Source of the DNA: Urbifossiella limnaea
GTDB taxonomy: Bacteria; Planctomycetota; Planctomycetia; Gemmatales; Gemmataceae
Reading direction: 5' to 3'
NCBI RefSeq assembly: GCF_007747215.1
Contig: NZ_CP036273.1
Location: forward strand, 2,588,322 to 2,652,321
DNA: 64,000 nt
The notes below the pieces were generated by a model. That model did not search any database and was not told where the DNA came from. It was given only the letters and a program-made list of their open reading frames with translations. Shown in pieces: positions 1 through 64,000 of the stretch. The position numbers were made by a program, and so were the translations under genes. The stretch's first letter is position 1. Each line of letters begins with the position of its first letter.

Positions 1-858
1 GGGGAGCACCTCCATGATCCCCTTGCGGAGCCGTTCCCGCAGCGCGAACGTGCGGGCGGTCTCCTCCGGCATCACGCGGCGGGCGATGTCGCAGGCGGTG
101 CCCAGGCCGACGATCAGCGGCACCGGCAGGGTGCCCGACCGCATCCCGCGCTCGTGGCCGCCGCCGTCGATCTGCGGCTCCAGCCGGACGCGCGGGTCCT
201 TCTTGCGGACGTACAGCGCCCCGATCCCCTTCGGCCCGTAAATCTTGTGGGCCGTGAGGCTCAGCAGGTCGATCCCCATCGCCTCCACGTCCAGCGGAAT
301 CTTGCCGACGGCCTGCACCGCGTCGGTGTGGAACAGCACGCCGCGTTCCTTGCACATCTTGCCGATGGCGCCGATCGGCTGGACCGTGCCGATCTCGTTG
401 TTCGCGGCCATGACCGACACGAGGATGGTCTTGTCGGTGAGGGCTTCCTTCACCTGCTCGGCGTGGACCTGGCCGTACTTGTCCACCGGCAGGTAGGTCA
501 CCTGGAACCCGTCGCGCTCGAGCCGCTTGCAGGTGTCGAGCACGGCCTTGTGCTCGGTCGCCTGCGTGACGATGTGGTTCCCCTTCTTCTTGTACATCGC
601 GGCGACGCCCTTGATCGCCAGGTTGTTGCTCTCGGTGGCGCCGCTGGTGAAGATCACTTCCTTCGGGCTGGCGCCGATGACGCCGGCGATCTGGTCGCGG
701 CTCTCCTCGACGGCGCTCTCGGCCTCCCACCCGTAGGCGTGGCTGCGGCTGGCGGCGTTGCCGTACTTCTCGGTGAAGTACGGCAGCATGGCCTCGACCA
801 CGCGCGGGTCGCACCGCGTCGTCGAGTTGTTGTCCATGTAGATCGGCAGCGTCGACAT
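1..858 (-). CDS. iscS: Cysteine desulfurase (IscS/NifS type), C-terminal part missing at the window edge
   Basis: PLP-dependent enzyme that takes sulfur from L-cysteine for Fe-S cluster and thio-cofactor synthesis in the cytoplasm. The 286 codons present begin [15 protein letters not shown], the usual family N-terminus. They contain the ATEHKAVL segment, the NNEIG motif and the PLP lysine in [12 protein letters not shown] at residue 205 (Lys206 in E. coli IscS). The catalytic Cys loop lies beyond the window. An in-frame ATG nine bases upstream (867) exists, but an AGGA motif about nine bases before 858 favours the start given. The gene begins 21 bases after the Rrf2 regulator stop on the same strand, so the two are probably co-transcribed. 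IscS versus NifS/SufS subgroup cannot be settled, because the C-terminus is absent. Confidence 0.93.
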
Positions 859-879
859 CGTTCGCATCCTGGGGGTGAT

Positions 880-1377
880 TCAGGCCGGGGTGCCGAGCGG
901 ACGGGCCGACCCGCAACAGCCGCCGGACAGCACCGGCAGCGCGGGGTAGGCGGTCGGCTTCGGCGTCGCCGGGTCGAACAGCTCGGCCAGCGTCACCCCG
1001 CGGAGGACGCCGACGAGCCGGTTGTGAACCTCGGCCATCGGGCCGTAGATCGTACACACGTCGGTCAGTGAGCAGGCGTCGGCACCGTCGTGCTGCGACG
1101 GGTTGCAGGCCGTCAGTCGGAACCCGTCCTCGACGGATTCGAGCAGTTCGGCGAGGCTGATCGAGTCCGCCGGCCGGGCCAGGGCGTAGCCGCCCTTCAC
1201 CCCGCGGTGGCTCGTCACAAAGCCTTTCTGGCACAGCTCTTTGAGAATGTTTGCCACGAAGGGACGGCTCAGGTTGAACGTCTCGGCGATGCTGCGGGCG
1301 TTGCCGCCGACGGGCTTGCCGTGCAGGTACGACAGAATCAGGAGGGCGTAGTCCGCTTTGCGGCTCAGGAGCGTCAT
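880..1377 (-). CDS. Rrf2-family transcriptional regulator (IscR/NsrR-like)
   Basis: A 165-residue DNA-binding regulator. The N-terminal winged helix (about residues 1-80) has typical Rrf2 features: MTLLSRKADYALL, RSIAETFNLSRPFVANIL, and the wing GVKGGYALAR. Three cysteines (C91, C102, C108) follow in the segment where IscR and NsrR bind a 2Fe-2S or 4Fe-4S cluster. The spacing is CX10CX5C, against CX5CX5C in E. coli IscR. The C-terminus has an extra Cys-Cys pair (154-155). Its position directly upstream of a cysteine desulfurase suggests it senses cluster status and regulates this operon. That role is inferred; the effector is unknown. Confidence 0.88.
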   Translation of the reverse strand: MTLLSRKADYALLILSYLHGKPVGGNARSIAETFNLSRPFVANILKELCQKGFVTSHRGVKGGYALARPADSISLAELLESVEDGFRLTACNPSQHDGADACSLTDVCTIYGPMAEVHNRLVGVLRGVTLAELFDPATPKPTAYPALPVLSGGCCGSARPLGTPA

Positions 1378-1427
1378 CGCTCGCCCTACTGGGGTGGGAT
1401 CGGGGAATCAGCAGCACCGCACTCCTA

Positions 1428-1455
1428 TTTGTAGACAGAAGATCGCCCCAGGCAA
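1428..1455 (-). promoter_or_regulatory. Candidate promoter of the Rrf2-cysteine desulfurase operon
   Basis: On the minus strand TTGCCT (1455-1450) and TACAAA (1433-1428) are separated by 16 bases and lie about 50 bases before the Rrf2 start. This resembles a sigma-70 site with a one-base-short spacer. An Rrf2 autoregulatory operator may overlap it, but no clear dyad was found. Confidence 0.4.
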
Positions 1456-1893
1456 GTGCGATTTCACGAAGCGGTTCGCGGGAAGCGAAAACGCCAACCG
1501 GCGGTCGTCGGCCGCGCGGGAACGCGGTGCGACGGCCGCCGGCGGCGGGGTGTCGGGTTTCGGCACAGACGCGCCCTCCGGGCCGCACTCGTTAGCCAGG
1601 GGGTTTGCAGGTTCGACCCTGCGGCCAGTCGCCCGGACGACCGGCGCCCCCCGGCACCTCCTGAAGGAGGCGTACCGCGCGGCTCGCGTTGGGACCCACG
1701 GGTCGAGGTGGGGTTGACCGGCCACTCTTGTTGCGCGGTCCGGGCCGCGACGAACTCAGGCTTGAACCCCACCCGACACCTCAAGAGCAATCATACGGAA
1801 CGGGTGTTCACTAGTCAAGCCCCGCCGGCGGCGTTGCAACGCCGCCGCACCCTGGGTACAGTTCCCGCGCACAACCCCACCCACCGGGCGAGC
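1456..1893. other. Non-coding spacer between divergent Rrf2 and glycosyltransferase genes
   Basis: About 440 bases with no convincing gene. The plus-strand reading frame stays open into the glycosyltransferase, but this upstream part is Arg/Pro-rich and has no family match, so it looks like GC-driven noise. The stretch holds a perfect 22-base palindrome at 1826-1847. It also holds a fragment near 1605-1630 that resembles a tRNA T-arm but lacks the rest of a tRNA. Confidence 0.5.
1826..1847. repeat. Perfect 22-bp GC-rich palindrome
   Basis: The sequence is its own reverse complement over 22 bases, centred on TGCA between 1836 and 1837. It lies 47 bases upstream of the glycosyltransferase start. 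It could be an operator, or a decayed member of the intergenic inverted-repeat group seen elsewhere in the window. Confidence 0.6.
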
Positions 1894-2712
1894 ATGGACG
1901 CACCCCTTCGCATCAGCCTCGTCCTCCCGGCGTTCAACGAGGCCGCAGTCATCGGCCGCGCCGTTGCCGAGGCGGAAGCCGCGCTCGCCGGCCGCTTCGC
2001 CGCCTTCGAGGTCGTCGTCGTGGACGACGGCAGCACCGACGGCACTGCGGACGAAGTGCAGCGGCTGAACGCGCCGCACACGCGGCTGCTGCGCCACGCC
2101 ACGAACCGCGGCTACGGCGCCGCCCTCCGCACCGGCTTCGAGGCGGCCCGCTTCCCGCTCGTCGCCTTCACCGACGCCGACTGCCAGTTCGACCTGTCGG
2201 AACTGGCCGACCTCGCCGCGCTGGCCGCGGAGTACGACATCGCCGCCGGCTACCGCGCCGACCGCAAGGACCCGTGGCGCCGCCGCTTCCTGTCGCGTGG
2301 CTACAACCTGCTGACGCGCACCCTGCTCGGCACCCGCGTCCGCGACGTGGACTGCGCCCTGAAGGTGTTCCGCCGCGCGGCGCTGGCGCACTTGCTCCCC
2401 GAGAGCCGCGGCTTCTTCGTGAACACGGAGATGCTGACGCGCGCCCGGCAACAGGGCTTCACGGTGACGGAGCGGCCGGTGACGCACCGCCCGCGGGCCG
2501 GCGGTGACAGCAAGGTGTCACTGTGGGAGGTGCCGCGGACGTTCCGCACGCTGGTCGGCTTCTGGTGGAACGACGTGGTGTGGCGCACGCGCCCGGCCGC
2601 GGCCGTCACCCAGACCCGGGTGACAGTGCCCGAACCCTCGCCAGCGCGTCGTCCCGCGTCCGAAGTTCCCCGTCCAGTTGCGCCTCGCGGACGGCGTCGA
2701 GAAGCCGCTTGA
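1894..2712 (+). CDS. Glycosyltransferase family 2, polyprenol-phosphate sugar synthase type
   Basis: A 272-residue GT-A fold enzyme. It shows the N-terminal LVLPAFNEA segment, the nucleotide-binding VVVDDGSTDGT (about residues 44-54), the metal-binding FTDADCQFDL, and the DVDCALKVFRR region typical of dolichol- or undecaprenyl-phosphate mannose/glucose synthases. It probably moves a sugar from a nucleotide sugar to a membrane polyprenol phosphate on the cytoplasmic side. No membrane segment is evident, so it resembles the soluble DPM1 type. The Arg/Pro-rich C-terminal 35 residues overlap the opposite-strand CCA-adding enzyme gene by 107 bases. The start was chosen at the first Met before the conserved domain; its ribosome binding site is weak. 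Confidence 0.85.
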   Translation: MDAPLRISLVLPAFNEAAVIGRAVAEAEAALAGRFAAFEVVVVDDGSTDGTADEVQRLNAPHTRLLRHATNRGYGAALRTGFEAARFPLVAFTDADCQFDLSELADLAALAAEYDIAAGYRADRKDPWRRRFLSRGYNLLTRTLLGTRVRDVDCALKVFRRAALAHLLPESRGFFVNTEMLTRARQQGFTVTERPVTHRPRAGGDSKVSLWEVPRTFRTLVGFWWNDVVWRTRPAAAVTQTRVTVPEPSPARRPASEVPRPVAPRGRRREAA

Positions 2713-3844
2713 AGTCCGGCCCAGGCCGCATCCCCAGCGCCTTCAGGTCGTTTCCGGTGAGGAGCGGCTGCGGGTCGAGCACCTCGCGCGGCGTATCTTG
2801 CAGCACCCGCTCGCAGAACTCGACGTGCGGCGCCACTTGACCGCGCGCGAGTGCCCGGTGAAGCGCAAGCAGTTCGTCTATGCCTGGATGAACCAGAATC
2901 GGCTTTAGCGCGCTCGGCCGCATCGTTGGCGCGTCGAGTAGCACACGCTGGTTCTCGACCAACCACGACATCCGCGACTTCTCGGCGTTCGAGAACCGCA
3001 ACCGCTCTGCAATCACTTCCGCCGCCGGCCGATCCACGGTGTGGATCAGCGCCGCGAAGATGAGAGGGAACGAGTTCGGCCCCACTCGGAAGGATTCCAT
3101 CATCTCCGCGGTCCGGTCCCAGCGCGGTTGCTCGGGCACGAGTTCCGGCAAGATCGGTTCGATCAGCCCAACATCCCGGAGGAGCCAAACCCCGACCGCA
3201 CGGTTCGGGTGCGTGAGGAGCTTCCGCAACTCGTCCGCGATCCGCTCGGGCGAGACGACGGTGATCTGCGGGGCCATCGCCTTCGCCGCGGCGAAAGTGT
3301 CGTCGTCGATGCCGAAATGAAAGCGAGTAGCGATCCGCACCGCACGCAGGACGCGGAGCTTGTCCTCGGCGAACCGGGCGAACGGGTCGCCAATCGCCCG
3401 GAGCGTGTGAGAGTCCAGGTCGGCGCGGCCGCCGACGTAGTCGTGCAGCTGGCCGGCGATCGGGTCGAAGAACATGCCGTTGATGGTGAAGTCGCGGCGG
3501 GCCGCGTCCTCCTCGGGCGACGAGAACACGACCGAGTCCGGCCGCCGGCCGTCGGAGTACGTGCCGTCGGAGCGGAACGTCGCCACCTCGACTGTCAGGT
3601 GCTCGCCGCCGCGGCTCGGGTCGCGCGGGCCGATCACCTCGATGACGCCGAACGCCGCCCCGACCGCGATCGTGCGGCGGAACAGCTTCTGCACCTGCTC
3701 CGGGCGCGCGTCGGTGGCGATGTCGTAGTCGTTGGGTTCGAGGCCGAGGAGCTCGTCGCGCACGCACCCGCCGGCCCACAGGGCGCGGAACCCCGCGTTC
3801 TGAAGGGTGCGGACGCACTCGACGGCGAACTCGCGCTCGGTCAT
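2606..3844 (-). CDS. CCA tRNA nucleotidyltransferase / poly(A) polymerase family protein
   Basis: A 412-residue class II nucleotidyltransferase that most likely adds or repairs the 3' CCA of tRNAs. The head domain shows WAGGCVRDELLG (residues 23-34) and NDYDIATDA with the metal aspartates D39 and D41. The basic RRDFTINGMFFDP motif, the RFAEDKLRVLRAVRIATRF signature and an ERIADELRKLL segment follow. The start codon overlaps the stop of the upstream AcpH-like gene by four bases (ATGA), so the two are translationally coupled. Its 3' end overlaps a convergent glycosyltransferase gene by 107 bases. CCA-adding, A-adding and poly(A) activity cannot be told apart from sequence alone. Confidence 0.92.
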   Translation of the reverse strand: MTEREFAVECVRTLQNAGFRALWAGGCVRDELLGLEPNDYDIATDARPEQVQKLFRRTIAVGAAFGVIEVIGPRDPSRGGEHLTVEVATFRSDGTYSDGRRPDSVVFSSPEEDAARRDFTINGMFFDPIAGQLHDYVGGRADLDSHTLRAIGDPFARFAEDKLRVLRAVRIATRFHFGIDDDTFAAAKAMAPQITVVSPERIADELRKLLTHPNRAVGVWLLRDVGLIEPILPELVPEQPRWDRTAEMMESFRVGPNSFPLIFAALIHTVDRPAAEVIAERLRFSNAEKSRMSWLVENQRVLLDAPTMRPSALKPILVHPGIDELLALHRALARGQVAPHVEFCERVLQDTPREVLDPQPLLTGNDLKALGMRPGPDFKRLLDAVREAQLDGELRTRDDALARVRALSPGSG

Positions 3845-4443
3845 GGGTGGGCATCCCGTTCGGCGGCCGCGTAAGCGATCAGTTCCGGGTAGAAGACACG
3901 GAAGTCGGCGGCGAGTTCGGCGTCGGCCGCGAGCAGCGCCGGCATGGCGTCGCGCAGCCGGACGGCCCGCGTCGGCATCCGCGCCGCGATCCGCGCCGAC
4001 ACGCGGTCGAGTGTGTCGGTAATGCCGTCGGCGGTGCCGTAGCGGACGAGCCGGTCGTCGGCCGCGAAGTGGTACGCGAACCGCTGCCCTTCCACCGGCA
4101 GGCCCGGCGCCGCGTCGCGGAACAGTGCGTAGCAGTGGTCGGCAAAGTCGCGCAGCGGTCCGGCGGCGTACTCCGCCCAGCTCCGCGCCAGCAGGTGGTC
4201 GTAGTACACGTCCACGACGATGCCGCTGAACCAGCCGAGCCCGGCCGACACGCGGCGGATGCTCCGCTGCACGACCGGGTGGCGGTCGGTGAACCCGTCG
4301 ATGAGCCGGTGCAGCCGCACGCCCTCGACCACGTCCGTCGGCAGGGCGGTGATCTCGACCGGCTTGAGAAGGTCGGCGAGGACGCCGCCGAGCATGCGGC
4401 CGCGGTCCGGGGCGGCGAGGTGGAGGTGCGCCAGGAAGTTCAC
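3841..4443 (-). CDS. Acyl carrier protein phosphodiesterase-like protein (AcpH/DUF479)
   Basis: A 200-residue protein of the AcpH family (E. coli AcpH has 193), which removes phosphopantetheine from acyl carrier protein using a metal-dependent HD-like helical fold. The N-terminus MNFLAHLHLA and GGVLADLLKP match the family start. RLHRLIDGFTDRHP, VVDVYYDHLLAR and a C-terminal FRVFYPELI segment follow, all conserved landmarks. It sits just after the actin/Hsp70-like gene and overlaps the CCA-adding enzyme start, so it is part of a minus-strand operon. Family assignment is good; the substrate has only been shown for enterobacterial members. Confidence 0.82.
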   Translation of the reverse strand: MNFLAHLHLAAPDRGRMLGGVLADLLKPVEITALPTDVVEGVRLHRLIDGFTDRHPVVQRSIRRVSAGLGWFSGIVVDVYYDHLLARSWAEYAAGPLRDFADHCYALFRDAAPGLPVEGQRFAYHFAADDRLVRYGTADGITDTLDRVSARIAARMPTRAVRLRDAMPALLAADAELAADFRVFYPELIAYAAAERDAHP

Positions 4444-4461
4444 GCCGGCATTGTACCCGCG

Positions 4462-5883
4462 TCAGGCGTACTCCGGCTCGAAGTACAACCCCGCGCCGCC
4501 GAGGGCCGAGCCGCCGCGGGTGAAGCGCGGGTCGAGCTTGTCCACCGGCTTCCCGGTCTGCTTCTTCAAGCCCGGGCCGTGGACCTTGGCGAACTCGCGG
4601 CCGTCGGCCGCGGCCGCGGACAGCACCGCCTCGCGGAGCGCCGGCACGAACATCCCGCCGCCGGTGAGCACGAGTTCGGCACTTCCGCCGGGGCCGAGTG
4701 AGGACAGGAACTGTCGAACCTCCGCGGCGAGCCCGGCGCCGAAGTCGGCCACCACCCCGCGGATGGCCTCCAACTCGGCGCCGGCGCCGATCGGCCCGAG
4801 GGCGGCCGACCGGACCGGCTTTCCCTCCGTGTAGACCGACTCGCGGAACCCGTCCACCTCGTCGGCCGAGCGCGCCCGCAGCCAGGCCGCCTTCTCCGCC
4901 GGCAGGACGCGGAAGACCCGCTCGTCCAGGTCGCTCATGCCGAGGGCCACCGAGTGTTCCCGCACGGCGAACGCACGGTCGGGGTCCGACTCGCCCGGCC
5001 CGTCCGGGCGCATCGTGAGCACCGCGAAGTCGGTGGTGAACGCCCCCACGTCGATCACCACCGCGCGGTACGGGGCGTAGTGGTCGGGGTCCTTGAGGGC
5101 CGTCACGAGGGGCCCCTTCCCGAACGACCCGCCCAGGTCGTACTTGTCCTTCTTGAGCAGGTTCACGCCCTTCGTCAGCACGCCGACCGCGTTGGCGTAC
5201 GGCTCGCTCACCACCGGCCGGGTCGGGTGGAGCGGCCAGCCGGCCTTCTCCGCGGCGGCGGTCAGGAGGCGGCAGCCGGGGTGGGTGGTCACGTCCGCGC
5301 CGTGGGCGAACGCCGGCACGGTCAGGCGCGCCGGGATGCCGTCGTAGCGGAGCCCCGCGTGCGGCAGCCGCTCGCACTCTTTCATCACTTCCTTCCGGAG
5401 CCACGCGAAGAAGTGCGCGGCCAGCGACGCGGCGAACTGCTGCTGCTGGGCGTGCCGCCCGGCCGGCTGGATGCCGACGCCGGCGAGCATCTCCCGGGCG
5501 GACGCCACCACCGCCCGCAGGTGGCCGAGCTGGGTGGCGGTGACGCCGTGTTGCGTTGCCAGGGCGGCGAGGTCGTCGGAGCGGAGGAAGGCTTCGAGCG
5601 GGTTGGCGGTCGGGTCGTCGGGGCCGGGATTGAGGAACAGCCGCTTCTTCCAGTTGGCGTGAACCTCGATCCCGTTCGACGCCGTGCGGCCGGCCGCCTT
5701 CTTGCCGAACTCCAGCACCGGCTTCGGCCCCGCGCGGTCCACCACGACCACGCTCGGGAAGCAGAAGTCGGCCGTCTCCACGTCGCGGTCGTTGATGAGC
5801 CGGGCGGTCGCCCCGGGGTCGGGGCGGAGGGCGACCTTCGTGAAGCCGCTGCCGAAGTCGATGCAGAACACGCGCTCGGCCAT
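4462..5883 (-). CDS. Actin/Hsp70-superfamily ATPase of unknown role
   Basis: A 473-residue protein of the ASKHA fold. It shows phosphate-1 (VFCIDFGSGFTKVAL, residues 5-19), a connect-1-like SEPYANAVGV (226-235), phosphate-2 (VVIDVGAFTTDFAVL, 275-289) and the adenosine motif LVLTGGGMFVPAL about 60 residues before the end. There is no Hsp70 substrate-binding domain, and the overall length is nearer to ParM/MreB-like or FtsA-like proteins. The gene starts eight bases after its upstream partner, a charged helical protein, so the pair is very likely co-expressed and may work as ATPase plus adaptor. AcpH-like and CCA genes follow. Specific function is not recognised; a chaperone-like or filament-forming role are both possible. 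Confidence 0.75.
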   Translation of the reverse strand: MAERVFCIDFGSGFTKVALRPDPGATARLINDRDVETADFCFPSVVVVDRAGPKPVLEFGKKAAGRTASNGIEVHANWKKRLFLNPGPDDPTANPLEAFLRSDDLAALATQHGVTATQLGHLRAVVASAREMLAGVGIQPAGRHAQQQQFAASLAAHFFAWLRKEVMKECERLPHAGLRYDGIPARLTVPAFAHGADVTTHPGCRLLTAAAEKAGWPLHPTRPVVSEPYANAVGVLTKGVNLLKKDKYDLGGSFGKGPLVTALKDPDHYAPYRAVVIDVGAFTTDFAVLTMRPDGPGESDPDRAFAVREHSVALGMSDLDERVFRVLPAEKAAWLRARSADEVDGFRESVYTEGKPVRSAALGPIGAGAELEAIRGVVADFGAGLAAEVRQFLSSLGPGGSAELVLTGGGMFVPALREAVLSAAAADGREFAKVHGPGLKKQTGKPVDKLDPRFTRGGSALGGAGLYFEPEYA

Positions 5884-5891
5884 GGCCCACC

Positions 5892-6818
5892 TCACCGCGC
5901 GACTTTGGCCTTGAGGATCACGACCCGCCGGTCGTCGTCCTCGTCGATCGCCCACCCCGGCCGCAGCACCCGAACCGCCGCCCCGGTCGAGACGCCCTCG
6001 TCCGCCTCGTGATTCTCGCCGTCGAACGAGACCGACTCGCCGGGTTCGCCCACCTGACGGACGCCGCGGACGTTGCCGATGCCGGCTTCCAGGAACCGGG
6101 CCGGCTCGTCGCGGCCGAGTTCGACCGCCTCCCGCCACGCCGCGGCCAGCCGGCGGATGACTTCCCGGCGGAACCCGTGCTCCTCGGGCGTCTGCGGGGC
6201 GACGGGTTCCGTGGCCGCCGGGCGCGGTGCCGCGACCGGCAGGTCGGTCGCCCGGCCGCCCTCGGCCTCGTACTCGCGCCGCAGGGCGTCGAGCCGGTCC
6301 TGCTGGCGGCGGTCGAGCAACGCCAGCCACTGCGTCAGCGCCGCCCGGCTGGCCTCCTCGCGCTCCCGCCGCTTCGCCGCTGCCGCGATCCGGGCGTCCG
6401 CCTCGGCCCGCGCCGCCGTCACGGCCGCCTCCAGCTCCGGCAGGAGTTCCGGCGCCGCGGTCGGAGTTCGACGGACGAGTTCTTCCAGGAACGCGACCCG
6501 GTCGTCGAGCCCGAGGCCGGTCGTGAACGCCTTCGCCAGCGGACCGACGCGGTCGTCGGGGAGCTTCGGCAGGACGCGCAGGAAGCCGGCGGCGGTCAGC
6601 CGGACGGCTTCCGCCTTCGCCTTGCCCTCGACCGCGACCAGCGGCTCGGCGTCCGCGGTCAGACGCTCGATCGCCGCCCCGTTCGGCCCCTTCTTGTCGG
6701 CGAACAGCGGGTTCGGGTGCCACTTCGCGCTGAGCCCCGGCGGCTCGTCGGCGGTCGCCACCGCGAGGAGGGCGGCGTCCACGAGTGCGTCGACGTCAAC
6801 TGCGGGCTTCTTCGCCAC
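5892..6818 (-). CDS. Charged helical protein paired with the actin/Hsp70-like ATPase
   Basis: A 308-residue protein without a recognised domain. The N-terminal 120 residues are mixed helical. Residues 130-210 are rich in Ala, Glu and Arg and look like a long helix or coiled coil (ELEAAVTAARAEADARIAAA and following). The last 90 residues contain short strands and end in a basic tail. No signal peptide or membrane segment is seen, so it is probably cytoplasmic. A GTG start at 6818 is supported by AAGGAAG about six bases upstream. Downstream lies the ASKHA ATPase, eight bases away. The role is unknown; an adaptor or nucleotide-exchange partner of that ATPase is inference from position only. Confidence 0.7.
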   Translation of the reverse strand: MAKKPAVDVDALVDAALLAVATADEPPGLSAKWHPNPLFADKKGPNGAAIERLTADAEPLVAVEGKAKAEAVRLTAAGFLRVLPKLPDDRVGPLAKAFTTGLGLDDRVAFLEELVRRTPTAAPELLPELEAAVTAARAEADARIAAAAKRREREEASRAALTQWLALLDRRQQDRLDALRREYEAEGGRATDLPVAAPRPAATEPVAPQTPEEHGFRREVIRRLAAAWREAVELGRDEPARFLEAGIGNVRGVRQVGEPGESVSFDGENHEADEGVSTGAAVRVLRPGWAIDEDDDRRVVILKAKVAR

Positions 6819-6844
6819 TTCGGCTTCCTTGGTAAAGTTCGGCG

Positions 6845-7432
6845 TCAGAGCACGCCCTTGGTGGACGGCACGCCCGTCGCCCGCGGGTCGGCTTCGACCG
6901 CCGCCCGCAGCGCCCGCGCGCACGCCTTGAAGATCGTCTCGACGACGTGGTGCGTGTTCTTGCCGTGGTGCAGCACGACGTGCAGCGTCAGCAGCCCGGC
7001 CGACGACACCGCCCGCCAGAACTCCTCGGCCAGCTGCGACGAGAACGTACCGAGTGTCTCCAGCGGCACGTCCGCCTTCCACACCAGGAACGGCCGGCCG
7101 GAGAGGTCCACCGCGGCCGTCGCCAGCGCCTCGTCCATCGGCAGCGTGCAGTCGCCGTAGCGGCGGATGCCGGCCTTCGTGCCGAGCGCCTGAACCAGCG
7201 CCTTGCCGAAGCAGATGCCCACGTCCTCGACGGTGTGGTGGGCGTCGATGTGCAGGTCGCCCTTGCACGCCACCGTCAGGTCGAACAGGCCGTGCTTGCC
7301 GAGGTGCGTGAGCATGTGGTCGAAGAAGCCGACGCCTGTGCTCGCCTGGACGCGGCCGGTGCCGTCGAGGTCGAGGTCGAGGTCGATCGCCGTCTCGGCC
7401 GTCTCGCGGCGGATCGACGCGGTGCGGGGCAT
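6845..7432 (-). CDS. hisB: Imidazoleglycerol-phosphate dehydratase
   Basis: A 195-residue enzyme catalysing the sixth step of histidine synthesis, dehydration of imidazole glycerol phosphate to imidazole acetol phosphate. The two metal-binding motifs are clear: IDAHHTVEDVGI and LHHGKNTHHVVE. GVGFFDHMLTHLGKHG and the SGRPFLVW segment are also present. The length fits the monofunctional bacterial form, with no HAD phosphatase domain, so histidinol-phosphate phosphatase must be encoded elsewhere. It lies third after hisD and hisC, 14 bases behind hisC. Confidence 0.97.
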   Translation of the reverse strand: MPRTASIRRETAETAIDLDLDLDGTGRVQASTGVGFFDHMLTHLGKHGLFDLTVACKGDLHIDAHHTVEDVGICFGKALVQALGTKAGIRRYGDCTLPMDEALATAAVDLSGRPFLVWKADVPLETLGTFSSQLAEEFWRAVSSAGLLTLHVVLHHGKNTHHVVETIFKACARALRAAVEADPRATGVPSTKGVL

Positions 7433-7446
7433 GGGGGACGGTCCCG

Positions 7447-8487
7447 TCAAAGGATGGAGCGGAGTTCGGCCAGCAGCCGGTCCGTCTCGACTTCGGTGCC
7501 GACGGTGATGCGGAGGCCGTCGTACCCGGCGTAGTTCATGTAGCGGACCAGCACCTTGCGGCGCTTCAGTTCCTCGTACAGCGGCTTCACCGGGCGGTCG
7601 GCGCGGCGGCACCACAGGAAGTTGGCGCGGCTCGGCGTCACGTCGAAGCCGAGCGCCGGCAGCTCCGCCGCGAGCCGGGCGCGGGTGGCGAGGAGCTTCG
7701 CGCGCGTCTCGCGGAAGTAGTCCTGGTCTTCCACGGCGGCGGTGGCGGCGGCGAGGCTCAGCACGTCGCAGTTGTAGCTGTCCTTCACCTTCACCAACTC
7801 GCGGACGACGGCCGGGTCGGCGACGGCGAACCCGAAGCGGATGCCGGCCAGCGCGTACGACTTGCTGAGGGTCCGCGTCACGACCAGGTTCGGGACGCGG
7901 CCGAGGAGCGACAGCCCGTTGTCGTCGGCGAAGTCGGCGTAGGCCTCGTCCAGCACCAGCGGGGCGGGGGCGACCGCGGCCGCGAGTCGTTCCACCTCGG
8001 CGAGCGGCACGACGGTACCGGACGGCGAGTTGGGGTTCGGCAGGAAGGTGATGTGGCCGCCGGCCGGCCACGCGGTTGGGAGTTGCCAGTCGGCCGTGAA
8101 CGGGACCGTCTCGAAGCGGGCGCCCTGAATCTCGGCCAGCGACTTGTAGAGGATGTAGCTCGGCGTCGGGGCCAGGACGAGCCCGCCCTCGGGGACGAAC
8201 GCCCGCGTCAGGATGGTGAGGATGTCGTCGGAGCCGTTGCCGATGAGGACGCCGTCGGGATCGACGTTCAGGACGCGGCCGGCGGCGCGGCGGAAGGTGT
8301 CGCCGAGCGGCTGGGGGTACTTGCGGAGGCGGTCGCCGGTGAGGGCGGCGCGGACGGCCTCGAACACCCGCGGGCTCGGCGGGTAGGGACACTCGTTGGT
8401 GTTGAGCTTGACGATGTCGGGGTCGTTCAGCTGCTCGCCGGGAACGTACCCGGCCATGTCGCGGATGTTGCTGCGAATGGGGAGCAT
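7447..8487 (-). CDS. hisC: Histidinol-phosphate aminotransferase
   Basis: A 346-residue fold-type I PLP aminotransferase that makes L-histidinol phosphate from imidazole acetol phosphate and glutamate. Family marks are KLNTNECPYPPSP near the N-terminus, LRKYPQPLGDTFR, NPNSPSGTVVP, VLDEAYADF, and the PLP lysine in TRTLSKSYALAGIRFG. It follows hisD on the same strand after a 117-base spacer containing a long inverted repeat, and precedes hisB by 14 bases. The sequence cannot rule out side activity on aromatic substrates. Confidence 0.95.
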   Translation of the reverse strand: MLPIRSNIRDMAGYVPGEQLNDPDIVKLNTNECPYPPSPRVFEAVRAALTGDRLRKYPQPLGDTFRRAAGRVLNVDPDGVLIGNGSDDILTILTRAFVPEGGLVLAPTPSYILYKSLAEIQGARFETVPFTADWQLPTAWPAGGHITFLPNPNSPSGTVVPLAEVERLAAAVAPAPLVLDEAYADFADDNGLSLLGRVPNLVVTRTLSKSYALAGIRFGFAVADPAVVRELVKVKDSYNCDVLSLAAATAAVEDQDYFRETRAKLLATRARLAAELPALGFDVTPSRANFLWCRRADRPVKPLYEELKRRKVLVRYMNYAGYDGLRITVGTEVETDRLLAELRSIL

Positions 8488-8507
8488 GACGAGTCGTGTG
8501 TGTAACT

Positions 8508-8605
8508 GGCGAACCGGCGGCGTCAGCCGCCGGGTGGGCGAGGCGGGAACTCAAGGAGGATGTCGACGGCTCCCGCCACCCGGCGGCTGACGCCGCCGGT
8601 TCGCC
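8508..8605. repeat. Perfect 30-bp inverted repeat between hisD and hisC
   Basis: Arms 8508-8537 and 8576-8605 are exact reverse complements separated by 38 bases. Each arm is also nearly palindromic on its own (CGGCGGC, GTCA, GCCGCCG), so alternative hairpins can form. The distal arm covers the last base of the hisD stop codon. It could attenuate or stabilise the his transcript, or be a REP-like mobile repeat. Confidence 0.8.
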
Positions 8606-10029
8606 TACTTCTTCGCACCAGCGGCGGCGAGCACCTTGTCGGGCTTCGGCTTCGGGCGGGCGGCGGGGCCGTTGTCGTGCGCCCGCTGCTCGACGCTCGC
8701 GGCGTGGCCGGTCAGCCCTTCCTTGTTCGCCAGGAAGATCACGTCGTCGGCGATCTCCTTCAGCCCGTTGCGGGTGAACCGGAGGATGCTCGTCCGCTTT
8801 CGGAAGTCGTTCGCCGTCAGGCCGCTGCTGAACCGGGCGGTGCCGCCGGTCGGCAGGACGTGGGACGGCCCCGCGGCGTAGTCGCCGAGCGCCACGGGGG
8901 TGAACGGCCCGAGGAACACGGCGCCGGCGCTCTCGACCTCCTCGACGAAGGCGTCGGGGTCGCGGGTCTGGATGTGCAGGTGCTCGGGGGCGAGGGCGTT
9001 CACGCAGTCGATGGCGCCCTGCTTGTCCGGGGCGAGGACGAACGCGCCGTACCGCTCCAGGCTGTCCCGCGCCAGGTCGGCCCGGGACAACTTGGCCAGC
9101 CGCTTCTCCAGCGCCACCTGCACCTCGTTCAGGAGCGGCTCGTACCACGTCACCAGCACCGGCACGCCCGGCGAGTGTTCGGCCTGGGCGATGAGGTCGA
9201 GGGCCACGTAGTCCGGGTGGGCCGAGTCGTCGGCGACGACCACGACCTCGCTCGGTCCGGCGATGCAGTCGATGGCGACCTGGCCGAAGACGTGTTTCTT
9301 GGCCAGCGCGACGAACTGGTTGCCGGGGCCGACGATCATGTCGACCGGCTTCAGGCCGTCCACGCCGTACGCCATCGCGGCGATGGCCTGGGCGCCGCCG
9401 AAGCGGAACACTTCGGTAATCTTCAACTCGTGGCAGACGGCGAGCATGTCCTGGCTGAACCCGCCGGTGTCCTTCGGCGGCATGCACACCACGATGTTCT
9501 CGACGCCCGCGGCCTGGGCCGGGCAGATGGTCATCAGCAGCGTGCTGGGGTACGCCGCGGCGCCGCCGGGGCAGTACACGCCGATTCGCTTCAGCGGCCG
9601 GTAGCGGAGGTGCAGCTCGTGCTTGCCGCTGACGCGCATCTCGGCGTCGCGGTGGAGCAGCCCGGACTGGAACTGGAGCACGTTGTACTGGATCTGCCGG
9701 AGCACTTCGAGGAACGCCGGGTCCGCCGCGGCGTGGGCGGCGGCCAGCTCGGCCGGCTTCACGCGGTACTGGTCGGGCTTCAGCTTCACCTTGTCGAACG
9801 ACTCGGTGTACTGGAGCACGGCCGGGAGTCCGCGGTCGCGGACGTCGTTGCAGATGCGCGACACGGCCTGCGCCGGGGACAGCGGCTCGCCGAAAACGGC
9901 CTGCGTGAGTTTCTTGCTGGCGGGGGTGACGATCTCGCCTTCGGTGCGGAACTGGTCGCGGAGTTTGGTGAGCTGGGCGTTGGCGTTCGGGGCCGTGAGG
10001 TCAATCCGCCGCAACTTCAGAGTCGGCAT
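8605..10029 (-). CDS. hisD: Histidinol dehydrogenase
   Basis: A 474-residue zinc enzyme that oxidises histidinol twice, with two NAD molecules, to give histidine. Conserved landmarks are RIGVYCPGGAAAYPSTLLM, FRFGGAQAIAAMAYG, VGPGNQFVALAKKHVFG, DCIAGPSEVVVVAD, LIAQAEHSPG and LAPEHLHI. The length is about 40 residues above typical, from an N-terminal extension and a Lys/Pro/Ala-rich tail after residue 445. It is the first gene of the hisDCB operon. The ATG at 10029 begins the family-like sequence; a longer reading frame upstream has no support. Confidence 0.96.
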   Translation of the reverse strand: MPTLKLRRIDLTAPNANAQLTKLRDQFRTEGEIVTPASKKLTQAVFGEPLSPAQAVSRICNDVRDRGLPAVLQYTESFDKVKLKPDQYRVKPAELAAAHAAADPAFLEVLRQIQYNVLQFQSGLLHRDAEMRVSGKHELHLRYRPLKRIGVYCPGGAAAYPSTLLMTICPAQAAGVENIVVCMPPKDTGGFSQDMLAVCHELKITEVFRFGGAQAIAAMAYGVDGLKPVDMIVGPGNQFVALAKKHVFGQVAIDCIAGPSEVVVVADDSAHPDYVALDLIAQAEHSPGVPVLVTWYEPLLNEVQVALEKRLAKLSRADLARDSLERYGAFVLAPDKQGAIDCVNALAPEHLHIQTRDPDAFVEEVESAGAVFLGPFTPVALGDYAAGPSHVLPTGGTARFSSGLTANDFRKRTSILRFTRNGLKEIADDVIFLANKEGLTGHAASVEQRAHDNGPAARPKPKPDKVLAAAGAKK

Positions 10030-10165
10030 CGGGGAACCTCGGGGCGCACGGCGGACCGGCGGGGAAGGGGGTAGCCCTCCCCGGGACGGCCACGCGGCAA
10101 CCCGTCCGGGAACGTGTGTCGGAATGACGGCCGCGAGGAGGGCGGCCCGTAGAGTCACAACATCC

Positions 10166-10194
10166 GTTATAGAGACCCGGCGGGTCGGGAGCAA
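10166..10194 (-). promoter_or_regulatory. Candidate promoter of the hisDCB operon
   Basis: On the minus strand TTGCTC (10194-10189) and TATAAC (10171-10166) are exactly 17 bases apart, about 135 bases before the hisD start. The -10 matches five of six consensus bases. The long leader shows no obvious histidine-rich leader peptide. Confidence 0.5.
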
Positions 10195-10293
10195 GGAACT
10201 ACCGTTAGGGTAAGCCCTACCCGGAACGCAACCGGTGACGAATGTGCGGGTTGTGCCGAGGCGGCGGTTTCCGTGCGGAGCACCGGCCGGTGG

Positions 10294-10323
10294 TCACGGG
10301 GTATTAACGTCGATGACGACGAA
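10294..10323 (-). pseudogene. Severed 3' end of the metallo-beta-lactamase-fold gene
   Basis: Thirty bases encoding FVVIDVNTP and a TGA stop. When the insertion sequence and one copy of the duplicated TA are removed, this reads in frame from the MBL-fold gene on the other side (…VEPVDAL then FVVIDVNTP). It is therefore the detached original C-terminus. Confidence 0.85.
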
Positions 10324-10325
10324 TA

Positions 10326-10342
10326 GAGGGGCGCCGCAATAG
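10326..10342 (+). repeat. Left terminal inverted repeat of the IS
   Basis: Seventeen bases beginning GAGGGGCGCCG. They match the reverse complement of the right end except at positions 5 and 12. Confidence 0.85.
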
Positions 10343-10408
10343 CCGGGTAAGGGGTGGGGTTCTAACCTGGCTGAGCTCACGGCTCCGACCCCACACCAAC
10401 ACTCGCCC

Positions 10409-11329
10409 ATGATCGCACGTCTCGACCGCCTCCGGAAGAACCCGGCCGTCTTCCGGTCCCTCACCGGGGTCACCCCGGACGTGTTCGACGCCCTCCTCGC
10501 CGACGTCCTCCCGGCCCTGGCCGACGCCGACTTCGCCCGCCACGACCGACCCGACCGGAGCCGCGCCGTCGGCGGCGGCCGCACCACCGGGCTCGAACAC
10601 CCCGACCGCATCCTGCTCGCCGTCGTCTGGCTCCGGGTGTACCCGACCTACGCCGTCCTCGGGTACCTGTTCGGGGTTTCCGAGTCGGCCGCCCGCCGCC
10701 TCGCCGGGTGGTCCGTCCCGGTCCTCGCCGCGGCCGGGAAGGACACCATGCGAATGCCCGACCCGGGCAAGCACCACCGCCGCGACCTCCCGGCCGTGCT
10801 CCGGCACACCCCCGGGCTGGCCGTCCTGGTGGACACGTTCGAGCAGCCGACGCACCGGCCGAAGCGGCGGCAGCGGGCCTACTACTCGGGGAAGAAGAAG
10901 CGGCACACGGTCAAGAGTCAGGTCGGGGTGGACGAGGAGACCGGGCGGGTCGTCCACGTCCCGCCGAGCGTGCCGGGGCCGACGGCCGACCTCAAGCTGT
11001 TGGGGCGGTCGCGGCTCCTGGGGCGGCTGCCGAAGGGGGTCGGGTTGATCGGGGACAAGGCGTACATCGGGGCGGGCGAGTTGCGGCCCGGGGTGGTGTG
11101 TACGACCCCGCGGCGGAAGCCGCGGGGGAAGCCGCGGCCGGCGGCGGACGTGCGGTACAACCGGGCGGTGTCCCGGCGCCGGATCGTGGTCGAGCACACG
11201 ATCCGGCGGCTGCGGGTGTTCCAGTCGCTGACCCAGGTGAACCGGCACGGGCGGAAGAGGCACGAGGTCCGGGTGCGGGCGGTGGCCGGGCTGGTCAACC
11301 GGATGATCGACGCCCGGCCGGCGGACTGA
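10409..11329 (+). CDS. IS5-family transposase (DDE_Tnp_4 type)
   Basis: A 306-residue DDE transposase. The N-terminal helical DNA-binding part (about 1-100) contains a helix-turn-helix stretch TYAVLGYLFGVSESAARRL. The catalytic core has the first Asp in LAVLVDTFEQP, the second in GLIGDKAYIGAG and the Glu in IVVEHTIRRLRVF, with the YYSGKKKRHTVKSQ segment typical of the family. It is intact, so the element may still be mobile. Its 3' end runs to within 53 bases of the right end of the IS. Confidence 0.93.
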   Translation: MIARLDRLRKNPAVFRSLTGVTPDVFDALLADVLPALADADFARHDRPDRSRAVGGGRTTGLEHPDRILLAVVWLRVYPTYAVLGYLFGVSESAARRLAGWSVPVLAAAGKDTMRMPDPGKHHRRDLPAVLRHTPGLAVLVDTFEQPTHRPKRRQRAYYSGKKKRHTVKSQVGVDEETGRVVHVPPSVPGPTADLKLLGRSRLLGRLPKGVGLIGDKAYIGAGELRPGVVCTTPRRKPRGKPRPAADVRYNRAVSRRRIVVEHTIRRLRVFQSLTQVNRHGRKRHEVRVRAVAGLVNRMIDARPAD

Positions 11330-13259
11330 CCCGTTCTCGGGGAGGGGGACGGTCGTGACCGCCACTATTACGGCGCGCCTCTAATGCGTCCACGGGCTCG
11401 ACACCGGCCGCCTCGGACAACGACACCGCGAACGCGTGCCGTCCGGTGGGGAGGTTCGCAGGTAGGGGGACATCCCACGTCGCGGTAGCACGGCGGCCGG
11501 GGGCGACCTTCGTTGCCGTCGCACGGTCGGCGAAGACGCCGCGGCCGCGGAGGGTGAGCGTGACCGCCTCGTCGGCCGGGCCGACGCCGTTGAGGTGGGC
11601 GACGACGCGGACCGTGTCGCCAGCCTTCGCCTGAAGCCGGACGGGTTCGACGGAGACGCGGTGCGGCGTCCAGTCGCGGAGGTGGCTGCCGCTGGGCGAG
11701 ACGGCGTCGCACGCCTTCGCCGCGGCCGAGCCCCAGCGCTCGCGGCGGCGGTAGTCTTCGGCATTGAACACGTAGGGGCCGCCGTGCTCGGCCAGCACCC
11801 ACTCGGGGGCCAGGGTCAGCACCTTGCGAGCGCTCGCGCCGTACACGGCCGGCGAGCTGCGGTTCAGGCCCATCCACCCGCCGGAGCCGCTGTACTGGTC
11901 CTGGTGGAAGAAGTTGTCCGCCGTGAACAGGCAGCGCTTGCCGTCGATCGTGGTTTCGATGCCGGCGGTGTAGTGCGTCTGGCCCGGCAGGTGGACGAAC
12001 TTGAACTCGTAGCCGCCCCACGCGGCCGTCTCGCCGTCCTTCAGTTCCTTCGTGAAGCGGATGGGGCGCTCGTCCAGGAACGGGGCGCGGAAGCGGAACG
12101 GCTCCTTGAGCGGCCCGGCGACGGTGTCGAGCCCCCACACCTGCACGCGGTCGCGGCCGGCCATGTAGTACAGCCCGTCGAAGTGGTCGTAGTGGGCGTG
12201 GCTGAACGCGACGACCTCGACGGGGCCGAGCTTTTCGGCGGCGCGGAGCTTCTCGATCTGCGCGGCGATCCGCTCGGCCCACGGGTCGAGGACGAAGCAG
12301 CCGCTGCCGTCGCGGGCCTTCAGGACGTAGGTGTTGCCGGTGATCCACAGGTGGTCCGAAACCTTCGACCACGGCTTGTCGCCGCCGCTGCCGACCTGCT
12401 CCTTCGGCACGAGAAACGAGTACTGGGGCGGGTTCCCCTCGCGCTTCGAGAAGCGCTCGAAGCTCTTGAGGAACGCCGCTTCGTCCACCAAAGCCGCGGT
12501 GTCGGTGAGGGCTTTGGCGCAGTCCTTCGCCAGCACGGGGCCGTGGGCCGGCAGCAGGTGCGTGGGGGCGAGCTTGGCGAGCGCCCGCAGCGACTCGGCG
12601 GCGGGCTTGAGGCCGGCGTCGGTCCAGTGGTCCCAGTCGGTGGTGTACGGCGTCCACAACTTGCCGGGCGAATGGAAGGCGTCGCCGCAGCAGACGACGT
12701 TCGTGCCGTCGGCCTTCGTGAGGTGATACGCCAGGTGGTCGCGGCTGTGGCCCGGCGTGGCGACGGGCGTGATCGTCCACGGGCCGAACGGGATCGCCTT
12801 GCCGGGCTCGACGGTGCAATCGACGCCGGGGACGCCCTCGGGGATGAGGAAGTACCCGGTGCGCGAGCTGCGCAGCGGCACGGCGTCCTTCCACGCCTTG
12901 GTGACCGCTTCCGGCGCGAGCCACTCGGCCGCTTCCTTCGCGGCGCGGACGGGGACGCCGGCCTTGCGGTACGCCGCGGCGTGGGCGGCGGTGTCGCGGT
13001 GGTGGTGCGTGAGCAGGACGGCATCGACCGTCTCGATCGGCAAACCCGTGAGCTCGTCGGGTGGCACGGTGGCGTCGATGAGGAGCGCGCGACGACCGTT
13101 GACGACTGCGTAGCCGTGCGGGGCAGTCGCGGTGCGGTAGACGCCGGGGACGACCTCGCGCCAACGGCCCGCGGCGGGCTGCGGGCGGGCGTGGGTCAGC
13201 CACGCGAGCGCGGCGACGGCGGCAACGCAGGTGGAAGCGAGGACGAGGCGCGGGCGCAT
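11295..13259 (-). CDS. Two-domain metallo-beta-lactamase-fold hydrolase, 3' end replaced by an IS
   Basis: A secreted or membrane-anchored protein, currently 654 codons. The N-terminus (residues 1-23) is a basic stretch plus hydrophobic helix. Two MBL-fold domains follow: the first has LLTHHHRDTAAHA (82-94), the second the canonical SHAHYDHFDG near residue 350. A beta-rich domain of roughly 110 residues (about 525 onward) comes last. The native sequence stops at residue 626. Residues 627-654 are read from the insertion sequence until a stop at 11295; before insertion the protein had 635 residues. An alternative start at 13286 exists. The activity may survive, because only nine native residues were lost, but the last beta strand would be altered. 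The substrate is unknown. Confidence 0.85.
   Translation of the reverse strand: MRPRLVLASTCVAAVAALAWLTHARPQPAAGRWREVVPGVYRTATAPHGYAVVNGRRALLIDATVPPDELTGLPIETVDAVLLTHHHRDTAAHAAAYRKAGVPVRAAKEAAEWLAPEAVTKAWKDAVPLRSSRTGYFLIPEGVPGVDCTVEPGKAIPFGPWTITPVATPGHSRDHLAYHLTKADGTNVVCCGDAFHSPGKLWTPYTTDWDHWTDAGLKPAAESLRALAKLAPTHLLPAHGPVLAKDCAKALTDTAALVDEAAFLKSFERFSKREGNPPQYSFLVPKEQVGSGGDKPWSKVSDHLWITGNTYVLKARDGSGCFVLDPWAERIAAQIEKLRAAEKLGPVEVVAFSHAHYDHFDGLYYMAGRDRVQVWGLDTVAGPLKEPFRFRAPFLDERPIRFTKELKDGETAAWGGYEFKFVHLPGQTHYTAGIETTIDGKRCLFTADNFFHQDQYSGSGGWMGLNRSSPAVYGASARKVLTLAPEWVLAEHGGPYVFNAEDYRRRERWGSAAAKACDAVSPSGSHLRDWTPHRVSVEPVRLQAKAGDTVRVVAHLNGVGPADEAVTLTLRGRGVFADRATATKVAPGRRATATWDVPLPANLPTGRHAFAVSLSEAAGVEPVDALEARRNSGGHDRPPPRERVSPPAGRRSSG
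11365..11381 (-). repeat. Right terminal inverted repeat of the IS
   Basis: Seventeen bases read on the minus strand as GAGGCGCGCCG onward. They pair with the left repeat with two mismatches and are followed by the duplicated TA. Confidence 0.85.
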
Positions 13260-13322
13260 GGCAAACCCCCGTGAGGCGTCCGACATGGTGGCCGGGGGAT
13301 TGAGGAGCGTCAAGAAAATCCG

Positions 13323-13362
13323 CCGGTCGCGGCGTAGCCCCAAGGGGCTACGCCGCGACCGG
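13323..13362 (-). terminator. Hairpin terminator after the cytochrome c peroxidase gene
   Basis: A perfect 19-bp inverted repeat (13323-13341 and 13344-13362) with a two-base AA centre, nine bases after the peroxidase stop. On the minus strand it is followed by a short T run (GATTTTCTT), consistent with intrinsic termination before the MBL-fold gene. Confidence 0.7.
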
Positions 13363-13370
13363 CTGTGACG

Positions 13371-14900
13371 TTACTTCACCTCGCGCGTTGGGTCGCTCAC
13401 CACAGGATCGATCGGCTCGCCGTTCAGTGCCCGCATGAACAACACCAGCGCCGCCTTCTCGTCGGCGGTCAGGTTCAGCTTCAGCGGGATAATCGGCTTC
13501 TTCGACGGGCCGAACGTCTTCACCGCCGCGTCCACCGGCTGGCCGGCCGCCCGCGCCCGCAGGTACGCCGCCTCCGCCGCCGTGTCCCGGAGCTTGTCAC
13601 TCAGGTACGGGTTGGCGTTGCCGCCGCGGTCGTACAAGTCCACCACCGCCTCCAGCGTCTTCTCGTCGCCGCTGTGCATGTACGGGGCGGTGTCCACCAG
13701 CCCGCGCAGGCCCGGCGTCTTGAACGCCCCCACGAGGTTCACGTCCTTGTGCCCCGTCCGCAGGATCGAGAACCGGCCGAACTCCTCGTACGGCAGGTCG
13801 CCGTTCCCGTCGGCGCCGACGCCGAGGTTGTGGAAACCGCCGTCGCTGAAGGTGTCGCCGGTGTGGCAGGTCGAGCACTTCGCCTTGCCGAAAAACAGCG
13901 TCCGGCCTGTGACCAGCTTCGCCCCCACGGCGTCGGCCTTGCCGGCGTCGGCGTCGGGGTCGAGGTTGAGCGCCTTCAGCGCGGCCGCGTCCTTCGCCGC
14001 GAACGCCGCCTTCAGCACGGCCGCGTAGTCCTCCGCCTTCAGCTCGAACTTGCCGCTCTCCTCCTCGGTCACGCGCTTCTTCATCGCCGCCTCCGCCCGG
14101 TCGTGGACCGAGTTGCCCGACAGCACGGTCCGCTCGTAGGTAGCGATGGCCTTCGCGGCCGAGTCGCGGGTCGGGGCGTGGCCGAACACTTGCGCGAACG
14201 CCTTCACGTACTCCGGCGTGCCGCGCAGCCGTAGGACGGCTTCCTCCCAGGCGTCGGCCTTGCCGCCGAACATCTCCTTGTTGTTGCCGACCGGCCCCTG
14301 CGACTGGTCTTCGAGCGTGTCGGCCCGGCCGTTCCAGAACTGGAACTTGGCGTAGGCGGCGTTGATGACCGTCGGCGAGTTGATCGGCCCGAGCGCCCCG
14401 CCGATGCCGGTCGAGGTACGCTTCTGGTCGGTGAACCCCTTCGCCGGGTGGTGGCACGTCGAGCACGACACGTTGCCGCTGGTGGACAGGATCGGGTCGT
14501 AGTACAGCTTCCGGCCCAGCAGCCACTTGGCGAGCGTCATCGCGTTCTCGGCCGGCACCGGCGGCGCCGAGTTGAGCCCGAGCGGCACCCGCACCTTGAT
14601 CGCCCGCCGCGTCACCTTCTCGCCGGTGGCGGGGTTGACGGTGTCTTCCTGGTAGTCTGTGAAGAACGCCTTCAGGTCGGCCCAGCCGGGCTGGTTGCGG
14701 GTGACGAAGGTCATCGGCACCTGATCCTTGAACGGGATCATGACCGCCTCGTTCGGCAGCAGGTAGTCGGCGGGCTCGGTGAGGCCGGCGAGGCCGGGCT
14801 TGGTCGGCGGGTTGGCCGAGGTCGGACCGGGGACGGCGGCCAGCGCGGCGAGCGCGGCCGCCACGGCGACGGGTCGGGAGAAGCGCCAGGCGGCGGACAT
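13371..14900 (-). CDS. Di-haem cytochrome c peroxidase (CcpA/MauG family)
   Basis: A 509-residue exported protein with a signal peptide cleaved near TSA-NPP (residue 29). Two c-type haem sites are visible, CSTCH at 146-150 and CSTCH at 342-346, in the order of bacterial di-haem peroxidases. LLGRKLYYDPILS precedes the first haem, and FKTPGLRGLVDTAPYMHSG is the conserved C-terminal loop with the distal Met. It probably reduces hydrogen peroxide in the periplasm using a small electron donor. It is longer than typical (about 350) because of an N-terminal extension and an insertion between the haems. MauG-like oxidation of another protein is an alternative. Confidence 0.92.
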   Translation of the reverse strand: MSAAWRFSRPVAVAAALAALAAVPGPTSANPPTKPGLAGLTEPADYLLPNEAVMIPFKDQVPMTFVTRNQPGWADLKAFFTDYQEDTVNPATGEKVTRRAIKVRVPLGLNSAPPVPAENAMTLAKWLLGRKLYYDPILSTSGNVSCSTCHHPAKGFTDQKRTSTGIGGALGPINSPTVINAAYAKFQFWNGRADTLEDQSQGPVGNNKEMFGGKADAWEEAVLRLRGTPEYVKAFAQVFGHAPTRDSAAKAIATYERTVLSGNSVHDRAEAAMKKRVTEEESGKFELKAEDYAAVLKAAFAAKDAAALKALNLDPDADAGKADAVGAKLVTGRTLFFGKAKCSTCHTGDTFSDGGFHNLGVGADGNGDLPYEEFGRFSILRTGHKDVNLVGAFKTPGLRGLVDTAPYMHSGDEKTLEAVVDLYDRGGNANPYLSDKLRDTAAEAAYLRARAAGQPVDAAVKTFGPSKKPIIPLKLNLTADEKAALVLFMRALNGEPIDPVVSDPTREVK

Positions 14901-15008
14901 GGTGCGTCCTTTCGCGGGTCTGGAAGGGGCGTGTGCGGCGGGAGTAACAGTTATTCGTTAGGCGCCGCCGGGCGCGGAGTCAACGCGGCGGTCATCGGGG
15001 GCGGGTAT

Positions 15009-15542
15009 TCACGGCATCGGCGGCGACGATGGCAGGGCGGCGAGCAACCGGGAGACGGCGGGGCGGTCCGTCGGGTCCTTCGAGCGATACGCGAACAGGG
15101 TTCGGCCCGACCGGTCGAGGACGAAGTCGCCGCCGAGCTGAAACACGTCCTCGCCCTGGTAGGGTTGTTGCGGGGCGAACCCGCGGACCATTCCGGCGAC
15201 GTACCCGAGGAGCACCCGCGGCCGGAGGAAGGTGCGGAACGGCGTTCGCTCCAGGCCGAAGGCCCGGTACGCGCCGCGCTCCGGGTCCGACGCGAAGGCG
15301 ACGCTGTAGGTGTGGCGGGCGAGGTAGTGTGCGAGGAACTCGGGCTTCGCCTGCGCGACGGCGAGGACGGAGCAGCCTCGGGCCGCGAACTCGTCGCGGG
15401 CGGCGTCCACCTCGCCGAGGTGGGCGTTGCACGGGATTCAGACGAGGTGCCGCAGGAAGACGACGAGCAGGAACGGCCGGTCGATGAAGGCGCCGAGCGT
15501 GGTCGGCGTGCCGTCCGGGAGGAGGAGGGGCAGGGCGGTCAT
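15009..15542 (-). CDS. Peroxiredoxin-like AhpC/TSA protein with in-frame TGA, candidate selenoprotein (SelL-like)
   Basis: Read through one TGA, this is a 177-residue thioredoxin-fold protein of the AhpC/TSA antioxidant (Prx-like) group. The first 34 codons give a family-like N-terminus ending LLVVFLRHLV. Codon 35 is TGA (15438-15440), followed by I-P-C, so the redox motif is U-x-x-C where relatives have C-x-x-C after FLRH. The rest (DFVLDRSGRTLFAYRSKDPTDRP near the end) stays in frame to a TGA stop at 15009. A 7-bp hairpin with a GGC loop starts 14 bases after the TGA. A naive call would start at a GTG at 15410 and lose the active site. It lies 19 bases after a glycosyltransferase gene. A Cys-to-stop pseudogene is the main alternative. 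Confidence 0.75.
15407..15423 (-). promoter_or_regulatory. SECIS-like hairpin downstream of the in-frame TGA
   Basis: On the minus strand CCACCTC, loop GGC and GAGGTGG form a perfect 7-bp stem. The apical loop begins 21 bases after the TGA and starts with G. Both points fit the published bacterial SECIS model (UGA to loop about 16-37 bases, small loop with an early G). It lies inside the coding region, as bacterial SECIS elements do. Confidence 0.6.
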
Positions 15543-15561
15543 GGTGGGTAGTGTAGCGGGT

Positions 15562-16563
15562 TCACCCCCGGACGCGCCGCCACATTTCCTTCAGGAAGCC
15601 CCACGCGAACCCGAAGTGGATGCCGACGATGACCGCGGGGATGCGCGCCGCCACGCCCGCCGGGCGGCCGCGGCCCAGCACCACGGCCGCGCCGAGCAGC
15701 ACCGCCGCGTACAGCGCCAGGCTCGCGCCCCACACCCAGCCCAGGTACGGCACCACGAGGCTCAGCAGCCCGCCGAGCACGACCCACAGCGCCCACGCCG
15801 GCGGCACCAGCGCCGGTAGCGTCAGCGACCGCGGCGCCTTGAACGCCAGCCGGGCGCGGCCGAGGCCGTACCGGCCGAGCTGGTAGAACAGCGCCCGGAA
15901 GCTGGCCCGCGGGTGGTACACCACCTTCACCGCCGGCGTGAAATAGCACGTCAAGCCGGCCGCCTCCACGCGCTGGTTGAACTCCACGTCTTCGCAGGCG
16001 TCGAACGCCTCGTCGAAGAAGCCGACGCGGTGGAACACGCCCCGCCGGTACGCCACCGCCGTGTTCTGCGGCGGCACGAACTTGGCCTCGTCGGAAAAAA
16101 TGTCGGAGTCGGGGTTGTGCCCGAGCCGGCTCGCGCGCGCCGCCGACACCGCGAGTTGGAACCGCGTCGGGTTCGGGGCGTCGAGCGGCTGCGGCCGGCC
16201 GAGGCTGTCGGCGCCGCTCGTGGCGAAGGCGTCGGCCACGTTCCGCAGGTAGTTCCGGTCCGGCACGGTGCAGTGGCCGTCCACGATGACGGCCACGTCC
16301 TTGCTGGCGTGCCGCAGGGCGGTGTTGCGGCCGGCGCTGGAGAGGCGGCCGGCGTTGAAGACGAGCTTCAGGTTCGGGAACTCGCCCTGGAGGCGGCGCA
16401 CGATGGGGACGGTGGCGTCGTCCGAGCCGCCGTCGGCGACGATGACCTCGAACCGGTCGGCGGGGAAGTCCTGCGTCAGGAGCGTCCGCAGCGCCGGCTC
16501 GATGGCCTTCGCCTCGTTGCGGATCGGCACGATGACGGAGACGGAGCATTCGTCCTTCGTCAT
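15562..16563 (-). CDS. Glycosyltransferase family 2 with C-terminal membrane segments
   Basis: A 333-residue GT-A glycosyltransferase of the succinoglycan/ExoA type. The catalytic part has SVIVPIRNEAKAIE (about 8-21), VIVADGGSDDATV, VAVIVDGHCTVPD as metal-binding region, a central VGFFDEAFDACEDVEF with the conserved ED, and QRVEAAGL. Two or three hydrophobic segments (about residues 245-310) anchor it in the membrane. It probably adds a sugar to the exopolysaccharide repeat unit. It is read after the sugar transferase, with an inverted repeat between. The start at 16563, which yields MTKDECSVSVIVP, is itself supplied by that repeat; starts at 16581 or 16608 are possible. Confidence 0.85.
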   Translation of the reverse strand: MTKDECSVSVIVPIRNEAKAIEPALRTLLTQDFPADRFEVIVADGGSDDATVPIVRRLQGEFPNLKLVFNAGRLSSAGRNTALRHASKDVAVIVDGHCTVPDRNYLRNVADAFATSGADSLGRPQPLDAPNPTRFQLAVSAARASRLGHNPDSDIFSDEAKFVPPQNTAVAYRRGVFHRVGFFDEAFDACEDVEFNQRVEAAGLTCYFTPAVKVVYHPRASFRALFYQLGRYGLGRARLAFKAPRSLTLPALVPPAWALWVVLGGLLSLVVPYLGWVWGASLALYAAVLLGAAVVLGRGRPAGVAARIPAVIVGIHFGFAWGFLKEMWRRVRG

Positions 16564-16655
16564 CCGTCCTTCGTCATTCGTCATTCGGCCGACGCCGTGA
16601 GTGACCATCGAGGAATCCCGCCCCGGGCGAATGACGAAGGACGAATGACGAAGGA
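16553..16655. repeat. 28-bp inverted repeat built of TCCTTCGTCATTCG-type units
   Basis: Arms 16553-16580 and 16628-16655 pair with one mismatch. Each arm holds two short direct units of the type TCCTTCGTCATTCG. The left arm contains the chosen start codon of the glycosyltransferase; the right arm ends four bases before the sugar transferase stop. Confidence 0.75.
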
Positions 16656-16658
16656 GGG

Positions 16659-17393
16659 CTATTCCGTCGGCACCCGCGGCTTGCGCTGGTAGAGGCGCTT
16701 CAGCCCGAGCAGCTTCAACCCGGTCGCGAACAACACCACCAGTTCCATCCGTAGCGTCCGGTGGCGGACGTAGAAGAGGTCGTAGGCCAGCTTGTTCTTC
16801 ACGCTGCGGACGCACGTGTCCGGCGGCAGGTGGACCTGTGCGAAGCCGGTCAGGCCGGGCTTCACCACGTGCCGGCGGTCGTAGCCGGGGATGCTCAGCC
16901 GCAGCCGCTTCACGATTTCCGGCCGCTCCGGCCGCGGGCCGACCAGGCTCATGTCGCCGCGCAGCACGTTGAACAGCTGCGGCAACTCGTCCAGGTGCAG
17001 CTTGCGGAGGGCGCGGCCGAGCGGCGTGATCCGCGGGTCGCCGGGGAGGCTCCAGCGCGGGCCGGTCAGGCTCTCGCAGTCGTGGACCATGCTGCGAATC
17101 TTGTACAGCGTGAACACCCGCCCGCCGCGGCCGACGCGCGTCTGGCTGTAGATCGCCGGCCCCGCGGACGTGAGCCGGACCAGCAGACAGCACAGCCCCA
17201 TCAGCGGCAGGCCGGGGATGAGGATCAGCAACGCCGCCACGCCGTCGAACGCCGGCTTGGCCCACCCCGCGGGTCGCACCGGGGCGGGGCCTGACGGCCG
17301 GCAGGGCGGGTGCTGGATCGACACGGCTGGACTTCGCATCGCGGGCTTCGGGGTCGCCGCCACGGCCCACGGCCGGGTGGTTCGGTCGGTCAT
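16659..17393 (-). CDS. Polyprenyl-phosphate sugar-1-phosphate transferase (bacterial sugar transferase family)
   Basis: A 244-residue member of the WcaJ/WbaP C-terminal catalytic family that starts a polysaccharide repeat unit by moving a sugar phosphate onto undecaprenyl phosphate. One hydrophobic hairpin lies at about residues 47-75. The core motifs are clear: FTLYKIRSM, DPRITPLGRALRKLHLDELP, QLFNVLRGDMSLVGPRPE, and VKPGLTGFAQVH. It lacks the large N-terminal membrane part of WcaJ, so it is the short form. It sits between EpsI and the glycosyltransferase in the exosortase locus. Confidence 0.93.
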   Translation of the reverse strand: MTDRTTRPWAVAATPKPAMRSPAVSIQHPPCRPSGPAPVRPAGWAKPAFDGVAALLILIPGLPLMGLCCLLVRLTSAGPAIYSQTRVGRGGRVFTLYKIRSMVHDCESLTGPRWSLPGDPRITPLGRALRKLHLDELPQLFNVLRGDMSLVGPRPERPEIVKRLRLSIPGYDRRHVVKPGLTGFAQVHLPPDTCVRSVKNKLAYDLFYVRHRTLRMELVVLFATGLKLLGLKRLYQRKPRVPTE

Positions 17394-17448
17394 CGGTGCG
17401 GTCCTTCGCGGTGATGCCGGGCGGGGCGTCCCGGCCGTCGGTCGTCCG

Positions 17449-18105
17449 TCAGCGGGCGAACCCGGCGGCGTACTGGGCGAACGCGGCGGCGACGAAGGCG
17501 CGCGTGGTGGCGTCGTCCTCCGGCCGCTCGTCGTCGCCGTCGGCGAGGGGGGTGACGACGTACACCTTGTAGAGCACGGCCACCCGCGCCAGCCGGGCGG
17601 CGAACTGCCACCGCGGGTTGTCGGGGGCCTCCCACGCTCCCTCGCCGGTGTGCCACGCCCAGCGCACCCGCACCCGGTCCTGGCGCGTCGCCGTCGTCTT
17701 CTCGAAGTCGGCGACGTAGTACGTCGCGGTGCCGCCGCCGGGCAGCTCCGCGGTCTCCTTCTTCGGCGCCCGCAGCGTCTTGTACCCGCTGCCGGGGTAG
17801 CACACGTCCGGCGTGTGCGTCGACACCGACCCCGGGATGCCGCTGATCATGGTCACCGCGCCGCCGCGGCCGGTGCTCGCCGACTGGTAGCGGTGCGAGG
17901 TGGCGACGCTCCGCTCGTTGGTCGGCATCTCGGTCGGGATGGGCGTCGGCTGCCAGTCCTCGAAGCGGACTTCGAGGGCGTGCATGCGGTCGTTCTGCGT
18001 CTGGTCGGGCTCGACGAACGTCCACCGCTGGATGGCCGCCCCGTGGACCACGGCCCCGGCCACGACCAGCACGGCGACGACGACGAGCGCGGGTGTCTTC
18101 AGCAT
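17449..18105 (-). CDS. EpsI-like exosortase-associated protein (DUF3485)
   Basis: A 218-residue protein with an N-terminal membrane anchor or signal (LVVVAVLVVAGAVVHGAAI) and a periplasmic domain. The conserved block THTPDVCYPGSGY near residue 100 is the hallmark of EpsI, which is found with or fused to exosortases in exopolysaccharide loci. ATYYVADFEKT and VRWAWHTGEGAW follow, also family-like. The exosortase lies two genes upstream on the same strand. EpsI is proposed to assist export or processing linked to extracellular polysaccharide; its biochemistry is not established. Confidence 0.85.
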   Translation of the reverse strand: MLKTPALVVVAVLVVAGAVVHGAAIQRWTFVEPDQTQNDRMHALEVRFEDWQPTPIPTEMPTNERSVATSHRYQSASTGRGGAVTMISGIPGSVSTHTPDVCYPGSGYKTLRAPKKETAELPGGGTATYYVADFEKTTATRQDRVRVRWAWHTGEGAWEAPDNPRWQFAARLARVAVLYKVYVVTPLADGDDERPEDDATTRAFVAAAFAQYAAGFAR

Positions 18106-18121
18106 GGTGCTTCTCCGGGCT

Positions 18122-18223
18122 GGGCCGAGGGACAGTGGGACTGAGGGACTCAGGGACCAAAGACGAGCCTTGTTCCCGAACTCAGAGTCCCTTTGTCCCT
18201 GAGTCCCACTGTCCCTCAGCCCA
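18122..18223. repeat. Imperfect inverted repeat of GGGACT-type units
   Basis: The stretches 18122-18158 and 18195-18223 are complementary except for an eight-base tandem duplication in the first arm. Both consist of short repeats related to GAGGGAC and AGTCCC. It fills the spacer between the chain-length protein and EpsI. Confidence 0.65.
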
Positions 18224-18226
18224 CAC

Positions 18227-20491
18227 TCAGCACAGCGCCTCGGTCTCGGTCGCGCCGACGTACACGACGCCGCTGTACGGGATCTCCATCGCCGCCACGC
18301 GGTCCGTCGCCTTCTCCAGCAGCGGCAGCTTCGTCTCGCGGTAGCGGGCGCACACCAGCACCACCTCGCACCGCCGGGCCACCGCCACCGACTCGGCGAC
18401 CGTCAGCAGGGCGTGGCCGTGCAGGATGACGCAGTCGAACGGCTCCTTCAGCTTCGCCAACACGGCTTCGAGCCGCCCGCCGACCGCGGCCTGCCGCGCC
18501 TCGTCGGACCACTTGCCCGCCGGCAGGAACGCCAGCCCGCTCGGCAGCGTCACGACCGCCGAGCGCGGGTCGGTCTCGCCACGGAGCACCTCGCACGCGC
18601 CGACGGTGTTCGGCACGCCGGCGTAGGTGTGCAGCGCGGGCTCGCGCAGGTCGAAGTCGGCGAGGAGCGTCTTGTACCCGGCCTGGGCCAGCGAGCTGGC
18701 GAGGCCGAACGCGGTGAACGCCTTCCCCTCGTCGCCCAGCGGGCTCGTCACCGCCACGCACGTCGCCCCGCGGCTCAGCCACGTCTGCGCGACGTAGGCC
18801 CGCAGCTTGTCGATCGCCTCGTTCGCGGCCGCCCGCCGGGCCGGGTCGCGGCCGGTGGCGTCGGTCGGCAGGCCGGGGATGACGCCGACCACCGGCGCGG
18901 GGCCGACCGACTTCAGGTCGGCGAGCGAGCTGACGCGGCGGCTGACGGTCTCGAACGCGACCACGCCGAGGGCCACGAGGAAGTAGCCGAACAGGCCGCC
19001 GGCGACGGTGCCGAGCACCTGCTTCTTGATGTCCTTCTGCATCGGGCTGGACGCCGGCTGGAGCAGCTGGATGCGCTGCCCGGCGAGCAGGTCGAGCTTC
19101 AGCGCCTCGTGCTGGGTGATGAGGCGGGCGTACATGCCGTCGCGGGAGCGCAGGTCGGTGTCGGCCGGGTCGTAGCTCGGCGGCACGAGCCCGCCGCGGC
19201 CGTCGGTGCGGACCACCTCCGCCGCCTGCGGCAGGTTGTTGAGCATGCGCTCCAGGTTGGCCATGCTGATGCGGGCGGTGGCGAGCTGCGTCTCGTAGCG
19301 GGCCACCTGGTTCTTCACCGTCGTCCACTCGGTGAAGAGCAGTTTCCCCTCGGCGGCGCGCCTCCCGCCTTCGAGGAGACCGGCCTTCTCGCGGCGGACC
19401 TCGGCCAGGCGGGCGTTCTGCGCCTCGTACACGCGGCGGAGGTTGACCACGTCCGGGGCGTCCGGCCGGCCGGCGCTCGCCGCGAAGTCGTGGTTCGCCT
19501 TGGCCCGCCGCACCTGCATCGATTGATCCACGACCTGCTGGTCGTTGTCGACCGCGGCCAGCGTCGCCGGGTCTAGGGGCGCCCGCTTAAGTGCCTCGAT
19601 CTGGCCTTCGAGTTCACGCATCCGCGCCTTCCCGGCGCCGATCTCGATCGGCAGCGTGCGGTCCACTTCCATCTGGAGCGCGGCGAGCCGGGAGACCAGC
19701 GCCCGCGGGTCGAGCTTGGCCATGAGTTCCAGGCCGCTCACGGCCGCGGGCGCCGCGGCCGGCGGTGCGACGCCCGGCGGCAGAACGCCGGGCGTGCCTT
19801 CCACGGCCTGCACCGGCGTGACGCCGTCGCCCGGCGCCTTGGCGAGGGTGTGGCCGCGGCTCATGTTTTCGAGCCGCTTCTGCATGTCCTGCATGGCCTG
19901 CTCGGACTGGCGGAAGCGGGCCTGCTTCGTCGCCACCTCCTTCTGCACGACCTCGGCCAGGAACGCCTTCTGGACGGCGTTGACGATCTTGTTCGCGTCC
20001 GCCGGGTTGTGCGACGCCATGCTGACGCGGATGACTTCCGACCCGTCCGGGGCGCCGACCAGCACCTCCTCGCCGAGGTACTTGATGGGGTCCTTCTGGG
20101 CCTTGACCGTCGGCAGGTCCTTGAGGTCGCGCATGGCGGCGTTGAGGACGAATTCCGACTTGATGAGGCCGCTCATGGTGCGGACGTAGGTCGTGAAGTC
20201 GGTCCGGGCCTCCTGGGCGTTCCCCTGGTGGGCCAGCGCCGGCGGCACCTGCGACACCTGGAGGAGGCCGTACGACTCGTACTTGCTGGCGAGCAGTTCC
20301 CACGCGGCGTAGCTGCCGACGGCCCCGAGCAGGGTGCCGCAGAACAGGATCATCAGCCAGTGGAGCTGGAGGTACGTGAGGACGCGGAGGCCGTTACCGT
20401 CGCCGTCCGGCTTGGCGGCCGGGCGGGCGAGCGGCCGCGGCGGGGCGGGCCTCGGGGCGGCGAGCGCGGGGGCGAAGGTCGGTCCGTTCAT
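18227..20491 (-). CDS. Polysaccharide chain-length determinant / BY-kinase-like ATPase fusion (Wzc-like)
   Basis: A 754-residue inner-membrane protein. The first 32 residues are Pro/Ala-rich. Then come a Wzz domain with a first membrane helix (about 43-68), a long periplasmic coiled coil (about 190-440), a second helix near 495-520 (AGGLFGYFLVALGVVAF), and a cytoplasmic P-loop domain (about 550-754). The P-loop SPLGDEGKAFT has Ala after the Lys, where Walker A normally has Ser/Thr. Walker A' LLADFDLREP is present, and no C-terminal tyrosine cluster is seen. It thus resembles Wzc/ExoP but may not autophosphorylate. It follows the exosortase by 55 bases and likely controls polysaccharide length and export. 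Confidence 0.88.
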   Translation of the reverse strand: MNGPTFAPALAAPRPAPPRPLARPAAKPDGDGNGLRVLTYLQLHWLMILFCGTLLGAVGSYAAWELLASKYESYGLLQVSQVPPALAHQGNAQEARTDFTTYVRTMSGLIKSEFVLNAAMRDLKDLPTVKAQKDPIKYLGEEVLVGAPDGSEVIRVSMASHNPADANKIVNAVQKAFLAEVVQKEVATKQARFRQSEQAMQDMQKRLENMSRGHTLAKAPGDGVTPVQAVEGTPGVLPPGVAPPAAAPAAVSGLELMAKLDPRALVSRLAALQMEVDRTLPIEIGAGKARMRELEGQIEALKRAPLDPATLAAVDNDQQVVDQSMQVRRAKANHDFAASAGRPDAPDVVNLRRVYEAQNARLAEVRREKAGLLEGGRRAAEGKLLFTEWTTVKNQVARYETQLATARISMANLERMLNNLPQAAEVVRTDGRGGLVPPSYDPADTDLRSRDGMYARLITQHEALKLDLLAGQRIQLLQPASSPMQKDIKKQVLGTVAGGLFGYFLVALGVVAFETVSRRVSSLADLKSVGPAPVVGVIPGLPTDATGRDPARRAAANEAIDKLRAYVAQTWLSRGATCVAVTSPLGDEGKAFTAFGLASSLAQAGYKTLLADFDLREPALHTYAGVPNTVGACEVLRGETDPRSAVVTLPSGLAFLPAGKWSDEARQAAVGGRLEAVLAKLKEPFDCVILHGHALLTVAESVAVARRCEVVLVCARYRETKLPLLEKATDRVAAMEIPYSGVVYVGATETEALC

Positions 20492-20546
20492 GGGCTCTGC
20501 GTCCTTGCAGGCTCAGACCAGGGGTGAGTCGCGGCGGTCGGGCGCG

Positions 20547-21470
20547 TCAGTCGTTCGTGACGAGCTTCTTGAGCACCCACAGCTCCAGCGCCAGCAGCGC
20601 CAGGCCGACCGGCATCATGAGCCAGCCGTAGAAGTCGTGCAGGAAGTCGAGCGTCCCCTTGTCGGTGAGGACGAGGTACGCCAGGCCGGTGGCGGTGATC
20701 CGCAGCACGTTCGTCAGCACGGCGATCGGGATGATGCCGAGCAGCACCATGCCGCGCTCGAACCACGAGCGGTTCGTCAGGAGCACGGCCCCGACCGAGA
20801 ACGCGGCGAACGTCACCAGCATCTTCAGGCCCGAGCACGCGTCCACGACGCCGAGCCGCACCTCGTCGATCAGGATGAGGTTGCCGTCGCGGATCGCGGG
20901 CTGGCCGAGCGTCTGCAACAAGTACGTGCTGCTGATGGTGGCCGCCGTCTTGAGCGGCTGGCCGACGTTCCGCTCCAACTCGTACGGGAGCGGCACCATG
21001 AACAGGAGGAACAGCAGCCCGCCGCCGACGCGCCTCAGCAGCGGCATCCCGCCGGCCGCGAGCGCGACGCCGACGAGGGCGAGCATCAGGCTGGCGGCGT
21101 CGAGCTGGTGGAACAGCAGGCTGCCGGCGAACGCCCGGAGGACGACCGCCACGGCGAGGAGCCCACAGCCGACCCAGGGCCGCGGCAGGGGCACGAGCGG
21201 CCCGGCCTGCCACGCCTTCCACACGAGGTACGCGGAGAAGAACGGCACGAGCAGGCCGTGCGAGTACTGCGGGTCGTTGATCCACTTGTCGAAGAACACG
21301 GCCAGCATGGGCAGGTACGCCCAGACCAGCAGGCCGACGAGCGCGGCCACCTGCCACAGCGGCGGGCGGAACGGGGCGGGCGGCGTGGGCGCAGTGACGA
21401 CCGTGACGGGGGTGGTCGGCAAAACGGCGGTCGTCGGCGGCGGTGCGGGTGCGGCGGTGGTGATCGACAT
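20547..21470 (-). CDS. Exosortase (exosortase/archaeosortase family)
   Basis: A 307-residue integral membrane cysteine transpeptidase-like protein with about eight hydrophobic helices after a Pro/Thr-rich N-terminal 34 residues. The predicted catalytic triad is visible: C212 in VVDACSGLKML, R257 in NVLRITATG and H278 in FLHDFYGWLMM. Exosortases are thought to sort proteins with PEP-CTERM-like tails in exopolysaccharide-making bacteria. It is the first gene of the locus, so the whole set probably shares its promoter in 21471-21613. ATG at 21470 is preferred over an in-frame GTG at 21482. No PEP-CTERM substrate was seen in the window. Confidence 0.92.
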   Translation of the reverse strand: MSITTAAPAPPPTTAVLPTTPVTVVTAPTPPAPFRPPLWQVAALVGLLVWAYLPMLAVFFDKWINDPQYSHGLLVPFFSAYLVWKAWQAGPLVPLPRPWVGCGLLAVAVVLRAFAGSLLFHQLDAASLMLALVGVALAAGGMPLLRRVGGGLLFLLFMVPLPYELERNVGQPLKTAATISSTYLLQTLGQPAIRDGNLILIDEVRLGVVDACSGLKMLVTFAAFSVGAVLLTNRSWFERGMVLLGIIPIAVLTNVLRITATGLAYLVLTDKGTLDFLHDFYGWLMMPVGLALLALELWVLKKLVTND

Positions 21471-21613
21471 CCCTGTCCCCACGGGGGGCGAACCTCGGCG
21501 AGCGGGGATTGTTGCACCCGCCGCGGGTCCGACGCAACCCCACTTCCCGGCCGCGGGGAATTCGGTGGCCCCACCGGAGCCCGTGCCGGTAGCATCGACC
21601 TGGGGGTGACGCG

Positions 21614-22390
21614 ATGTCGCTGGAGTGTCCTGACTGCGGGGCGGGGCTGACCGGGGCCGACCGGGACGGCGACGGGTACCGCTGCGGCCGGTGCGGCGCG
21701 CAGGTGCGCGAGCCGCGCCGCACCCGCGACTACGACGACCGCCCGACCCGTCGCCGCCGGCCGCCGAAGCGGGGCAACGGACGAGTCGTTCTGCTGGTGG
21801 TGGTCGGCGTCGGCGTGCTGATGCTGCTGGCGTGCGGCGGCATCGGCGGCAGCTGGTACGTTGCCGCGCAGCCGCGGTGGGAGGAGTTTCGCTCGCCGAA
21901 CGGTGGGTACACCGTTTCCATGCCGGCGAAGGCGCGGCCGGACATGGGCAAGATCGTCGCCAAGCAGGGCGGGAACTTCCCGGGCGTCACGTTCGAGGGG
22001 ACGCTCCTCCTGGCCCGGCTGGAAGAGTACTGCATCGCCTACGGCGAACTTCCCCCCGGGCCGCGCGGCCCGGGCGCCGCGGAACGCGTCATCGACGCCG
22101 CGGTCGACGGCATGAAGAACGGCCCGCAGCCGGCGCAGGTCGTCTCGTCGAGGCCGGTGACCGTGTCGGGCTACCAGGGCCGCGAGGTCGAACTCCGCAT
22201 CAAGACCCAGGCCCGCCTCGCCCGCATCGTCGTGACGCCGACGCGCGTGTACACGGTCATCGCGGGTGGCCCGTTCACCGGAACGGGCGAGCCACGGGTG
22301 CGGCGGTTCGTCGAGTCGTTCCAGTTGACCGAGCCGAACCCGGCCGGCGGCGGCAACGCGCCGCCGCCGTTCGTCCCGCGGCGGCGCTGA
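21614..22390 (+). CDS. Zinc-ribbon single-pass membrane protein, copy 1 of a tandem pair
   Basis: A 258-residue protein of unknown function. The N-terminal zinc ribbon has CPDC (C5, C8) and CGRC (C24, C27). A basic linker and one membrane helix (about 57-81, LLVVVGVGVLMLLACGG) follow, then an extracytoplasmic domain of 170 residues (WEEFRSPNGGYTVSMPAK…, ending RRFVESFQL) that looks like a compact alpha/beta module. The next gene is a diverged copy with the same layout and the same leader, so this is a tandem duplication. It diverges from the exosortase locus. The zinc ribbon may report on or bind a partner in the cytoplasm; that is speculation. Confidence 0.8.
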   Translation: MSLECPDCGAGLTGADRDGDGYRCGRCGAQVREPRRTRDYDDRPTRRRRPPKRGNGRVVLLVVVGVGVLMLLACGGIGGSWYVAAQPRWEEFRSPNGGYTVSMPAKARPDMGKIVAKQGGNFPGVTFEGTLLLARLEEYCIAYGELPPGPRGPGAAERVIDAAVDGMKNGPQPAQVVSSRPVTVSGYQGREVELRIKTQARLARIVVTPTRVYTVIAGGPFTGTGEPRVRRFVESFQLTEPNPAGGGNAPPPFVPRRR

Positions 22391-22454
22391 TTCCTGTCCC
22401 GCCGGCTCGAAAGTCGGCCGCCCCGCGGGTAGCATCGACCTGGGGGGTGACGCG

Positions 22455-23216
22455 ATGGCGCTGGAGTGCACGGACTGCGGGGCGGGGCTGACGCGGGCCG
22501 ACCGGGACGGCGACGGGTACCGCTGCGGCCGGTGCGGAGCGCAGGTGCGCGAGCCGCGCCGCACCCCCGACGACTACGACGACGGCCCGCGCCGGCGCCG
22601 CCCGAAGAAGTCGGGCAACGGCCCCGTTCTCCTTGTCCTCGGCGCCATCGGCCTGCTGGTGTTGTTCTCCTGCGCCGGCCTCGTCGGCGTCGTCGTCTGG
22701 TCCGGCAAGCCGCGGTGGGAGGAGTTCCGCTCGCCGGCCGGCGGGTACAGTGTGGACCTGCCGGCGAGGGCCCGCACGGACATGGCGGATCTCGCCGCCG
22801 CGCACGGCCCGGTCGAGCCGGGCGTCGTCTACGAAGGAACCCTCCTCCTCGGCCGGCTGGAGGAGTACCGCGTCACCCACGGCGACCTCGACGCCGAGGT
22901 GCGGAACACGCAGACGGACGCCGAAATCCTCGACGGGATGGTGAAGAACCTCCGCGACGACCCCCCGCCCGCCGAGGTCGTCTCGACGAAGGACATCACC
23001 GTGTCCGGCTTCCCGGCCCGCGAGCTTCACCTGCGGGTGGAGCAGCAGTCGGCGCTGGTGCGGGTCGTGGTGACGCGAACGAAGTGGTACACGGTCATCG
23101 CCGGCGGCCCGTTCACGCCGGTGACCGAGCCGCGGCTGCGGCGGTTCGTGGAGTCGTTCAAGTTGAACGACCCGATGGCCCCAGCCGCGGACAAGCGGCT
23201 GCCGCCCGGCCGCTGA
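22455..23216 (+). CDS. Zinc-ribbon single-pass membrane protein, copy 2 of a tandem pair
   Basis: A 253-residue paralogue of the preceding gene, with the same order: zinc ribbon (CTDC, CGRC), Arg-rich linker, one membrane helix, outer domain with WEEFRSPAGGYSVDLPA and the closing RRFVESFKL. Identity is highest in the ribbon and around the outer-domain start. About 22 leader bases before the ATG, including the G-rich ribosome binding site, are also shared, so the duplication included the 5' region. The outer domains have drifted strongly in the middle third, which suggests different ligands or relaxed constraint. Function unknown. Confidence 0.8.
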   Translation: MALECTDCGAGLTRADRDGDGYRCGRCGAQVREPRRTPDDYDDGPRRRRPKKSGNGPVLLVLGAIGLLVLFSCAGLVGVVVWSGKPRWEEFRSPAGGYSVDLPARARTDMADLAAAHGPVEPGVVYEGTLLLGRLEEYRVTHGDLDAEVRNTQTDAEILDGMVKNLRDDPPPAEVVSTKDITVSGFPARELHLRVEQQSALVRVVVTRTKWYTVIAGGPFTPVTEPRLRRFVESFKLNDPMAPAADKRLPPGR

Positions 23217-23298
23217 CCCGGCGCTTGCTTTCCCCGCGCGGGCGTTTACCCTGTGAGGAGGATTTCGCCCGCCCGCCCCCGGCCCCTCCGAGGCCTCC

Positions 23299-25740
23299 AT
23301 GCACCTCCCCCGCCGGCTCCTGGTGCCCGTGGCCGCATTGGTCGCGGTCGCCCTCACCCCCCGCGTCGCCCCGGCCTATGCCGAGGCCGTCATGTCCTTC
23401 GGGTCGGTCGTCAACCAGTCCACGAACGTCGTGCTAATGACCGTCACCCGGGTGGACAAGACGCAGAATCTCATCATCTACGAGAAGGTGGCCGATCTGA
23501 AGGGGAAGCACCCGCAGCAGACGATCAAGCACAACATCGGCCGCGGCGGGCTCCGGCCGGGCGAGTGGCAGGAGATCATGAACTGGGCCGAGGTCGGCAA
23601 GCAGGCGGTGTTCTTCCACAACGGCGGGGCCAGCGAGACGTACATCGGCGTGACGTGGTACCAGGCGTACCCGCAGGGCGAGTGGTGGGGCATGTCCCAC
23701 GGCGAGCCGTACCTGCTGCGGTCGTACGCGGGGCGGATCGACCGCCTGCAAGGGATCATGGCCGACATGATGGCCGGCAAGGAGGTGGTGGTGCCGTGCA
23801 TGGTGGACGGCGACAAGGAGGCGATACACAAGAAGACGGCCCGCGTGCAGCGGCTGAAGGCCAGCCTGAAGCTGAACGACTACAACCCGAAGCGCGACTT
23901 CGTGGGCTGGGGCGGAGAGGACATCCGGGCGCTGAACGGGATGCCCGGGTTCAGCAAGTACGCCGGCCTCACGAAGCTCGACGCCGAGGCGCAGGCGGTG
24001 TCGGTCGTGGACTTCGACAACGACGGCAAGCAGGACGTGCTCCTCCTCGCGGCGGGGAAGGTGGGGCTGTACCAGAACGGCGGCGACAGTTATGCCGAGA
24101 CGCCGCTACCGGGCCTCACCGGCGGCGCCCGTTCCGCCGTGTGGGCCGACCACAACGGCGACGGCATACCCGACTTGCTCTTAGCGACCGCCGACGGCCC
24201 GCGGCTGTACACGAACCTGGGCAAGGGCCAGTTCCGCGACGACTCCTCCCGCCTCCCCAAAGAATCCGGCTACGACCTGACCGCGGCCGCGTGGGGCGAC
24301 TTCGACGGCGACGGCAAGGCCGACATTCTCCTCGGCAACGGCTACCACGGCCTGCGGCTGTACCGCAACACGCGGCCCGAGGTGGCGAAGGCGCCGCCGC
24401 CGCCGAAGCTGGGCGACTGGCACGTCATCGGCATGTTCCGCGCGGCGAACCCGGCGGACAACGTGAAGACCGCGTTCCCCGTCGAGACGGAGGCGTTCGC
24501 CGCCGGCAAGACGTACAAGGGGAAGCGCGACATGCCCGTGACGTGGGCCAAGAAGCAACTCAAGGACGGCGAAGCGCACCAGTTCGCCGAGCTGGGCGCG
24601 AACCAGGCGACGTACCTGTTCCGCGAGGTGGAGGCGGCCGCCGCCGCAGAGGTGGCGGTGAGCATCACGAGCCCCGGTACGCTGACCGTGTGGGTGAACG
24701 GCGAGAAGGCGTACCACGCCGAGCAGGCGAAGGCCGACCCGCACGCCGTGTCGCTGAAGCTGCGGCCGGGCAAGAACGTGCTGCTGGTGAAAGTGTGCGT
24801 CGCCGAGCAAGTGGCGGGTATTACCTTCGCGCTCGGCAGCGGCGCGAGCGGCCCGCCGGGGCCGTGGTTCGCCGACGTGTCCTCGGCGTGGGGGCTCAGC
24901 GAGACCGAACACCGCGGCGACACGCTCACCGTTGCCGACTTCGACGGCGACGGCCGGCCGGACGTGCTGTACGGCGCCGGCACCGGAATGCTGTTTCGGA
25001 ACACCGGCGGCAAGCTCGAACGGAAGGCTGACAGCGGCGTCAGTTACCGCCCCGGCCGCATCGGCCCGGCGCTCGCCGACTTCGACGGCGACGGCCACCC
25101 CGACCTGTTCATCCCGCAGGCCGACGGCAGGTGCAAGCTCTACCGCAACGCCGGCACCGGCACCTTCGCCGAAGTGACGGCACAGGCCGGCGACCTGGCG
25201 AAAGGCATCCCTGGTGCGGTCACCGCGGCGTGGGGCGACTTCGACAACGACGGCCACCCCGACCTGCTGGTCGGCTGCCTGCGCGGCGTGAACCGCTACT
25301 TCAAGAACAACGGCAACGGCACGTTCACCGACCGCTCGGTGGAGGTCGGCCTGACGACGCGGGTGTTCAACACGCAGGCCGCGGCGTTCGCCGACCTGAA
25401 CGGCGACGGCCAACTCGACCTGATCCTGGCGAACGAGGGGCTGGAATCGGCGATCCTGTTCGGGGCGCGGCAGGACGCGATGCCGCGGACGCCGGTCGTG
25501 GTGGCGCTCAACGGCAGCCCCGGCCTGAGCGGCGGCCGGGTGGTGGTGAAGGACATGAACGGCAAGGCGGTGGCGACATCATGCGTGTGCGGCGGCGACG
25601 GCCGCGGCGGCAACGCGCTGGCGCCGCGCTTCGCACTGGCGCCGGGGTCGTACCGCGTGGAGGTGACGGCGCCGGGCGGCCGCACCGCGGGTGCGGCGCT
25701 CGACGTGCAGACGAGCCCGATTACGGTGCGGGTGCAGTAG
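23299..25740 (+). CDS. Secreted FG-GAP/VCBS repeat protein
   Basis: An 813-residue exported protein with a signal peptide (residues 1-27). Residues 28-210 form an unrecognised N-terminal domain. From about 230 to 350 and again from 545 to 735, multiple FG-GAP/VCBS units appear, with Ca-binding signatures such as DFDNDGKQDVLL, DHNGDGIPDLLL, DFDGDGKADILL, DFDGDGRPDVLY, DFDGDGHPDLFI and DLNGDGQLDLIL. Together they would make a seven- to eight-bladed propeller interrupted by an inserted domain (about 370-530). The C-terminal 80 residues look like an ASPIC/UnbV-type beta domain. It is probably a surface or periplasmic adhesion or ligand-binding protein. It precedes a PQQ-type propeller gene. Confidence 0.88.
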   Translation: MHLPRRLLVPVAALVAVALTPRVAPAYAEAVMSFGSVVNQSTNVVLMTVTRVDKTQNLIIYEKVADLKGKHPQQTIKHNIGRGGLRPGEWQEIMNWAEVGKQAVFFHNGGASETYIGVTWYQAYPQGEWWGMSHGEPYLLRSYAGRIDRLQGIMADMMAGKEVVVPCMVDGDKEAIHKKTARVQRLKASLKLNDYNPKRDFVGWGGEDIRALNGMPGFSKYAGLTKLDAEAQAVSVVDFDNDGKQDVLLLAAGKVGLYQNGGDSYAETPLPGLTGGARSAVWADHNGDGIPDLLLATADGPRLYTNLGKGQFRDDSSRLPKESGYDLTAAAWGDFDGDGKADILLGNGYHGLRLYRNTRPEVAKAPPPPKLGDWHVIGMFRAANPADNVKTAFPVETEAFAAGKTYKGKRDMPVTWAKKQLKDGEAHQFAELGANQATYLFREVEAAAAAEVAVSITSPGTLTVWVNGEKAYHAEQAKADPHAVSLKLRPGKNVLLVKVCVAEQVAGITFALGSGASGPPGPWFADVSSAWGLSETEHRGDTLTVADFDGDGRPDVLYGAGTGMLFRNTGGKLERKADSGVSYRPGRIGPALADFDGDGHPDLFIPQADGRCKLYRNAGTGTFAEVTAQAGDLAKGIPGAVTAAWGDFDNDGHPDLLVGCLRGVNRYFKNNGNGTFTDRSVEVGLTTRVFNTQAAAFADLNGDGQLDLILANEGLESAILFGARQDAMPRTPVVVALNGSPGLSGGRVVVKDMNGKAVATSCVCGGDGRGGNALAPRFALAPGSYRVEVTAPGGRTAGAALDVQTSPITVRVQ

Positions 25741-25746
25741 CATTTC

Positions 25747-25802
25747 GTGGGGCCGGTTTCCAACCGGCCCATTATCGCCGGCCGGTTGGAAACCGGTCCC
25801 AC
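25747..25802. repeat. 22-bp inverted repeat between the two propeller genes
   Basis: Arms 25747-25768 and 25781-25802 pair with one mismatch around a 12-base loop, both based on CCGGTTTCCAACCGG. It starts seven bases after the FG-GAP gene stop and ends 13 bases before the next ATG, so it could limit read-through or mask the next ribosome binding site. Confidence 0.7.
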
Positions 25803-25815
25803 AGAAAGACCATCG

Positions 25816-27222
25816 ATGCCCCGCATCCCCCTCCTACTGGTCGCCCTCCTGGCCGCCCCCGCGGCCGCCGCCGACCCCGGGCCGTGGGCCACTTACCGCG
25901 GCAACCCCCAGCGCACCGGCAACACCGACGGCAAACCCGGCCCGGCCGCGCCGACGGTGTTGTGGTCGGTCCGCTCGCAGGACCACTTCGTCGCTTCGCC
26001 CGTCGCCGTCGGCGACAAGGTGATGCTCAGCGGCCTCGGCGGGTTCAACCGCCCCACCATCAGCCTGTTCCCGCTGACCGCCGCCGGTGCGAAGGTCGAG
26101 CCCGCGTGGTCGAAGTCGGCCCCGTACCTCAAGCAGGCGTCGGTCAGCTCGGCGGCCACCGAGAAGGGGCTGCTCGTGTTCGGCGACGGCATGCACCAGG
26201 ACTCCGGCGGGGTGCTCCACTGCGTCACCGCCGCCGGCGGCCGACCCGTGTGGCAACTCCCCGTCCCCGGCGACCTCGTGCACCTCGAAGGCGGCCCGAG
26301 CATCGCCGACGGCAAGGTCTACATCGGCGCCGGCACCGCGGGTGTGGTCTGCGTCGAGTTGGAGAAAGCCACCCTCGACGGCAAGGACGTGGACCCGGCG
26401 ACGATCGCCAAGCTGCAGGACGCCAAGTGGAAGGACTTGCAGGCGAAGTTCGAGGAGCAGAAGAAGAAGGCCCCCGACTTCGCCGTCCCGCCGTCGGAGG
26501 ACCAGTTGCTCCGGCCCGCCCCGAAGAAGGTGTGGCAGGCCGGGGAGAAGCGCTGGCACGTCGACGCCGCGGTGAACGTGGCCGCAGGTAAGGTGCTGGT
26601 GCCGACCTCGTACCTCGACAAGGAAAAGGTCGGCGAGCGCGCCCTGTATTGCCTGAGTGCCGACACCGGGGCCGAACTGTGGAAGGTGCCGCTGCCACTG
26701 AACCCGTGGGGCGGCGCGAGCGTGAGCGGCGACACGGTGGTGGTCCCCGGCAGCTCCGTCGGTTACTACTTCAACGACATCAAGGGCGCGAAGGGGAGCC
26801 TGACGGCGCTCGACCTCGCCACCGGCAAGGAGCGCTGGAAGAAGGACTTGCCCGGCGGCGTGGTCGGCGCCGCGGCGATCGCCGACGGGCAGGCCGTGTG
26901 TACCGCCACCGACGGCAAGGTCCGCTCCTTCAAGCTCGCCGACGGCGACCGCGCCTGGCTGTACGACGCGAAGGCGCCGATGTTCGCGCCGCCGGCCGTC
27001 GCCGGGGGCGTGGTGTACTCCGCCGACCTGCTTGGCACGGTCCACGCCATCGACGCCAAGACCGGCGCCGCCAAGTGGACGTTCCCACTGCCGAAGGACA
27101 CGCCGGGGATGGTGTACGGCGGCGTCACCGTCCACGGCGGCCGGCTGGTGGTGGCGACGTGCAACCTGGAAGGCCCCTTCGCCCGCCGCGACACCGTCGT
27201 CGTCTGCCTCGGCACCCGCTAA
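25816..27222 (+). CDS. PQQ-type beta-propeller repeat protein, exported
   Basis: A 468-residue protein with a signal peptide (about 1-20, ending AAAA-DPG). The body has repeated blades of the PQQ-like family: WATYRGNPQRTG near the start, VLWSVRSQDH, GVVCVELEKATL, LYCLSADTGAELWKVPL, LTALDLATGKERWKKDL and VHAIDAKTGAAKWTFPL. No haem or dehydrogenase residues are seen, so it is likely a structural or scaffold propeller rather than a quinoprotein enzyme. A charged insertion (about 190-250) interrupts the blades. It is followed 15 bases later by the YdjY-domain gene. Confidence 0.88.
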   Translation: MPRIPLLLVALLAAPAAAADPGPWATYRGNPQRTGNTDGKPGPAAPTVLWSVRSQDHFVASPVAVGDKVMLSGLGGFNRPTISLFPLTAAGAKVEPAWSKSAPYLKQASVSSAATEKGLLVFGDGMHQDSGGVLHCVTAAGGRPVWQLPVPGDLVHLEGGPSIADGKVYIGAGTAGVVCVELEKATLDGKDVDPATIAKLQDAKWKDLQAKFEEQKKKAPDFAVPPSEDQLLRPAPKKVWQAGEKRWHVDAAVNVAAGKVLVPTSYLDKEKVGERALYCLSADTGAELWKVPLPLNPWGGASVSGDTVVVPGSSVGYYFNDIKGAKGSLTALDLATGKERWKKDLPGGVVGAAAIADGQAVCTATDGKVRSFKLADGDRAWLYDAKAPMFAPPAVAGGVVYSADLLGTVHAIDAKTGAAKWTFPLPKDTPGMVYGGVTVHGGRLVVATCNLEGPFARRDTVVVCLGTR

Positions 27223-27237
27223 CGCACGGAGTTCCCG

Positions 27238-27930
27238 ATGAAGCGTCTCCTGGTCCCCGCGCTGGCGGTCGTGTTCGCGGTACTCGTCGGCGTCGGCGGC
27301 GACCCCGCGGCGGGGCAGGACAAGTCGGCGGTCGTGGTCGTTGACAAGGAGAAGCGGACGGTCAGCGTGCCGGCGAAGGTCGCCCCGCGGAAGCTCGAAC
27401 ACCTCAAGGGGGAGGTCTACCCGATCGAGCTGATTGCCGGCTGGGGCCACCCGCGCGGCAAGAAGGCCCACGAAATCGTGGTGGCGATCGACGTGATGCC
27501 GTCGGACGTCCACAAGGGGCTGGAGGCCCTCGGTCTCAAGGCGGGGAAACCGGCGAAGGGGCCGGACGCGAAGGCCGAAGGGCCGGCCGTGCTGGTGTAC
27601 TTCGAGGTGCCCGAAGGAAGCACCTCGAAGAAGGTGGCCATCGAGAAGGTGCTGATCGACCCAAAGTCGAAGAAGCAGGCGCCGAAGATGACGTTCCGGT
27701 TCACCGGCTCGACGATGGTGGCCCCGGACCCGACGAAGCCGGACGAGAAGAAGTACGGCGCCGACCTGACCGGCTCGCTGGTGTGCCTGTTCCCGGTCAC
27801 CGACGAGGTGGTGCTACAGACCGACTGGACGATGAAGGAGGAGAAGTACCTGAAGCTGGACGTGAACCCCGAGGCGCTGCCGAAGGAGGGCGGCGCCGTC
27901 CGGCTTGTGATTGAAGCGCCAGCGAAGTAG
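27238..27930 (+). CDS. YdjY-domain exported protein
   Basis: A 230-residue protein with a signal peptide (residues 1-26, ending AAGQ-DKS). The conserved YdjY core includes LEHLKGEVYPIELIAGWG, KKAHEIVVAIDVMPSDVHK and LEALGLKAGKPAKG. The rest has beta-strand character. YdjY proteins are mostly uncharacterised and are common in planctomycetes. It is placed 15 bases after the PQQ-type propeller gene and may be co-transcribed with it. Confidence 0.75.
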   Translation: MKRLLVPALAVVFAVLVGVGGDPAAGQDKSAVVVVDKEKRTVSVPAKVAPRKLEHLKGEVYPIELIAGWGHPRGKKAHEIVVAIDVMPSDVHKGLEALGLKAGKPAKGPDAKAEGPAVLVYFEVPEGSTSKKVAIEKVLIDPKSKKQAPKMTFRFTGSTMVAPDPTKPDEKKYGADLTGSLVCLFPVTDEVVLQTDWTMKEEKYLKLDVNPEALPKEGGAVRLVIEAPAK

Positions 27931-27969
27931 GCCGATTGCGGCATTGCCGCACGCACACCAGGGTCGCCC

Positions 27970-29085
27970 ATGAAGATCACCCGCGTCGAAGCCATCCCGG
28001 TCTGTGTGCCCCTCAAGAAGGGCTGGACCGCGAAGACGGCTCACGGCGAACACGCCGTCTCGCCCTACGTGATCGTCAAGGTTCACACCGACGCCGGGCT
28101 CGTCGGCCTCGGCGAGGCCACCATCTCCGGCCTGTGGTCGGGCGAGACGCAGGCCGGCAGCGTCGCCGCGATCCGCGACTACATCGCCCCGCAACTCGTC
28201 GGCACCGACCCGCGCGATATCACGGCGGCGCGCCGGGCGATGGACTTCATCATCAAGCTGAACCCGTTCACGAAGGCCGCCGTCGAGATGGCCCTGTGGG
28301 ACATTTCGGGCAAGGCCGTCGGGCGGCCGGTGTACCAACTCCTCGGCGGGAGGGTCCGCGACCACGTGCGGATCAAGCTCGTCGTCTGGGCGCGCGACGT
28401 GGCCGGCTCCCGCGCCATGGCCGAGGGGCACCTCGCGCTCGGCGTGTCGTGCGTGAAGGTGAAGGTCGGCCTCGACCCCGACACGGACGTGGCGCGGGTG
28501 CGGGCCGTCCGCGAAGTCGCCGGCCCCGACGTGCCGCTGACCATCGACGCCAACTGCGGCTGGACCATCCGCCAGGCCCGCCACTGCCTCCGGGCGCTCG
28601 CCGACACCAACTTGCTGCTCGCGGAACAGCCGATCCCGGCCGGCGACCCCGCGGCGCTGGCCGAACTGCGGCACGTCACCGACGCGGCGATCATGGCCGA
28701 CGAGAGCGTCTTCACGCTGCAAGACGCCTGGCTCCTCACCACCCACCGGGCCGCGGACATCCTGAGCGTCTATCCCGGGAAGCACGGCGGCATCGCGGCC
28801 ACGGCCGAGATCGTGGCGGTGGCGAAGGCGGCGGGCATCCGTTGCACGATCGGGAGCAACCTCGAACTGGGGATCGGCACCGCGGCCATGCTCCACGTCG
28901 CGGCCGCGTTCCCCGAGATCGACACGGACAGTTTCCCCGCCGACACCATCGGCCCGTTCTACCACGACGCCGACCTCATCACGCAACCGCTCGACCTGGG
29001 GCCGCCGTACGCGCGGGTGCCGGACGGGCCCGGGCTCGGCGTCGAACTCGACGAGGAGCAGCTGAAGCGCTGGCGCGTCGGCTGA
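27970..29085 (+). CDS. Enolase-superfamily enzyme, muconate-lactonizing subgroup
   Basis: A 371-residue enzyme with the capping domain (about 1-125) and a (beta/alpha)7-beta barrel. The acid-base lysine pair is in CVKVKVG (about 158-164). Metal ligands are the Asp in TIDANCG, the Glu in LAEQPI and the Asp in MADESV. A further lysine in YPGKHGG lies where muconate-lactonizing enzymes have their second base. Reaction type: abstraction of a proton alpha to a carboxylate, such as cycloisomerisation, dipeptide epimerisation or sugar-acid dehydration. The neighbouring genes give no substrate clue. It converges on pyruvate kinase with three bases between the stops. Confidence 0.9.
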   Translation: MKITRVEAIPVCVPLKKGWTAKTAHGEHAVSPYVIVKVHTDAGLVGLGEATISGLWSGETQAGSVAAIRDYIAPQLVGTDPRDITAARRAMDFIIKLNPFTKAAVEMALWDISGKAVGRPVYQLLGGRVRDHVRIKLVVWARDVAGSRAMAEGHLALGVSCVKVKVGLDPDTDVARVRAVREVAGPDVPLTIDANCGWTIRQARHCLRALADTNLLLAEQPIPAGDPAALAELRHVTDAAIMADESVFTLQDAWLLTTHRAADILSVYPGKHGGIAATAEIVAVAKAAGIRCTIGSNLELGIGTAAMLHVAAAFPEIDTDSFPADTIGPFYHDADLITQPLDLGPPYARVPDGPGLGVELDEEQLKRWRVG

Positions 29086-29088
29086 CGG

Positions 29089-30537
29089 TCACGGCGGCAC
29101 GGACTCGCCGTTCCCGTCGACGCGGACGACGCGGATGGTCGGGTACAGCGGCCCGCCCTCGATCGGGTGGCCCGCCAGGATCACGACGCGCTCGCCGGGG
29201 CGGACCGTGCCCGCCGCGAAGGCGTCGCGGACGGCCATCGCGGTGCGGTCGCCGCCGGGGCCGGCGGGCGTCATCCGCACCGGCGTCACGCCCCAGTCGA
29301 TGGCCAGCCCCTGCAAGACCGGGTCGGTCGGAGCCACGGCGATCACCCGCGCCCAGGGCCGCCGCCGCGTGACGAGCCGGGCCGTGCGGCCGGACAGCGT
29401 CGGGATGATGATCGCGGTCGCCTCCACCTGGTCGGCGAGGTCGAACGCAGCCTCGGCCATCGGGTCGTCGATGCCGAAGTCCGGGCGGTTGAAGTGCGCC
29501 CCGAGCGACCGGCCGGTGTCGCGGAGGTGCGTCTCCGTCTCGACCGCGATGCGGGCCATGCAGCCGACCGCCTCCACGGGGTACTTCCCGACCGCCGTCT
29601 CGCCCGAGAGCATCACGGCGTCGGTCCCGTCGAAGATGGCGTTGGCCACGTCGCTGGCCTCGGCCCGGGTCGGCCGCGGGCTCTCGCGCATCGAGTCGAG
29701 CATGTCGGTGGCGGTGATGACCGGCTTCCCCGCGGCCCGGCACTCGTTGATCAGCATCTTTTGCACGGTCGGCACCTTCTCCAGCGCGATCTCGACGCCG
29801 AGGTCGCCGCGGGCCACCATCACGCCGTCGAACGCGGCGACGATCGCGGCCGCGCTCCGGACCGCCTCCGGCCGCTCGACCTTCGCGATCACCGGGGCAC
29901 GAATCCCGGCCGCGGCCAGCGCCGCCCGCACCTCGCCGGCCGCCTCCGGGCCGCGGACGAACGACAGCGCCACCCAGTCCACGCCGGCCCGCGCCGCGAC
30001 CAGCAGCGCCGCCCGGTCGCGGTCGGTGACGGCGGCGATGGTGAGCGGCGTGTCGGGGAGGTTGAGCCCCTTGTTCGGCTTGAGCGTGCCGCCGACCACC
30101 ACACGCGCCAGCAGCCGGCCGCCCTGCGTGGTGCCGGCGTCGAGTTGCAGCCGGCCGTCGTCCAGGAGCATCCGCTGGCCGGGCCGCACGTCGGCCAGCA
30201 CTTCGGGTTCCGTCAGTACCAGGTCGTCGGCGTGGACCGGCTCGGCGGTGAGGCTGAAACTGACTTCGCCGCCGGGGGCCAGCTCGCGGGCGGCGGCGAT
30301 CTTCACGCGGAGCTTCGGTCCGGGCAGGTCCGCGAGGACGGCGGCGAACTTGCCGACCTTCCGCGCGGCTTCCCGGAAGCGGGCGACGCGGGCCAGGTGC
30401 TCGTCGGCGGCGCCGTGCGAGAAGTTGACGCGGGCCACGTCGACGCCGGCGCGGAGGACGGCTTCGAGCACCGGCGGGTCGTCGGTGGCCGGCCCGAGTG
30501 TGGCGACGATCTTGGTCCGTCGGGGTGTCGGGGACAT
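29089..30537 (-). CDS. pyk: Pyruvate kinase
   Basis: A 482-residue glycolytic enzyme converting phosphoenolpyruvate and ADP to pyruvate and ATP. Key parts are TKIVATLGPA at the N-terminus, RVNFSHG, LADLPGPKLRV, VIAKVERPEAV with the catalytic Lys, the signature MVARGDLGVEIALEKVP, KPVITATDMLDSM, NAIFDGTDAVMLSGETAVGKYPVE, and a C-terminal regulatory domain. The TDM triplet replaces the more usual TQM. Both the B domain and the C-terminal domain are present, so it is full length. It is a single-gene unit on this strand. Confidence 0.96.
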   Translation of the reverse strand: MSPTPRRTKIVATLGPATDDPPVLEAVLRAGVDVARVNFSHGAADEHLARVARFREAARKVGKFAAVLADLPGPKLRVKIAAARELAPGGEVSFSLTAEPVHADDLVLTEPEVLADVRPGQRMLLDDGRLQLDAGTTQGGRLLARVVVGGTLKPNKGLNLPDTPLTIAAVTDRDRAALLVAARAGVDWVALSFVRGPEAAGEVRAALAAAGIRAPVIAKVERPEAVRSAAAIVAAFDGVMVARGDLGVEIALEKVPTVQKMLINECRAAGKPVITATDMLDSMRESPRPTRAEASDVANAIFDGTDAVMLSGETAVGKYPVEAVGCMARIAVETETHLRDTGRSLGAHFNRPDFGIDDPMAEAAFDLADQVEATAIIIPTLSGRTARLVTRRRPWARVIAVAPTDPVLQGLAIDWGVTPVRMTPAGPGGDRTAMAVRDAFAAGTVRPGERVVILAGHPIEGGPLYPTIRVVRVDGNGESVPP

Positions 30538-30557
30538 GGTGGCTGTACTCCGGTAGG

Positions 30558-31142
30558 ATGGGACCGCCGCCGGGGTGGTGTATGGCGTGGGGCGTACGGG
30601 TTCAATTCGCCGCGGCGGCGGCGCTGACCGCGGCGCTGGGATGGCGCGGTGCTTTGGCGGTGCTTGGGGCGCCGAGTTTCGACCCGGCGCACCCGGCGAT
30701 TCGCGAGACGGCATGGCTGGCCGTGGCGGCGTGGGCACTCGGCTGGCCGCGGGCGTGGCGCGGCAGCGGGGCAGGGGTGTGGGTGTGGGGTGCGAGTGCG
30801 GCGGCGTTCCACGTGGCGGTGGCGATGCACGTCGGACACGGCTGGTCGCACGCGGACGCGGTGCGGCGCACGGCGGAGGTGTCGGGCGTGGGGGCAGGCG
30901 TCTGGGTGAACTACGCCTTCGTCGCCGTGTGGCTCGCGGACGCGGTGTGGTTGGCGGTGTGGGGGGAGAGCTGTCGGCGACGCCCGCGGTGGGTGACGTC
31001 GTGCGTCCACGGGTTTCTGGCGTTCGTGGTGGTGAACGCGGCCGTGCTGTTCGCGGCGGACTGGCGGCGGGGCGTGCTGTGGGCGGGGTTGATGGTGTGT
31101 GTTGCAACGTGGACGTGGAAGCGAGGCGAGCGGCCCGCGTGA
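30558..31142 (+). CDS. Small integral membrane protein of unknown function
   Basis: A 194-residue protein with about five hydrophobic helices (near 14-36, 50-62, 74-92, 115-133 and 147-185), rich in Trp, Ala and Val. A His-containing loop HVAVAMHVGHGWSHADAVRR (about 84-103) may bind metal or haem, but no family is recognised. The start at 30558 is the first in-frame ATG; 30582 (MAWGVRVQF) is a good alternative with a GGGTGG motif just upstream. It is divergent from pyruvate kinase. The last codons and stop lie inside a 37-bp inverted repeat. Confidence 0.6.
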   Translation: MGPPPGWCMAWGVRVQFAAAAALTAALGWRGALAVLGAPSFDPAHPAIRETAWLAVAAWALGWPRAWRGSGAGVWVWGASAAAFHVAVAMHVGHGWSHADAVRRTAEVSGVGAGVWVNYAFVAVWLADAVWLAVWGESCRRRPRWVTSCVHGFLAFVVVNAAVLFAADWRRGVLWAGLMVCVATWTWKRGERPA

Positions 31143-31204
31143 GCGGGCTGTTCCCGAGCGCGTCGTACGCGCTCGGGAACAGCCCGCTCACGCGGGCCGC
31201 TCGC
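31126..31204. terminator. 37-bp perfect inverted repeat, probable bidirectional terminator
   Basis: Arms 31126-31162 and 31168-31204 are exact complements around the loop TCGTA. The left arm covers the last codons and stop of the membrane protein gene; the right arm ends 11 bases before the rplQ stop. Placed between convergent genes, it should form a very stable hairpin in both transcripts. No U tract follows. Confidence 0.7.
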
Positions 31205-31215
31205 CAGGGTTTGAC

Positions 31216-31746
31216 TCACGCCGTCGGGGCGGCCGGCGCGGGGGCCGGGGCAGGAGCGGCCTTGGCGTTCAGGCGCACCTTCTGCTCGCCCTCCTTCAGT
31301 AGCTCGATCACGGCCGTGTGGCCGCCGTCGCCGAGGCGGCGGTAGTGCTGCTTGATGATCCGCGTGTACCCGCCCGGCCGCTCCTTGTAGCGCGGGCCGA
31401 TGTCGCGGAACAGCTTCTTCAGGATCGTGTCGCCTTCCACCACTTCGTCATTCTTGTCGACGACGGCGGTGCCGTGCGTCGGCCCCAGGATCGTGGCGGC
31501 CTGGCGGCGGAGGTGGAGCGCCTTCACCCGCGCCACCTTGTCCCCCTCGGGGGCCGCGGCGGTGATGACGGCGGCCTTCTTCGCCAGCGTGATGAGCTTC
31601 TCGATGTACGGCCGCAGCGCCTTCGCCTTCGGCAGCGTGGTGACGATCCGCTCGTGCGTGATGAGCGACCGCGACAGGTTGCGGAACAGGGCCTCGCGGT
31701 GGGCCGGGGTGCGGCTGAAGTGCTTTCCAGCCTGACGATGGCGCAT
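31216..31746 (-). CDS. rplQ: Ribosomal protein bL17
   Basis: A 176-residue protein of the large subunit. The N-terminal 120 residues are canonical: [49 protein letters not shown]. The family usually ends near residue 125; here an extra 50 residues run from a GYTRI segment to an Ala/Pro-rich tail (APAPAPAAP). It is the last gene of the ribosomal cluster, after rpoA. Confidence 0.96.
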
Positions 31747-31879
31747 GGCTTCTCCAGGGAGCAGGACACAGGAAACAGGAGACTGGAACGACCCCCGCGC
31801 CGTGCCACGGGTCGCGGGGCGTCCGTCGGGTACGGGGCTGGTGGTTCCAGGCTCCCGCCCCCTGTCTCCCGGGTGCCGC

Positions 31880-32881
31880 TTAGCGGCGTGTGGGCAGCTT
31901 CATCCCCAGCGAGAGGCCGCGCTCCTGGAGCTTGGCCTTCACCTCGCGGAGGGTCGTTTCGCCGAAGTTGCGGACCTCGAGGAGCTCGTCCTCGGCCCGC
32001 ATCACCAGCTCGCGGACGGTGGTGATCCCTTCCGTCTCCAAGCAGTTCGTGGCCCGGACCGACAGCTCGAGCTCGGCCAGGCTCATGTTCAGCTTCTTCT
32101 CCAGCTCGGCGTCGCCGGCGTCGCGCGGGGCGCTGCCGCCGACCTCGATCGGCTCGTCCAGCGGCACCTCCGGCCCCGGCTCGGTGTACTGCACGAACGG
32201 GTTCAGGTGCTTCCGCAGGATCTTCGCGGCCTCCACCAGCGCCATCTGCGGGCCGACGGTGCCGTTGGTCCAGATCTCGATCACGAGCCGGTCGTAATTC
32301 GTCTTCTGGCCGACGCGCGTCTCCTCGATGTCGTACTTGACGCGAACGACCGGCGAGAACGAGCTGTCCACCGGGATCACGCCGATCTCGCGCTCCTTGC
32401 CGGCGTTCTCGTCGGCCGTCTTGTACCCGCGGCCGTTCTCGACCGTCATCTCGACGCTGAACGGCACGTCGGCGGTGAGCGTGGCGAGGTGGTGCTCGGG
32501 GTTGATGATCTGCACCGTCTCGTCGTGCTGCACGTCCACGCCGCGGACGACGCCGGCCTCGTGCTTCTGGATGCGGACGACCTTCGGCTGGTCGCTCACG
32601 TTCTTGACGACCAGGCTCTTGACGTTGAGGAGGATGTCGGTCACGTCCTCGACGACGCCGGTGATGGTGGAGATCTCGTGCTGCACGCCGCCGATCTTGA
32701 CGCGCGTGACGGCCGACCCTTCGAGGCTCGACAGGAGGATGCGGCGGAGGGAGTTCCCCAGCGTCATCCCGAAGCCGCGCTCGAACGGCTCGATGTAGAA
32801 CTTGCCGTAGGTGTCGGTGAGGGTGGCCCGGTCGGCCGAGACCCGGTTGGGCAGTTCCAGCCCGCGCCAGCGAACCCGCAT
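31880..32881 (-). CDS. rpoA: DNA-directed RNA polymerase alpha subunit
   Basis: A 333-residue subunit that nucleates core enzyme assembly. The N-terminal domain shows [32 protein letters not shown] and the dimer interface. The C-terminal domain begins near residue 255 after an acidic linker ([19 protein letters not shown]) and has [23 protein letters not shown] and [19 protein letters not shown], the helix-hairpin-helix region that contacts UP elements and activators. The order rpsD-rpoA-rplQ is standard. Confidence 0.97.
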
Positions 32882-33027
32882 GAGAAGTCCTCCGGCCGTC
32901 GGCTTACCGCCCCCCGCCGGCCCCGCGACCGGGACGACGTGGACGAGCCAGACGGCGACTTGAAAGAATCGGTCAGAAGCCCCGGCCGGTCGCGGCGGCC
33001 GGGGACGAGTCGCGCCGAGCGCCCCCG

Positions 33028-33666
33028 TTACCGGGTCGCGATTTCGATGATCAGCTGCTCGCGGATCATGTCGATCCGCTCGTCCACGTCCGCCCGGCTC
33101 GGGAGGCGGGTCATCGAGCCTTCCGGGGCGTCGCTGTTGTTCGTCACGACCAGGAAGTCGGGGACGCGGACGAGGTTCTTCTGCAACCCCTCGCGGGCCA
33201 TCTTGAGGCTGCGGTCCACGGCCTTCACCTTGATCACGTCGCCGGGCTTGACCAGCGCGCTCGGGATGTCGCACTTGCGGCCGTTGACGAGCACGTGCCC
33301 GTGGGCCACCATCTGTCGGGCCGTGTTCCGGTTGCCGGCGAACCCGAGTCGGTGGACGACGTTATCGAGCCGCCGTTCGAGAATCGAGAGCAACTGCTCA
33401 CCGGTGTTCTCGGGCGACCGCGTGGCGAGCTGGTAGTAGCGGCGGAACTGGTTCTCGAGCACGCCGTAGAACCGCTTGAGCTTCTGCTTCTCGCGGAGGC
33501 GGACGCCGTACTCGGACGTCTTGCTGCGGCGGGCGCCGTGCATGCCCGGCGGCAGCGCCTCGCGGTCGATCGGGCACTTCGGGCTGAAGCAGCGCTCCGC
33601 CTTCAGGTAGAGCTTCATCTGCTCGCGGCGGCACATCCTGCAGACGGGGTCGACGTTGCGGGCCAT
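33028..33666 (-). CDS. rpsD: Ribosomal protein uS4, cysteine-bearing form
   Basis: A 212-residue primary 16S-rRNA-binding protein. The N-terminal zinc-type cysteine set is complete (C9, C12, C26, C31), so this is the C-plus paralogue type. The S4 RNA-binding domain follows with [34 protein letters not shown]. In many bacteria uS4 also represses its operon, but no leader structure can be judged here. Confidence 0.97.
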
Positions 33667-33781
33667 GATTGGGTCGGGACTCGGAGCCAGGGGTCAGGTG
33701 GCGCGTCCGGCGGACGGGCCGTTAGGTGTCGTCGGAAGGTAGGCCCGGCGAACCCCAGGGTCGGTTCGGGCACCCGTCTAA

Positions 33782-33825
33782 CGCCGCTTGCGGCGTTGCA
33801 CCCGGGGGCAACGCCGCAAGCGGCG
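33782..33825. repeat. 18-bp perfect inverted repeat of the CGCCGCTTGCGGCG family
   Basis: Arms 33782-33799 and 33808-33825 are exact complements with an eight-base loop, between rpsK and rpsD. The core is shared with intergenic copies at 50228-50250 and 62847-62883. Confidence 0.75.
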
Positions 33826-33848
33826 GAAAGACGACGACGGGGGACGGC

Positions 33849-34229
33849 TTACACGCGCCGCTTCTTGGGCGGGCGGCAGCCGTTGTGCGGCAGCGGGGTC
33901 ACGTCCTCGATGGCCTTGACGTTAAGACCCGAGGCCTGCAGGGCGGTGATGGCCGACTCGCGGCCGGCGCCCGGCCCCTTCACGCGGACTTCGACTTCCT
34001 TGACGCCGAACTTGGACGCCTTGGCGGCGCACTCCTCGGCGGCCCGCTGGGCCGCGAACGGGGTGCTCTTGCGGCTCCCCTTGAACCCAACGGTGCCGGC
34101 CGACGCGTTGCACAGCACGTCGCCGTTGGTGTCGGTGATGGTCACGATCGTGTTGTTGAACGTGCTCTGCACGTGGGCGATCCCACGCGACACGTTACGA
34201 CGGGCCTTCTTCTTCTTCGACTTTGCCAT
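33849..34229 (-). CDS. rpsK: Ribosomal protein uS11
   Basis: A 126-residue small-subunit platform protein. It has the family hallmarks [56 protein letters not shown] and [17 protein letters not shown] at the C-terminus. The N-terminus is Lys-rich. It lies between rpsM and rpsD, the usual alpha-operon order. Confidence 0.97.
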
Positions 34230-34299
34230 TTGTGGGATGCCGGTTGTCGGTTGTCGGGGTGGACCGCCGGGGGCAGCCCCCCGATCACCGCGTTACGCC

Positions 34300-34680
34300 T
34301 TACTTGTCCTTCACGCCCTTCTTGCCGGCGACCGTCTTGCGCGGCCCCTTCCGGGTGCGGGCGTTCGTCTTCGACCGCTGGCCGCGGACCGGGAGGTTCT
34401 TCCGGTGCCGCTCGCCGCGGTAGCTCTTGATCTCCTTGAGGCGCGTGATGTTCGCGCCCTCGAACCGCCGCAGCGGCCCCTCGACCAGGTAGTCGCGGTC
34501 GATCAGCACCGCGATCCGGGCGACCTCGTCGTCGGTGAGTTCCTTCGCCCGCCGTTGCGGGTCGATGTTCAGCTTGCCGCACACCTCGAGGGCCGTGGTT
34601 GGCCCCAGCCCGCGGATGTACCGCAGGGAGATGTGGGTCGGCTTGTCCGGCGGGATGTCGACGCCTTGGATACGCGGCAT
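34300..34680 (-). CDS. rpsM: Ribosomal protein uS13
   Basis: A 126-residue small-subunit head protein. Visible are MPRIQGVDIPPDKPTHISLR, YIRGLGPTTALEVC, the conserved NITRLKEIKSYRGERHRKNLPVRGQRSKTNARTRKG segment (given here only as landmarks at about residues 79-114), and a Lys-rich tail. It follows rpmJ by 57 bases, as in many bacteria. Confidence 0.97.
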   Translation of the reverse strand: MPRIQGVDIPPDKPTHISLRYIRGLGPTTALEVCGKLNIDPQRRAKELTDDEVARIAVLIDRDYLVEGPLRRFEGANITRLKEIKSYRGERHRKNLPVRGQRSKTNARTRKGPRKTVAGKKGVKDK

Positions 34681-34737
34681 GGTCGGTTTCGCGTTGGGAG
34701 GTTCGAGTTCGTGGTCGAGCCGGTCGGGCTCAAGACC

Positions 34738-34851
34738 TTAGCCTTGCCGCTGCTTGTGGCGGGGGTCCTCGCAGATCACGCGGACGACGCCCTTCCGCTT
34801 GATCAGCTTGCACTTCTCGCACATCCGGCGGACGCTCGCACGCACCTTCAT
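34738..34851 (-). CDS. rpmJ: Ribosomal protein bL36
   Basis: A very short gene of 37 codons. The product starts [15 protein letters not shown] and ends RHKQRQG, with the zinc ligands of the classic form: C11, C14, C27 and H32 (CEKCK and CEDPRH). It sits between map and rpsM. infA, which often precedes it, is absent. Confidence 0.95.
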
Positions 34852-34939
34852 GGGCCACCTGTTCCGATGCCGCCCACGGGCGGGTAAACTTTCACAGTAG
34901 GAACGCCCGTTTTCCCGGGCAAGGGCGCGGCGGAGAATT

Positions 34940-35734
34940 CTACTCCTCGTCCGCGGTCACGATCAACACGCCGCCGGCGGTCAGCGCCAGCGTGTGCTCG
35001 ACGTGGACGCTCGGCATCCGGTCCCGCGTCACCACCGTCCAGGTGTCGGAGAGCGTGTCCACCTCGCCCTTCCGCATGTTCACCATCGGCTCGACGGCCA
35101 GGGTCAGGCCGGGTTCCAGCTTGAAGTCCTGCTTGCGGGTCTCGCGGTCCACGTAGTTCGGCACCTGCGGGTTCTCGTGCATCACCCGGCCGATGCCGTG
35201 CCCGACGTAGCTCGTCACCACGCTGAACCCGGACTGCTCCACGTGCTTCTGCATTTCGCTGGCGACCTGCGTCCACCACTTCCGCTTCGGCAGCAGGTCG
35301 ATCGCCAGCTGGAGCGTCTCCTCGGCCACCTTCACCAGCCGGGCCTTTTCCGGCGACACCGGGCCGATCGGGATGGTGATGGCCCGGTCGGCACACCAGC
35401 CGTTCAGCTTGCAGGCCGTGTCCACCTTGAGGAGGTCGCCCTCCTTGAGGACGCGGTTGCCGGGGATGCCGTGGACGACCTGCTCGTTCACGCTCAGGCA
35501 CGTGACGGCGGGGAAGGGCGTCTTGCCGGGGTAGCCCTTGAACAGCGGGACGGCCCCGTGCTCGGCGTAGAACTTCTCGACGGCCTGGTCGATCTCGATG
35601 GTCTTGGTGCCGGGCTTGGCGAGCTCGCGGCAGATGCGCAGGGCCCGCGCGACGAGCTTACCGGCCTCCCGCATCAGCCCGATCTCGCGGGCCGACTTCA
35701 GCTCCGGCGGCCGGTTCGTGTTCTGTCGGAGCAT
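34940..35734 (-). CDS. map: Methionine aminopeptidase, type I
   Basis: A 264-residue metalloprotease that removes the initiator methionine from nascent proteins. Metal ligands are visible in [21 protein letters not shown] (two Asp), [12 protein letters not shown] (His), TLAVEPMV (Glu) and [10 protein letters not shown] (Glu). The substrate His is in [18 protein letters not shown] motif eight bases before the ATG at 35734 fixes the start. It lies directly after secY, in the position where adk-map-infA often stand; adk and infA are missing here. Confidence 0.96.
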
Positions 35735-35756
35735 GGCGGCTACCTCCGTCCGCACG

Positions 35757-37142
<1,386 letters not shown>

Positions 37143-37211
37143 GGTTCCCTCCGGCGGCTGTCTACGCTACGGGACGCCGACCGACCCGATTCTCGGCTTG
37201 CGGCTCTGTCT

Positions 37212-37285
37212 CTGAAGGGATGAAGGGGAGAGGGGGCAAGAAAGGGGGCGTGCAGCCGGCCCTTCTCACCCCTTCACCCCTTCAC
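37212..37285. repeat. Imperfect inverted repeat in the rplO-secY spacer
   Basis: A purine-rich run near 37212-37232 (GAAGGGATGAAGGGG) is complementary to a pyrimidine-rich run near 37265-37285 (CACCCCTTCACCCCTTC), with a few mismatches. It fills most of the 155-base spacer and may partly terminate or protect the transcript. Confidence 0.5.
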
Positions 37286-37297
37286 CTGCTCAGCCCT

Positions 37298-37804
37298 TCA
37301 CTTGGCGGCCTTCGGCGGCCGCGGCGTCATCTTGTTCCGTACCGGCTTCTTCGGCGGCGGGATCAGATCTACCTTGCCGCCGGCCTTCTCGATCTTCTCC
37401 TTCGCCGACTTGGAGAAGTGATCGCCCTTGACCGTAAGCTTCTTCGCCAGGTCGCCGTCGCCGAGGACCCGCACGCCCTCGGTGCTCGACGGCACCAACT
37501 TCTTCGCCTTCAGCGCGTCCAGGTCGACGGTGGCGTTGGCGTCGAAGACGTCCAGATCGCCGACGTTGACCACGGAGTGGTTCTTCTGGAAGCGGGCGTT
37601 GTTGAACCCGCGCTTCGGGAGGCGGCGGTAGAGCGGCATCTGGCCGCCCTCGAACAAGCCGCTGGGGAGCCTGGCGCCGGCGCTGGCGTACTGGCCCTTC
37701 TGGCCGAGGCCGCAAGTCTTACCCTGGCCCGAGCCGATGCCGCGGCCGACGCGACGCTTGAGCTTCCGCTTGGCGACGCCGCTGTGAACTGCGTTCAGGT
37801 CCAT
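37298..37804 (-). CDS. rplO: Ribosomal protein uL15
   Basis: A 168-residue 50S assembly protein. It shows KRRVGRGIGSGQGKTCGLGQKGQ, the Gly-rich basic N-terminus, then RRLPKRGFNNARFQKNHSVVNVGDL. The last 20 residues are a Pro/Lys tail beyond the usual end. The ATG overlaps the rpsE stop by one base. rpmD, usually between the two, is absent. Confidence 0.96.
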   Translation of the reverse strand: MDLNAVHSGVAKRKLKRRVGRGIGSGQGKTCGLGQKGQYASAGARLPSGLFEGGQMPLYRRLPKRGFNNARFQKNHSVVNVGDLDVFDANATVDLDALKAKKLVPSSTEGVRVLGDGDLAKKLTVKGDHFSKSAKEKIEKAGGKVDLIPPPKKPVRNKMTPRPPKAAK

Positions 37805-38319
37805 TAGAGTGCCACCCCCCGCAGCGCCGCGACTTCCTCGCGGGTGCGTAGCTGGTTCAAGCCGTTGATCGTGGCCTTCACCAGGTTCATCGGGTTGGTG
37901 CTCCCGTGGACCTTGGTGAGGATGTTGGTGACGCCGGCGGCCTGGAGCACCTCGCGGACGCCCGGCCCGGCCTTGACGCCGGTGCCCGGCCCGGCCGGGA
38001 CCATGATGACCTTCGAGGCGCCGAACTTGCCGATCACCCGGTGCGGGATGGTGTTGCCGCGGAGCGACACCTTCTTCGACCGGTTGACGTTGGCCTCGCC
38101 TTCCTTGATGGCCTTCTCGACCGACGGCGGCACTTCGTTGGCCTTGCCGTAGCCGTAGGACACCTTGCCGCGCTTGTCGCCGACGACGACCAGCGCGTTG
38201 AAGCTGAACCGGCGGCCGCCCTTGACGACGCACGCCGACCGCTTGATCTTCACGACGAAATCGACCAGGGCGTTGTCGCGGGAGTCGCGGTCGCCGCCGC
38301 GGTCACGGTCGCGGGCCAT
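37804..38319 (-). CDS. rpsE: Ribosomal protein uS5
   Basis: A 171-residue decoding-site protein. It has LVDFVVKIKRSACVVKGGRRFSF, VVVGDKRGKVSYGYGKANEV, NTIPHRVIGKFGASKVIMVPAG and the C-terminal GSTNPMNLVKATINGL. The Arg/Asp-rich first 12 residues are an extension. Confidence 0.97.
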   Translation of the reverse strand: MARDRDRGGDRDSRDNALVDFVVKIKRSACVVKGGRRFSFNALVVVGDKRGKVSYGYGKANEVPPSVEKAIKEGEANVNRSKKVSLRGNTIPHRVIGKFGASKVIMVPAGPGTGVKAGPGVREVLQAAGVTNILTKVHGSTNPMNLVKATINGLNQLRTREEVAALRGVAL

Positions 38320-38368
38320 ATGGGGTCCTCACTCGGGCGCCGGGCCGGCGCCGCGGCTGTGTCCGGGG

Positions 38369-38860
38369 TTACTTCTTGTCCTTCTTGGGGGCGTCGCCCT
38401 TCGGCTTCCCCTCGCCCTTCGGCTTGGCTTCCTTGGCCGGCTTCTTCTCGGGAGCCGTGGCCGCCGGCTTCTCCTTGTGGACCGGCGCGTCCAGGCTGGT
38501 GCAGACCAGCCCGGCCTCGGTGGCGGCGCGGGCCAGGGCGGCGACGCGGCCGTGGAACCGGTACGCCCCGCGGTCGAACGCGGCGGCGGTGATCCCCTTG
38601 CCCGTGGCCGCCGCGGCGAGCTTCTTGCCCACCTCCGTGGCGGCGGCAACGTTGCCGCCGTGCTTCAGCCCGGAAGCCTTGCCCGAACTGGTCGCCGCGG
38701 CCAGCGTGACGCCGTTCAGGTCGTCGATCAGCTGGGCGGAGATGTGCAGGTTGCTGCGGAACACGCTCAGCCGCGGGCGGGCCGGGGTGCCGTAGATCGG
38801 CTTCCGCACGCGGTTCCGCCGCCGCTCGGACCGCTTCGCCTTCAGCTTCTGTGCGTCCAT
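38369..38860 (-). CDS. rplR: Ribosomal protein uL18 with a long basic tail
   Basis: A 163-residue 5S-rRNA-binding protein. The core (1-120) has [44 protein letters not shown]. The family usually ends there. The remaining 43 residues are almost only Lys, Pro, Ala, Glu, Asp and Gly ([18 protein letters not shown]), a low-complexity tail likely to reach out of the subunit. Order rplF-rplR-rpsE is standard. Confidence 0.96.
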
Positions 38861-38965
38861 CGTCCTGCTCTCAGCTCTCAGCCGTCCGCTGTCGGGCAGC
38901 GAACGGCGTTGGTGTTCGGGGTCGGGTCACGCGACGCGGCAGCAAGTCGGGCCACCAGCCGACGG

Positions 38966-39511
38966 CTACTTGCCCGCGGCGAACGACTTACCTTCCTTGC
39001 GGCGGACGACCTCGCCCTCGTACCGAATGCCCTTGCCCTTGTACGGCTCCGGCTTGCGGCTGGCGCGGACCTCGGCGGCGAACTGGCCGACAATCTGCTT
39101 GTCGATGCCGCTCACCACGATGGTCGTCGGGTCGGGCACGGCCACCGTCACGCCCGCCGGCGGCTCGTGGACGATGCGGTTGGCGAAGCCGACGGTCAGC
39201 TCCACGCCCTTGCCCTTGGCCGCGGCCTGGAAGCCGACGCCCTCGACCTTGAGCTTCTTCTCGTAGCCCTTGGTCACGCCCACGATCATGTTATTGACCA
39301 GAGCCCGGGTCAGCCCGTGAAGCGCGCGGTTGAGGCGCTCGTCGTTCGGCCGGGTGACGGTGACCTGCTTGCCGTCGCTGGCCACCGCGACGTTCTCGTG
39401 GTGGGTGAACTTCAACTCGCCCTTCGGCCCCTTGACCGTGATGAGGCGGTTGGTGATGTTCACCGTGACGCCGCCGGGGACGGCGACGGGCTGTTTGCCG
39501 ATACGCGACAT
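38966..39511 (-). CDS. rplF: Ribosomal protein uL6
   Basis: A 181-residue large-subunit protein with two related alpha/beta domains. Marks are MSRIGKQPVAVPGGVTV, VKGPKGELKFTHH, GVTKGYEKKLKVEGVGFQA and GQFAAEVRASRKPEPYKGKGI. The ATG at 39511 gives the standard MSRIGK start; the frame extends upstream without support. Confidence 0.97.
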   Translation of the reverse strand: MSRIGKQPVAVPGGVTVNITNRLITVKGPKGELKFTHHENVAVASDGKQVTVTRPNDERLNRALHGLTRALVNNMIVGVTKGYEKKLKVEGVGFQAAAKGKGVELTVGFANRIVHEPPAGVTVAVPDPTTIVVSGIDKQIVGQFAAEVRASRKPEPYKGKGIRYEGEVVRRKEGKSFAAGK

Positions 39512-39655
39512 TGTTGGTCCTCCGGGCTTCACCGGCTCGCGGCCGGAACGCAGCCCCTGAATATTGGCGAACGGCCGGCTTGAGCCGGCAGGTCGTTGGT
39601 GTAGGTGTCTGGTGTAACGGCCAGCAGCTCACGTCGGCCGTGTGCCCAATCTAAC

Positions 39656-40105
39656 TCACCACACCGTGCACAGCACCTCGCCGCCAACCTTGTCGCGGCG
39701 GGCCTGGCGGTCGCTCATCACGCCGCGGCTCGTGCTCAGGATGGCGATGCCGAGGCCGTCGAGCACCCGCTTCACCTCGGTGTACTTCTGGTACACGCGG
39801 CGGCCGGGGCGGCTGTACCGCTCCAGGTGGCGGATCACCTTTTCGCCGTCCGGGCCGTACTTCAGGAACACCTGCAGCACGACGTGTGGCTCGCCGAGCT
39901 TCGGCACTTCGACGAAGTCCTTGACACCGGTCTCGGGGTTCGTGACCGTCTTGCCGGTGCGGTAACCGAGGACGAAACCCTCCTCGAGCAGCACCTTGGC
40001 GATGCCCACCTTCAGGTTCGTGGCCGGCATTTCGACGAGCGGCCGCTCGATGGTGTTGGCGTTGCGGATGCGGGTCAGCATGTCCGCGATCGGGTCGGTC
40101 ATCAT
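39656..40105 (-). CDS. rpsH: Ribosomal protein uS8
   Basis: A 149-residue 16S central-domain binder and, in E. coli, the spc operon repressor. Visible are MTDPIADMLTRIRNA, ILSTSRGVMSDRQARRDKVGGEVLCTVW and RYSRPGRRVYQKY. Two ATGs in a row (40105, 40102) could start it; GGGAGG lies nine bases before the first. It is longer than usual by an insertion near 50-90. Confidence 0.96.
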   Translation of the reverse strand: MMTDPIADMLTRIRNANTIERPLVEMPATNLKVGIAKVLLEEGFVLGYRTGKTVTNPETGVKDFVEVPKLGEPHVVLQVFLKYGPDGEKVIRHLERYSRPGRRVYQKYTEVKRVLDGLGIAILSTSRGVMSDRQARRDKVGGEVLCTVW

Positions 40106-40129
40106 GCGCGTGTCCTCCCTTTTCGCGTG

Positions 40130-40390
40130 TTACCAGGACGCCTTGCGGACGCCGGGGATCAGGCCACTCGACGCCAGGTTGCGGAAGCAGATGCGGCAGA
40201 CGCCGAACTTCCGGTAGACGGCACGGCCGCGGCCGCACAGGCCGCAGCGGAACCGGACGCGGATGCGGTCGCGGCCCGACATCAGGTTCGCCGGGTTCTG
40301 CTGGTCGGCCGGCTTCTTGATCTCGGCGCGGTGGGCGTCGAGGCGCTCCATCTGGCGCGCGAACGTAGCTTCTTTGGCGTTCGTCGACAT
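40130..40390 (-). CDS. rpsN: Ribosomal protein uS14, zinc-binding but long form
   Basis: An 86-residue protein. The C-terminal half has the zinc site CGLCGR and [22 protein letters not shown], as in the 61-residue zinc type. The N-terminal extension of about 25 residues ([20 protein letters not shown]) is nearer to the long type. It is thus intermediate between the two classes. Confidence 0.95.
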
Positions 40391-40472
40391 CGTGGTCTCG
40401 GGTCGGCGTTCCGGCTCGGCCCCGGGGGTACACTTCCCGGGCGAGCCGGCCGTTCCGTGAATCGCTGTCCGC

Positions 40473-41063
40473 TTACTTGCTGTCGTCCCGGAACGGCATC
40501 CCGAACGCCCGCAACAGCTCGCGGGCCTCGTCGTCGTTCCGGGTGCTGGTGACGAAGGTGATGTCCATGCCCTGCGTGAACGTCACCTTGTCAGGGTCGA
40601 TCTCGGGGAAGACTAGCTGCTCGGTCAGCCCCATGCTGTAGTTGCCGTTGCCGTCGAAGCTCTTCGGGTTCACCCCGCGGAAGTCGCGGATTCGCGGCAG
40701 GGCCACGTTGATGAGCCGGTCGAGGAACTCGTACATCCGCTTGCCGCGGAGCGTGACACGACAGCCGATCTCGTTCCCCTCGCGGAGCCGGAACCCGCTG
40801 ACGGCCACCTTGGCCTTCATGACCTGCGGCTTCTGACCGGCGATGAGGCCGAGCTGCTCGGCCGACTGCTTCATCCGCTCCTTGTCCTGGAGCGCCTTGC
40901 CCACGCCCATGTTCAAGCTGATCTTCATCAGCTTGGGCACGGCGTGCGGGTTGTCGCGGCCGAACTTCTGCTTCAGAGCGGCGACGATCTCGGCCTTGTA
41001 CCGCTCCAGCAGCCGGGGCGGCGGGACCGGGGCTTCCTTCACGTCTTCGGCGGTCGCGGCCAT
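40473..41063 (-). CDS. rplE: Ribosomal protein uL5
   Basis: A 196-residue 5S-rRNA-binding protein. It shows [40 protein letters not shown]-like [59 protein letters not shown] and GMDITFVTS. The first 17 residues are an acidic/Pro extension. Confidence 0.97.
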
Positions 41064-41125
41064 GTCGTCGATACCTCGTGCAGCCTATGGCGGCCCCATG
41101 CCGACGGGGCCGGTACGGGCCGGGT

Positions 41126-41476
41126 TCACGCCTTGGTGGCGTACTTCGGGTTGGCCTTGGCCAGGATGCGGATGCGGGCGCCGCTCTTCTTGGCGTACAG
41201 TTCCTTGGTGCCGTCGGCCGCGTACCGCACGCCGACGCGGGTCGGCTGGTTGGTGCTCGGGTCGATGAGCATCACGTTCGAGGCGTTGACCGGCATCTCC
41301 TTCGAGAGCCGGCCGCCCTGCGGGTTGGTGCGCGACGGCTTCAGGTGCCGGTACACGCGGTTGACGCCCTGGACGAGCACCTTCCCGGACTTCGGCGAGA
41401 CGGACAGCACCTTGCCGCGGACGCCCTTGTCGTCCCCGGTCAGCACCACCACGGTGTCGTCTTTGCGGATGTACAT
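41126..41476 (-). CDS. rplX: Ribosomal protein uL24
   Basis: A 116-residue assembly-initiator protein of the 50S subunit. The KOW motif is DDTVVVLTGDDKGVRGKVLSV (about 6-26, landmark only), then VLVQGVNRVYRHLKPSRTNPQGG and VMLIDPSTNQPTRVGVRY. It lies between rplN and rplE, as usual. Confidence 0.96.
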   Translation of the reverse strand: MYIRKDDTVVVLTGDDKGVRGKVLSVSPKSGKVLVQGVNRVYRHLKPSRTNPQGGRLSKEMPVNASNVMLIDPSTNQPTRVGVRYAADGTKELYAKKSGARIRILAKANPKYATKA

Positions 41477-41534
41477 GGGTCGCTCTTGCTACTCGTATCC
41501 GTGGGCCACACGTCGCGCGGGCGGGCGTTCAACC

Positions 41535-41900
41535 TCAGACCACTTCCGACGCCAGGCTGATGATCTTGTTGTACTTGGCCCGCAGCTCGCGGGGCACGGC
41601 CCCGAAGATGCGCGTGCCGCGCGGGTTGTTGTCGTTGTCCAGTAGGACGAGCGCGTTGCTGTCGAACCGGACGTAGCTGCCGTCCTCGCGGCGGGTGGCC
41701 ACCTTCGTGCGGACGACCACGCCCTTGATCACGTCGCCCGGCTTGACGTCGCCGCCGGGGATGGCCTTCTTCACGCTGGCCCGGATGATGTCGCCCAGGT
41801 TGGCCACGCGGCGCTTGTTGCCGCCCAGCACCTGGATGCACATCACCTCTTTGGCCCCGGTGTTGTCGGCCACGTCCATGTACGTGTACATCTGGATCAT
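41535..41900 (-). CDS. rplN: Ribosomal protein uL14
   Basis: A 121-residue beta-barrel protein near the subunit interface. It starts [20 protein letters not shown] and includes [42 protein letters not shown] and KIISLASEV at the end. Full length. Confidence 0.97.
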
Positions 41901-41938
41901 GTCAGCGCCTCGGCGGGGCGTTGCGGCCCCGGGGTGTC

Positions 41939-42295
41939 TTACTTGGCGTCGGCCGCGGGGGTGGGGGCGGCGGCGTCGCTCCCGGCGACGGCGCCTTCCA
42001 GCTTCGACAGCGTTCGGCTCGGGCTCTTCGTGACGACGCGGACGAGGTTCCAGCGCTTCGTCCGCGACAGCGGCCGGCTCTCGGCGATCTCGACCGTGTC
42101 GCCGAGGTGCGACTCGTTCTTCTCGTCGTGGACGTAGCAGATCGTCCGCTGCTTGACGTACTTGCCGTACTTCGGGTGCCGCACCGAGCGGGTGACCTCG
42201 ACCCGGCGGGTCTTGAGGTTCTTGTCCCGGGTGACAATGCCGGTCAGGTGCCGGGGGCCGGTGCTCTTCGCCGGGGTGGCCGTCGCGTCCGCCAT
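41939..42295 (-). CDS. rpsQ: Ribosomal protein uS17
   Basis: A 118-residue primary 16S binder. The OB-fold core has [39 protein letters not shown] and [21 protein letters not shown]. The tail after about residue 92 ([20 protein letters not shown]) is extra. The ATG at 42295 overlaps the rpmC stop by one base (TGATG); a GTG three bases before is less likely. Confidence 0.96.
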
Positions 42296-42648
42296 CACTT
42301 GCTCCCCTTCTTGGCCGTCGCCTTTGCGTGCAGCGCCTCGACGCGCCGGAGCTGCCGCCGCACCAGCCGCTTGCCGGGGCCGCCGGCCTTGTCCTTCTCG
42401 CCCAGGCTGGCGACGCGGGTGGCCAGCTGATCGGCCGGGAGGGCCTTCAGCTTGGTCAGCTCGCGCTCCCGCTGGAGGGTGCGGATGCGGGCGATGTCCT
42501 TCTTCGCCTTCTTCAGCTCGGTCGCCGTCTCCTTGCGGTCGGACGCCGACTGGAAGCGAAGCGAGAACACGGTCTTTTCGGTTTCCTTCAGGCTGAGCGC
42601 GAGCTGTTCGTCGCTCATCCCGCGGAAGTCGGTCTTGGTCGCAGGCAT
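42295..42648 (-). CDS. rpmC: Ribosomal protein uL29 with C-terminal extension
   Basis: A 117-residue protein where 65 is typical. The two-helix core (about 9-70) reads [20 protein letters not shown] and [19 protein letters not shown] 45-residue basic extension follows ([20 protein letters not shown] and a Lys-rich end). It is coupled to rpsQ downstream. Confidence 0.95.
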
Positions 42649-42662
42649 CTACGCACCCGTTT

Positions 42663-43121
42663 TTAGACGTTCGGCCGGCGGGTCACGAACCGGCACTTGA
42701 ACGGCATCTTGTAGGCGACGCGGGCCAGGCAGTCGCGGGCGGCACTCTCCGGGAGGCCGCCGATCTCGAACATCACCTGCCCGGACCGCACCACCGCGGC
42801 CCAGTACTCGGGCTCGCCCTTGCCCTTACCCATGCGGGTCTCGGCGGGGATCGCAGTCACCGGCTTGTGCGGGAAGACGCGGATGTAGTACCGGCCCTCG
42901 CCCGAGACGAACCGCGTCATCGTGATACGGCCCGACTCGATGCACTCGGCCGACAGCCAGCCGCCTTCGAGCGACTGCAGGCCGAAGTCGCCGTAGGCGA
43001 CGTAGTTGCCGCGGTGGGCGTTACCCTTGATGTAGCCGGCGTACTTCCGCTGCGCGACGATGCCCTTCGTCACCCCGCGCTGTCCCTTCCGGAACTTCAC
43101 CCGCTTCGGCATCTGCGGCAT
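42663..43121 (-). CDS. rplP: Ribosomal protein uL16
   Basis: A 152-residue protein of the A-site region. Landmarks are MPKRVKFRKGQRG, GDFGLQSLEGGWLSAECIES, FPHKPVTAIPAETRMGKGKG and MFEIGGLPE. GGGAG lies about seven bases before the ATG. Between rpsC and rpmC, as usual. Confidence 0.97.
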   Translation of the reverse strand: MPQMPKRVKFRKGQRGVTKGIVAQRKYAGYIKGNAHRGNYVAYGDFGLQSLEGGWLSAECIESGRITMTRFVSGEGRYYIRVFPHKPVTAIPAETRMGKGKGEPEYWAAVVRSGQVMFEIGGLPESAARDCLARVAYKMPFKCRFVTRRPNV

Positions 43122-43160
43122 CGGCCGTCTCCCTCAATGAGTCACACCCCGGGGCCGCAC

Positions 43161-43910
43161 TCAGCGGCCGCCGCCACCGAACCCGCCCGGCCCGCGCCGC
43201 GGGCCGCGGCGCCGCTGCGTCGGGGCGCCGGACGCGTCCGTCGGGTCGATGATGTCGCCGGTCAGGTAGTCGCCCTGATTCACCCAGCACTTGATCCCGA
43301 TGTTCCCCTGGGGGGTGGTGGCCTCGCTGAACCCGTACTCGACCTTCACGCGGAGGGTCGAGAGCGGGATCGAGCCTTCCATCCCCTTCTCGCAGCGGGC
43401 CATTTCCGACCCGCCGAGGCGGCCGGACAGTTGGAGCTTCACGCCCTTGGCGCCGCCCTCCATCGCCCGCTGCATCGCCTGCTTCATCGTGCGGCGGAAG
43501 CTGGCCCGGCGCTCGAGCTGCTCGGCGATGTCCTCGGCGATCAGCTGCGGGTCGATCTCGGGGCGGGCGATCTCGATCGTCTTCACCTCGATGTGCCGCC
43601 GCGTCAGCTTCTCGAGCGCCTTGGTCAGGTTGTCGATCTTCTCGCCCTTCTTGCCGATGATGGCGCCGACCCGGCTGCTGCTGATCGTGATCGTGACCCG
43701 CTCGCGGGTCCGCTCGATCTTGATGTCCGAGATGGCCGGCCGCTGGACCTTGCGGTCCTTCTTGTTGGTCAGGTACTTCTGCACGAACGCCCGGACCTTG
43801 AAGTCCTCGATCAGCAGTTCGGAGAAGTCGGCCTTGCTGGCGTACCACGTGGAGCGCCAGGGGCGCATGATCCCCGTGCGGAAGCCGGTCGGTCGGACTT
43901 TCTGACCCAT
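43161..43910 (-). CDS. rpsC: Ribosomal protein uS3
   Basis: A 249-residue mRNA-entry protein. The KH domain has ITISSSRVGAIIGKKGEKID. The C-terminal domain has QLSGRLGGSEMARCEKGMEG and GNIGIKCWVNQGDYL. The last 25 residues are an Arg/Gly/Pro tail (RRRGPRRGPGGFGGGGR). The start MGQKVRPTGF is canonical. Confidence 0.97.
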   Translation of the reverse strand: MGQKVRPTGFRTGIMRPWRSTWYASKADFSELLIEDFKVRAFVQKYLTNKKDRKVQRPAISDIKIERTRERVTITISSSRVGAIIGKKGEKIDNLTKALEKLTRRHIEVKTIEIARPEIDPQLIAEDIAEQLERRASFRRTMKQAMQRAMEGGAKGVKLQLSGRLGGSEMARCEKGMEGSIPLSTLRVKVEYGFSEATTPQGNIGIKCWVNQGDYLTGDIIDPTDASGAPTQRRRGPRRGPGGFGGGGR

Positions 43911-44006
43911 CGCCGTGCCTCTTGGTCCGTCGTGGTCCGTCGCGGTCGCTTAATGCGCCGGGGGCCGACCGCGGCCGGCCCCCGCTTCTACAACCCCACC
44001 CGCCGC

Positions 44007-44348
44007 TCAGCCTTCGGCGGGTTCGCCGAGAGTGACGTGGATGTGCGACATCCGCCGCTTGATCGGGAACGCGGTGCCGCGCGCCCGGGGCTGGATCCGC
44101 TTGAACATCGGCGCCTCGTCGACGCGGGCCTCGGTCACGACAAGGGCGTCGAGGTCCGGGCACTCGCGGTCGTCGGCGTTCCCGAGGGCGCTCTTGACGA
44201 CCTTCTCCAACAGCCGGGCGCCCCGGTTGTGGTAGAACTTCAGCATCTCGATCGCTTCGTCCGCGTTCCGCCCGCGGATCAGGTCCGCGAACACGCGGAT
44301 CTTGCGGGGGCCCTGGTCGGCGTAGCGGTGTACGGCCTTGTATTCCAT
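44007..44348 (-). CDS. rplV: Ribosomal protein uL22
   Basis: A 113-residue protein lining the exit tunnel. It shows GPRKIRVFADLIRGRNADEA, LLEKVVKSALGNADD and the tunnel loop MFKRIQPRARGTAFPIKRRMSHI (about 83-105). It follows rpsS by three bases. Confidence 0.96.
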   Translation of the reverse strand: MEYKAVHRYADQGPRKIRVFADLIRGRNADEAIEMLKFYHNRGARLLEKVVKSALGNADDRECPDLDALVVTEARVDEAPMFKRIQPRARGTAFPIKRRMSHIHVTLGEPAEG

Positions 44349-44351
44349 GTC

Positions 44352-44624
44352 TTACTTCCCGCCCTTCGCCTTGCCGCCGCTGTGACCCTTGAACGTCCGC
44401 GTCGGCGAGAACTCGCCGAGCTTGTGGCCGATCATGTCTTCGGTGCAGTAGACCCGCAGGAACGACTTCCCGTTGTGCACGAGGAACGTCGCGCCGATGA
44501 ACTCCGGGACGACGGTGCAGTCCCGCGCCCAGGTCTTGATCGGCTCCTTGTTCGGCCCCTGCTTCTCGACCTTGCCGAGGAGCCGGAGGTCGACGTAAGG
44601 ACCCTTCTTCAGCGACCGGCTCAT
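44352..44624 (-). CDS. rpsS: Ribosomal protein uS19
   Basis: A 90-residue small-subunit head protein: [57 protein letters not shown]. The ATG at 44624 gives the canonical start. Full length. Confidence 0.97.
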
Positions 44625-44777
44625 GCGTCGTCCCGCTCGTGTCCTGCCAGGCTCGCCAAACACACACACCGGGCGTCACGAACCCGGGACTGTGTAACGT
44701 AGGCAGGCCCACGCGGACCGGCCACCGGATTTCTACTTCAGCGGCGAAGCCCGCACGCCGGGCGGGCCTCAGCTCAC

Positions 44778-45656
44778 TTAACTGCTCTTCTGGTGCTTGC
44801 CGCTCGGGCGCCGCCGCAGGATGGCGCCGCCGCCGGGCTTGCGGTCCTTGCGCGTCTTGCCGCCCTTCGACAGCACGCCCGTCGGGCCCTTCGGCTGGCC
44901 GCCGCTCTTGCTGCGCCCCTCGCCGCCGCCCATCGGGTGGTCGATCGGGTTCATGGCCATGCCGCGGTTGTGCGGCTTGCGGCCCTTCCACCGGTTCCGC
45001 CCGGCCTTGCCGAGGCTGATGTTCATGTGCTCGGGGTTCGACACGCTGCCGATCGTCGCCCGGCACTTGCTCGACACGCGGCGGATTTCCCCGCTCGGCA
45101 TCGTCAGCTGCGCCCAGTCCTTCTCGCGGGCGCTCAGCGTGGCCGAGCACCCGGCGGAGCGGCAGATCTGACCGCCGCGGCCGGGGGTCAGCTCGACGTT
45201 GTGGACGGCCATGCCGAGGGGCACCTTCCACAGCGGCATGCAGTTGCCCGGCTTCGGCTCGACGGCCTCGGTCTCGCCCGAGATGACCTTGTCGCCGGCC
45301 TTCATCCCGACCGGGGCCAGGATGTAGCTCTTGGCGTTGTCGTACTTCTCGTCCTTCGGGTATTCGATGAGCGCGATGCGGGCGCTGCGGTTCGGGTCGT
45401 ACTCGACCGAGATCACCACCGCCTCGACGCCGTCGCGCTTCCGCTTGAAGTCGATCTGGCGGTACATCCGCTTGTGACCACCCCCACGGAACCGGGTGGT
45501 GGTGATGCCGTGGTGGTTCCGCCCGCCGCTCTTCTTGATCGGCGACAGCAGCGACTTTTCCGGCTTGTTGACGCCGGGGAACGTGCAGTCCGCGAAGTCG
45601 GACACGCTCCCGCCGCGGCGGCCGGCGGAGGTCGGCTTGTATTGCTTGATGCCCAT
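44778..45656 (-). CDS. rplB: Ribosomal protein uL2
   Basis: A 292-residue peptidyl-transferase-region protein, slightly longer than usual. Marks are MGIKQYKPTSAGRRG, GGRNHHGITTTRFRGGGHK, VGMKAGDKVISG, AVHNVELTPGRGGQI, RSAGCSATLSAREKDWAQL, and the conserved GMAMNPIDHPMGGGEGRSK, whose His is needed for catalysis. Confidence 0.97.
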   Translation of the reverse strand: MGIKQYKPTSAGRRGGSVSDFADCTFPGVNKPEKSLLSPIKKSGGRNHHGITTTRFRGGGHKRMYRQIDFKRKRDGVEAVVISVEYDPNRSARIALIEYPKDEKYDNAKSYILAPVGMKAGDKVISGETEAVEPKPGNCMPLWKVPLGMAVHNVELTPGRGGQICRSAGCSATLSAREKDWAQLTMPSGEIRRVSSKCRATIGSVSNPEHMNISLGKAGRNRWKGRKPHNRGMAMNPIDHPMGGGEGRSKSGGQPKGPTGVLSKGGKTRKDRKPGGGAILRRRPSGKHQKSS

Positions 45657-45748
45657 GTCTTGCTCTCAGCTATCGGCCGTCGGCGTTCCGCCGACGGCCG
45701 GGTGCCTCGCCGCCTGGCTGACAGCTGACCGCTGACAGCCGCCGCCGG

Positions 45749-46114
45749 TCAATAGAACTCGATCTTGTCGTCCGGGTGCAGCGCCACGATGGCTTTCTTC
45801 CAGGCCGGCAGCGAACCCTCTTCCTGGCGGAACCGGCGGGTCTTCCCCTTCCGGTTCATCGTCCGCACGTCGGTGACGCGGACGTTGAACAGCTCCTCGA
45901 CCGCCTTCCGGATCTGCGTCTTGTCGGCGATCGGGTTCACCTGGAAGGTGTACGCGTTGTACCGCGTGCTCTGGTGGGTGCCCTTCTCGGTGACGAGGGG
46001 CTTCAGGAGCACTTGGTACGGCCGCAGCTCGATCCCCGGCTCGCCGTGGACGCACGGCTTGCGGGCGGCGAGCTTCCGCACGTACCGCTTCGGGTGTGGA
46101 CGGGGACGCGGCAT
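45749..46114 (-). CDS. rplW: Ribosomal protein uL23
   Basis: A 121-residue exit-site protein, docking point for trigger factor and SRP. The core PYQVLLKPLVTEKGTHQS, YTFQVNPIADKTQIRKAVEE and VTDVRTMNRKGKTRRF is clear. A basic N-terminal extension of about 30 residues precedes it. Confidence 0.95.
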   Translation of the reverse strand: MPRPRPHPKRYVRKLAARKPCVHGEPGIELRPYQVLLKPLVTEKGTHQSTRYNAYTFQVNPIADKTQIRKAVEELFNVRVTDVRTMNRKGKTRRFRQEEGSLPAWKKAIVALHPDDKIEFY

Positions 46115-46155
46115 GACGCTTCTCCACTCCGGGGCGAACCCGGAGCCTCCGGGTG

Positions 46156-46986
46156 CTACTTGGCGGCGACCTTACGGGCGGCGATGCGGGCGGCCCGGCC
46201 GCGGCGCTTGATCGCGGGCTTCTCGGCCTTCGGGGCCGCGGTGGCGGTCGCCGGCGGCTTGATGAACGCCTCGAGCGCCGCCTTCGTCACCAGCAGCCGC
46301 TTCTGCCGAAGCACGGTGTAGCAGTTGAACTCGGCGACCGGCAGCACCTTCACGCCCTCGATGTTGCGGGCGCTGCGGTACACGTTCTGGTCCAGCCCGT
46401 TGGTGCCGATCAGCACCGTGGTGTCGGCCAGGGTCACGTCCTTCTCGCCGCCCTCGGTCGTCTTCTTGCCGACCTTCAGGCTCTTGAGCAGGCCGAACAC
46501 TTCCTTCGTCTTCGGGGCGGCGAGAGCCAGCTCGTCGAGGACGACGATCTCCTTGTCCACGATCTTCGACAGCACGGCCATCCGGTTGGCGGCCTTCACG
46601 GCCTTTTTCGGGAGGCGGTAGTAGTAGTCGCGGGGCTTCGGCCCCTTCGCGGTACCACCGCCGCGCCGCTTGTTCGTGCGCTTGGTGCCGGCGCGGGCGT
46701 TGCCGGTGCCCTTCTGCCGGAACAGCTTCTTTGTGCTGCCGGCCACTTCGCCGCGGCGGAGGGTGCTGTGCGTGCCGGCCCGCTGGTTGGCCAGGAACAT
46801 CAGCACGGCTTCGTGCATCAGCTGCTTGCTGATCTTGCCGCCGAAGTCCTTCGGGTCGACCGTGATCGACCCCACCTCGGCCCCGGCCTTGTTGACCACG
46901 GGGACGGTGATGGCGGTCGTGTACTCGGTGACACGCGAGGACGCGGGAGCCTTCGCGGCCCCGTTGGCGCCGTTCAAGTCGGCCAT
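46156..46986 (-). CDS. rplD: Ribosomal protein uL4 with extensions at both ends
   Basis: A 276-residue exit-tunnel protein, where about 205 is typical. The core has THSTLRRGEVAGSTKKLFRQ, KGTGNARAGTKRTNKRRGGG (tunnel loop) and LPKKAVKAANRMAVLSKIVD. About 30 residues at the N-terminus and 40 Ala/Lys/Arg-rich residues at the C-terminus are extra. In E. coli uL4 represses the S10 operon. rplC, which normally precedes it, is absent. Confidence 0.95.
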   Translation of the reverse strand: MADLNGANGAAKAPASSRVTEYTTAITVPVVNKAGAEVGSITVDPKDFGGKISKQLMHEAVLMFLANQRAGTHSTLRRGEVAGSTKKLFRQKGTGNARAGTKRTNKRRGGGTAKGPKPRDYYYRLPKKAVKAANRMAVLSKIVDKEIVVLDELALAAPKTKEVFGLLKSLKVGKKTTEGGEKDVTLADTTVLIGTNGLDQNVYRSARNIEGVKVLPVAEFNCYTVLRQKRLLVTKAALEAFIKPPATATAAPKAEKPAIKRRGRAARIAARKVAAK

Positions 46987-47140
46987 GGGGGAACCTCATC
47001 TCGACCCCGCCTGACCGGTTGCCCGGTGAGCCGCATATTTGGTTCAGTTGCCCGAACCGCGGCGAAGCTGGGTCGTCCTGCACGAGAACCGCCCGCCGAA
47101 CTGTCCACCCCGGAGGGGTGCCGCGGCGGGCGGGACTAAT

Positions 47141-47168
47141 TTCTTAGCGGCATCCGGGTGGGAGTCAA
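47141..47168 (-). promoter_or_regulatory. Candidate internal promoter before rplD
   Basis: Minus-strand TTGACT (47168-47163) and TAAGAA (47146-47141) are 16 bases apart in the rpsJ-rplD spacer. It overlaps a 7-bp hairpin (47154-47160 with 47170-47176). It may drive rplD and the rest of the cluster independently of rpsJ. Confidence 0.35.
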
Positions 47169-47199
47169 GCACCCGGCATCGTTTTTGTGCCGCGATGGC

Positions 47200-47532
<333 letters not shown>

Positions 47533-47586
47533 GTTGCCCCCTGTCGCCGCGGACCGCTCGGTCGCCGGGAAATCGGAAGGTGGAAC

Positions 47587-47613
47587 ATTATTCGCGGCGC
47601 CGCAGGGCGGCAA
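47587..47613 (-). promoter_or_regulatory. Candidate promoter of the ribosomal cluster before rpsJ
   Basis: Minus-strand TTGCCG (47613-47608) and AATAAT (47592-47587) are 15 bases apart, about 55 bases before the rpsJ GTG. The -10 matches five of six consensus bases; the spacer is short. It lies in the divergent rpsJ-pheT region. Confidence 0.35.
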
Positions 47614-47706
47614 GGCGCGGGCCGAACAATCGTAGCCGGTCGTCGTACGGTCGCCGGCCGCGCCCCCGCTGCTACCATGACGGTTCCCCGCTACCGGAAC
47701 CTCGCC

Positions 47707-50220
47707 ATGCTCGTCCCGCTCTCTTGGCTCCGCGACCTCGTTGCGCTCCCGGCCGACCCCGCGATTCTGGTCGAGCGTCTCACGCTCGCCGGCCTGGAAG
47801 CCGCGGGCGTGACGGTGTTCGGCCTCCCCGTTCCGACCGGCCTGCGCGTGAAGCCGGAACGCGCCGGCCTGGTGTGGGAGCGCGACAAGGTTGTGCTCGG
47901 CAGGGTGCTGAAAATCGAGAAGCACCCCGACGCCGACAAGCTGAAGCTGGTGACGATCGACTACGGCGCGGCCGAGCCGAAAACCGTGGTGACCGGCGCG
48001 CCGAACATCGCCCCCGGTCAGAGCGGCATGAAGGTCGTGCTGGGCCTCCGCGGCACGAAGTATTTCTACGCCGACAAGGAGGGCAAGAAGGCCGTCTTCA
48101 CCCTGGAGCCGAAGGCACTCCGCGGCATCATGAACGACGCGATGTGCATGTCGAACTACGAACTGGGCATCTCCGACGAGCACGAGGGGATCATCCTCCT
48201 CGACGACGCCGACCCCGCCCCCGGGACGCCGGTCGCGGACGTGCTCGGTGACGTGGTGGTCGAGCTCGACGTGCTCCCGAACATGGCCCGCTGCCTGTCG
48301 CTGATCGGCATCGCCCGCGAGGTTGCGGCCCTCACCGGCGCCGCCACCACGATCGCTGAACCCACGGTGCAGACGATCGCGGACCAGATCGCCGGCAAGG
48401 TGTCGGTCGAGATCGCCGACCCGAAGCTGTGCGGTCGCTACACGGCGACAATCATCCGCAACGTGACGATCGGCCCGGCCCCGCGCTGGATGCGGTCGCG
48501 GCTCGACGCTGCGGGCATGCGGCCGATCTCGAACGCGGTGGACATCACGAACTACGTGATGCTCGAATACGGCCAGCCGCTCCACGCCTTCGACTACGAC
48601 GCCCTCGTGGCGCGGGCCGGCGGCAAGGCGCCGGTCATCACGGTGCGGCCGGCGAAGGCGGGCGAGAAGCTGAAGACGCTCGACGGCCAGGACCGCGAGT
48701 TGGGGCCGGACAACCTCGTCATCGCCGACGCCGCCGGGCCGGTCGCGCTGGCTGGGGTCATGGGCGGGTTCGACACCGAAGTCACGGCGGCGACCAAGTC
48801 CATCCTGCTGGAGTCGGCGGCGTTCGACTTCGTGAGCGTGCGCAAGACGGCGCGGCAGTTCACACTGTTCAGCGAGGCGAGCACGCGGTTCGCCAAGGGC
48901 GTCCACCCCGAGCTGGCGAAGCCGGCCGCGGTCCGCGCCGCGGAGCTGTTCCGCACCCTGGCCGGCGGCGAGGTGCTGAGCGGAATCGTGGACAGCTACC
49001 CCGCGCCGGTGCCGCCGCAGGTGATCGACCTGACGCCCGCCGCGATCCGCCGCGTTCTCGGCTTCGACATCCCGCCCGCCGAAGTCGTGCGCGTGCTGTC
49101 GGCGCTTCAGTTCCAGGTTGAGTCGAAGGGTGAGGGCTGGCGCGTGGCCACGCCGCCGACGCGGCTCGACATCCAGGCCGGTGTCGCCGACCTGATCGAG
49201 GAACTGGCCCGCGTCTACGGCTACGACCACCTGCCGGACACGCGGCTGTCGCAGCCCCTGCCCGAACAACTGGGGAATCGGCCGCTGGAACTGGAGGAGC
49301 ACGTCCGCGACCTGCTCGCCGACCAGGGCTTGCAGGAGTGCATCACCTACTCGCTGACCGGGGCCGCGACGGAAGGGAAACTGTCTACGGGTCGGTCGCA
49401 CGTCGCGCTGTTGAACCCGATCAGCCCCGACCGCGGCGTGATGCGGACGACGCTGCTGCCGGGCCTGCTCGAAGTCGCGCAGCGGAACCTCCTGGCGGCC
49501 GACGCCGTGAGCCTTTTCGAGATCGGCGTCGTGTTCCTGCCGGTGGCCGGTCAGCCGCTTCCGGCCGAGCCGCGGCGGCTGGCGCTGGTGCAGAGTGGCC
49601 GCCGCACCGCCGCCGCGTGGGACGACCCACTCGGCACCAAGCCGGCGGCGTTCGACTTCTTCGACCTCAAAGGCGTAATCGAGGCGCTCACGGCCGACCT
49701 GCACCTGTCGGCGTCGTTCCGCACCGCGAAGGGCCTGGCGCACCTGCACCCGGGCCGGGCCGCGGAGGTGGTCGTGAACGGCGCGGCGGTCGGGGCGATC
49801 GGCGAACTCCACCCGACGGTCGCGGCGAGCTTCGGACTCGGGGAGCGGGCGGTTCAGGTGGCCGAGCTCGATCTCGACGCGCTGCTCGCGGCAGTGCCGG
49901 TGCGGTTCCCGTACCGGCCGTTCCCGACGGTGCCGCCGGCCAAGCGCGACGTGGCCGTCATCGTGCCCGCCGACACGCCCGCGGACGCGGTGCTGGCCGA
50001 GATTCGCGCCGCCGGCGGCGACCTGTTGACGGGGGCGGAACTGTTCGACGTGTACACCGGCGACCGCATCCCGGCCGGCACCCGCAGCCTGGCGTTCGCG
50101 CTGGTGTACCAGCCGGCCGACAAGACGCTGACGGACAAGGAAATCGACAAGGCCCACCAAAAGATCGAGGGTCGGCTCCGGCACGTCCTCAAGGCCCAGA
50201 TTCGCGGGAAGGATGTGTGA
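47707..50220 (+). CDS. pheT: Phenylalanine-tRNA ligase beta subunit
   Basis: An 837-residue subunit that, with PheS, charges tRNA-Phe. The N-terminus [18 protein letters not shown] is typical. The tRNA-binding EMAP-like domain contains [20 protein letters not shown] (about 58-77). The B3/4 editing domain and B5 domain follow ([20 protein letters not shown]). The catalytic-like core has [17 protein letters not shown]. The C-terminal FDX-ACB anticodon domain has [20 protein letters not shown]. pheS is not next to it. It is divergent from rpsJ. ATG 47707 is chosen over 47677. Confidence 0.96.
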
Positions 50221-50227
50221 TGGTGGT

Positions 50228-50250
50228 GTTGCCGCTTGCGGCTTAGCGCT
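50228..50250. repeat. Intergenic copy of the GCCGCTTGCGGC repeat
   Basis: Twenty-three bases, identical at 22 positions to 62847-62869, eight bases after the pheT stop and before a convergent gene. The GCCGCTTGCGGC core is self-complementary around TT and may form a weak terminator. Confidence 0.6.
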
Positions 50251-50292
50251 GCAGGACGCCAAGCCGCATGCGGACTCGCCCCCGTGCCCTGT

Positions 50293-52758
50293 TCACTCCA
50301 GCACCGTCACCGTCCCACACCCACCGTCGACGCGCACCCGTTGCCCCGTCCGTAGCCGCCGCACCGCGCCCGGCAACCCGGCGACCGCGGGCAGGCCGAA
50401 CTCGCGCGCCACGATCGCCCCGTGCGACAGGACGCCGCCCGTCTCCATTACCAGCCCCGCGGCGCGCGCGAAGAGCGGCACCCACGCCGGGTCGGTGGAG
50501 GGACACACCAGCACGTAGCCCCCCTCCGTCGGCGGCGCCGTCGGCTCTGTCAGCACCAGCGCCGGCCCCTCGGCGGTCCCCGCGGACAGTGCCACGCCGG
50601 TGAGCACGTCGCCGCCGTCGGGCGCGGGGAGGGGCCGGCCGATCGCCTCCAGATCGTCGCTGAACAGCACCGGCGGCACCTCCAGCGACAACTCCGCCTG
50701 CCGCCGTTTTCGCCGCTGCGCGATCCCCGGTGCCAGGTCCGTGTAGCAGTCCGCGATGACGAGCGGCAGTTCGTCGGGCAGCAGGTAGAAGACGCCGCCG
50801 TGGAAGCCGTAGCGGCGGTCGATCGTGACCAGCGCCCGGCGGATGACGGCGTACCCGAGAAGTAAGTAGTGCTTCGCCGCCTCGCGGAGTCCGAGGTACG
50901 TCCGCAAGCGATTCACCCACACGCCCGCCTGCGCCTTCGCGGTGCCGGTCAACTTGGCCTCGGCGGCGACGCGGTCCCAGGATTCGGTCGCGCCCGCCGG
51001 TTGCGACCGGTGGCCGTCGCCCGACCGGACCAGCGCGTCGAGTTGGTGCGGCACCTCGGCCCAGCGCGGCTGGCTCAGTTCCATCTCGTTCGGGCCGCGG
51101 TGGCCGAACCGCTCCAAGAATTCCTCCCGGCCCAGCGTACCCGCGGCCAGGTCGCGCAGCCCGCCGGCGAGGTGCGCGTCCGCGGGCGGCTGTGCCCCCA
51201 GGCTCAGCTCGCCGACAGCCGCGCGGGCCCGTTCATCTCCCATCGCCGGCTTGAGCCGCTCGACCAGTGTGCTCCAGCACAGATCGGCGAAGACCGTAGG
51301 TTTCAGGCTGTGCCGGGCGAAGTCCACGAGCGTCCGCTGCGTCCACTCCTGGACCGCGGCGACGAGTGCGGACGACGGCACCCGCGCCCAGTCGCGGGCC
51401 AGCGCCTCCCGGGCCGCCGCCACGAACGGCGGCACGATCTCGGTCGTGAACCGCTCCGCAAACGTCTCCGCCTCGCGCTTCGTCCGCGACATCAGCCGCG
51501 TCAGCCGCCACACCGTCGCGGGCAGCCGTAGCCACCCCATCAGCCCGCCGCCGGCCAGCGGGTTGAGCGTCGGCTTGGGGTCGAGCGCCTTCCGCGGGTC
51601 GGCCTTGAGCGCGGCGAACGGGTACTCGAACGGCGGGTGCGCCCCCTGCATCCGCGGCATCCGCGACAGGTTCGCCATCGGCCGGCCGGCGACCAGGTCG
51701 AACGCCGACAGCGCCCCCAACCCCGGGTCGGGCGGCGCCCCCAGGTCGCGGTTCATGGCCCCGAACCCGCCGTCGGCCGCGAGTAGCCGTTGAACAACCC
51801 CCCACGTCATCGGCGTCGGCGCCGGTAGTACCTCGCTCAGGTTGTAACGCACCCACACCGTGCCGCCTGGGGCCGCCTTCGCCCGGAGGTCCTCCACCGA
51901 CTCGCGGAGCGCCGTCTCGCGGTCGGCCGCGGTGGCGACGGTGATCGGCCGCGACTGCAGCAGGTACACCCGGCCGCCGGCGACGGCCCACTCGATGTCG
52001 CGCGGCTCGCCGTCGAACGCCTCCACGCGCCGGCCCAGGTCGGCGAGTCGTGACAGCTCGCTGTCACTGAGGCAGAAGCGGGCGCGGTCGGCGTCCGACA
52101 CCGCTTCTTCGCCGGCGACACCGACGCGCACGTCCTTCGCCCCGAGCCGTCGGTCGAGGACGGCGCCGCTGTCGCGGTCCAGGGTGAAGCGGTCGGGCGT
52201 GACGCGGCCGGACACCACGACCTCGCCGAGCCCCCACGCCGCTTCCACCAGCATCCGCCGGCCGGTGGTATCGAGCGGGTCGCGGGTGAACAGCACGCCG
52301 GCCGCGTCGGCCGGCACCAGTTCCTGCACGACGACCGCCATCGCCAGGTCTGAGTCGTCCACGCCCTGCTTCGCCCGATACGCCTTCGCCCGTTCGGTGT
52401 GGAGCGACGCCCAACAGCGCTCCACCGCGTCCAGAACGGCGTCGAGGCCCCGGACGCCGAGGATCGTTTCCTGTTGGCCGGCGAAGCTGGCTTCGCTGCC
52501 GTCCTCGCCGGTGGCGCTGGACCGGACCGCGACTGGGCAATCGCCCAATTGCCGCAGGTATTCCGCGAAGCTGGTGACGAAGGCGGCGTCTGAGTGAACG
52601 CCGGTCGGCTGTAGGCGGCGGTAGGCGTCGGTGGTGACGACGAACCCGGGCGGTACAGGCAGGTCGGCGGCGATGGAGCGGCCGAGCGAAAAGCCTTTGC
52701 CGCCGACGCGGGGGGCGTCGGCGGCAGTAACGGAGAGGAAGGGGAGCAGGTCGGACAT
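50293..52758 (-). CDS. PEP-utilising phosphotransferase with rifampin-phosphotransferase layout
   Basis: An 821-residue protein. The N-terminal ATP-grasp domain (about 1-290) has GGKGFSLGRSI, CPVAVRSSATGEDGSEASFAGQQET, VLFTRDPLDTTGRRMLVEA and IEWAVAGGRVYLLQSRPI. A long alpha-helical middle domain (about 310-715) follows. The C-terminal swivelling domain has the phospho-His in GGVLSHGAIVAREFGLPAVAG. PEP synthases and PPDK have an additional PEP-binding TIM barrel at the C-terminus; it is absent here. The order ATP domain, unknown middle, His domain is that of rifampin phosphotransferases (about 865 residues). It may phosphorylate a rifamycin or another small molecule. Substrate not determinable by reading. 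Confidence 0.82.
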   Translation of the reverse strand: MSDLLPFLSVTAADAPRVGGKGFSLGRSIAADLPVPPGFVVTTDAYRRLQPTGVHSDAAFVTSFAEYLRQLGDCPVAVRSSATGEDGSEASFAGQQETILGVRGLDAVLDAVERCWASLHTERAKAYRAKQGVDDSDLAMAVVVQELVPADAAGVLFTRDPLDTTGRRMLVEAAWGLGEVVVSGRVTPDRFTLDRDSGAVLDRRLGAKDVRVGVAGEEAVSDADRARFCLSDSELSRLADLGRRVEAFDGEPRDIEWAVAGGRVYLLQSRPITVATAADRETALRESVEDLRAKAAPGGTVWVRYNLSEVLPAPTPMTWGVVQRLLAADGGFGAMNRDLGAPPDPGLGALSAFDLVAGRPMANLSRMPRMQGAHPPFEYPFAALKADPRKALDPKPTLNPLAGGGLMGWLRLPATVWRLTRLMSRTKREAETFAERFTTEIVPPFVAAAREALARDWARVPSSALVAAVQEWTQRTLVDFARHSLKPTVFADLCWSTLVERLKPAMGDERARAAVGELSLGAQPPADAHLAGGLRDLAAGTLGREEFLERFGHRGPNEMELSQPRWAEVPHQLDALVRSGDGHRSQPAGATESWDRVAAEAKLTGTAKAQAGVWVNRLRTYLGLREAAKHYLLLGYAVIRRALVTIDRRYGFHGGVFYLLPDELPLVIADCYTDLAPGIAQRRKRRQAELSLEVPPVLFSDDLEAIGRPLPAPDGGDVLTGVALSAGTAEGPALVLTEPTAPPTEGGYVLVCPSTDPAWVPLFARAAGLVMETGGVLSHGAIVAREFGLPAVAGLPGAVRRLRTGQRVRVDGGCGTVTVLE

Positions 52759-52802
52759 GCGGCAATTCTAGGCACGGACCGGTCGCGGCGTGGGGCGGGC
52801 AC

Positions 52803-53498
52803 TCAACGCGGCCGCTTTGCCGAACCGGAGCGCTTGTTCGCCGGGAAGCCGCCGACCGCGCCGCCCGAACTGCCGGCGTGCGCCCCGTCGTCCTCGGCGG
52901 CGCCCTCCGTCCGCTCGTCGAACTGGCCGCTGCCCATCGCGCTTTCGAGATTCGATACGTCGGCGGGATTGCCGCGGCCGGAATTAGTGCCAGCCAGTCC
53001 GCCTTCGGGGCCACCGCCGCCGGGCGTCCCGGCGGCGTGAACGTCGTCGTTCTGGACGCCGTCGATGTCGGTGTCGTCGAGGGTGGACTGCCAAGCCGTG
53101 GGCCGGCCGGAGTTCAGGTTCACCGCCGCGCCGCTCTGCATCTTCGCCGCGCAGCCGACGCAGTGGCGGACGTACGGCAGCGCCTCCAACCGCTCCTCGC
53201 CGATCGCCCGGCCGCACGCCTCGCAGGTGCCGAACGTGCCCGAGTCGAGACGGTCCAGGGCTGCCTGCACCTCACCCCGCAGGTGTGCTTCGTTCTCCAG
53301 CAGCGTGGCGTTCAGTTCCTGATTGTAGACCTCGGACCCCACGTCCCCGAGGTGTAGGGGAGCGTTCGAGAGTCCGCCCGCGCTCTCGCCGCCGGTCGGC
53401 GTGCGGACTTGCTCTTCGAGCCCGGCGGCGGTCGCCCCGACGCGGTCGGCCAGGGCGCGGAGTTGCGTGCGAAAGCGGTTCGTCCTGGTCTTCGTCAT
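52803..53498 (-). CDS. DksA/TraR-type zinc-finger protein with a long Gly-rich tail
   Basis: A 231-residue protein. The first 30 residues are basic. A helical hairpin (about 55-90, NQELNATLLENEAHLRGEVQ) precedes the C4 zinc finger CEACGRAI and HCVGC (about 92-117), as in DksA/TraR proteins that bind the RNA polymerase secondary channel. The last 110 residues are Gly/Asp/Asn-rich and probably disordered. DksA usually carries an Asp pair at the coiled-coil tip; here the tip is not clear, so polymerase action is uncertain. It is upstream of the rifampin-phosphotransferase-like gene on the same strand. Confidence 0.78.
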   Translation of the reverse strand: MTKTRTNRFRTQLRALADRVGATAAGLEEQVRTPTGGESAGGLSNAPLHLGDVGSEVYNQELNATLLENEAHLRGEVQAALDRLDSGTFGTCEACGRAIGEERLEALPYVRHCVGCAAKMQSGAAVNLNSGRPTAWQSTLDDTDIDGVQNDDVHAAGTPGGGGPEGGLAGTNSGRGNPADVSNLESAMGSGQFDERTEGAAEDDGAHAGSSGGAVGGFPANKRSGSAKRPR

Positions 53499-53568
53499 GG
53501 CGGGGTACTCCGGTTCGGCCCGCCCGGGCCGGCGGGGCGGGCGGACACGGTTGCACCCGGCGTGCCGC

Positions 53569-53730
53569 TTACTTCTTCTTCGCCGCCGGCTTCTTCTTCG
53601 CCGTCGGAGTCGGGGTCGCCGCCTTCGCGGCCGGCTTGGCGGCGGGCTTCTTGCCGCCCTTGCCGAAGATCGCCTCGTACCCGCTCCCGAACTTCCCGTC
53701 CTCGGCCATCCCCATGCGAACGATGCTCAC
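53569..53730 (-). CDS. Small Lys/Ala-rich basic protein
   Basis: A 53-codon gene. The N-terminal half MAEDGKFGSGYEAIFGKGG (from codon 8) is not repetitive. The C-terminal half is Lys/Ala/Pro-rich and ends AKKKPAAKKK, like histone-H1-type or AlgP-type tails that bind DNA. The GTG start at 53730 is preceded at six bases by AAGGGGGA, a strong ribosome binding site. Internal ATGs at codons 6 and 8 are possible. It lies 70 bases upstream of the DksA/TraR-type gene on the same strand. A nucleoid or RNA-binding role is a guess from composition. Confidence 0.6.
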   Translation of the reverse strand: MSIVRMGMAEDGKFGSGYEAIFGKGGKKPAAKPAAKAATPTPTAKKKPAAKKK

Positions 53731-53860
53731 GGTGTTCCCCCTTGACCGGTCTCCCGGTCCCGAGCCCGGCCGCGGCTCACGTTCCCCAGCCGTTCCGACG
53801 CCGTCCGTGTGATGGGGTTACTCTAATGCGTCGGCGCCGGATTGTCACGTCGGGATGGGA

Positions 53861-55009
53861 TCACTTCGCGCACGCGAAGCGGAACAAGATTTCCGCCGCG
53901 GGGTCGAGCTGTGCCAGGTCGATCCACTCGTCCTTCGTGTGCGCCTGGGCGATGTCACCGGGGCCGAACACGACCGCCGGAATGCCGCCCCCCGAGAGGG
54001 TCGAGGCGTCGGTCCCGTAGGGCACGGCGTGAACCTCGTGCCGGCCGGCGACGGCGTCGATGGCGGCCCCGAGGCGCGCGGCCAGTTCGCCGGAGCGGGC
54101 TGGGTCGAGCGGCGGGCACGCGGCGTGTGACTGCAAGAGCGTGAACGGGAAGTCGATAACGGGGTCGGCCTTCAGGAACGCCTCCAGGTCGGCGGCCGCG
54201 GCCTGGGCCGTTTCGCCCGGAAGAAGCCGGCGGTCGATGTCGATGCGGCACACGTCTGGCACCGTGTTCGGGCTGACGCCGCCGGTGATGCGGCCGACCG
54301 ACGTGGTCCGCGGCCCGAGCGACGGGTGCGGCGGGCGGGCTTGCAATTCCGTCGCGTATCGCTCGATCGCGGTAAGGATGCGCGCCATGCGGTAGACGGC
54401 GTTCACGCCGTTCTCGGGGCGCGAGCTGTGGCACGCCCGCCCGGCCGTCTCCGCGACCCAGCGGACGACGCCTTTGTGCGCGCTGACGATGTTCAGGAGC
54501 GTCGGCTCAGCCACGACCGCGGAGTCGGCCGCGAGGCCGCGCGTGACGAGCTCTTGGACGCCCAGAAAGGTGTGTTCCTCGTCCACGGTGTAGGCGAGGG
54601 TGACGCGTGCCGACCCGGCCGGTTTCTCGCGCACGAGCCGCTCGAACGCGGCGAGCATGACGGCGGCGCCGCCCTTCACGTCGCACGCCCCGCGGCCGTA
54701 GAGCCTGCCGCCCTCGACACGAGCGGCGAACGGCTCGACCGTCATGGCGTCCACCGGCACCGTGTCCTGGTGGCACTCGAAGACCGTGGAAAAGGCCGGA
54801 GTACCGGGCGGTTCGTACAAGGCGACGAGGTTGTCGCGGCCGGGGCGGACGGCGTACCGCTCGACGCTCACGCCGAGGTCGCGGAGCCGGCCGTGGAGGT
54901 AGTCGGTGACGCGGTGCTCGTAGAGGATGTCGGCAGGGAGGTCGGTCCGGCCCATCGGGTTGACGGACGGGCGACTAACGAGCTCGGCGAGGGTGGCGGC
55001 GGGGGTCAT
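53861..55009 (-). CDS. M20-family metallopeptidase/deacylase (ArgE/DapE-like)
   Basis: A 382-residue enzyme with two co-catalytic metals. Ligands and catalytic residues are visible: the His of FECHQDTVP, the Asp of GRGACDVKGG, the Glu pair of TVDEEHTF, VVAEPT and the His of AQAHTKDEW near the C-terminus. The dimerisation domain runs from about 180 to 290, including SVGRITGGVSPNTVPDVC. It hydrolyses an N-acyl amino acid or peptide. ArgE, DapE and carboxypeptidase subgroups cannot be separated by reading; no arginine or lysine genes are near. AAGGAG lies five bases before the ATG at 55009. Divergent from lexA. Confidence 0.88.
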   Translation of the reverse strand: MTPAATLAELVSRPSVNPMGRTDLPADILYEHRVTDYLHGRLRDLGVSVERYAVRPGRDNLVALYEPPGTPAFSTVFECHQDTVPVDAMTVEPFAARVEGGRLYGRGACDVKGGAAVMLAAFERLVREKPAGSARVTLAYTVDEEHTFLGVQELVTRGLAADSAVVAEPTLLNIVSAHKGVVRWVAETAGRACHSSRPENGVNAVYRMARILTAIERYATELQARPPHPSLGPRTTSVGRITGGVSPNTVPDVCRIDIDRRLLPGETAQAAAADLEAFLKADPVIDFPFTLLQSHAACPPLDPARSGELAARLGAAIDAVAGRHEVHAVPYGTDASTLSGGGIPAVVFGPGDIAQAHTKDEWIDLAQLDPAAEILFRFACAK

Positions 55010-55078
55010 CGGCACTCCTTGACGCCACCTATCATCGCCCGCCGGCCGCGGGCGGTCAACCGACCTGGAATTCCGCGC

Positions 55079-55107
55079 TTGCCATCTGTACAAGTGTGGA
55101 TTAGACT
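55079..55107 (+). promoter_or_regulatory. Candidate lexA promoter with an embedded dyad
   Basis: TTGCCA (55079-55084) and TAGACT (55102-55107) are 17 bases apart. The element CTTGCCATCTGTACAAG (55078-55094) spans -35 and spacer, has CTTG/CAAG ends and contains the palindrome TGTACA. It would be a natural place for LexA self-repression, but the planctomycete LexA box is not known to me, so the operator claim is weak. Confidence 0.4.
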
Positions 55108-55194
55108 TCCATTCAGGATGGACGCATGTTGACGATCACACCAGCCGCGCCGGCGGAGGCCGACCGGACGCACACAACTCCCCCGGAGGCCGCC

Positions 55195-55821
55195 GTGAGT
55201 GACACCGCCCTGACCGACAAACAGCAACAGATTTACGCCTACATCCGCAAGACGATTGAGACCAAAGGCTTTCCCCCGGCCATCCGCGACATCTGTGAGG
55301 CGTTCGGCATCTCGTCGCCCAACGGCGTGATGTGCCACCTCAAGGCGCTCCAGAAGAAGGGGTACATCAACCGCGTCGAGAAGCGCGACAACCAGCAGCG
55401 CGCCCAGGCCCGTGGCATCACCATCCCCGGGGTGTCCGCCGGCGGGTTCAGCTTGCCGCTCAAGGGCGTCGTCGCCGCCGGCCGGGCCATCGAGGCCGAG
55501 GAGACCGACGACCGCCTGGAGATGCGCGAGCTGTTCGGCGAGGACGACCTGTACGTCGTGAAGGTGAAGGGTCAGTCGATGATCGACGGGCACATCGCCG
55601 ACGGCGACTACGTGGTGATCCGCAAGCGCGAGACGTGCGAGAACGGCGACAAGGTGGTGGCGATGGTCGACCGGGCGATGACGCTGAAGAAGTACCAGCG
55701 GAAGAAGGACCAGATTCTGCTCCACCCGATGAACGCGGCGATGGAGCCGATCGTGGTCGACCCGGCCCGGCAGGACGTGCAGATTCTCGGCCTGCTCGCC
55801 GGCGTCATCCGCAAGTGCTGA
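55195..55821 (+). CDS. lexA: LexA repressor
   Basis: A 208-residue SOS repressor. The winged-helix N-terminus has LTDKQQQIYAYIRKTIETKG, PPAIRDICEAFGISSPNGVM (recognition helix) and LQKKGYINR. The self-cleavage site is the A95-G96 bond in GVVAAGRAIEAEE. The catalytic dyad is S128 (VKGQSMIDG) and K153 (NGDKVVAMVD), as in active LexA. GTG at 55195 is favoured because GGAGG lies six bases before it and the length then fits the family; an in-frame ATG at 55126 would add 23 low-complexity residues. Stop is seven bases before a convergent Uma2 gene. Confidence 0.95.
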   Translation: MSDTALTDKQQQIYAYIRKTIETKGFPPAIRDICEAFGISSPNGVMCHLKALQKKGYINRVEKRDNQQRAQARGITIPGVSAGGFSLPLKGVVAAGRAIEAEETDDRLEMRELFGEDDLYVVKVKGQSMIDGHIADGDYVVIRKRETCENGDKVVAMVDRAMTLKKYQRKKDQILLHPMNAAMEPIVVDPARQDVQILGLLAGVIRKC

Positions 55822-55828
55822 CCGGCGG

Positions 55829-56536
55829 TCAACCTTTCTTCGGCTTCTTCGGGCTCTTACCGCCCTTCCGTGCGGCAGGAGCCCGCTTCTCGAACAGCTT
55901 CGCCACCGACAGCGTGAACCCGGGCAGCACGGGGTCGCCGGTGAGCGTGTCGCCGACGGTGAGAGTCACTCTGGCCCTCGTCCGGGCCTTCGGGTACACA
56001 ACCACTTCTTTCCGGTCGGGATCGACATACCACACGAGTTGCACGCCGGCCTTGGCGTAGTCGCCGAGTTTGATCTCCATCTCGCGAGCGGTGTTGCTCG
56101 GGCTGAGAACCTCGACGACCAAATCCGGCGCTGTGCGGAGGAACGCCTCGCCCCGCTCCTCGATGTCGTTGGGATCGTCCAGGCTTTCCCACAGGACGAC
56201 GGAAACGTCGGGCATGCGCATCGTGTCCGACGCGAACCAGTACCCCCCCTGCGAACCGGTGACGGCCCCCAAATTGTGCTCGTGCATAAACGTCAAGAGC
56301 AGACCAAGGAGCCGAGACGCGATGTACTCGTCGTAGACTCCCAGGGTCTTCTCCACGAGGACGCCACCCACAACTTCGACGCCCCTGTCGCCGACGATTT
56401 TCGGGTCGAACGCATCTTCCGGTGTGGCGGTACCTGGCTCCGGGTGTGGGAGGATCCGCTCGGGCGGGACGTGACCCACGCGCGCCAGAATGTCCGCAAA
56501 CGACCTATACCGGGTTCCGGCGGCGACGGCCGACAT
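55829..56536 (-). CDS. Uma2-family protein (DUF820, restriction-endonuclease-like fold)
   Basis: A 235-residue protein of a large family expanded in planctomycetes and cyanobacteria. The PD-(D/E)xK-like core is visible: MRMPDVSVVL (Asp), DLVVEVLSPSNT (Glu) and MEIKLGDYAKAGVQLVWYVD (Lys). The C-terminus after about 210 is Lys/Pro-rich. A nuclease role is predicted from the fold; the cellular function is not known. GGAG seven bases upstream supports ATG 56536 rather than 56572. Confidence 0.88.
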   Translation of the reverse strand: MSAVAAGTRYRSFADILARVGHVPPERILPHPEPGTATPEDAFDPKIVGDRGVEVVGGVLVEKTLGVYDEYIASRLLGLLLTFMHEHNLGAVTGSQGGYWFASDTMRMPDVSVVLWESLDDPNDIEERGEAFLRTAPDLVVEVLSPSNTAREMEIKLGDYAKAGVQLVWYVDPDRKEVVVYPKARTRARVTLTVGDTLTGDPVLPGFTLSVAKLFEKRAPAARKGGKSPKKPKKG

Positions 56537-56595
56537 GGTGTACTCCGACGACTCATACCCATTATGCCCCACGCCATGGCTGCGAACAACGCCGG

Positions 56596-58716
56596 TCAGC
56601 CACCGATCAGTTCCTTCACCAGCGCCTCAGCCGGGTACAACTTCCGAAGTGCTTCCAGCACGGCCCGCGAGTGTACGGCAACGTGACGGGCCTGTACCTC
56701 GGTGTACACGAAGTTCCGCACCAGGCCGTGCCGGTTGCGGTCGAAGTTGATGCCCACCAGCTCGCCGGCGCGGTTCAGCACCGGACTGCCGCTGTTGCCG
56801 CCGATCGTGTCGGCCGTGCTCACGAAGTTGAACGGCGTCGCCAGGTCCAGTTTCGCCTTGCCGTCCAGCCACCGCCTCGGCAGGTCGAACGGCTCCGAGC
56901 CGCCGAGCTTCGTGTGGCGGTCGAACGCGCCGCCGAGCGTCGTGTGGAACGGCAGTTTCTCGCCGTCCACGTCGTAGCCCTTCACGACGCCGAACGCCAG
57001 TCGCAGGGTGAACGTCGCGTCCGGGGCCACGCTCTTGCCCAGAGCCAGAAACCGCAGCCGGGCGAGTTCCGCGTACGCCTGTCGCTCCGGCTCCTCGACC
57101 TCCGTCTCGAACCGGGTGCGCAGCCGGCGTGCCTCGGGGTCGAGCGCCTTCGCCAGCCGGATGAGCGGGTCGGTACTGGCGTCGATCGCGGCCTTGCCGC
57201 CGTCCGCGAGCCGCTTCCGCTCGGCCACGTCGGCGAGCTTCGACCCGCGGACGAGTTCGTCGGCTCGGCCCGCGGGGTTCTTCCCGCCCAGCGCGAGCCG
57301 CACTGACGGGTGTGCGCCCCCCAACTGCTCGGCCAGGAACGTGAGCGCCGTCTGGAGCTTCACCCGCTCCAGCGGCGGGTAGACGGGTGCCGGGCTGAAC
57401 ACCTGGAGCTTCAGTGAGTCGAGGTTGGAGTCGCGGTACTCGCGCAGCCGCTCGGCCGACGGCTTCGGCAGTTCCTCCGCCAGCCGGACAAGGTGGCGGG
57501 CCACGGTGAACAGGTCGGACGTGAAGCCGTGGCCGGTTTCGATCAGGAGGTGCTCGCGCTCGAAGCCGGCAAGCGTGGCCTGCAGCGCCGCGACGCGGTC
57601 GATGGCGTCCAGGTAGTCGGTCGGGGCGGCGTGAATCTTCGCGTCCTGTAAGCCGGGGATCATTCGGTGCTGGTGCGAGCCGACCACGAGGCCGGCGTGC
57701 AGGTCGCGCTCGGCCTGCTGCTTCTGCTTCATCACCTCCGGGTCGAGGAGCCCCTGTAGCTGTCCGCTGAACGCCTTGCGGGCGTTAGCGGCGCTGTGGT
57801 GGGCCGTCGCCGCCTGCCGGTGCTCCTCCGGCCCCTGCTCGCCGTACTGGTGCAACGCCGCCTCTACAGCCCGCAGCCGGGTCAGCGTGTACGGCAGCGT
57901 GTGGTCGCGGCGGTGCTTCAGCTTCGCCAGCGTTTCGAGCCGGTTCGTCGTGCCGGGGTGGCCGGTGACGAACACCAGGTCGCCCTCCTTCGGGCCGTCC
58001 GGGTTCCACCGGAAGAAGTCGGGCGTCTTCGCCGGCTGCCCGTTCTCGTAGGCGCGGAAGAACGACACGTCGAGGTTCATCCGCGGGTACTCGAAGTTGT
58101 CCACGTCGCCGCCGAACCCGGCGATGCTCTTCTCCGGGGCGAAGACGAGCCGCACGTCCGTGAACTTCTTGTAGCGGTAGAGGTGGTACAGCCCGCCGTT
58201 GTAAAGCGTCACCACGTCCGACCGCAGCCCGGTGGCGTCGAGCGACGCCTTCTCGACCTTCGCCATCGCCGCCCGCCGCGCGGCCGCGGCCTGGGCGGGC
58301 GTCATGTCCGTGGTCACGGCCGCGTTCACCCCCGCGGTCACGTCGGTGATGTTCTGCAGCACGTTGAGTTCGAGGTCGGGGCACTTCAGTTCGGCGTCGC
58401 GGGTCTGGGCCAGGAAGCCGTCGCGGTACAGGTCGCGGCCGGGCGTGCTGAGCTTCTGGATGGAGTCGGCGGCGACGTGGTGGTTCGTCACGAGCAGGCC
58501 GTCGGGCGAGACGAAGCCGCCCGAGCCGCCGCTGTTCAGGCGCACGTTCGCCTTCATGGCCTTGTCGAGCCAGGCGTCGCTGAGGTTGAACCCGTGGCGG
58601 TCCTTGAGCAGTTGGCGGGGCGGGTCGTTGAGGAGCCACATCCCCTCGTCCGAGGAAGCCGTCATTGCCGTGCCCCCGAGGGCCAGCACCAGTGCCGCGA
58701 GGCGGAACAGTCGCAT
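56596..58716 (-). CDS. S46-family dipeptidyl-peptidase, DPP11-like
   Basis: A 706-residue exported serine peptidase with a signal peptide (1-20). It removes dipeptides from peptide N-termini in the periplasm. The catalytic His is in LLVTNHHVA (79-80) and the Ser in GGNSGSPV (S642). R660 in INFDRN lies 18 residues after the Ser, the same distance as Arg673 from Ser655 in P. gingivalis DPP11; that Arg gives Asp/Glu preference (DPP7 has Gly). The helical cap domain lies between about 260 and 560. Acidic P1 specificity is therefore inferred. Single gene, close behind a TerB-like gene on the same strand. Confidence 0.9.
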   Translation of the reverse strand: MRLFRLAALVLALGGTAMTASSDEGMWLLNDPPRQLLKDRHGFNLSDAWLDKAMKANVRLNSGGSGGFVSPDGLLVTNHHVAADSIQKLSTPGRDLYRDGFLAQTRDAELKCPDLELNVLQNITDVTAGVNAAVTTDMTPAQAAAARRAAMAKVEKASLDATGLRSDVVTLYNGGLYHLYRYKKFTDVRLVFAPEKSIAGFGGDVDNFEYPRMNLDVSFFRAYENGQPAKTPDFFRWNPDGPKEGDLVFVTGHPGTTNRLETLAKLKHRRDHTLPYTLTRLRAVEAALHQYGEQGPEEHRQAATAHHSAANARKAFSGQLQGLLDPEVMKQKQQAERDLHAGLVVGSHQHRMIPGLQDAKIHAAPTDYLDAIDRVAALQATLAGFEREHLLIETGHGFTSDLFTVARHLVRLAEELPKPSAERLREYRDSNLDSLKLQVFSPAPVYPPLERVKLQTALTFLAEQLGGAHPSVRLALGGKNPAGRADELVRGSKLADVAERKRLADGGKAAIDASTDPLIRLAKALDPEARRLRTRFETEVEEPERQAYAELARLRFLALGKSVAPDATFTLRLAFGVVKGYDVDGEKLPFHTTLGGAFDRHTKLGGSEPFDLPRRWLDGKAKLDLATPFNFVSTADTIGGNSGSPVLNRAGELVGINFDRNRHGLVRNFVYTEVQARHVAVHSRAVLEALRKLYPAEALVKELIGG

Positions 58717-58794
58717 GGCGTGGTCCGTGGTGAGAAACGAAGAAGCCCACCGGCCGCGGCGGGTGGGCTTCGGGTGTGCTGATTGTATCCGGCG

Positions 58795-59241
58795 TCAGCC
58801 GCGGTTCTTGATGACCATGACGCGGACGATGTCCATCGCCTCGTCGCCCGGGATTTCCAGCTCGTTCTGCAACTTCTCGATCAGCTCCCGCTCCTCGTCC
58901 TCGACGACGCCGTCGGCCAGTACGATGTCGCAGGCGTTGGCGAACACCGTCTCGCGCAGCTCGTCCGGCACCTCGGGCACGCACTTCTCGATGAGCAGCT
59001 CGGGGCCGCCCTTCTTGAGAATCTTCAGGAGCACGTCGATCATCCGGTTGAACTTGTCCGGGGTGAAGTTGCTGAACAGCTTCATGCGCTCGATCGTGGT
59101 CCACAGGCTGCGGGCCTCCTCGTCGGCGATGTGGCCGTCGGCCGCGGCCGCGGCGAGGAGGATGCCGGTGAACGCTTCGTGCTTGGTGATGCCGCGGCCG
59201 CTGCTCTCGCTGCCGCCGAAGAGGTTGTCGAACAGGCCCAC
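58795..59241 (-). CDS. TerB-like helical protein
   Basis: A 148-residue all-helical protein. Two repeats of the TerB/DjlA-type motif with acidic metal-binding loops are visible: AAAADGHIADEEARSL and VLADGVVEDEERELI. The N-terminal 20 residues (GLFDNLFGGSESSGRG) are flexible. TerB-like proteins bind metals and are linked with tellurite and stress responses, but lone members like this are not characterised. No other ter genes are near. Confidence 0.8.
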   Translation of the reverse strand: MGLFDNLFGGSESSGRGITKHEAFTGILLAAAAADGHIADEEARSLWTTIERMKLFSNFTPDKFNRMIDVLLKILKKGGPELLIEKCVPEVPDELRETVFANACDIVLADGVVEDEERELIEKLQNELEIPGDEAMDIVRVMVIKNRG

Positions 59242-59308
59242 GGCGCTCTCCTCGCTCGGATAACGGGATGAATCGGGTCGCTCTACTCTAACCGGCCCGT
59301 CGGTCGGG

Positions 59309-59746
59309 TCAAGGACCGACCGGCGGCGGTACTTCGACCGCGAACTCGAAGACGTGATCCTTCCCCGTCGTCACTTCGCGGACGAGTCCGGAGCGGTCCG
59401 GCCGACGCAACTGGGGCGGGAACGGTGGGTCGGTCGTTTCCCCCGGCGACGGCGCCAGCGCCACGCGATACCAGCCCGGCGGTACGGGGCCCTCGGCGGC
59501 GCGGAGGGTGAACGTGCCGTCGCCGGCGGTGGCGGCGCGGAGCGGCTTCCCGGTGCCGCCGTGATCCGGGTCAGGGGTGAATACGACCGTACCGCCGGCG
59601 ACGGGCCGGCCCTGGAACGTGAGGCGGCCGCACACGGTGAGTTCGCGCGCCGGCTTCGACGGCCCGCACCCGCCCTGGAGCGCGACCGCGCCGGCCCCGG
59701 CGGCCAGCGACAGCAGCGGCACGAGCAGGCGGAACACGCGGCGCAT
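59309..59746 (-). CDS. Putative lipoprotein with a carboxypeptidase-regulatory-like beta domain
   Basis: A 145-residue exported protein. The signal sequence ends ALQGGC at residue 27, close to a lipobox though Gln at -3 is unusual. The mature part starts GPSKPARELTVCGRLTFQGR and has a short Ig-like or CarboxypepD_reg-like fold (GGTVVFTPDPD, DGTFTLRA, GWYRVALAP). Small proteins of this kind are numerous in planctomycetes, often as single genes. Function unknown. Confidence 0.72.
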   Translation of the reverse strand: MRRVFRLLVPLLSLAAGAGAVALQGGCGPSKPARELTVCGRLTFQGRPVAGGTVVFTPDPDHGGTGKPLRAATAGDGTFTLRAAEGPVPPGWYRVALAPSPGETTDPPFPPQLRRPDRSGLVREVTTGKDHVFEFAVEVPPPVGP

Positions 59747-59997
59747 GACACCCCCTGGGCGGACTCACTTTCCCTATCGGCACAACCCCCCGAATCGGTT
59801 CAGGCGAACTCTCTCGCCGGCACCGCGGACTGCCGCGTTCTTCCGGTTGACGCCCCCGGGGGGATGGGGTATTACCCCCGGGCCACGGCACCCAAAGGAC
59901 GCCGCGAAGACGGCCCGCGCACGCGGCCGCCGCGGTCGGGGTGCGGACGGGGACCGGAACCCCCGCCCGCACCGCACCGGGCAGAGGAGGCATGGAC

Positions 59998-60741
59998 GTG
60001 AAGCGCGTGTACGTGTACCTGTCCGCCCTGGTCGGGCTCGGCGGGGCGATCTTCCTCGCCGGCGCCGGCCGCGCCCAGCAGCCGGGCGCCCCGGCCCCCG
60101 CGCCGCAGGGCGGCCGCCCCACCGTCGCCGTGTTCAACATGGCCGCCGTGATGCGCGACTACGGCAAGGCCAAGTGGCAGGTCTACCAGCTGAGCGAAGA
60201 GCGGAAGGGGATGTCGAAGGACCTCGTCCAGTGGCGGGCCGACTACATCAAGCTCCAGCAGTCGATGCAGACCGCCCCGGACCCGGCCGTCAAGGACCAG
60301 TACGGCAAGCAGATGGTCGAGCTGGCCCGCCGCATCGAGGACAAGAGCCGCGACGTGGACAAGGTGCTCAACGAGAAGGCCAGCGGGATCATCTCCGGCC
60401 TGTACGACGACATCAAGCTCGTCGTGGACAAGACGGCCGAGATGAACGGCTACCACCTCGTCCTGGCGTACCCGGACGCGGTCACGGAGGACGAGAAGAA
60501 GAACCCGTACCTGAAGGAACTGAAGCTGAAGCCGCCGGCGTGCCAGCCGTTCTTCGTGCACCCGCAGGTGGACCTGACCGGCGTCGTCGTGCAGACGCTG
60601 AACAAGTGGAACCCGGCCCCGGCGGTCCCGGCCGGCGCCGAGATCCCGACCGGCCCGCCGAGCGCCCCCGGCCCGCAGCCGGGAGCGGCCCCGGGCGGCC
60701 CGGTCCCGATGGGCGCCCCGCCGGTGCCCGGCAAGATGTGA
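59998..60741 (+). CDS. OmpH/Skp-family periplasmic chaperone
   Basis: A 247-residue exported protein with a signal peptide (1-25, ending GRA-QQP). The Skp-like core is a long helical hairpin (about 60-150, KQMVELARRIEDKSRDVDKV) framed by VAVFNMAAVMRDYGKAKW and the closing YHLVLAYPDA. A Pro/Ala/Gly-rich tail of 45 residues follows. It likely holds unfolded outer-membrane proteins. AGGAGG at 59985-59990 is only one base before ATG 59992 but seven before GTG 59998, so GTG is the better start. lpxC follows on the same strand. Confidence 0.86.
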   Translation: MKRVYVYLSALVGLGGAIFLAGAGRAQQPGAPAPAPQGGRPTVAVFNMAAVMRDYGKAKWQVYQLSEERKGMSKDLVQWRADYIKLQQSMQTAPDPAVKDQYGKQMVELARRIEDKSRDVDKVLNEKASGIISGLYDDIKLVVDKTAEMNGYHLVLAYPDAVTEDEKKNPYLKELKLKPPACQPFFVHPQVDLTGVVVQTLNKWNPAPAVPAGAEIPTGPPSAPGPQPGAAPGGPVPMGAPPVPGKM

Positions 60742-60800
60742 CGACACCGTCGGCGGCCCGGACCTTCCGGGCCGCCGGCCTCGCTCCCGGAGATCGCACC

Positions 60801-61697
60801 GTGCGCGTCATCGGCTACCGCCAGCAACGCACCCTCGCCGGCCCCGCCGAAGTGAGCGGCACCGGGTTCGTCGCCGGCCGGCGCGTCACCGCCCGCTTCC
60901 TGCCCGCCGCCGCCGACACCGGTCTCGCCTTCCGCCGCACCGACCTGCCGAACACGCCGCTGATTCCCGCCGCGGCCCACATGGTGACCGCCACCGAGCG
61001 CCGCACCACACTCGGCCCGCCCGACGCCGGCGTCACCCTCGTCGAACACGCGCTCGCGGCCCTGGCCGGCCTCCGCATCGACAACTGCGTCGTCGAACTC
61101 GACGGCCCCGAACCCCCCGGTCTCGACGGGTCGTGCGTCGGGTTCGTCGCCGCGCTCGCCTCCGCCGGTGCCACCCTACAAACGGCCCGCCGGCCGATCT
61201 GCGGCGTGGACGAACCCTGCGTCTTCACCGCCGGCGGGGCCACGGTCGCGCTTCACCCGTCGGACCGGGAGGGGCTGATGCTGAGCTACCGACTCGATTA
61301 CGGGCCGGGGGCGCCAATCCCGCCGCAGGCGCACACTCTGGAACTGACTCCAGAAAACTTCGTGCGGGAGGTCGCTTCCTGCCGAACATTCTTGACAGAG
61401 GCGGAGGCGCACGCCATCCGTGCGGCCGGGGTCGGGAAGCACCTGACCGCGGCCGACGTGCTGGTGTTCGGCCGCCGCGGCCCCGTCGGCAACCGGCTGC
61501 GGTTCGCCGACGAGCCGGCCCGGCACAAGGTGCTGGACATGGTCGGCGATCTGGCCCTGTGCGGGTTCGACCTCGTCGGCCACGTGGTCGCCTACCGGTC
61601 GGGCCACGCGCTGAACGCCCGACTTGCGGCCACGTTGGCGGGCGCGGCCCGTGCGACGAAGCCCGCGTGCCGGCCGCCGACCCGGCGGGCCGCCTGA
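60801..61697 (+). CDS. lpxC: UDP-3-O-acyl-N-acetylglucosamine deacetylase
   Basis: A 298-residue zinc enzyme that commits precursors to lipid A. Conserved parts are RQQRTLAGPAEVSGTGF at the start, TLVEHALAALAGLRIDNCVV (first zinc His), ELDGPEPPGLDGS, KHLTAADVLVF, and RHKVLDMVGDLALCG (second His and Asp ligands). The general acid His is in YRSGHALN. A GTG at 60801 with GGAG eight bases upstream gives normal length; a GTG at 60738 overlapping the ompH stop is an alternative. It lies between ompH and an oxidoreductase gene. Confidence 0.94.
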   Translation: MRVIGYRQQRTLAGPAEVSGTGFVAGRRVTARFLPAAADTGLAFRRTDLPNTPLIPAAAHMVTATERRTTLGPPDAGVTLVEHALAALAGLRIDNCVVELDGPEPPGLDGSCVGFVAALASAGATLQTARRPICGVDEPCVFTAGGATVALHPSDREGLMLSYRLDYGPGAPIPPQAHTLELTPENFVREVASCRTFLTEAEAHAIRAAGVGKHLTAADVLVFGRRGPVGNRLRFADEPARHKVLDMVGDLALCGFDLVGHVVAYRSGHALNARLAATLAGAARATKPACRPPTRRAA

Positions 61698-61748
61698 CGT
61701 CACACCAGCCCGGCAGGACGCCGCGGCTTGCACGACACCGAGGATGGC

Positions 61749-62846
61749 ATGACGCGCGTGCGGATGGCGGTGGTCGGCGTCGGACACCTGGGGCAGCACC
61801 ACGCCCGAATCCTCGCCGGCCTTCCGGACGTGGAACTCGTCGGCGTCGTGGACAACAGTGCCGAGCAGGCCCGCGTCATCGCGGCCCGCCATGACACCAC
61901 CCCATTTACCGACTTCGAGCCGCTCGTCGGCAGCGTGGACGCCGTCAGCGTCGTCACCCCCACCATCTACCACCACCGCGTCGCCGCGGAGTTCCTGCGG
62001 GCCGGGGTGCCGGTGCTCGTCGAGAAGCCGATCTGCCGCACGCTGGCCGAGGCCGACGAGCTGATCGCGCTCGCCGAGAAGACCGGCGTGCCGCTCCAGG
62101 TCGGGCACATCGAGCGGTTCAACCCGGCGTTCGAAGACCTCCTCCGCCGGCCGATCACGCCGAAGTTCGTCGAGGCCGAGCGACACGGCCCGTACACCGG
62201 CCGCAGCGTCGACATCGGCGCCGTGCTAGACCTCATGATCCACGACCTGGACCTGCTGCTGGCGCTGATCGGCGGCCCGGTGCGGGGCGTGTCGGCGGTC
62301 GGGGCGTCGGTGTTCGGCGGGCACGAGGACATGGTGAACGCCCGGCTCGAATTCGACAACGGCTGCGTCGCGCACGTCACGGCGAGCCGGATCAGCCAGC
62401 GGGCCAAGCGGCGGCTGCGAATCTGGGCCCCTGAGGGGTACGCCGGCATCGACTTCGTGACCCGCAAGCTGACGCTGGTGCAACCCGGTGATGAGCTGCG
62501 CCGGTACGGCCTGCGGCCGGAGAAAATGGACGCCGCGGCGCGGGCGCGGCTCAAGGACGAAGTCTTCGGGCGGTACCTACAGGTGCTCCACCGCGACGAG
62601 GACCGCAAGTGCGACCAGCTGACGAGCGAGCTGCGGCACTTCGTGGACTGCGTGAAGACCGGCCGGCGGCCGCGCGTCACGGGCGAGGACGGCCGTGACG
62701 CGCTGGAACTGGCCGAGCGCGTGCTGGGGGCGCTGCGGTGTCACGCCTGGAACGGCAGCCCCGAGGGGCCGGTCGGGCCGGGCGCGTTCCCGAAGCCGAC
62801 CGGGTGGCTGTTCCAGCCCACGAGCGAGCGCCGCGAAGCGGCCTGA
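61749..62846 (+). CDS. Gfo/Idh/MocA-family oxidoreductase
   Basis: A 365-residue NAD(P)-dependent enzyme. The Rossmann part has VRMAVVGVGHLGQHHARIL (about 4-22) and the EKPICRTLAEAD motif with the catalytic Lys. LQVGHIERFNPAF is typical of the family, and DLMIHDLDLLLALIG carries the conserved His of the sugar site. It oxidises or reduces a sugar or sugar nucleotide. Its place after lpxC, in an operon with ompH, agrees with members reported in lipid A-type gene clusters, where they may modify UDP-sugars; that link is inference. Pro-rich tail at the C-terminus. Confidence 0.9.
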   Translation: MTRVRMAVVGVGHLGQHHARILAGLPDVELVGVVDNSAEQARVIAARHDTTPFTDFEPLVGSVDAVSVVTPTIYHHRVAAEFLRAGVPVLVEKPICRTLAEADELIALAEKTGVPLQVGHIERFNPAFEDLLRRPITPKFVEAERHGPYTGRSVDIGAVLDLMIHDLDLLLALIGGPVRGVSAVGASVFGGHEDMVNARLEFDNGCVAHVTASRISQRAKRRLRIWAPEGYAGIDFVTRKLTLVQPGDELRRYGLRPEKMDAAARARLKDEVFGRYLQVLHRDEDRKCDQLTSELRHFVDCVKTGRRPRVTGEDGRDALELAERVLGALRCHAWNGSPEGPVGPGAFPKPTGWLFQPTSERREAA

Positions 62847-62883
62847 GTTGCCGCTTGCGGCGTAGCGCTACACTGCAAGCGGC
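62847..62883. terminator. Repeat hairpin between convergent oxidoreductase and tpx genes
   Basis: Inverted repeat GCCGCTTGC (62850-62858) with GCAAGCGGC (62875-62883), loop of 16 bases, directly after the oxidoreductase stop and three bases before the tpx stop. Same repeat family as 50228 and 33782. Confidence 0.6.
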
Positions 62884-62886
62884 GGA

Positions 62887-63408
62887 TCAAACGGCGGCCT
62901 TCAGTGCCGCGACGGCCGTCTCGTAGTTCGGCTCGCTGGTCACTTCCTTCACGTACTCGGCGTGCGTCACGGTGCCGCTCTTGTCCACCACGAACACCGA
63001 CCGGGCGAGCAGCGGCAGCGGCAGCCCTTCGATCAGCACGCCCCAGTTCTCGCCGAACGAGTGGTTGTGGACGTCCGACAGCGTCGTCATGCTCGTCACG
63101 CCCTCGGCGCCGCAGAACCGCTTCTGGGCGAACGGCAGGTCCAGGCTCACCGTGTAGACCGCGACCGAGTCGCCGAGCCCCTTCAGCGCGTCCTCGAACT
63201 TCTTCGTCTGCATGCTGCACACCGGCGTGTCGAGCGACGGCACCACACTGAACAGCCGGGCCTTGGCGGGGGTGTCGGCCAGGGTGACCGGCGAGAGGAC
63301 GTTCAGGCACTTGAAGTCCGGCGCCTTCGAGCCGACCTTCACCTCCGGCCCGACCAGGGTGACCGGCCCGCCCTTGAACGTGACCGCACCTTCGCGCTTC
63401 GTGCTCAT
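62887..63408 (-). CDS. tpx: Thiol peroxidase (atypical 2-Cys peroxiredoxin)
   Basis: A 173-residue thioredoxin-fold enzyme that reduces peroxides with thioredoxin. The peroxidatic cysteine is C64 in SLDTPVCSMQT and the resolving one C99 in KRFCGAEGV (C61 and C95 in E. coli Tpx). GVLIEGLPLPLLARSVFVVD also matches. No signal peptide; acts in the cytoplasm or periplasm-facing side depending on species. Single-gene unit, convergent with the oxidoreductase. Confidence 0.95.
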   Translation of the reverse strand: MSTKREGAVTFKGGPVTLVGPEVKVGSKAPDFKCLNVLSPVTLADTPAKARLFSVVPSLDTPVCSMQTKKFEDALKGLGDSVAVYTVSLDLPFAQKRFCGAEGVTSMTTLSDVHNHSFGENWGVLIEGLPLPLLARSVFVVDKSGTVTHAEYVKEVTSEPNYETAVAALKAAV

Positions 63409-63486
63409 CGCCGACCTCCGGGGGAGTGGGGACGTGGCTCAGCGTAGGGGCGACGCCCGCCGATTGCAACCGGTGGACATTCCGGC

Positions 63487-64000
63487 CTAGTTCGCACTGA
63501 AATCCGGCGGGAACCGCCGGCCCACCCGCGCGGCCGAAGACTTCAGCGCGTCGGTCATCCGCTCGGCGCGCAGGTCGACGTGCGGCTCGCTCAACAGCGA
63601 CTGCTTGACCTCCAACGGCAGCGGCAGCCCGTACGCCAGGATGTCGCAGACGTGACCGAGCGGCAGGTCGCCGCCGAACAGGTCTTCGACCTGCCGACGG
63701 GCCGAAGCGTCCGCCGTGAAGTGCGGCGTCACCGCCTCCGCCAGCGCCCTCCGTAATCGCTTCAGTCGCGCCAGGTCGGCGGGGGCCACGTCGGGGATCA
63801 ACTCGGCGCGGGCCACACGGTACTGCCGGTCGGTCGGCACTTCCTCGATCAAACGCACCCGAGACAGGCCGCGGAGGCGGAGGTTGTAGCGGCCGTCGGC
63901 CAGCTTCTCGTGCCAGCCGACGCGGCCGAGGCACGCCACCTCTTCGATCGGCGGCCGGCCGTCGTAGTCGTCCTCCCACCCGGGATGGAGGAGTGCCAGC
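63487..64000 (-). CDS. LON substrate-binding-domain protein, N-terminus beyond the window
   Basis: The last 170 codons of a protein with the Lon N-terminal (LON/PUA-like) fold. Visible are LLHPGWEDDYDGRPPIEEVACLGRV (as about 25 residues from the edge, cited as landmark), KLADGRYNLRLRGLSRVRL, and the helical LKRLRRALAEAV region. The stop follows shortly after FPPDFSAN with no AAA or protease domain, so it is a short stand-alone LON-domain protein, a kind found widely in bacteria, and not Lon protease. Role unknown; possibly peptide or substrate binding. Confidence 0.8.
   Translation of the reverse strand, partial: LALLHPGWEDDYDGRPPIEEVACLGRVGWHEKLADGRYNLRLRGLSRVRLIEEVPTDRQYRVARAELIPDVAPADLARLKRLRRALAEAVTPHFTADASARRQVEDLFGGDLPLGHVCDILAYGLPLPLEVKQSLLSEPHVDLRAERMTDALKSSAARVGRRFPPDFSAN

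Follow-up and report, generated by a model that had tools for sequence, protein, structure and literature searches.

The peroxiredoxin-like gene and its in-frame TGA

The window analysed here is a stretch of 64,000 nucleotides from Urbifossiella limnaea (NCBI RefSeq assembly GCF_007747215.1, contig NZ_CP036273.1, positions 2,588,322 to 2,652,321). The features that are relevant to the gene under study, all located on the minus strand, are:

15562..16560 (start approximate), minus strand: upstream neighbour, family 2 glycosyltransferase, ending 19 nt before the gene (context)
15009..15542, minus strand: gene of a putative peroxiredoxin-like (Prx-like) selenoprotein of the SelL-related, UxxC type, 177 aa including one Sec (NF040769 and AhpC-TSA families, AlphaFold2 model)
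15438..15440, minus strand: TGA within the frame (codon 35), very probably decoded as Sec, opening the U-I-P-C motif (aligns with TGA/Cys codons of relatives)
15429..15431, minus strand: TGC, Cys38, closing the redox motif (invariant column in 29 aligned rows)
15407..15423, minus strand: SECIS-like mRNA hairpin, 7 bp, loop GGC (15416-15414), 21 nt after the UGA (folding, comparison with relatives)
13371..14900, minus strand: downstream neighbour, di-haem cytochrome c peroxidase / MauG-like, 108 nt away (context)

The minus-strand frame from 15542 to 15009 comprises 177 codons plus a stop: it starts with ATG (15542-15540), ends on a TGA terminator (15011-15009) and is interrupted solely by the TGA at codon 35 (15440-15438). 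When this codon is taken as Sec, the surrounding sequence reads VVFLRHLV-U-IPCNAHLGEV, with the motif U35-I-P-C38. An earlier reading of the DNA (the sequence-only reading) had proposed that the TGA replaces the first Cys of the C-x-x-C that follows FLRH, giving U-I-P-C, and that the frame is open and family-like on either side. Translation confirmed the former; as to the latter, there is no further stop and the flanks retain family residues in the alignment. It had also foreseen that standard gene calling would keep just the part from 15410, and table-11 ORF calling indeed leaves 15009-15410 (GTG start, 133 aa), the portion 3' of the redox motif, which would presumably be inactive. Scans for a promoter and a terminator found nothing.

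The best named family for the complete translation was NCBIfam NF040769, 'SelL-related redox protein' (195 bits versus a cut-off of 120, residues 4-169); compared by model name and scores, the full-length match showed no difference from this family. The family was matched by 29/29 aligned members at E ≤ 1e-5, a Cys orthologue (L038) scored slightly below its cut-off (117.6 versus 120), and within the phylum it was matched in 280 of 392 genomes at E ≤ 0.001 and over the cut-off in 51, TGA and Cys forms both being represented. The Pfam families found over the cut-off were AhpC-TSA_2 (PF13911, 46 bits), AhpC-TSA (PF00578, 37 bits) and Redoxin. An AlphaFold2 model, made from 37 aligned sequences and with Cys in place of Sec, had a mean pLDDT of 95.7. 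Its best fold match in the PDB was human prostamide/PGF synthase (9usa, 9us9; TM 0.76/0.82), a Cys enzyme (entry title C44S/C47S) with 16% identity, and peroxiredoxin Q came next. The sequence search of the PDB with the Prx-like protein gave weak matches alone (best E 0.028). The human prostamide/prostaglandin F synthase goes by the name PRXL2B.

The hairpin downstream of the TGA

The perfect 7-bp stem with a GGC loop, 21 nt past the UGA, that the sequence-only reading had described was found as stated. According to the Fig. 2 legend of PMC13188914, the bSECIS rules are: a loop of 3-9 nt, a stem of 4-16 bp, a G in the first two loop positions, a distance of 16-37 nt from the UGA and an MFE ≤ -7.5. 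The hairpin agrees with these rules on loop, stem, spacing and energy (GGC, 7 bp, 21 nt and, over the first 50 nt past the UGA, -17.6 kcal/mol). Its exact geometry (7 bp, a 3-nt loop opening with G, spacing 21) is found at one of the 1334 TGA trinucleotides on both strands of the window, namely that of this gene, and 179 of them are followed by some allowed hairpin with 7 bp or more. Recodings of the gene that preserve the protein reach this stem length in 8% of the cases and an equally low energy in 17%. In G+C-rich DNA, the hairpin by itself is weak evidence; since the single-gene statistics are not significant, pooled tests over relatives were performed, and the case rests on comparison.

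Conservation of the TGA codon and the hairpin in relatives

We searched 99 genomes, including that of U. limnaea itself: 64 contained a match and 40 a form with one TGA, the position of which was checked in 28. Among the 30 loci fetched from the nearest genomes (window included), 28 have TGA and 2 a Cys codon at the first redox position; among 29 additional loci from a phylum-wide search, 8 have TGA and 21 have Cys. The alignment of homologues, which had been suggested as a check of codon 35, recovered Sec or Cys at that place. In 80 loci of named genomes, the titles of which include Planctomycetota, Deltaproteobacteria, Chloroflexota, Bacillota and actinobacterial and gammaproteobacterial MAGs, the first redox codon is TGA in 75 (74 by script and L121 by eye) and Cys in 4; this sample was collected with one peptide pattern (80/82 loci kept) and so leans to proteins bearing that motif, and 21 of the segments do not differ over 60 nt from one that had already been collected. 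In one locus (L144, SAR202) the first redox position is a Ser and the TGA comes three codons on (SLPU), and three of the 80 (L147, L148 and L151; Dehalococcoidia/Chloroflexi by title) carry a TGA at each of the two redox codons (UxxU), like SelL. The nearest named relatives of the window genome are Gemmata and other Gemmataceae MAGs. Stops at other places in close relatives had been put forward as a sign of a pseudogene; the same-genus relatives have one TGA, in the same place, which speaks for a selenoprotein. The same-genus relative L011 has an additional TAG close to the end of the match, which is probably the true stop of that gene.

The pooled hairpin rows comprised 110 TGA and 27 Cys forms before, and 74 and 22 after, the 80% filter; L121 and L144 were left out, as the motif pattern missed them. 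Of the 74 non-redundant TGA forms, 34 have the complete 7-bp stem, where 400 synonymous recodings gave 2.9 on average and never more than 8; none of the 22 Cys forms has it. With a 60% filter, it is present in 16/48 TGA forms, where 1.7 were expected and the maximum was 5. The Cys forms show slightly more pairing than their recodings (z 2.5 for the 27 unfiltered rows, 1.4 for the 22 rows), where the z-scores of all pooled hairpin tests are inflated by relatedness. When the bSECIS rules on loop, G and spacing were applied together with a minimum stem of 6 bp, 71/74 TGA forms passed versus 4/27 Cys forms. A loose scan (stem ≥ 4 bp) was rejected as a poor discriminator (passed by 74/74 TGA and 17/27 Cys forms); both scans covered the full set of 27 Cys rows with its duplicates.

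Compensatory changes were found at both helix ends of the 74 TGA forms: the outer pair is GC in 33, CG in 19 and UA in 4, and the inner pair is CG in 32 and GC in 15. The inner pair connects the third base of codon UGA+7 with the first base two codons on and is C-G or G-C in 47/74; the innermost pair is unpaired in 27/74 (GG 13, CC 6, CA 6, UC 2) and the outermost in 11/74. The covariation at the helix ends arises partly via silent changes. By an independent count, the covariation score was 0.249 versus 0.100 after shuffling (0/500 as high) and 0.087-0.144 for slid controls; the number of pairs that changed on both sides (5/7), one of five covariation measures, was mildly above the shuffles, 34/500 of which equalled it. 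The comparison per locus covered 59 loci (L009-L038 and L053-L081; L052 is the window again). One TGA form among them (L021) has 5/7 of the usual pairs, and its fold contains another stem a few bases further on. Two within-genus pairs of a Sec and a Cys form were found: L022 (Sec) and L023 (Cys), which each keep 6/7 stem pairs, and L035 (Sec) and L038 (Cys), which share gene order on both sides and of which L038 has lost the hairpin (3/7 pairs).

Selenocysteine machinery and co-occurrence with selA

The genome consists of one contig of 7.8 Mb and is 97% complete. The search for selA, selB, selC and selD that had been listed as a check recovered all four, each over its cut-off: tRNA-Sec (selC; 78 bits versus 47, anticodon tca) and, over the curated cut-offs, selA (543 bits), selB (329 bits, or 370 including the C-terminal part) and selD (384 bits). 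Judged by this gene content, the organism should be able to make selenoproteins; the claim leans on the four genes jointly, because the tRNA-Sec search also exceeds the Rfam cut-off in 5/14 control genomes. A second, weaker tRNA-Sec-like match is located elsewhere in the genome (L002, G000:C1:1712515-1712600; 51 bits versus the Rfam cut-off of 47) and may be an ordinary long-arm tRNA.

A selA over the cut-off was found in 38 of the 40 genomes with a TGA form versus 4 of the 18 Cys-only genomes (Fisher p 3e-8), and in 32 of the 59 genomes without a TGA form (p 5e-6 versus the 38/40); both tests ignore relatedness, by which they are inflated. The Cys-only genomes are 18 hand-chosen ones that lack a TGA form and match at about E < 1e-7; G019, which has several stops, and five genomes in which all matches were weaker were omitted. 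The two genomes with a TGA form that lack a selA over the cut-off (G049 and G058) are 69% and 79% complete.

Other TGA sites with a SECIS-like hairpin in the genome

A SECIS model was run over the U. limnaea genome and gave 20 matches at E ≤ 1, 11 of which were inspected. Among the eight examined first, two, the window gene and a second Prx-like gene, carry within a long frame a TGA at model position 1, and six have no TGA at that position. Three more matches have a TGA there (E 0.25, 0.30 and 0.70), with 32, 7 and 12 open codons before it and 13, 43 and 243 after it, respectively; the last of these is L173 (G000:C1:421608-421657). The second Prx-like gene lies outside the window (L162:1387-1977, G000:C1:3567886-3568476; AhpC-TSA 111 bits) and is the second-best SECIS-model match in the genome (31 bits). 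Its in-frame TGA lies in GW-U-PYC and is followed, at a distance of 21 nt, by a 7-bp hairpin whose loop is GUU. At E ≤ 1e-20 it was found in one same-genus relative (81% identical, one TGA) among 41 genomes searched, its own included.

Interpretation as a Prx-like selenoprotein

We interpret the gene as encoding a UxxC Prx-like selenoprotein, because the UGA is conserved, the hairpin is conserved across relatives, the TGA forms accompany selA and the machinery is complete. Judged by these comparisons, the UGA at codon 35 is very probably decoded as selenocysteine, to yield a full-length redox protein. The genome's own SelA/SelB/SelC/SelD system would insert Sec at this codon, and SelB would recognise the hairpin 21 nt after the UGA. 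The product would be a Prx-like/SelL-related protein with a thioredoxin fold and a probably cytoplasmic location, in which Sec35 is most likely the attacking and Cys38 the resolving residue: after oxidation by peroxide or disulfide, Sec35 would form a Se-S bond with Cys38 and would then be reduced again by a thioredoxin-type system. We consider a Sec35/Cys38 redox cycle of this kind reasonably likely.

The alternative that survives best concerns the function only and is compatible with Sec decoding: the selenoprotein could be a true peroxidase (peroxiredoxin) instead of a thiol-disulfide oxidoreductase. The match to the AhpC/TSA Pfam families and a fold that resembles peroxiredoxin Q fit such an enzyme, whereas the redox pair U/C-x-x-C is that of the Prx-like thiol-disulfide oxidoreductases and the Sec peroxiredoxin is listed as TxxU in the table of a review (PMC9312934), so that we take a true peroxidase to be a possibility of some weight, yet the less probable of the two. 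Near-cognate suppression, in which the UGA would be read as Trp, Cys or Arg and not as Sec, is very improbable: the residue that alternates with TGA at the redox position is Cys in the examined rows (with one Ser, L144), a tRNA-Sec is present, the hairpin fits the bSECIS rules and the TGA forms accompany selA. Least credible is a true stop, caused by a nonsense mutation or sequencing error and leaving a pseudogene or two ORFs, for although this code uses TGA as an ordinary stop, and the gene itself terminates with one, the TGA at codon 35 turns up again in other genera and phyla, in frames that show no general decay, the family residues flanking it are retained, the conservation of the hairpin in the pooled TGA forms exceeds protein-coding needs and the Sec machinery is present in the genome.

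The UxxC Prx-like selenoprotein that we favour is of a described kind. Sec-containing Prx-like thiol-disulfide oxidoreductases appear in a 2006 survey (PMC1794560), and UxxC/UxxU motifs are given for Prx-like selenoproteins in two reviews (PMC9312934, PMC13188914); the window protein shares with the proteins of these three sources the AhpC-TSA domain, the UxxC motif and the occurrence of Cys homologues. SelL, as described in PMC3473315 and PMC2397514, is likewise Prx-like with Sec in the redox motif, but has two Sec residues that form a diselenide; the window protein has one (UIPC) and thus falls outside SelL in the strict sense (two Sec, UxxU). For marine planctomycetes, selenoproteins are reported in PMC4807772. 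The available text of open-licence papers on Gemmata selenoproteins or selenocysteine contained no mention of this gene, and neither did the titles and abstracts of the matches listed for selenoproteins and the family names in the wider open-licence literature.

Genomic context and implications

The genes upstream on the same strand encode: an exosortase, a chain-length/tyrosine-kinase-like protein (below NCBIfam's cut-offs), a DUF3485-like protein (below Pfam's cut-off), a sugar transferase and the family 2 glycosyltransferase. The region 13371-21482 of the window can be described as an exosortase/exopolysaccharide cluster that ends with the selenoprotein gene and the di-haem peroxidase, and this order is kept in some planctomycete relatives. 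Of the 79 distinct TGA loci whose flank was long enough, 16 have a glycosyltransferase relative on the same strand, upstream of the redox codon and no more than ~1.1 kb from it. On the downstream side, 17 of 83 TGA loci (window included) have a peroxidase relative at up to ~1.2 kb. The loci with conserved neighbours are planctomycete by title or kinship, with the exception of L143 (a weak glycosyltransferase match, 26% identity). The conservation of the neighbours is shared gene order. A direct partnership between the peroxidase and the Prx-like protein is doubtful, because the former appears to start with an export signal and the latter does not. It is unlikely, in our estimation, that in the Gemmataceae the selenoprotein is a fixed redox part of the exosortase/exopolysaccharide cluster that works with the di-haem peroxidase in envelope or redox maintenance.

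The analysis adds a well-supported selenoprotein to the planctomycete family, the kind itself, a UxxC Prx-like selenoprotein, having been in print by 2006. The within-genus pairs of Sec and Cys forms, one of which is in the same gene order, constitute natural material to compare Sec and Cys in the same enzyme. If the selenoprotein were indeed to serve the exopolysaccharide cluster, the supply of selenium would reach surface biogenesis.
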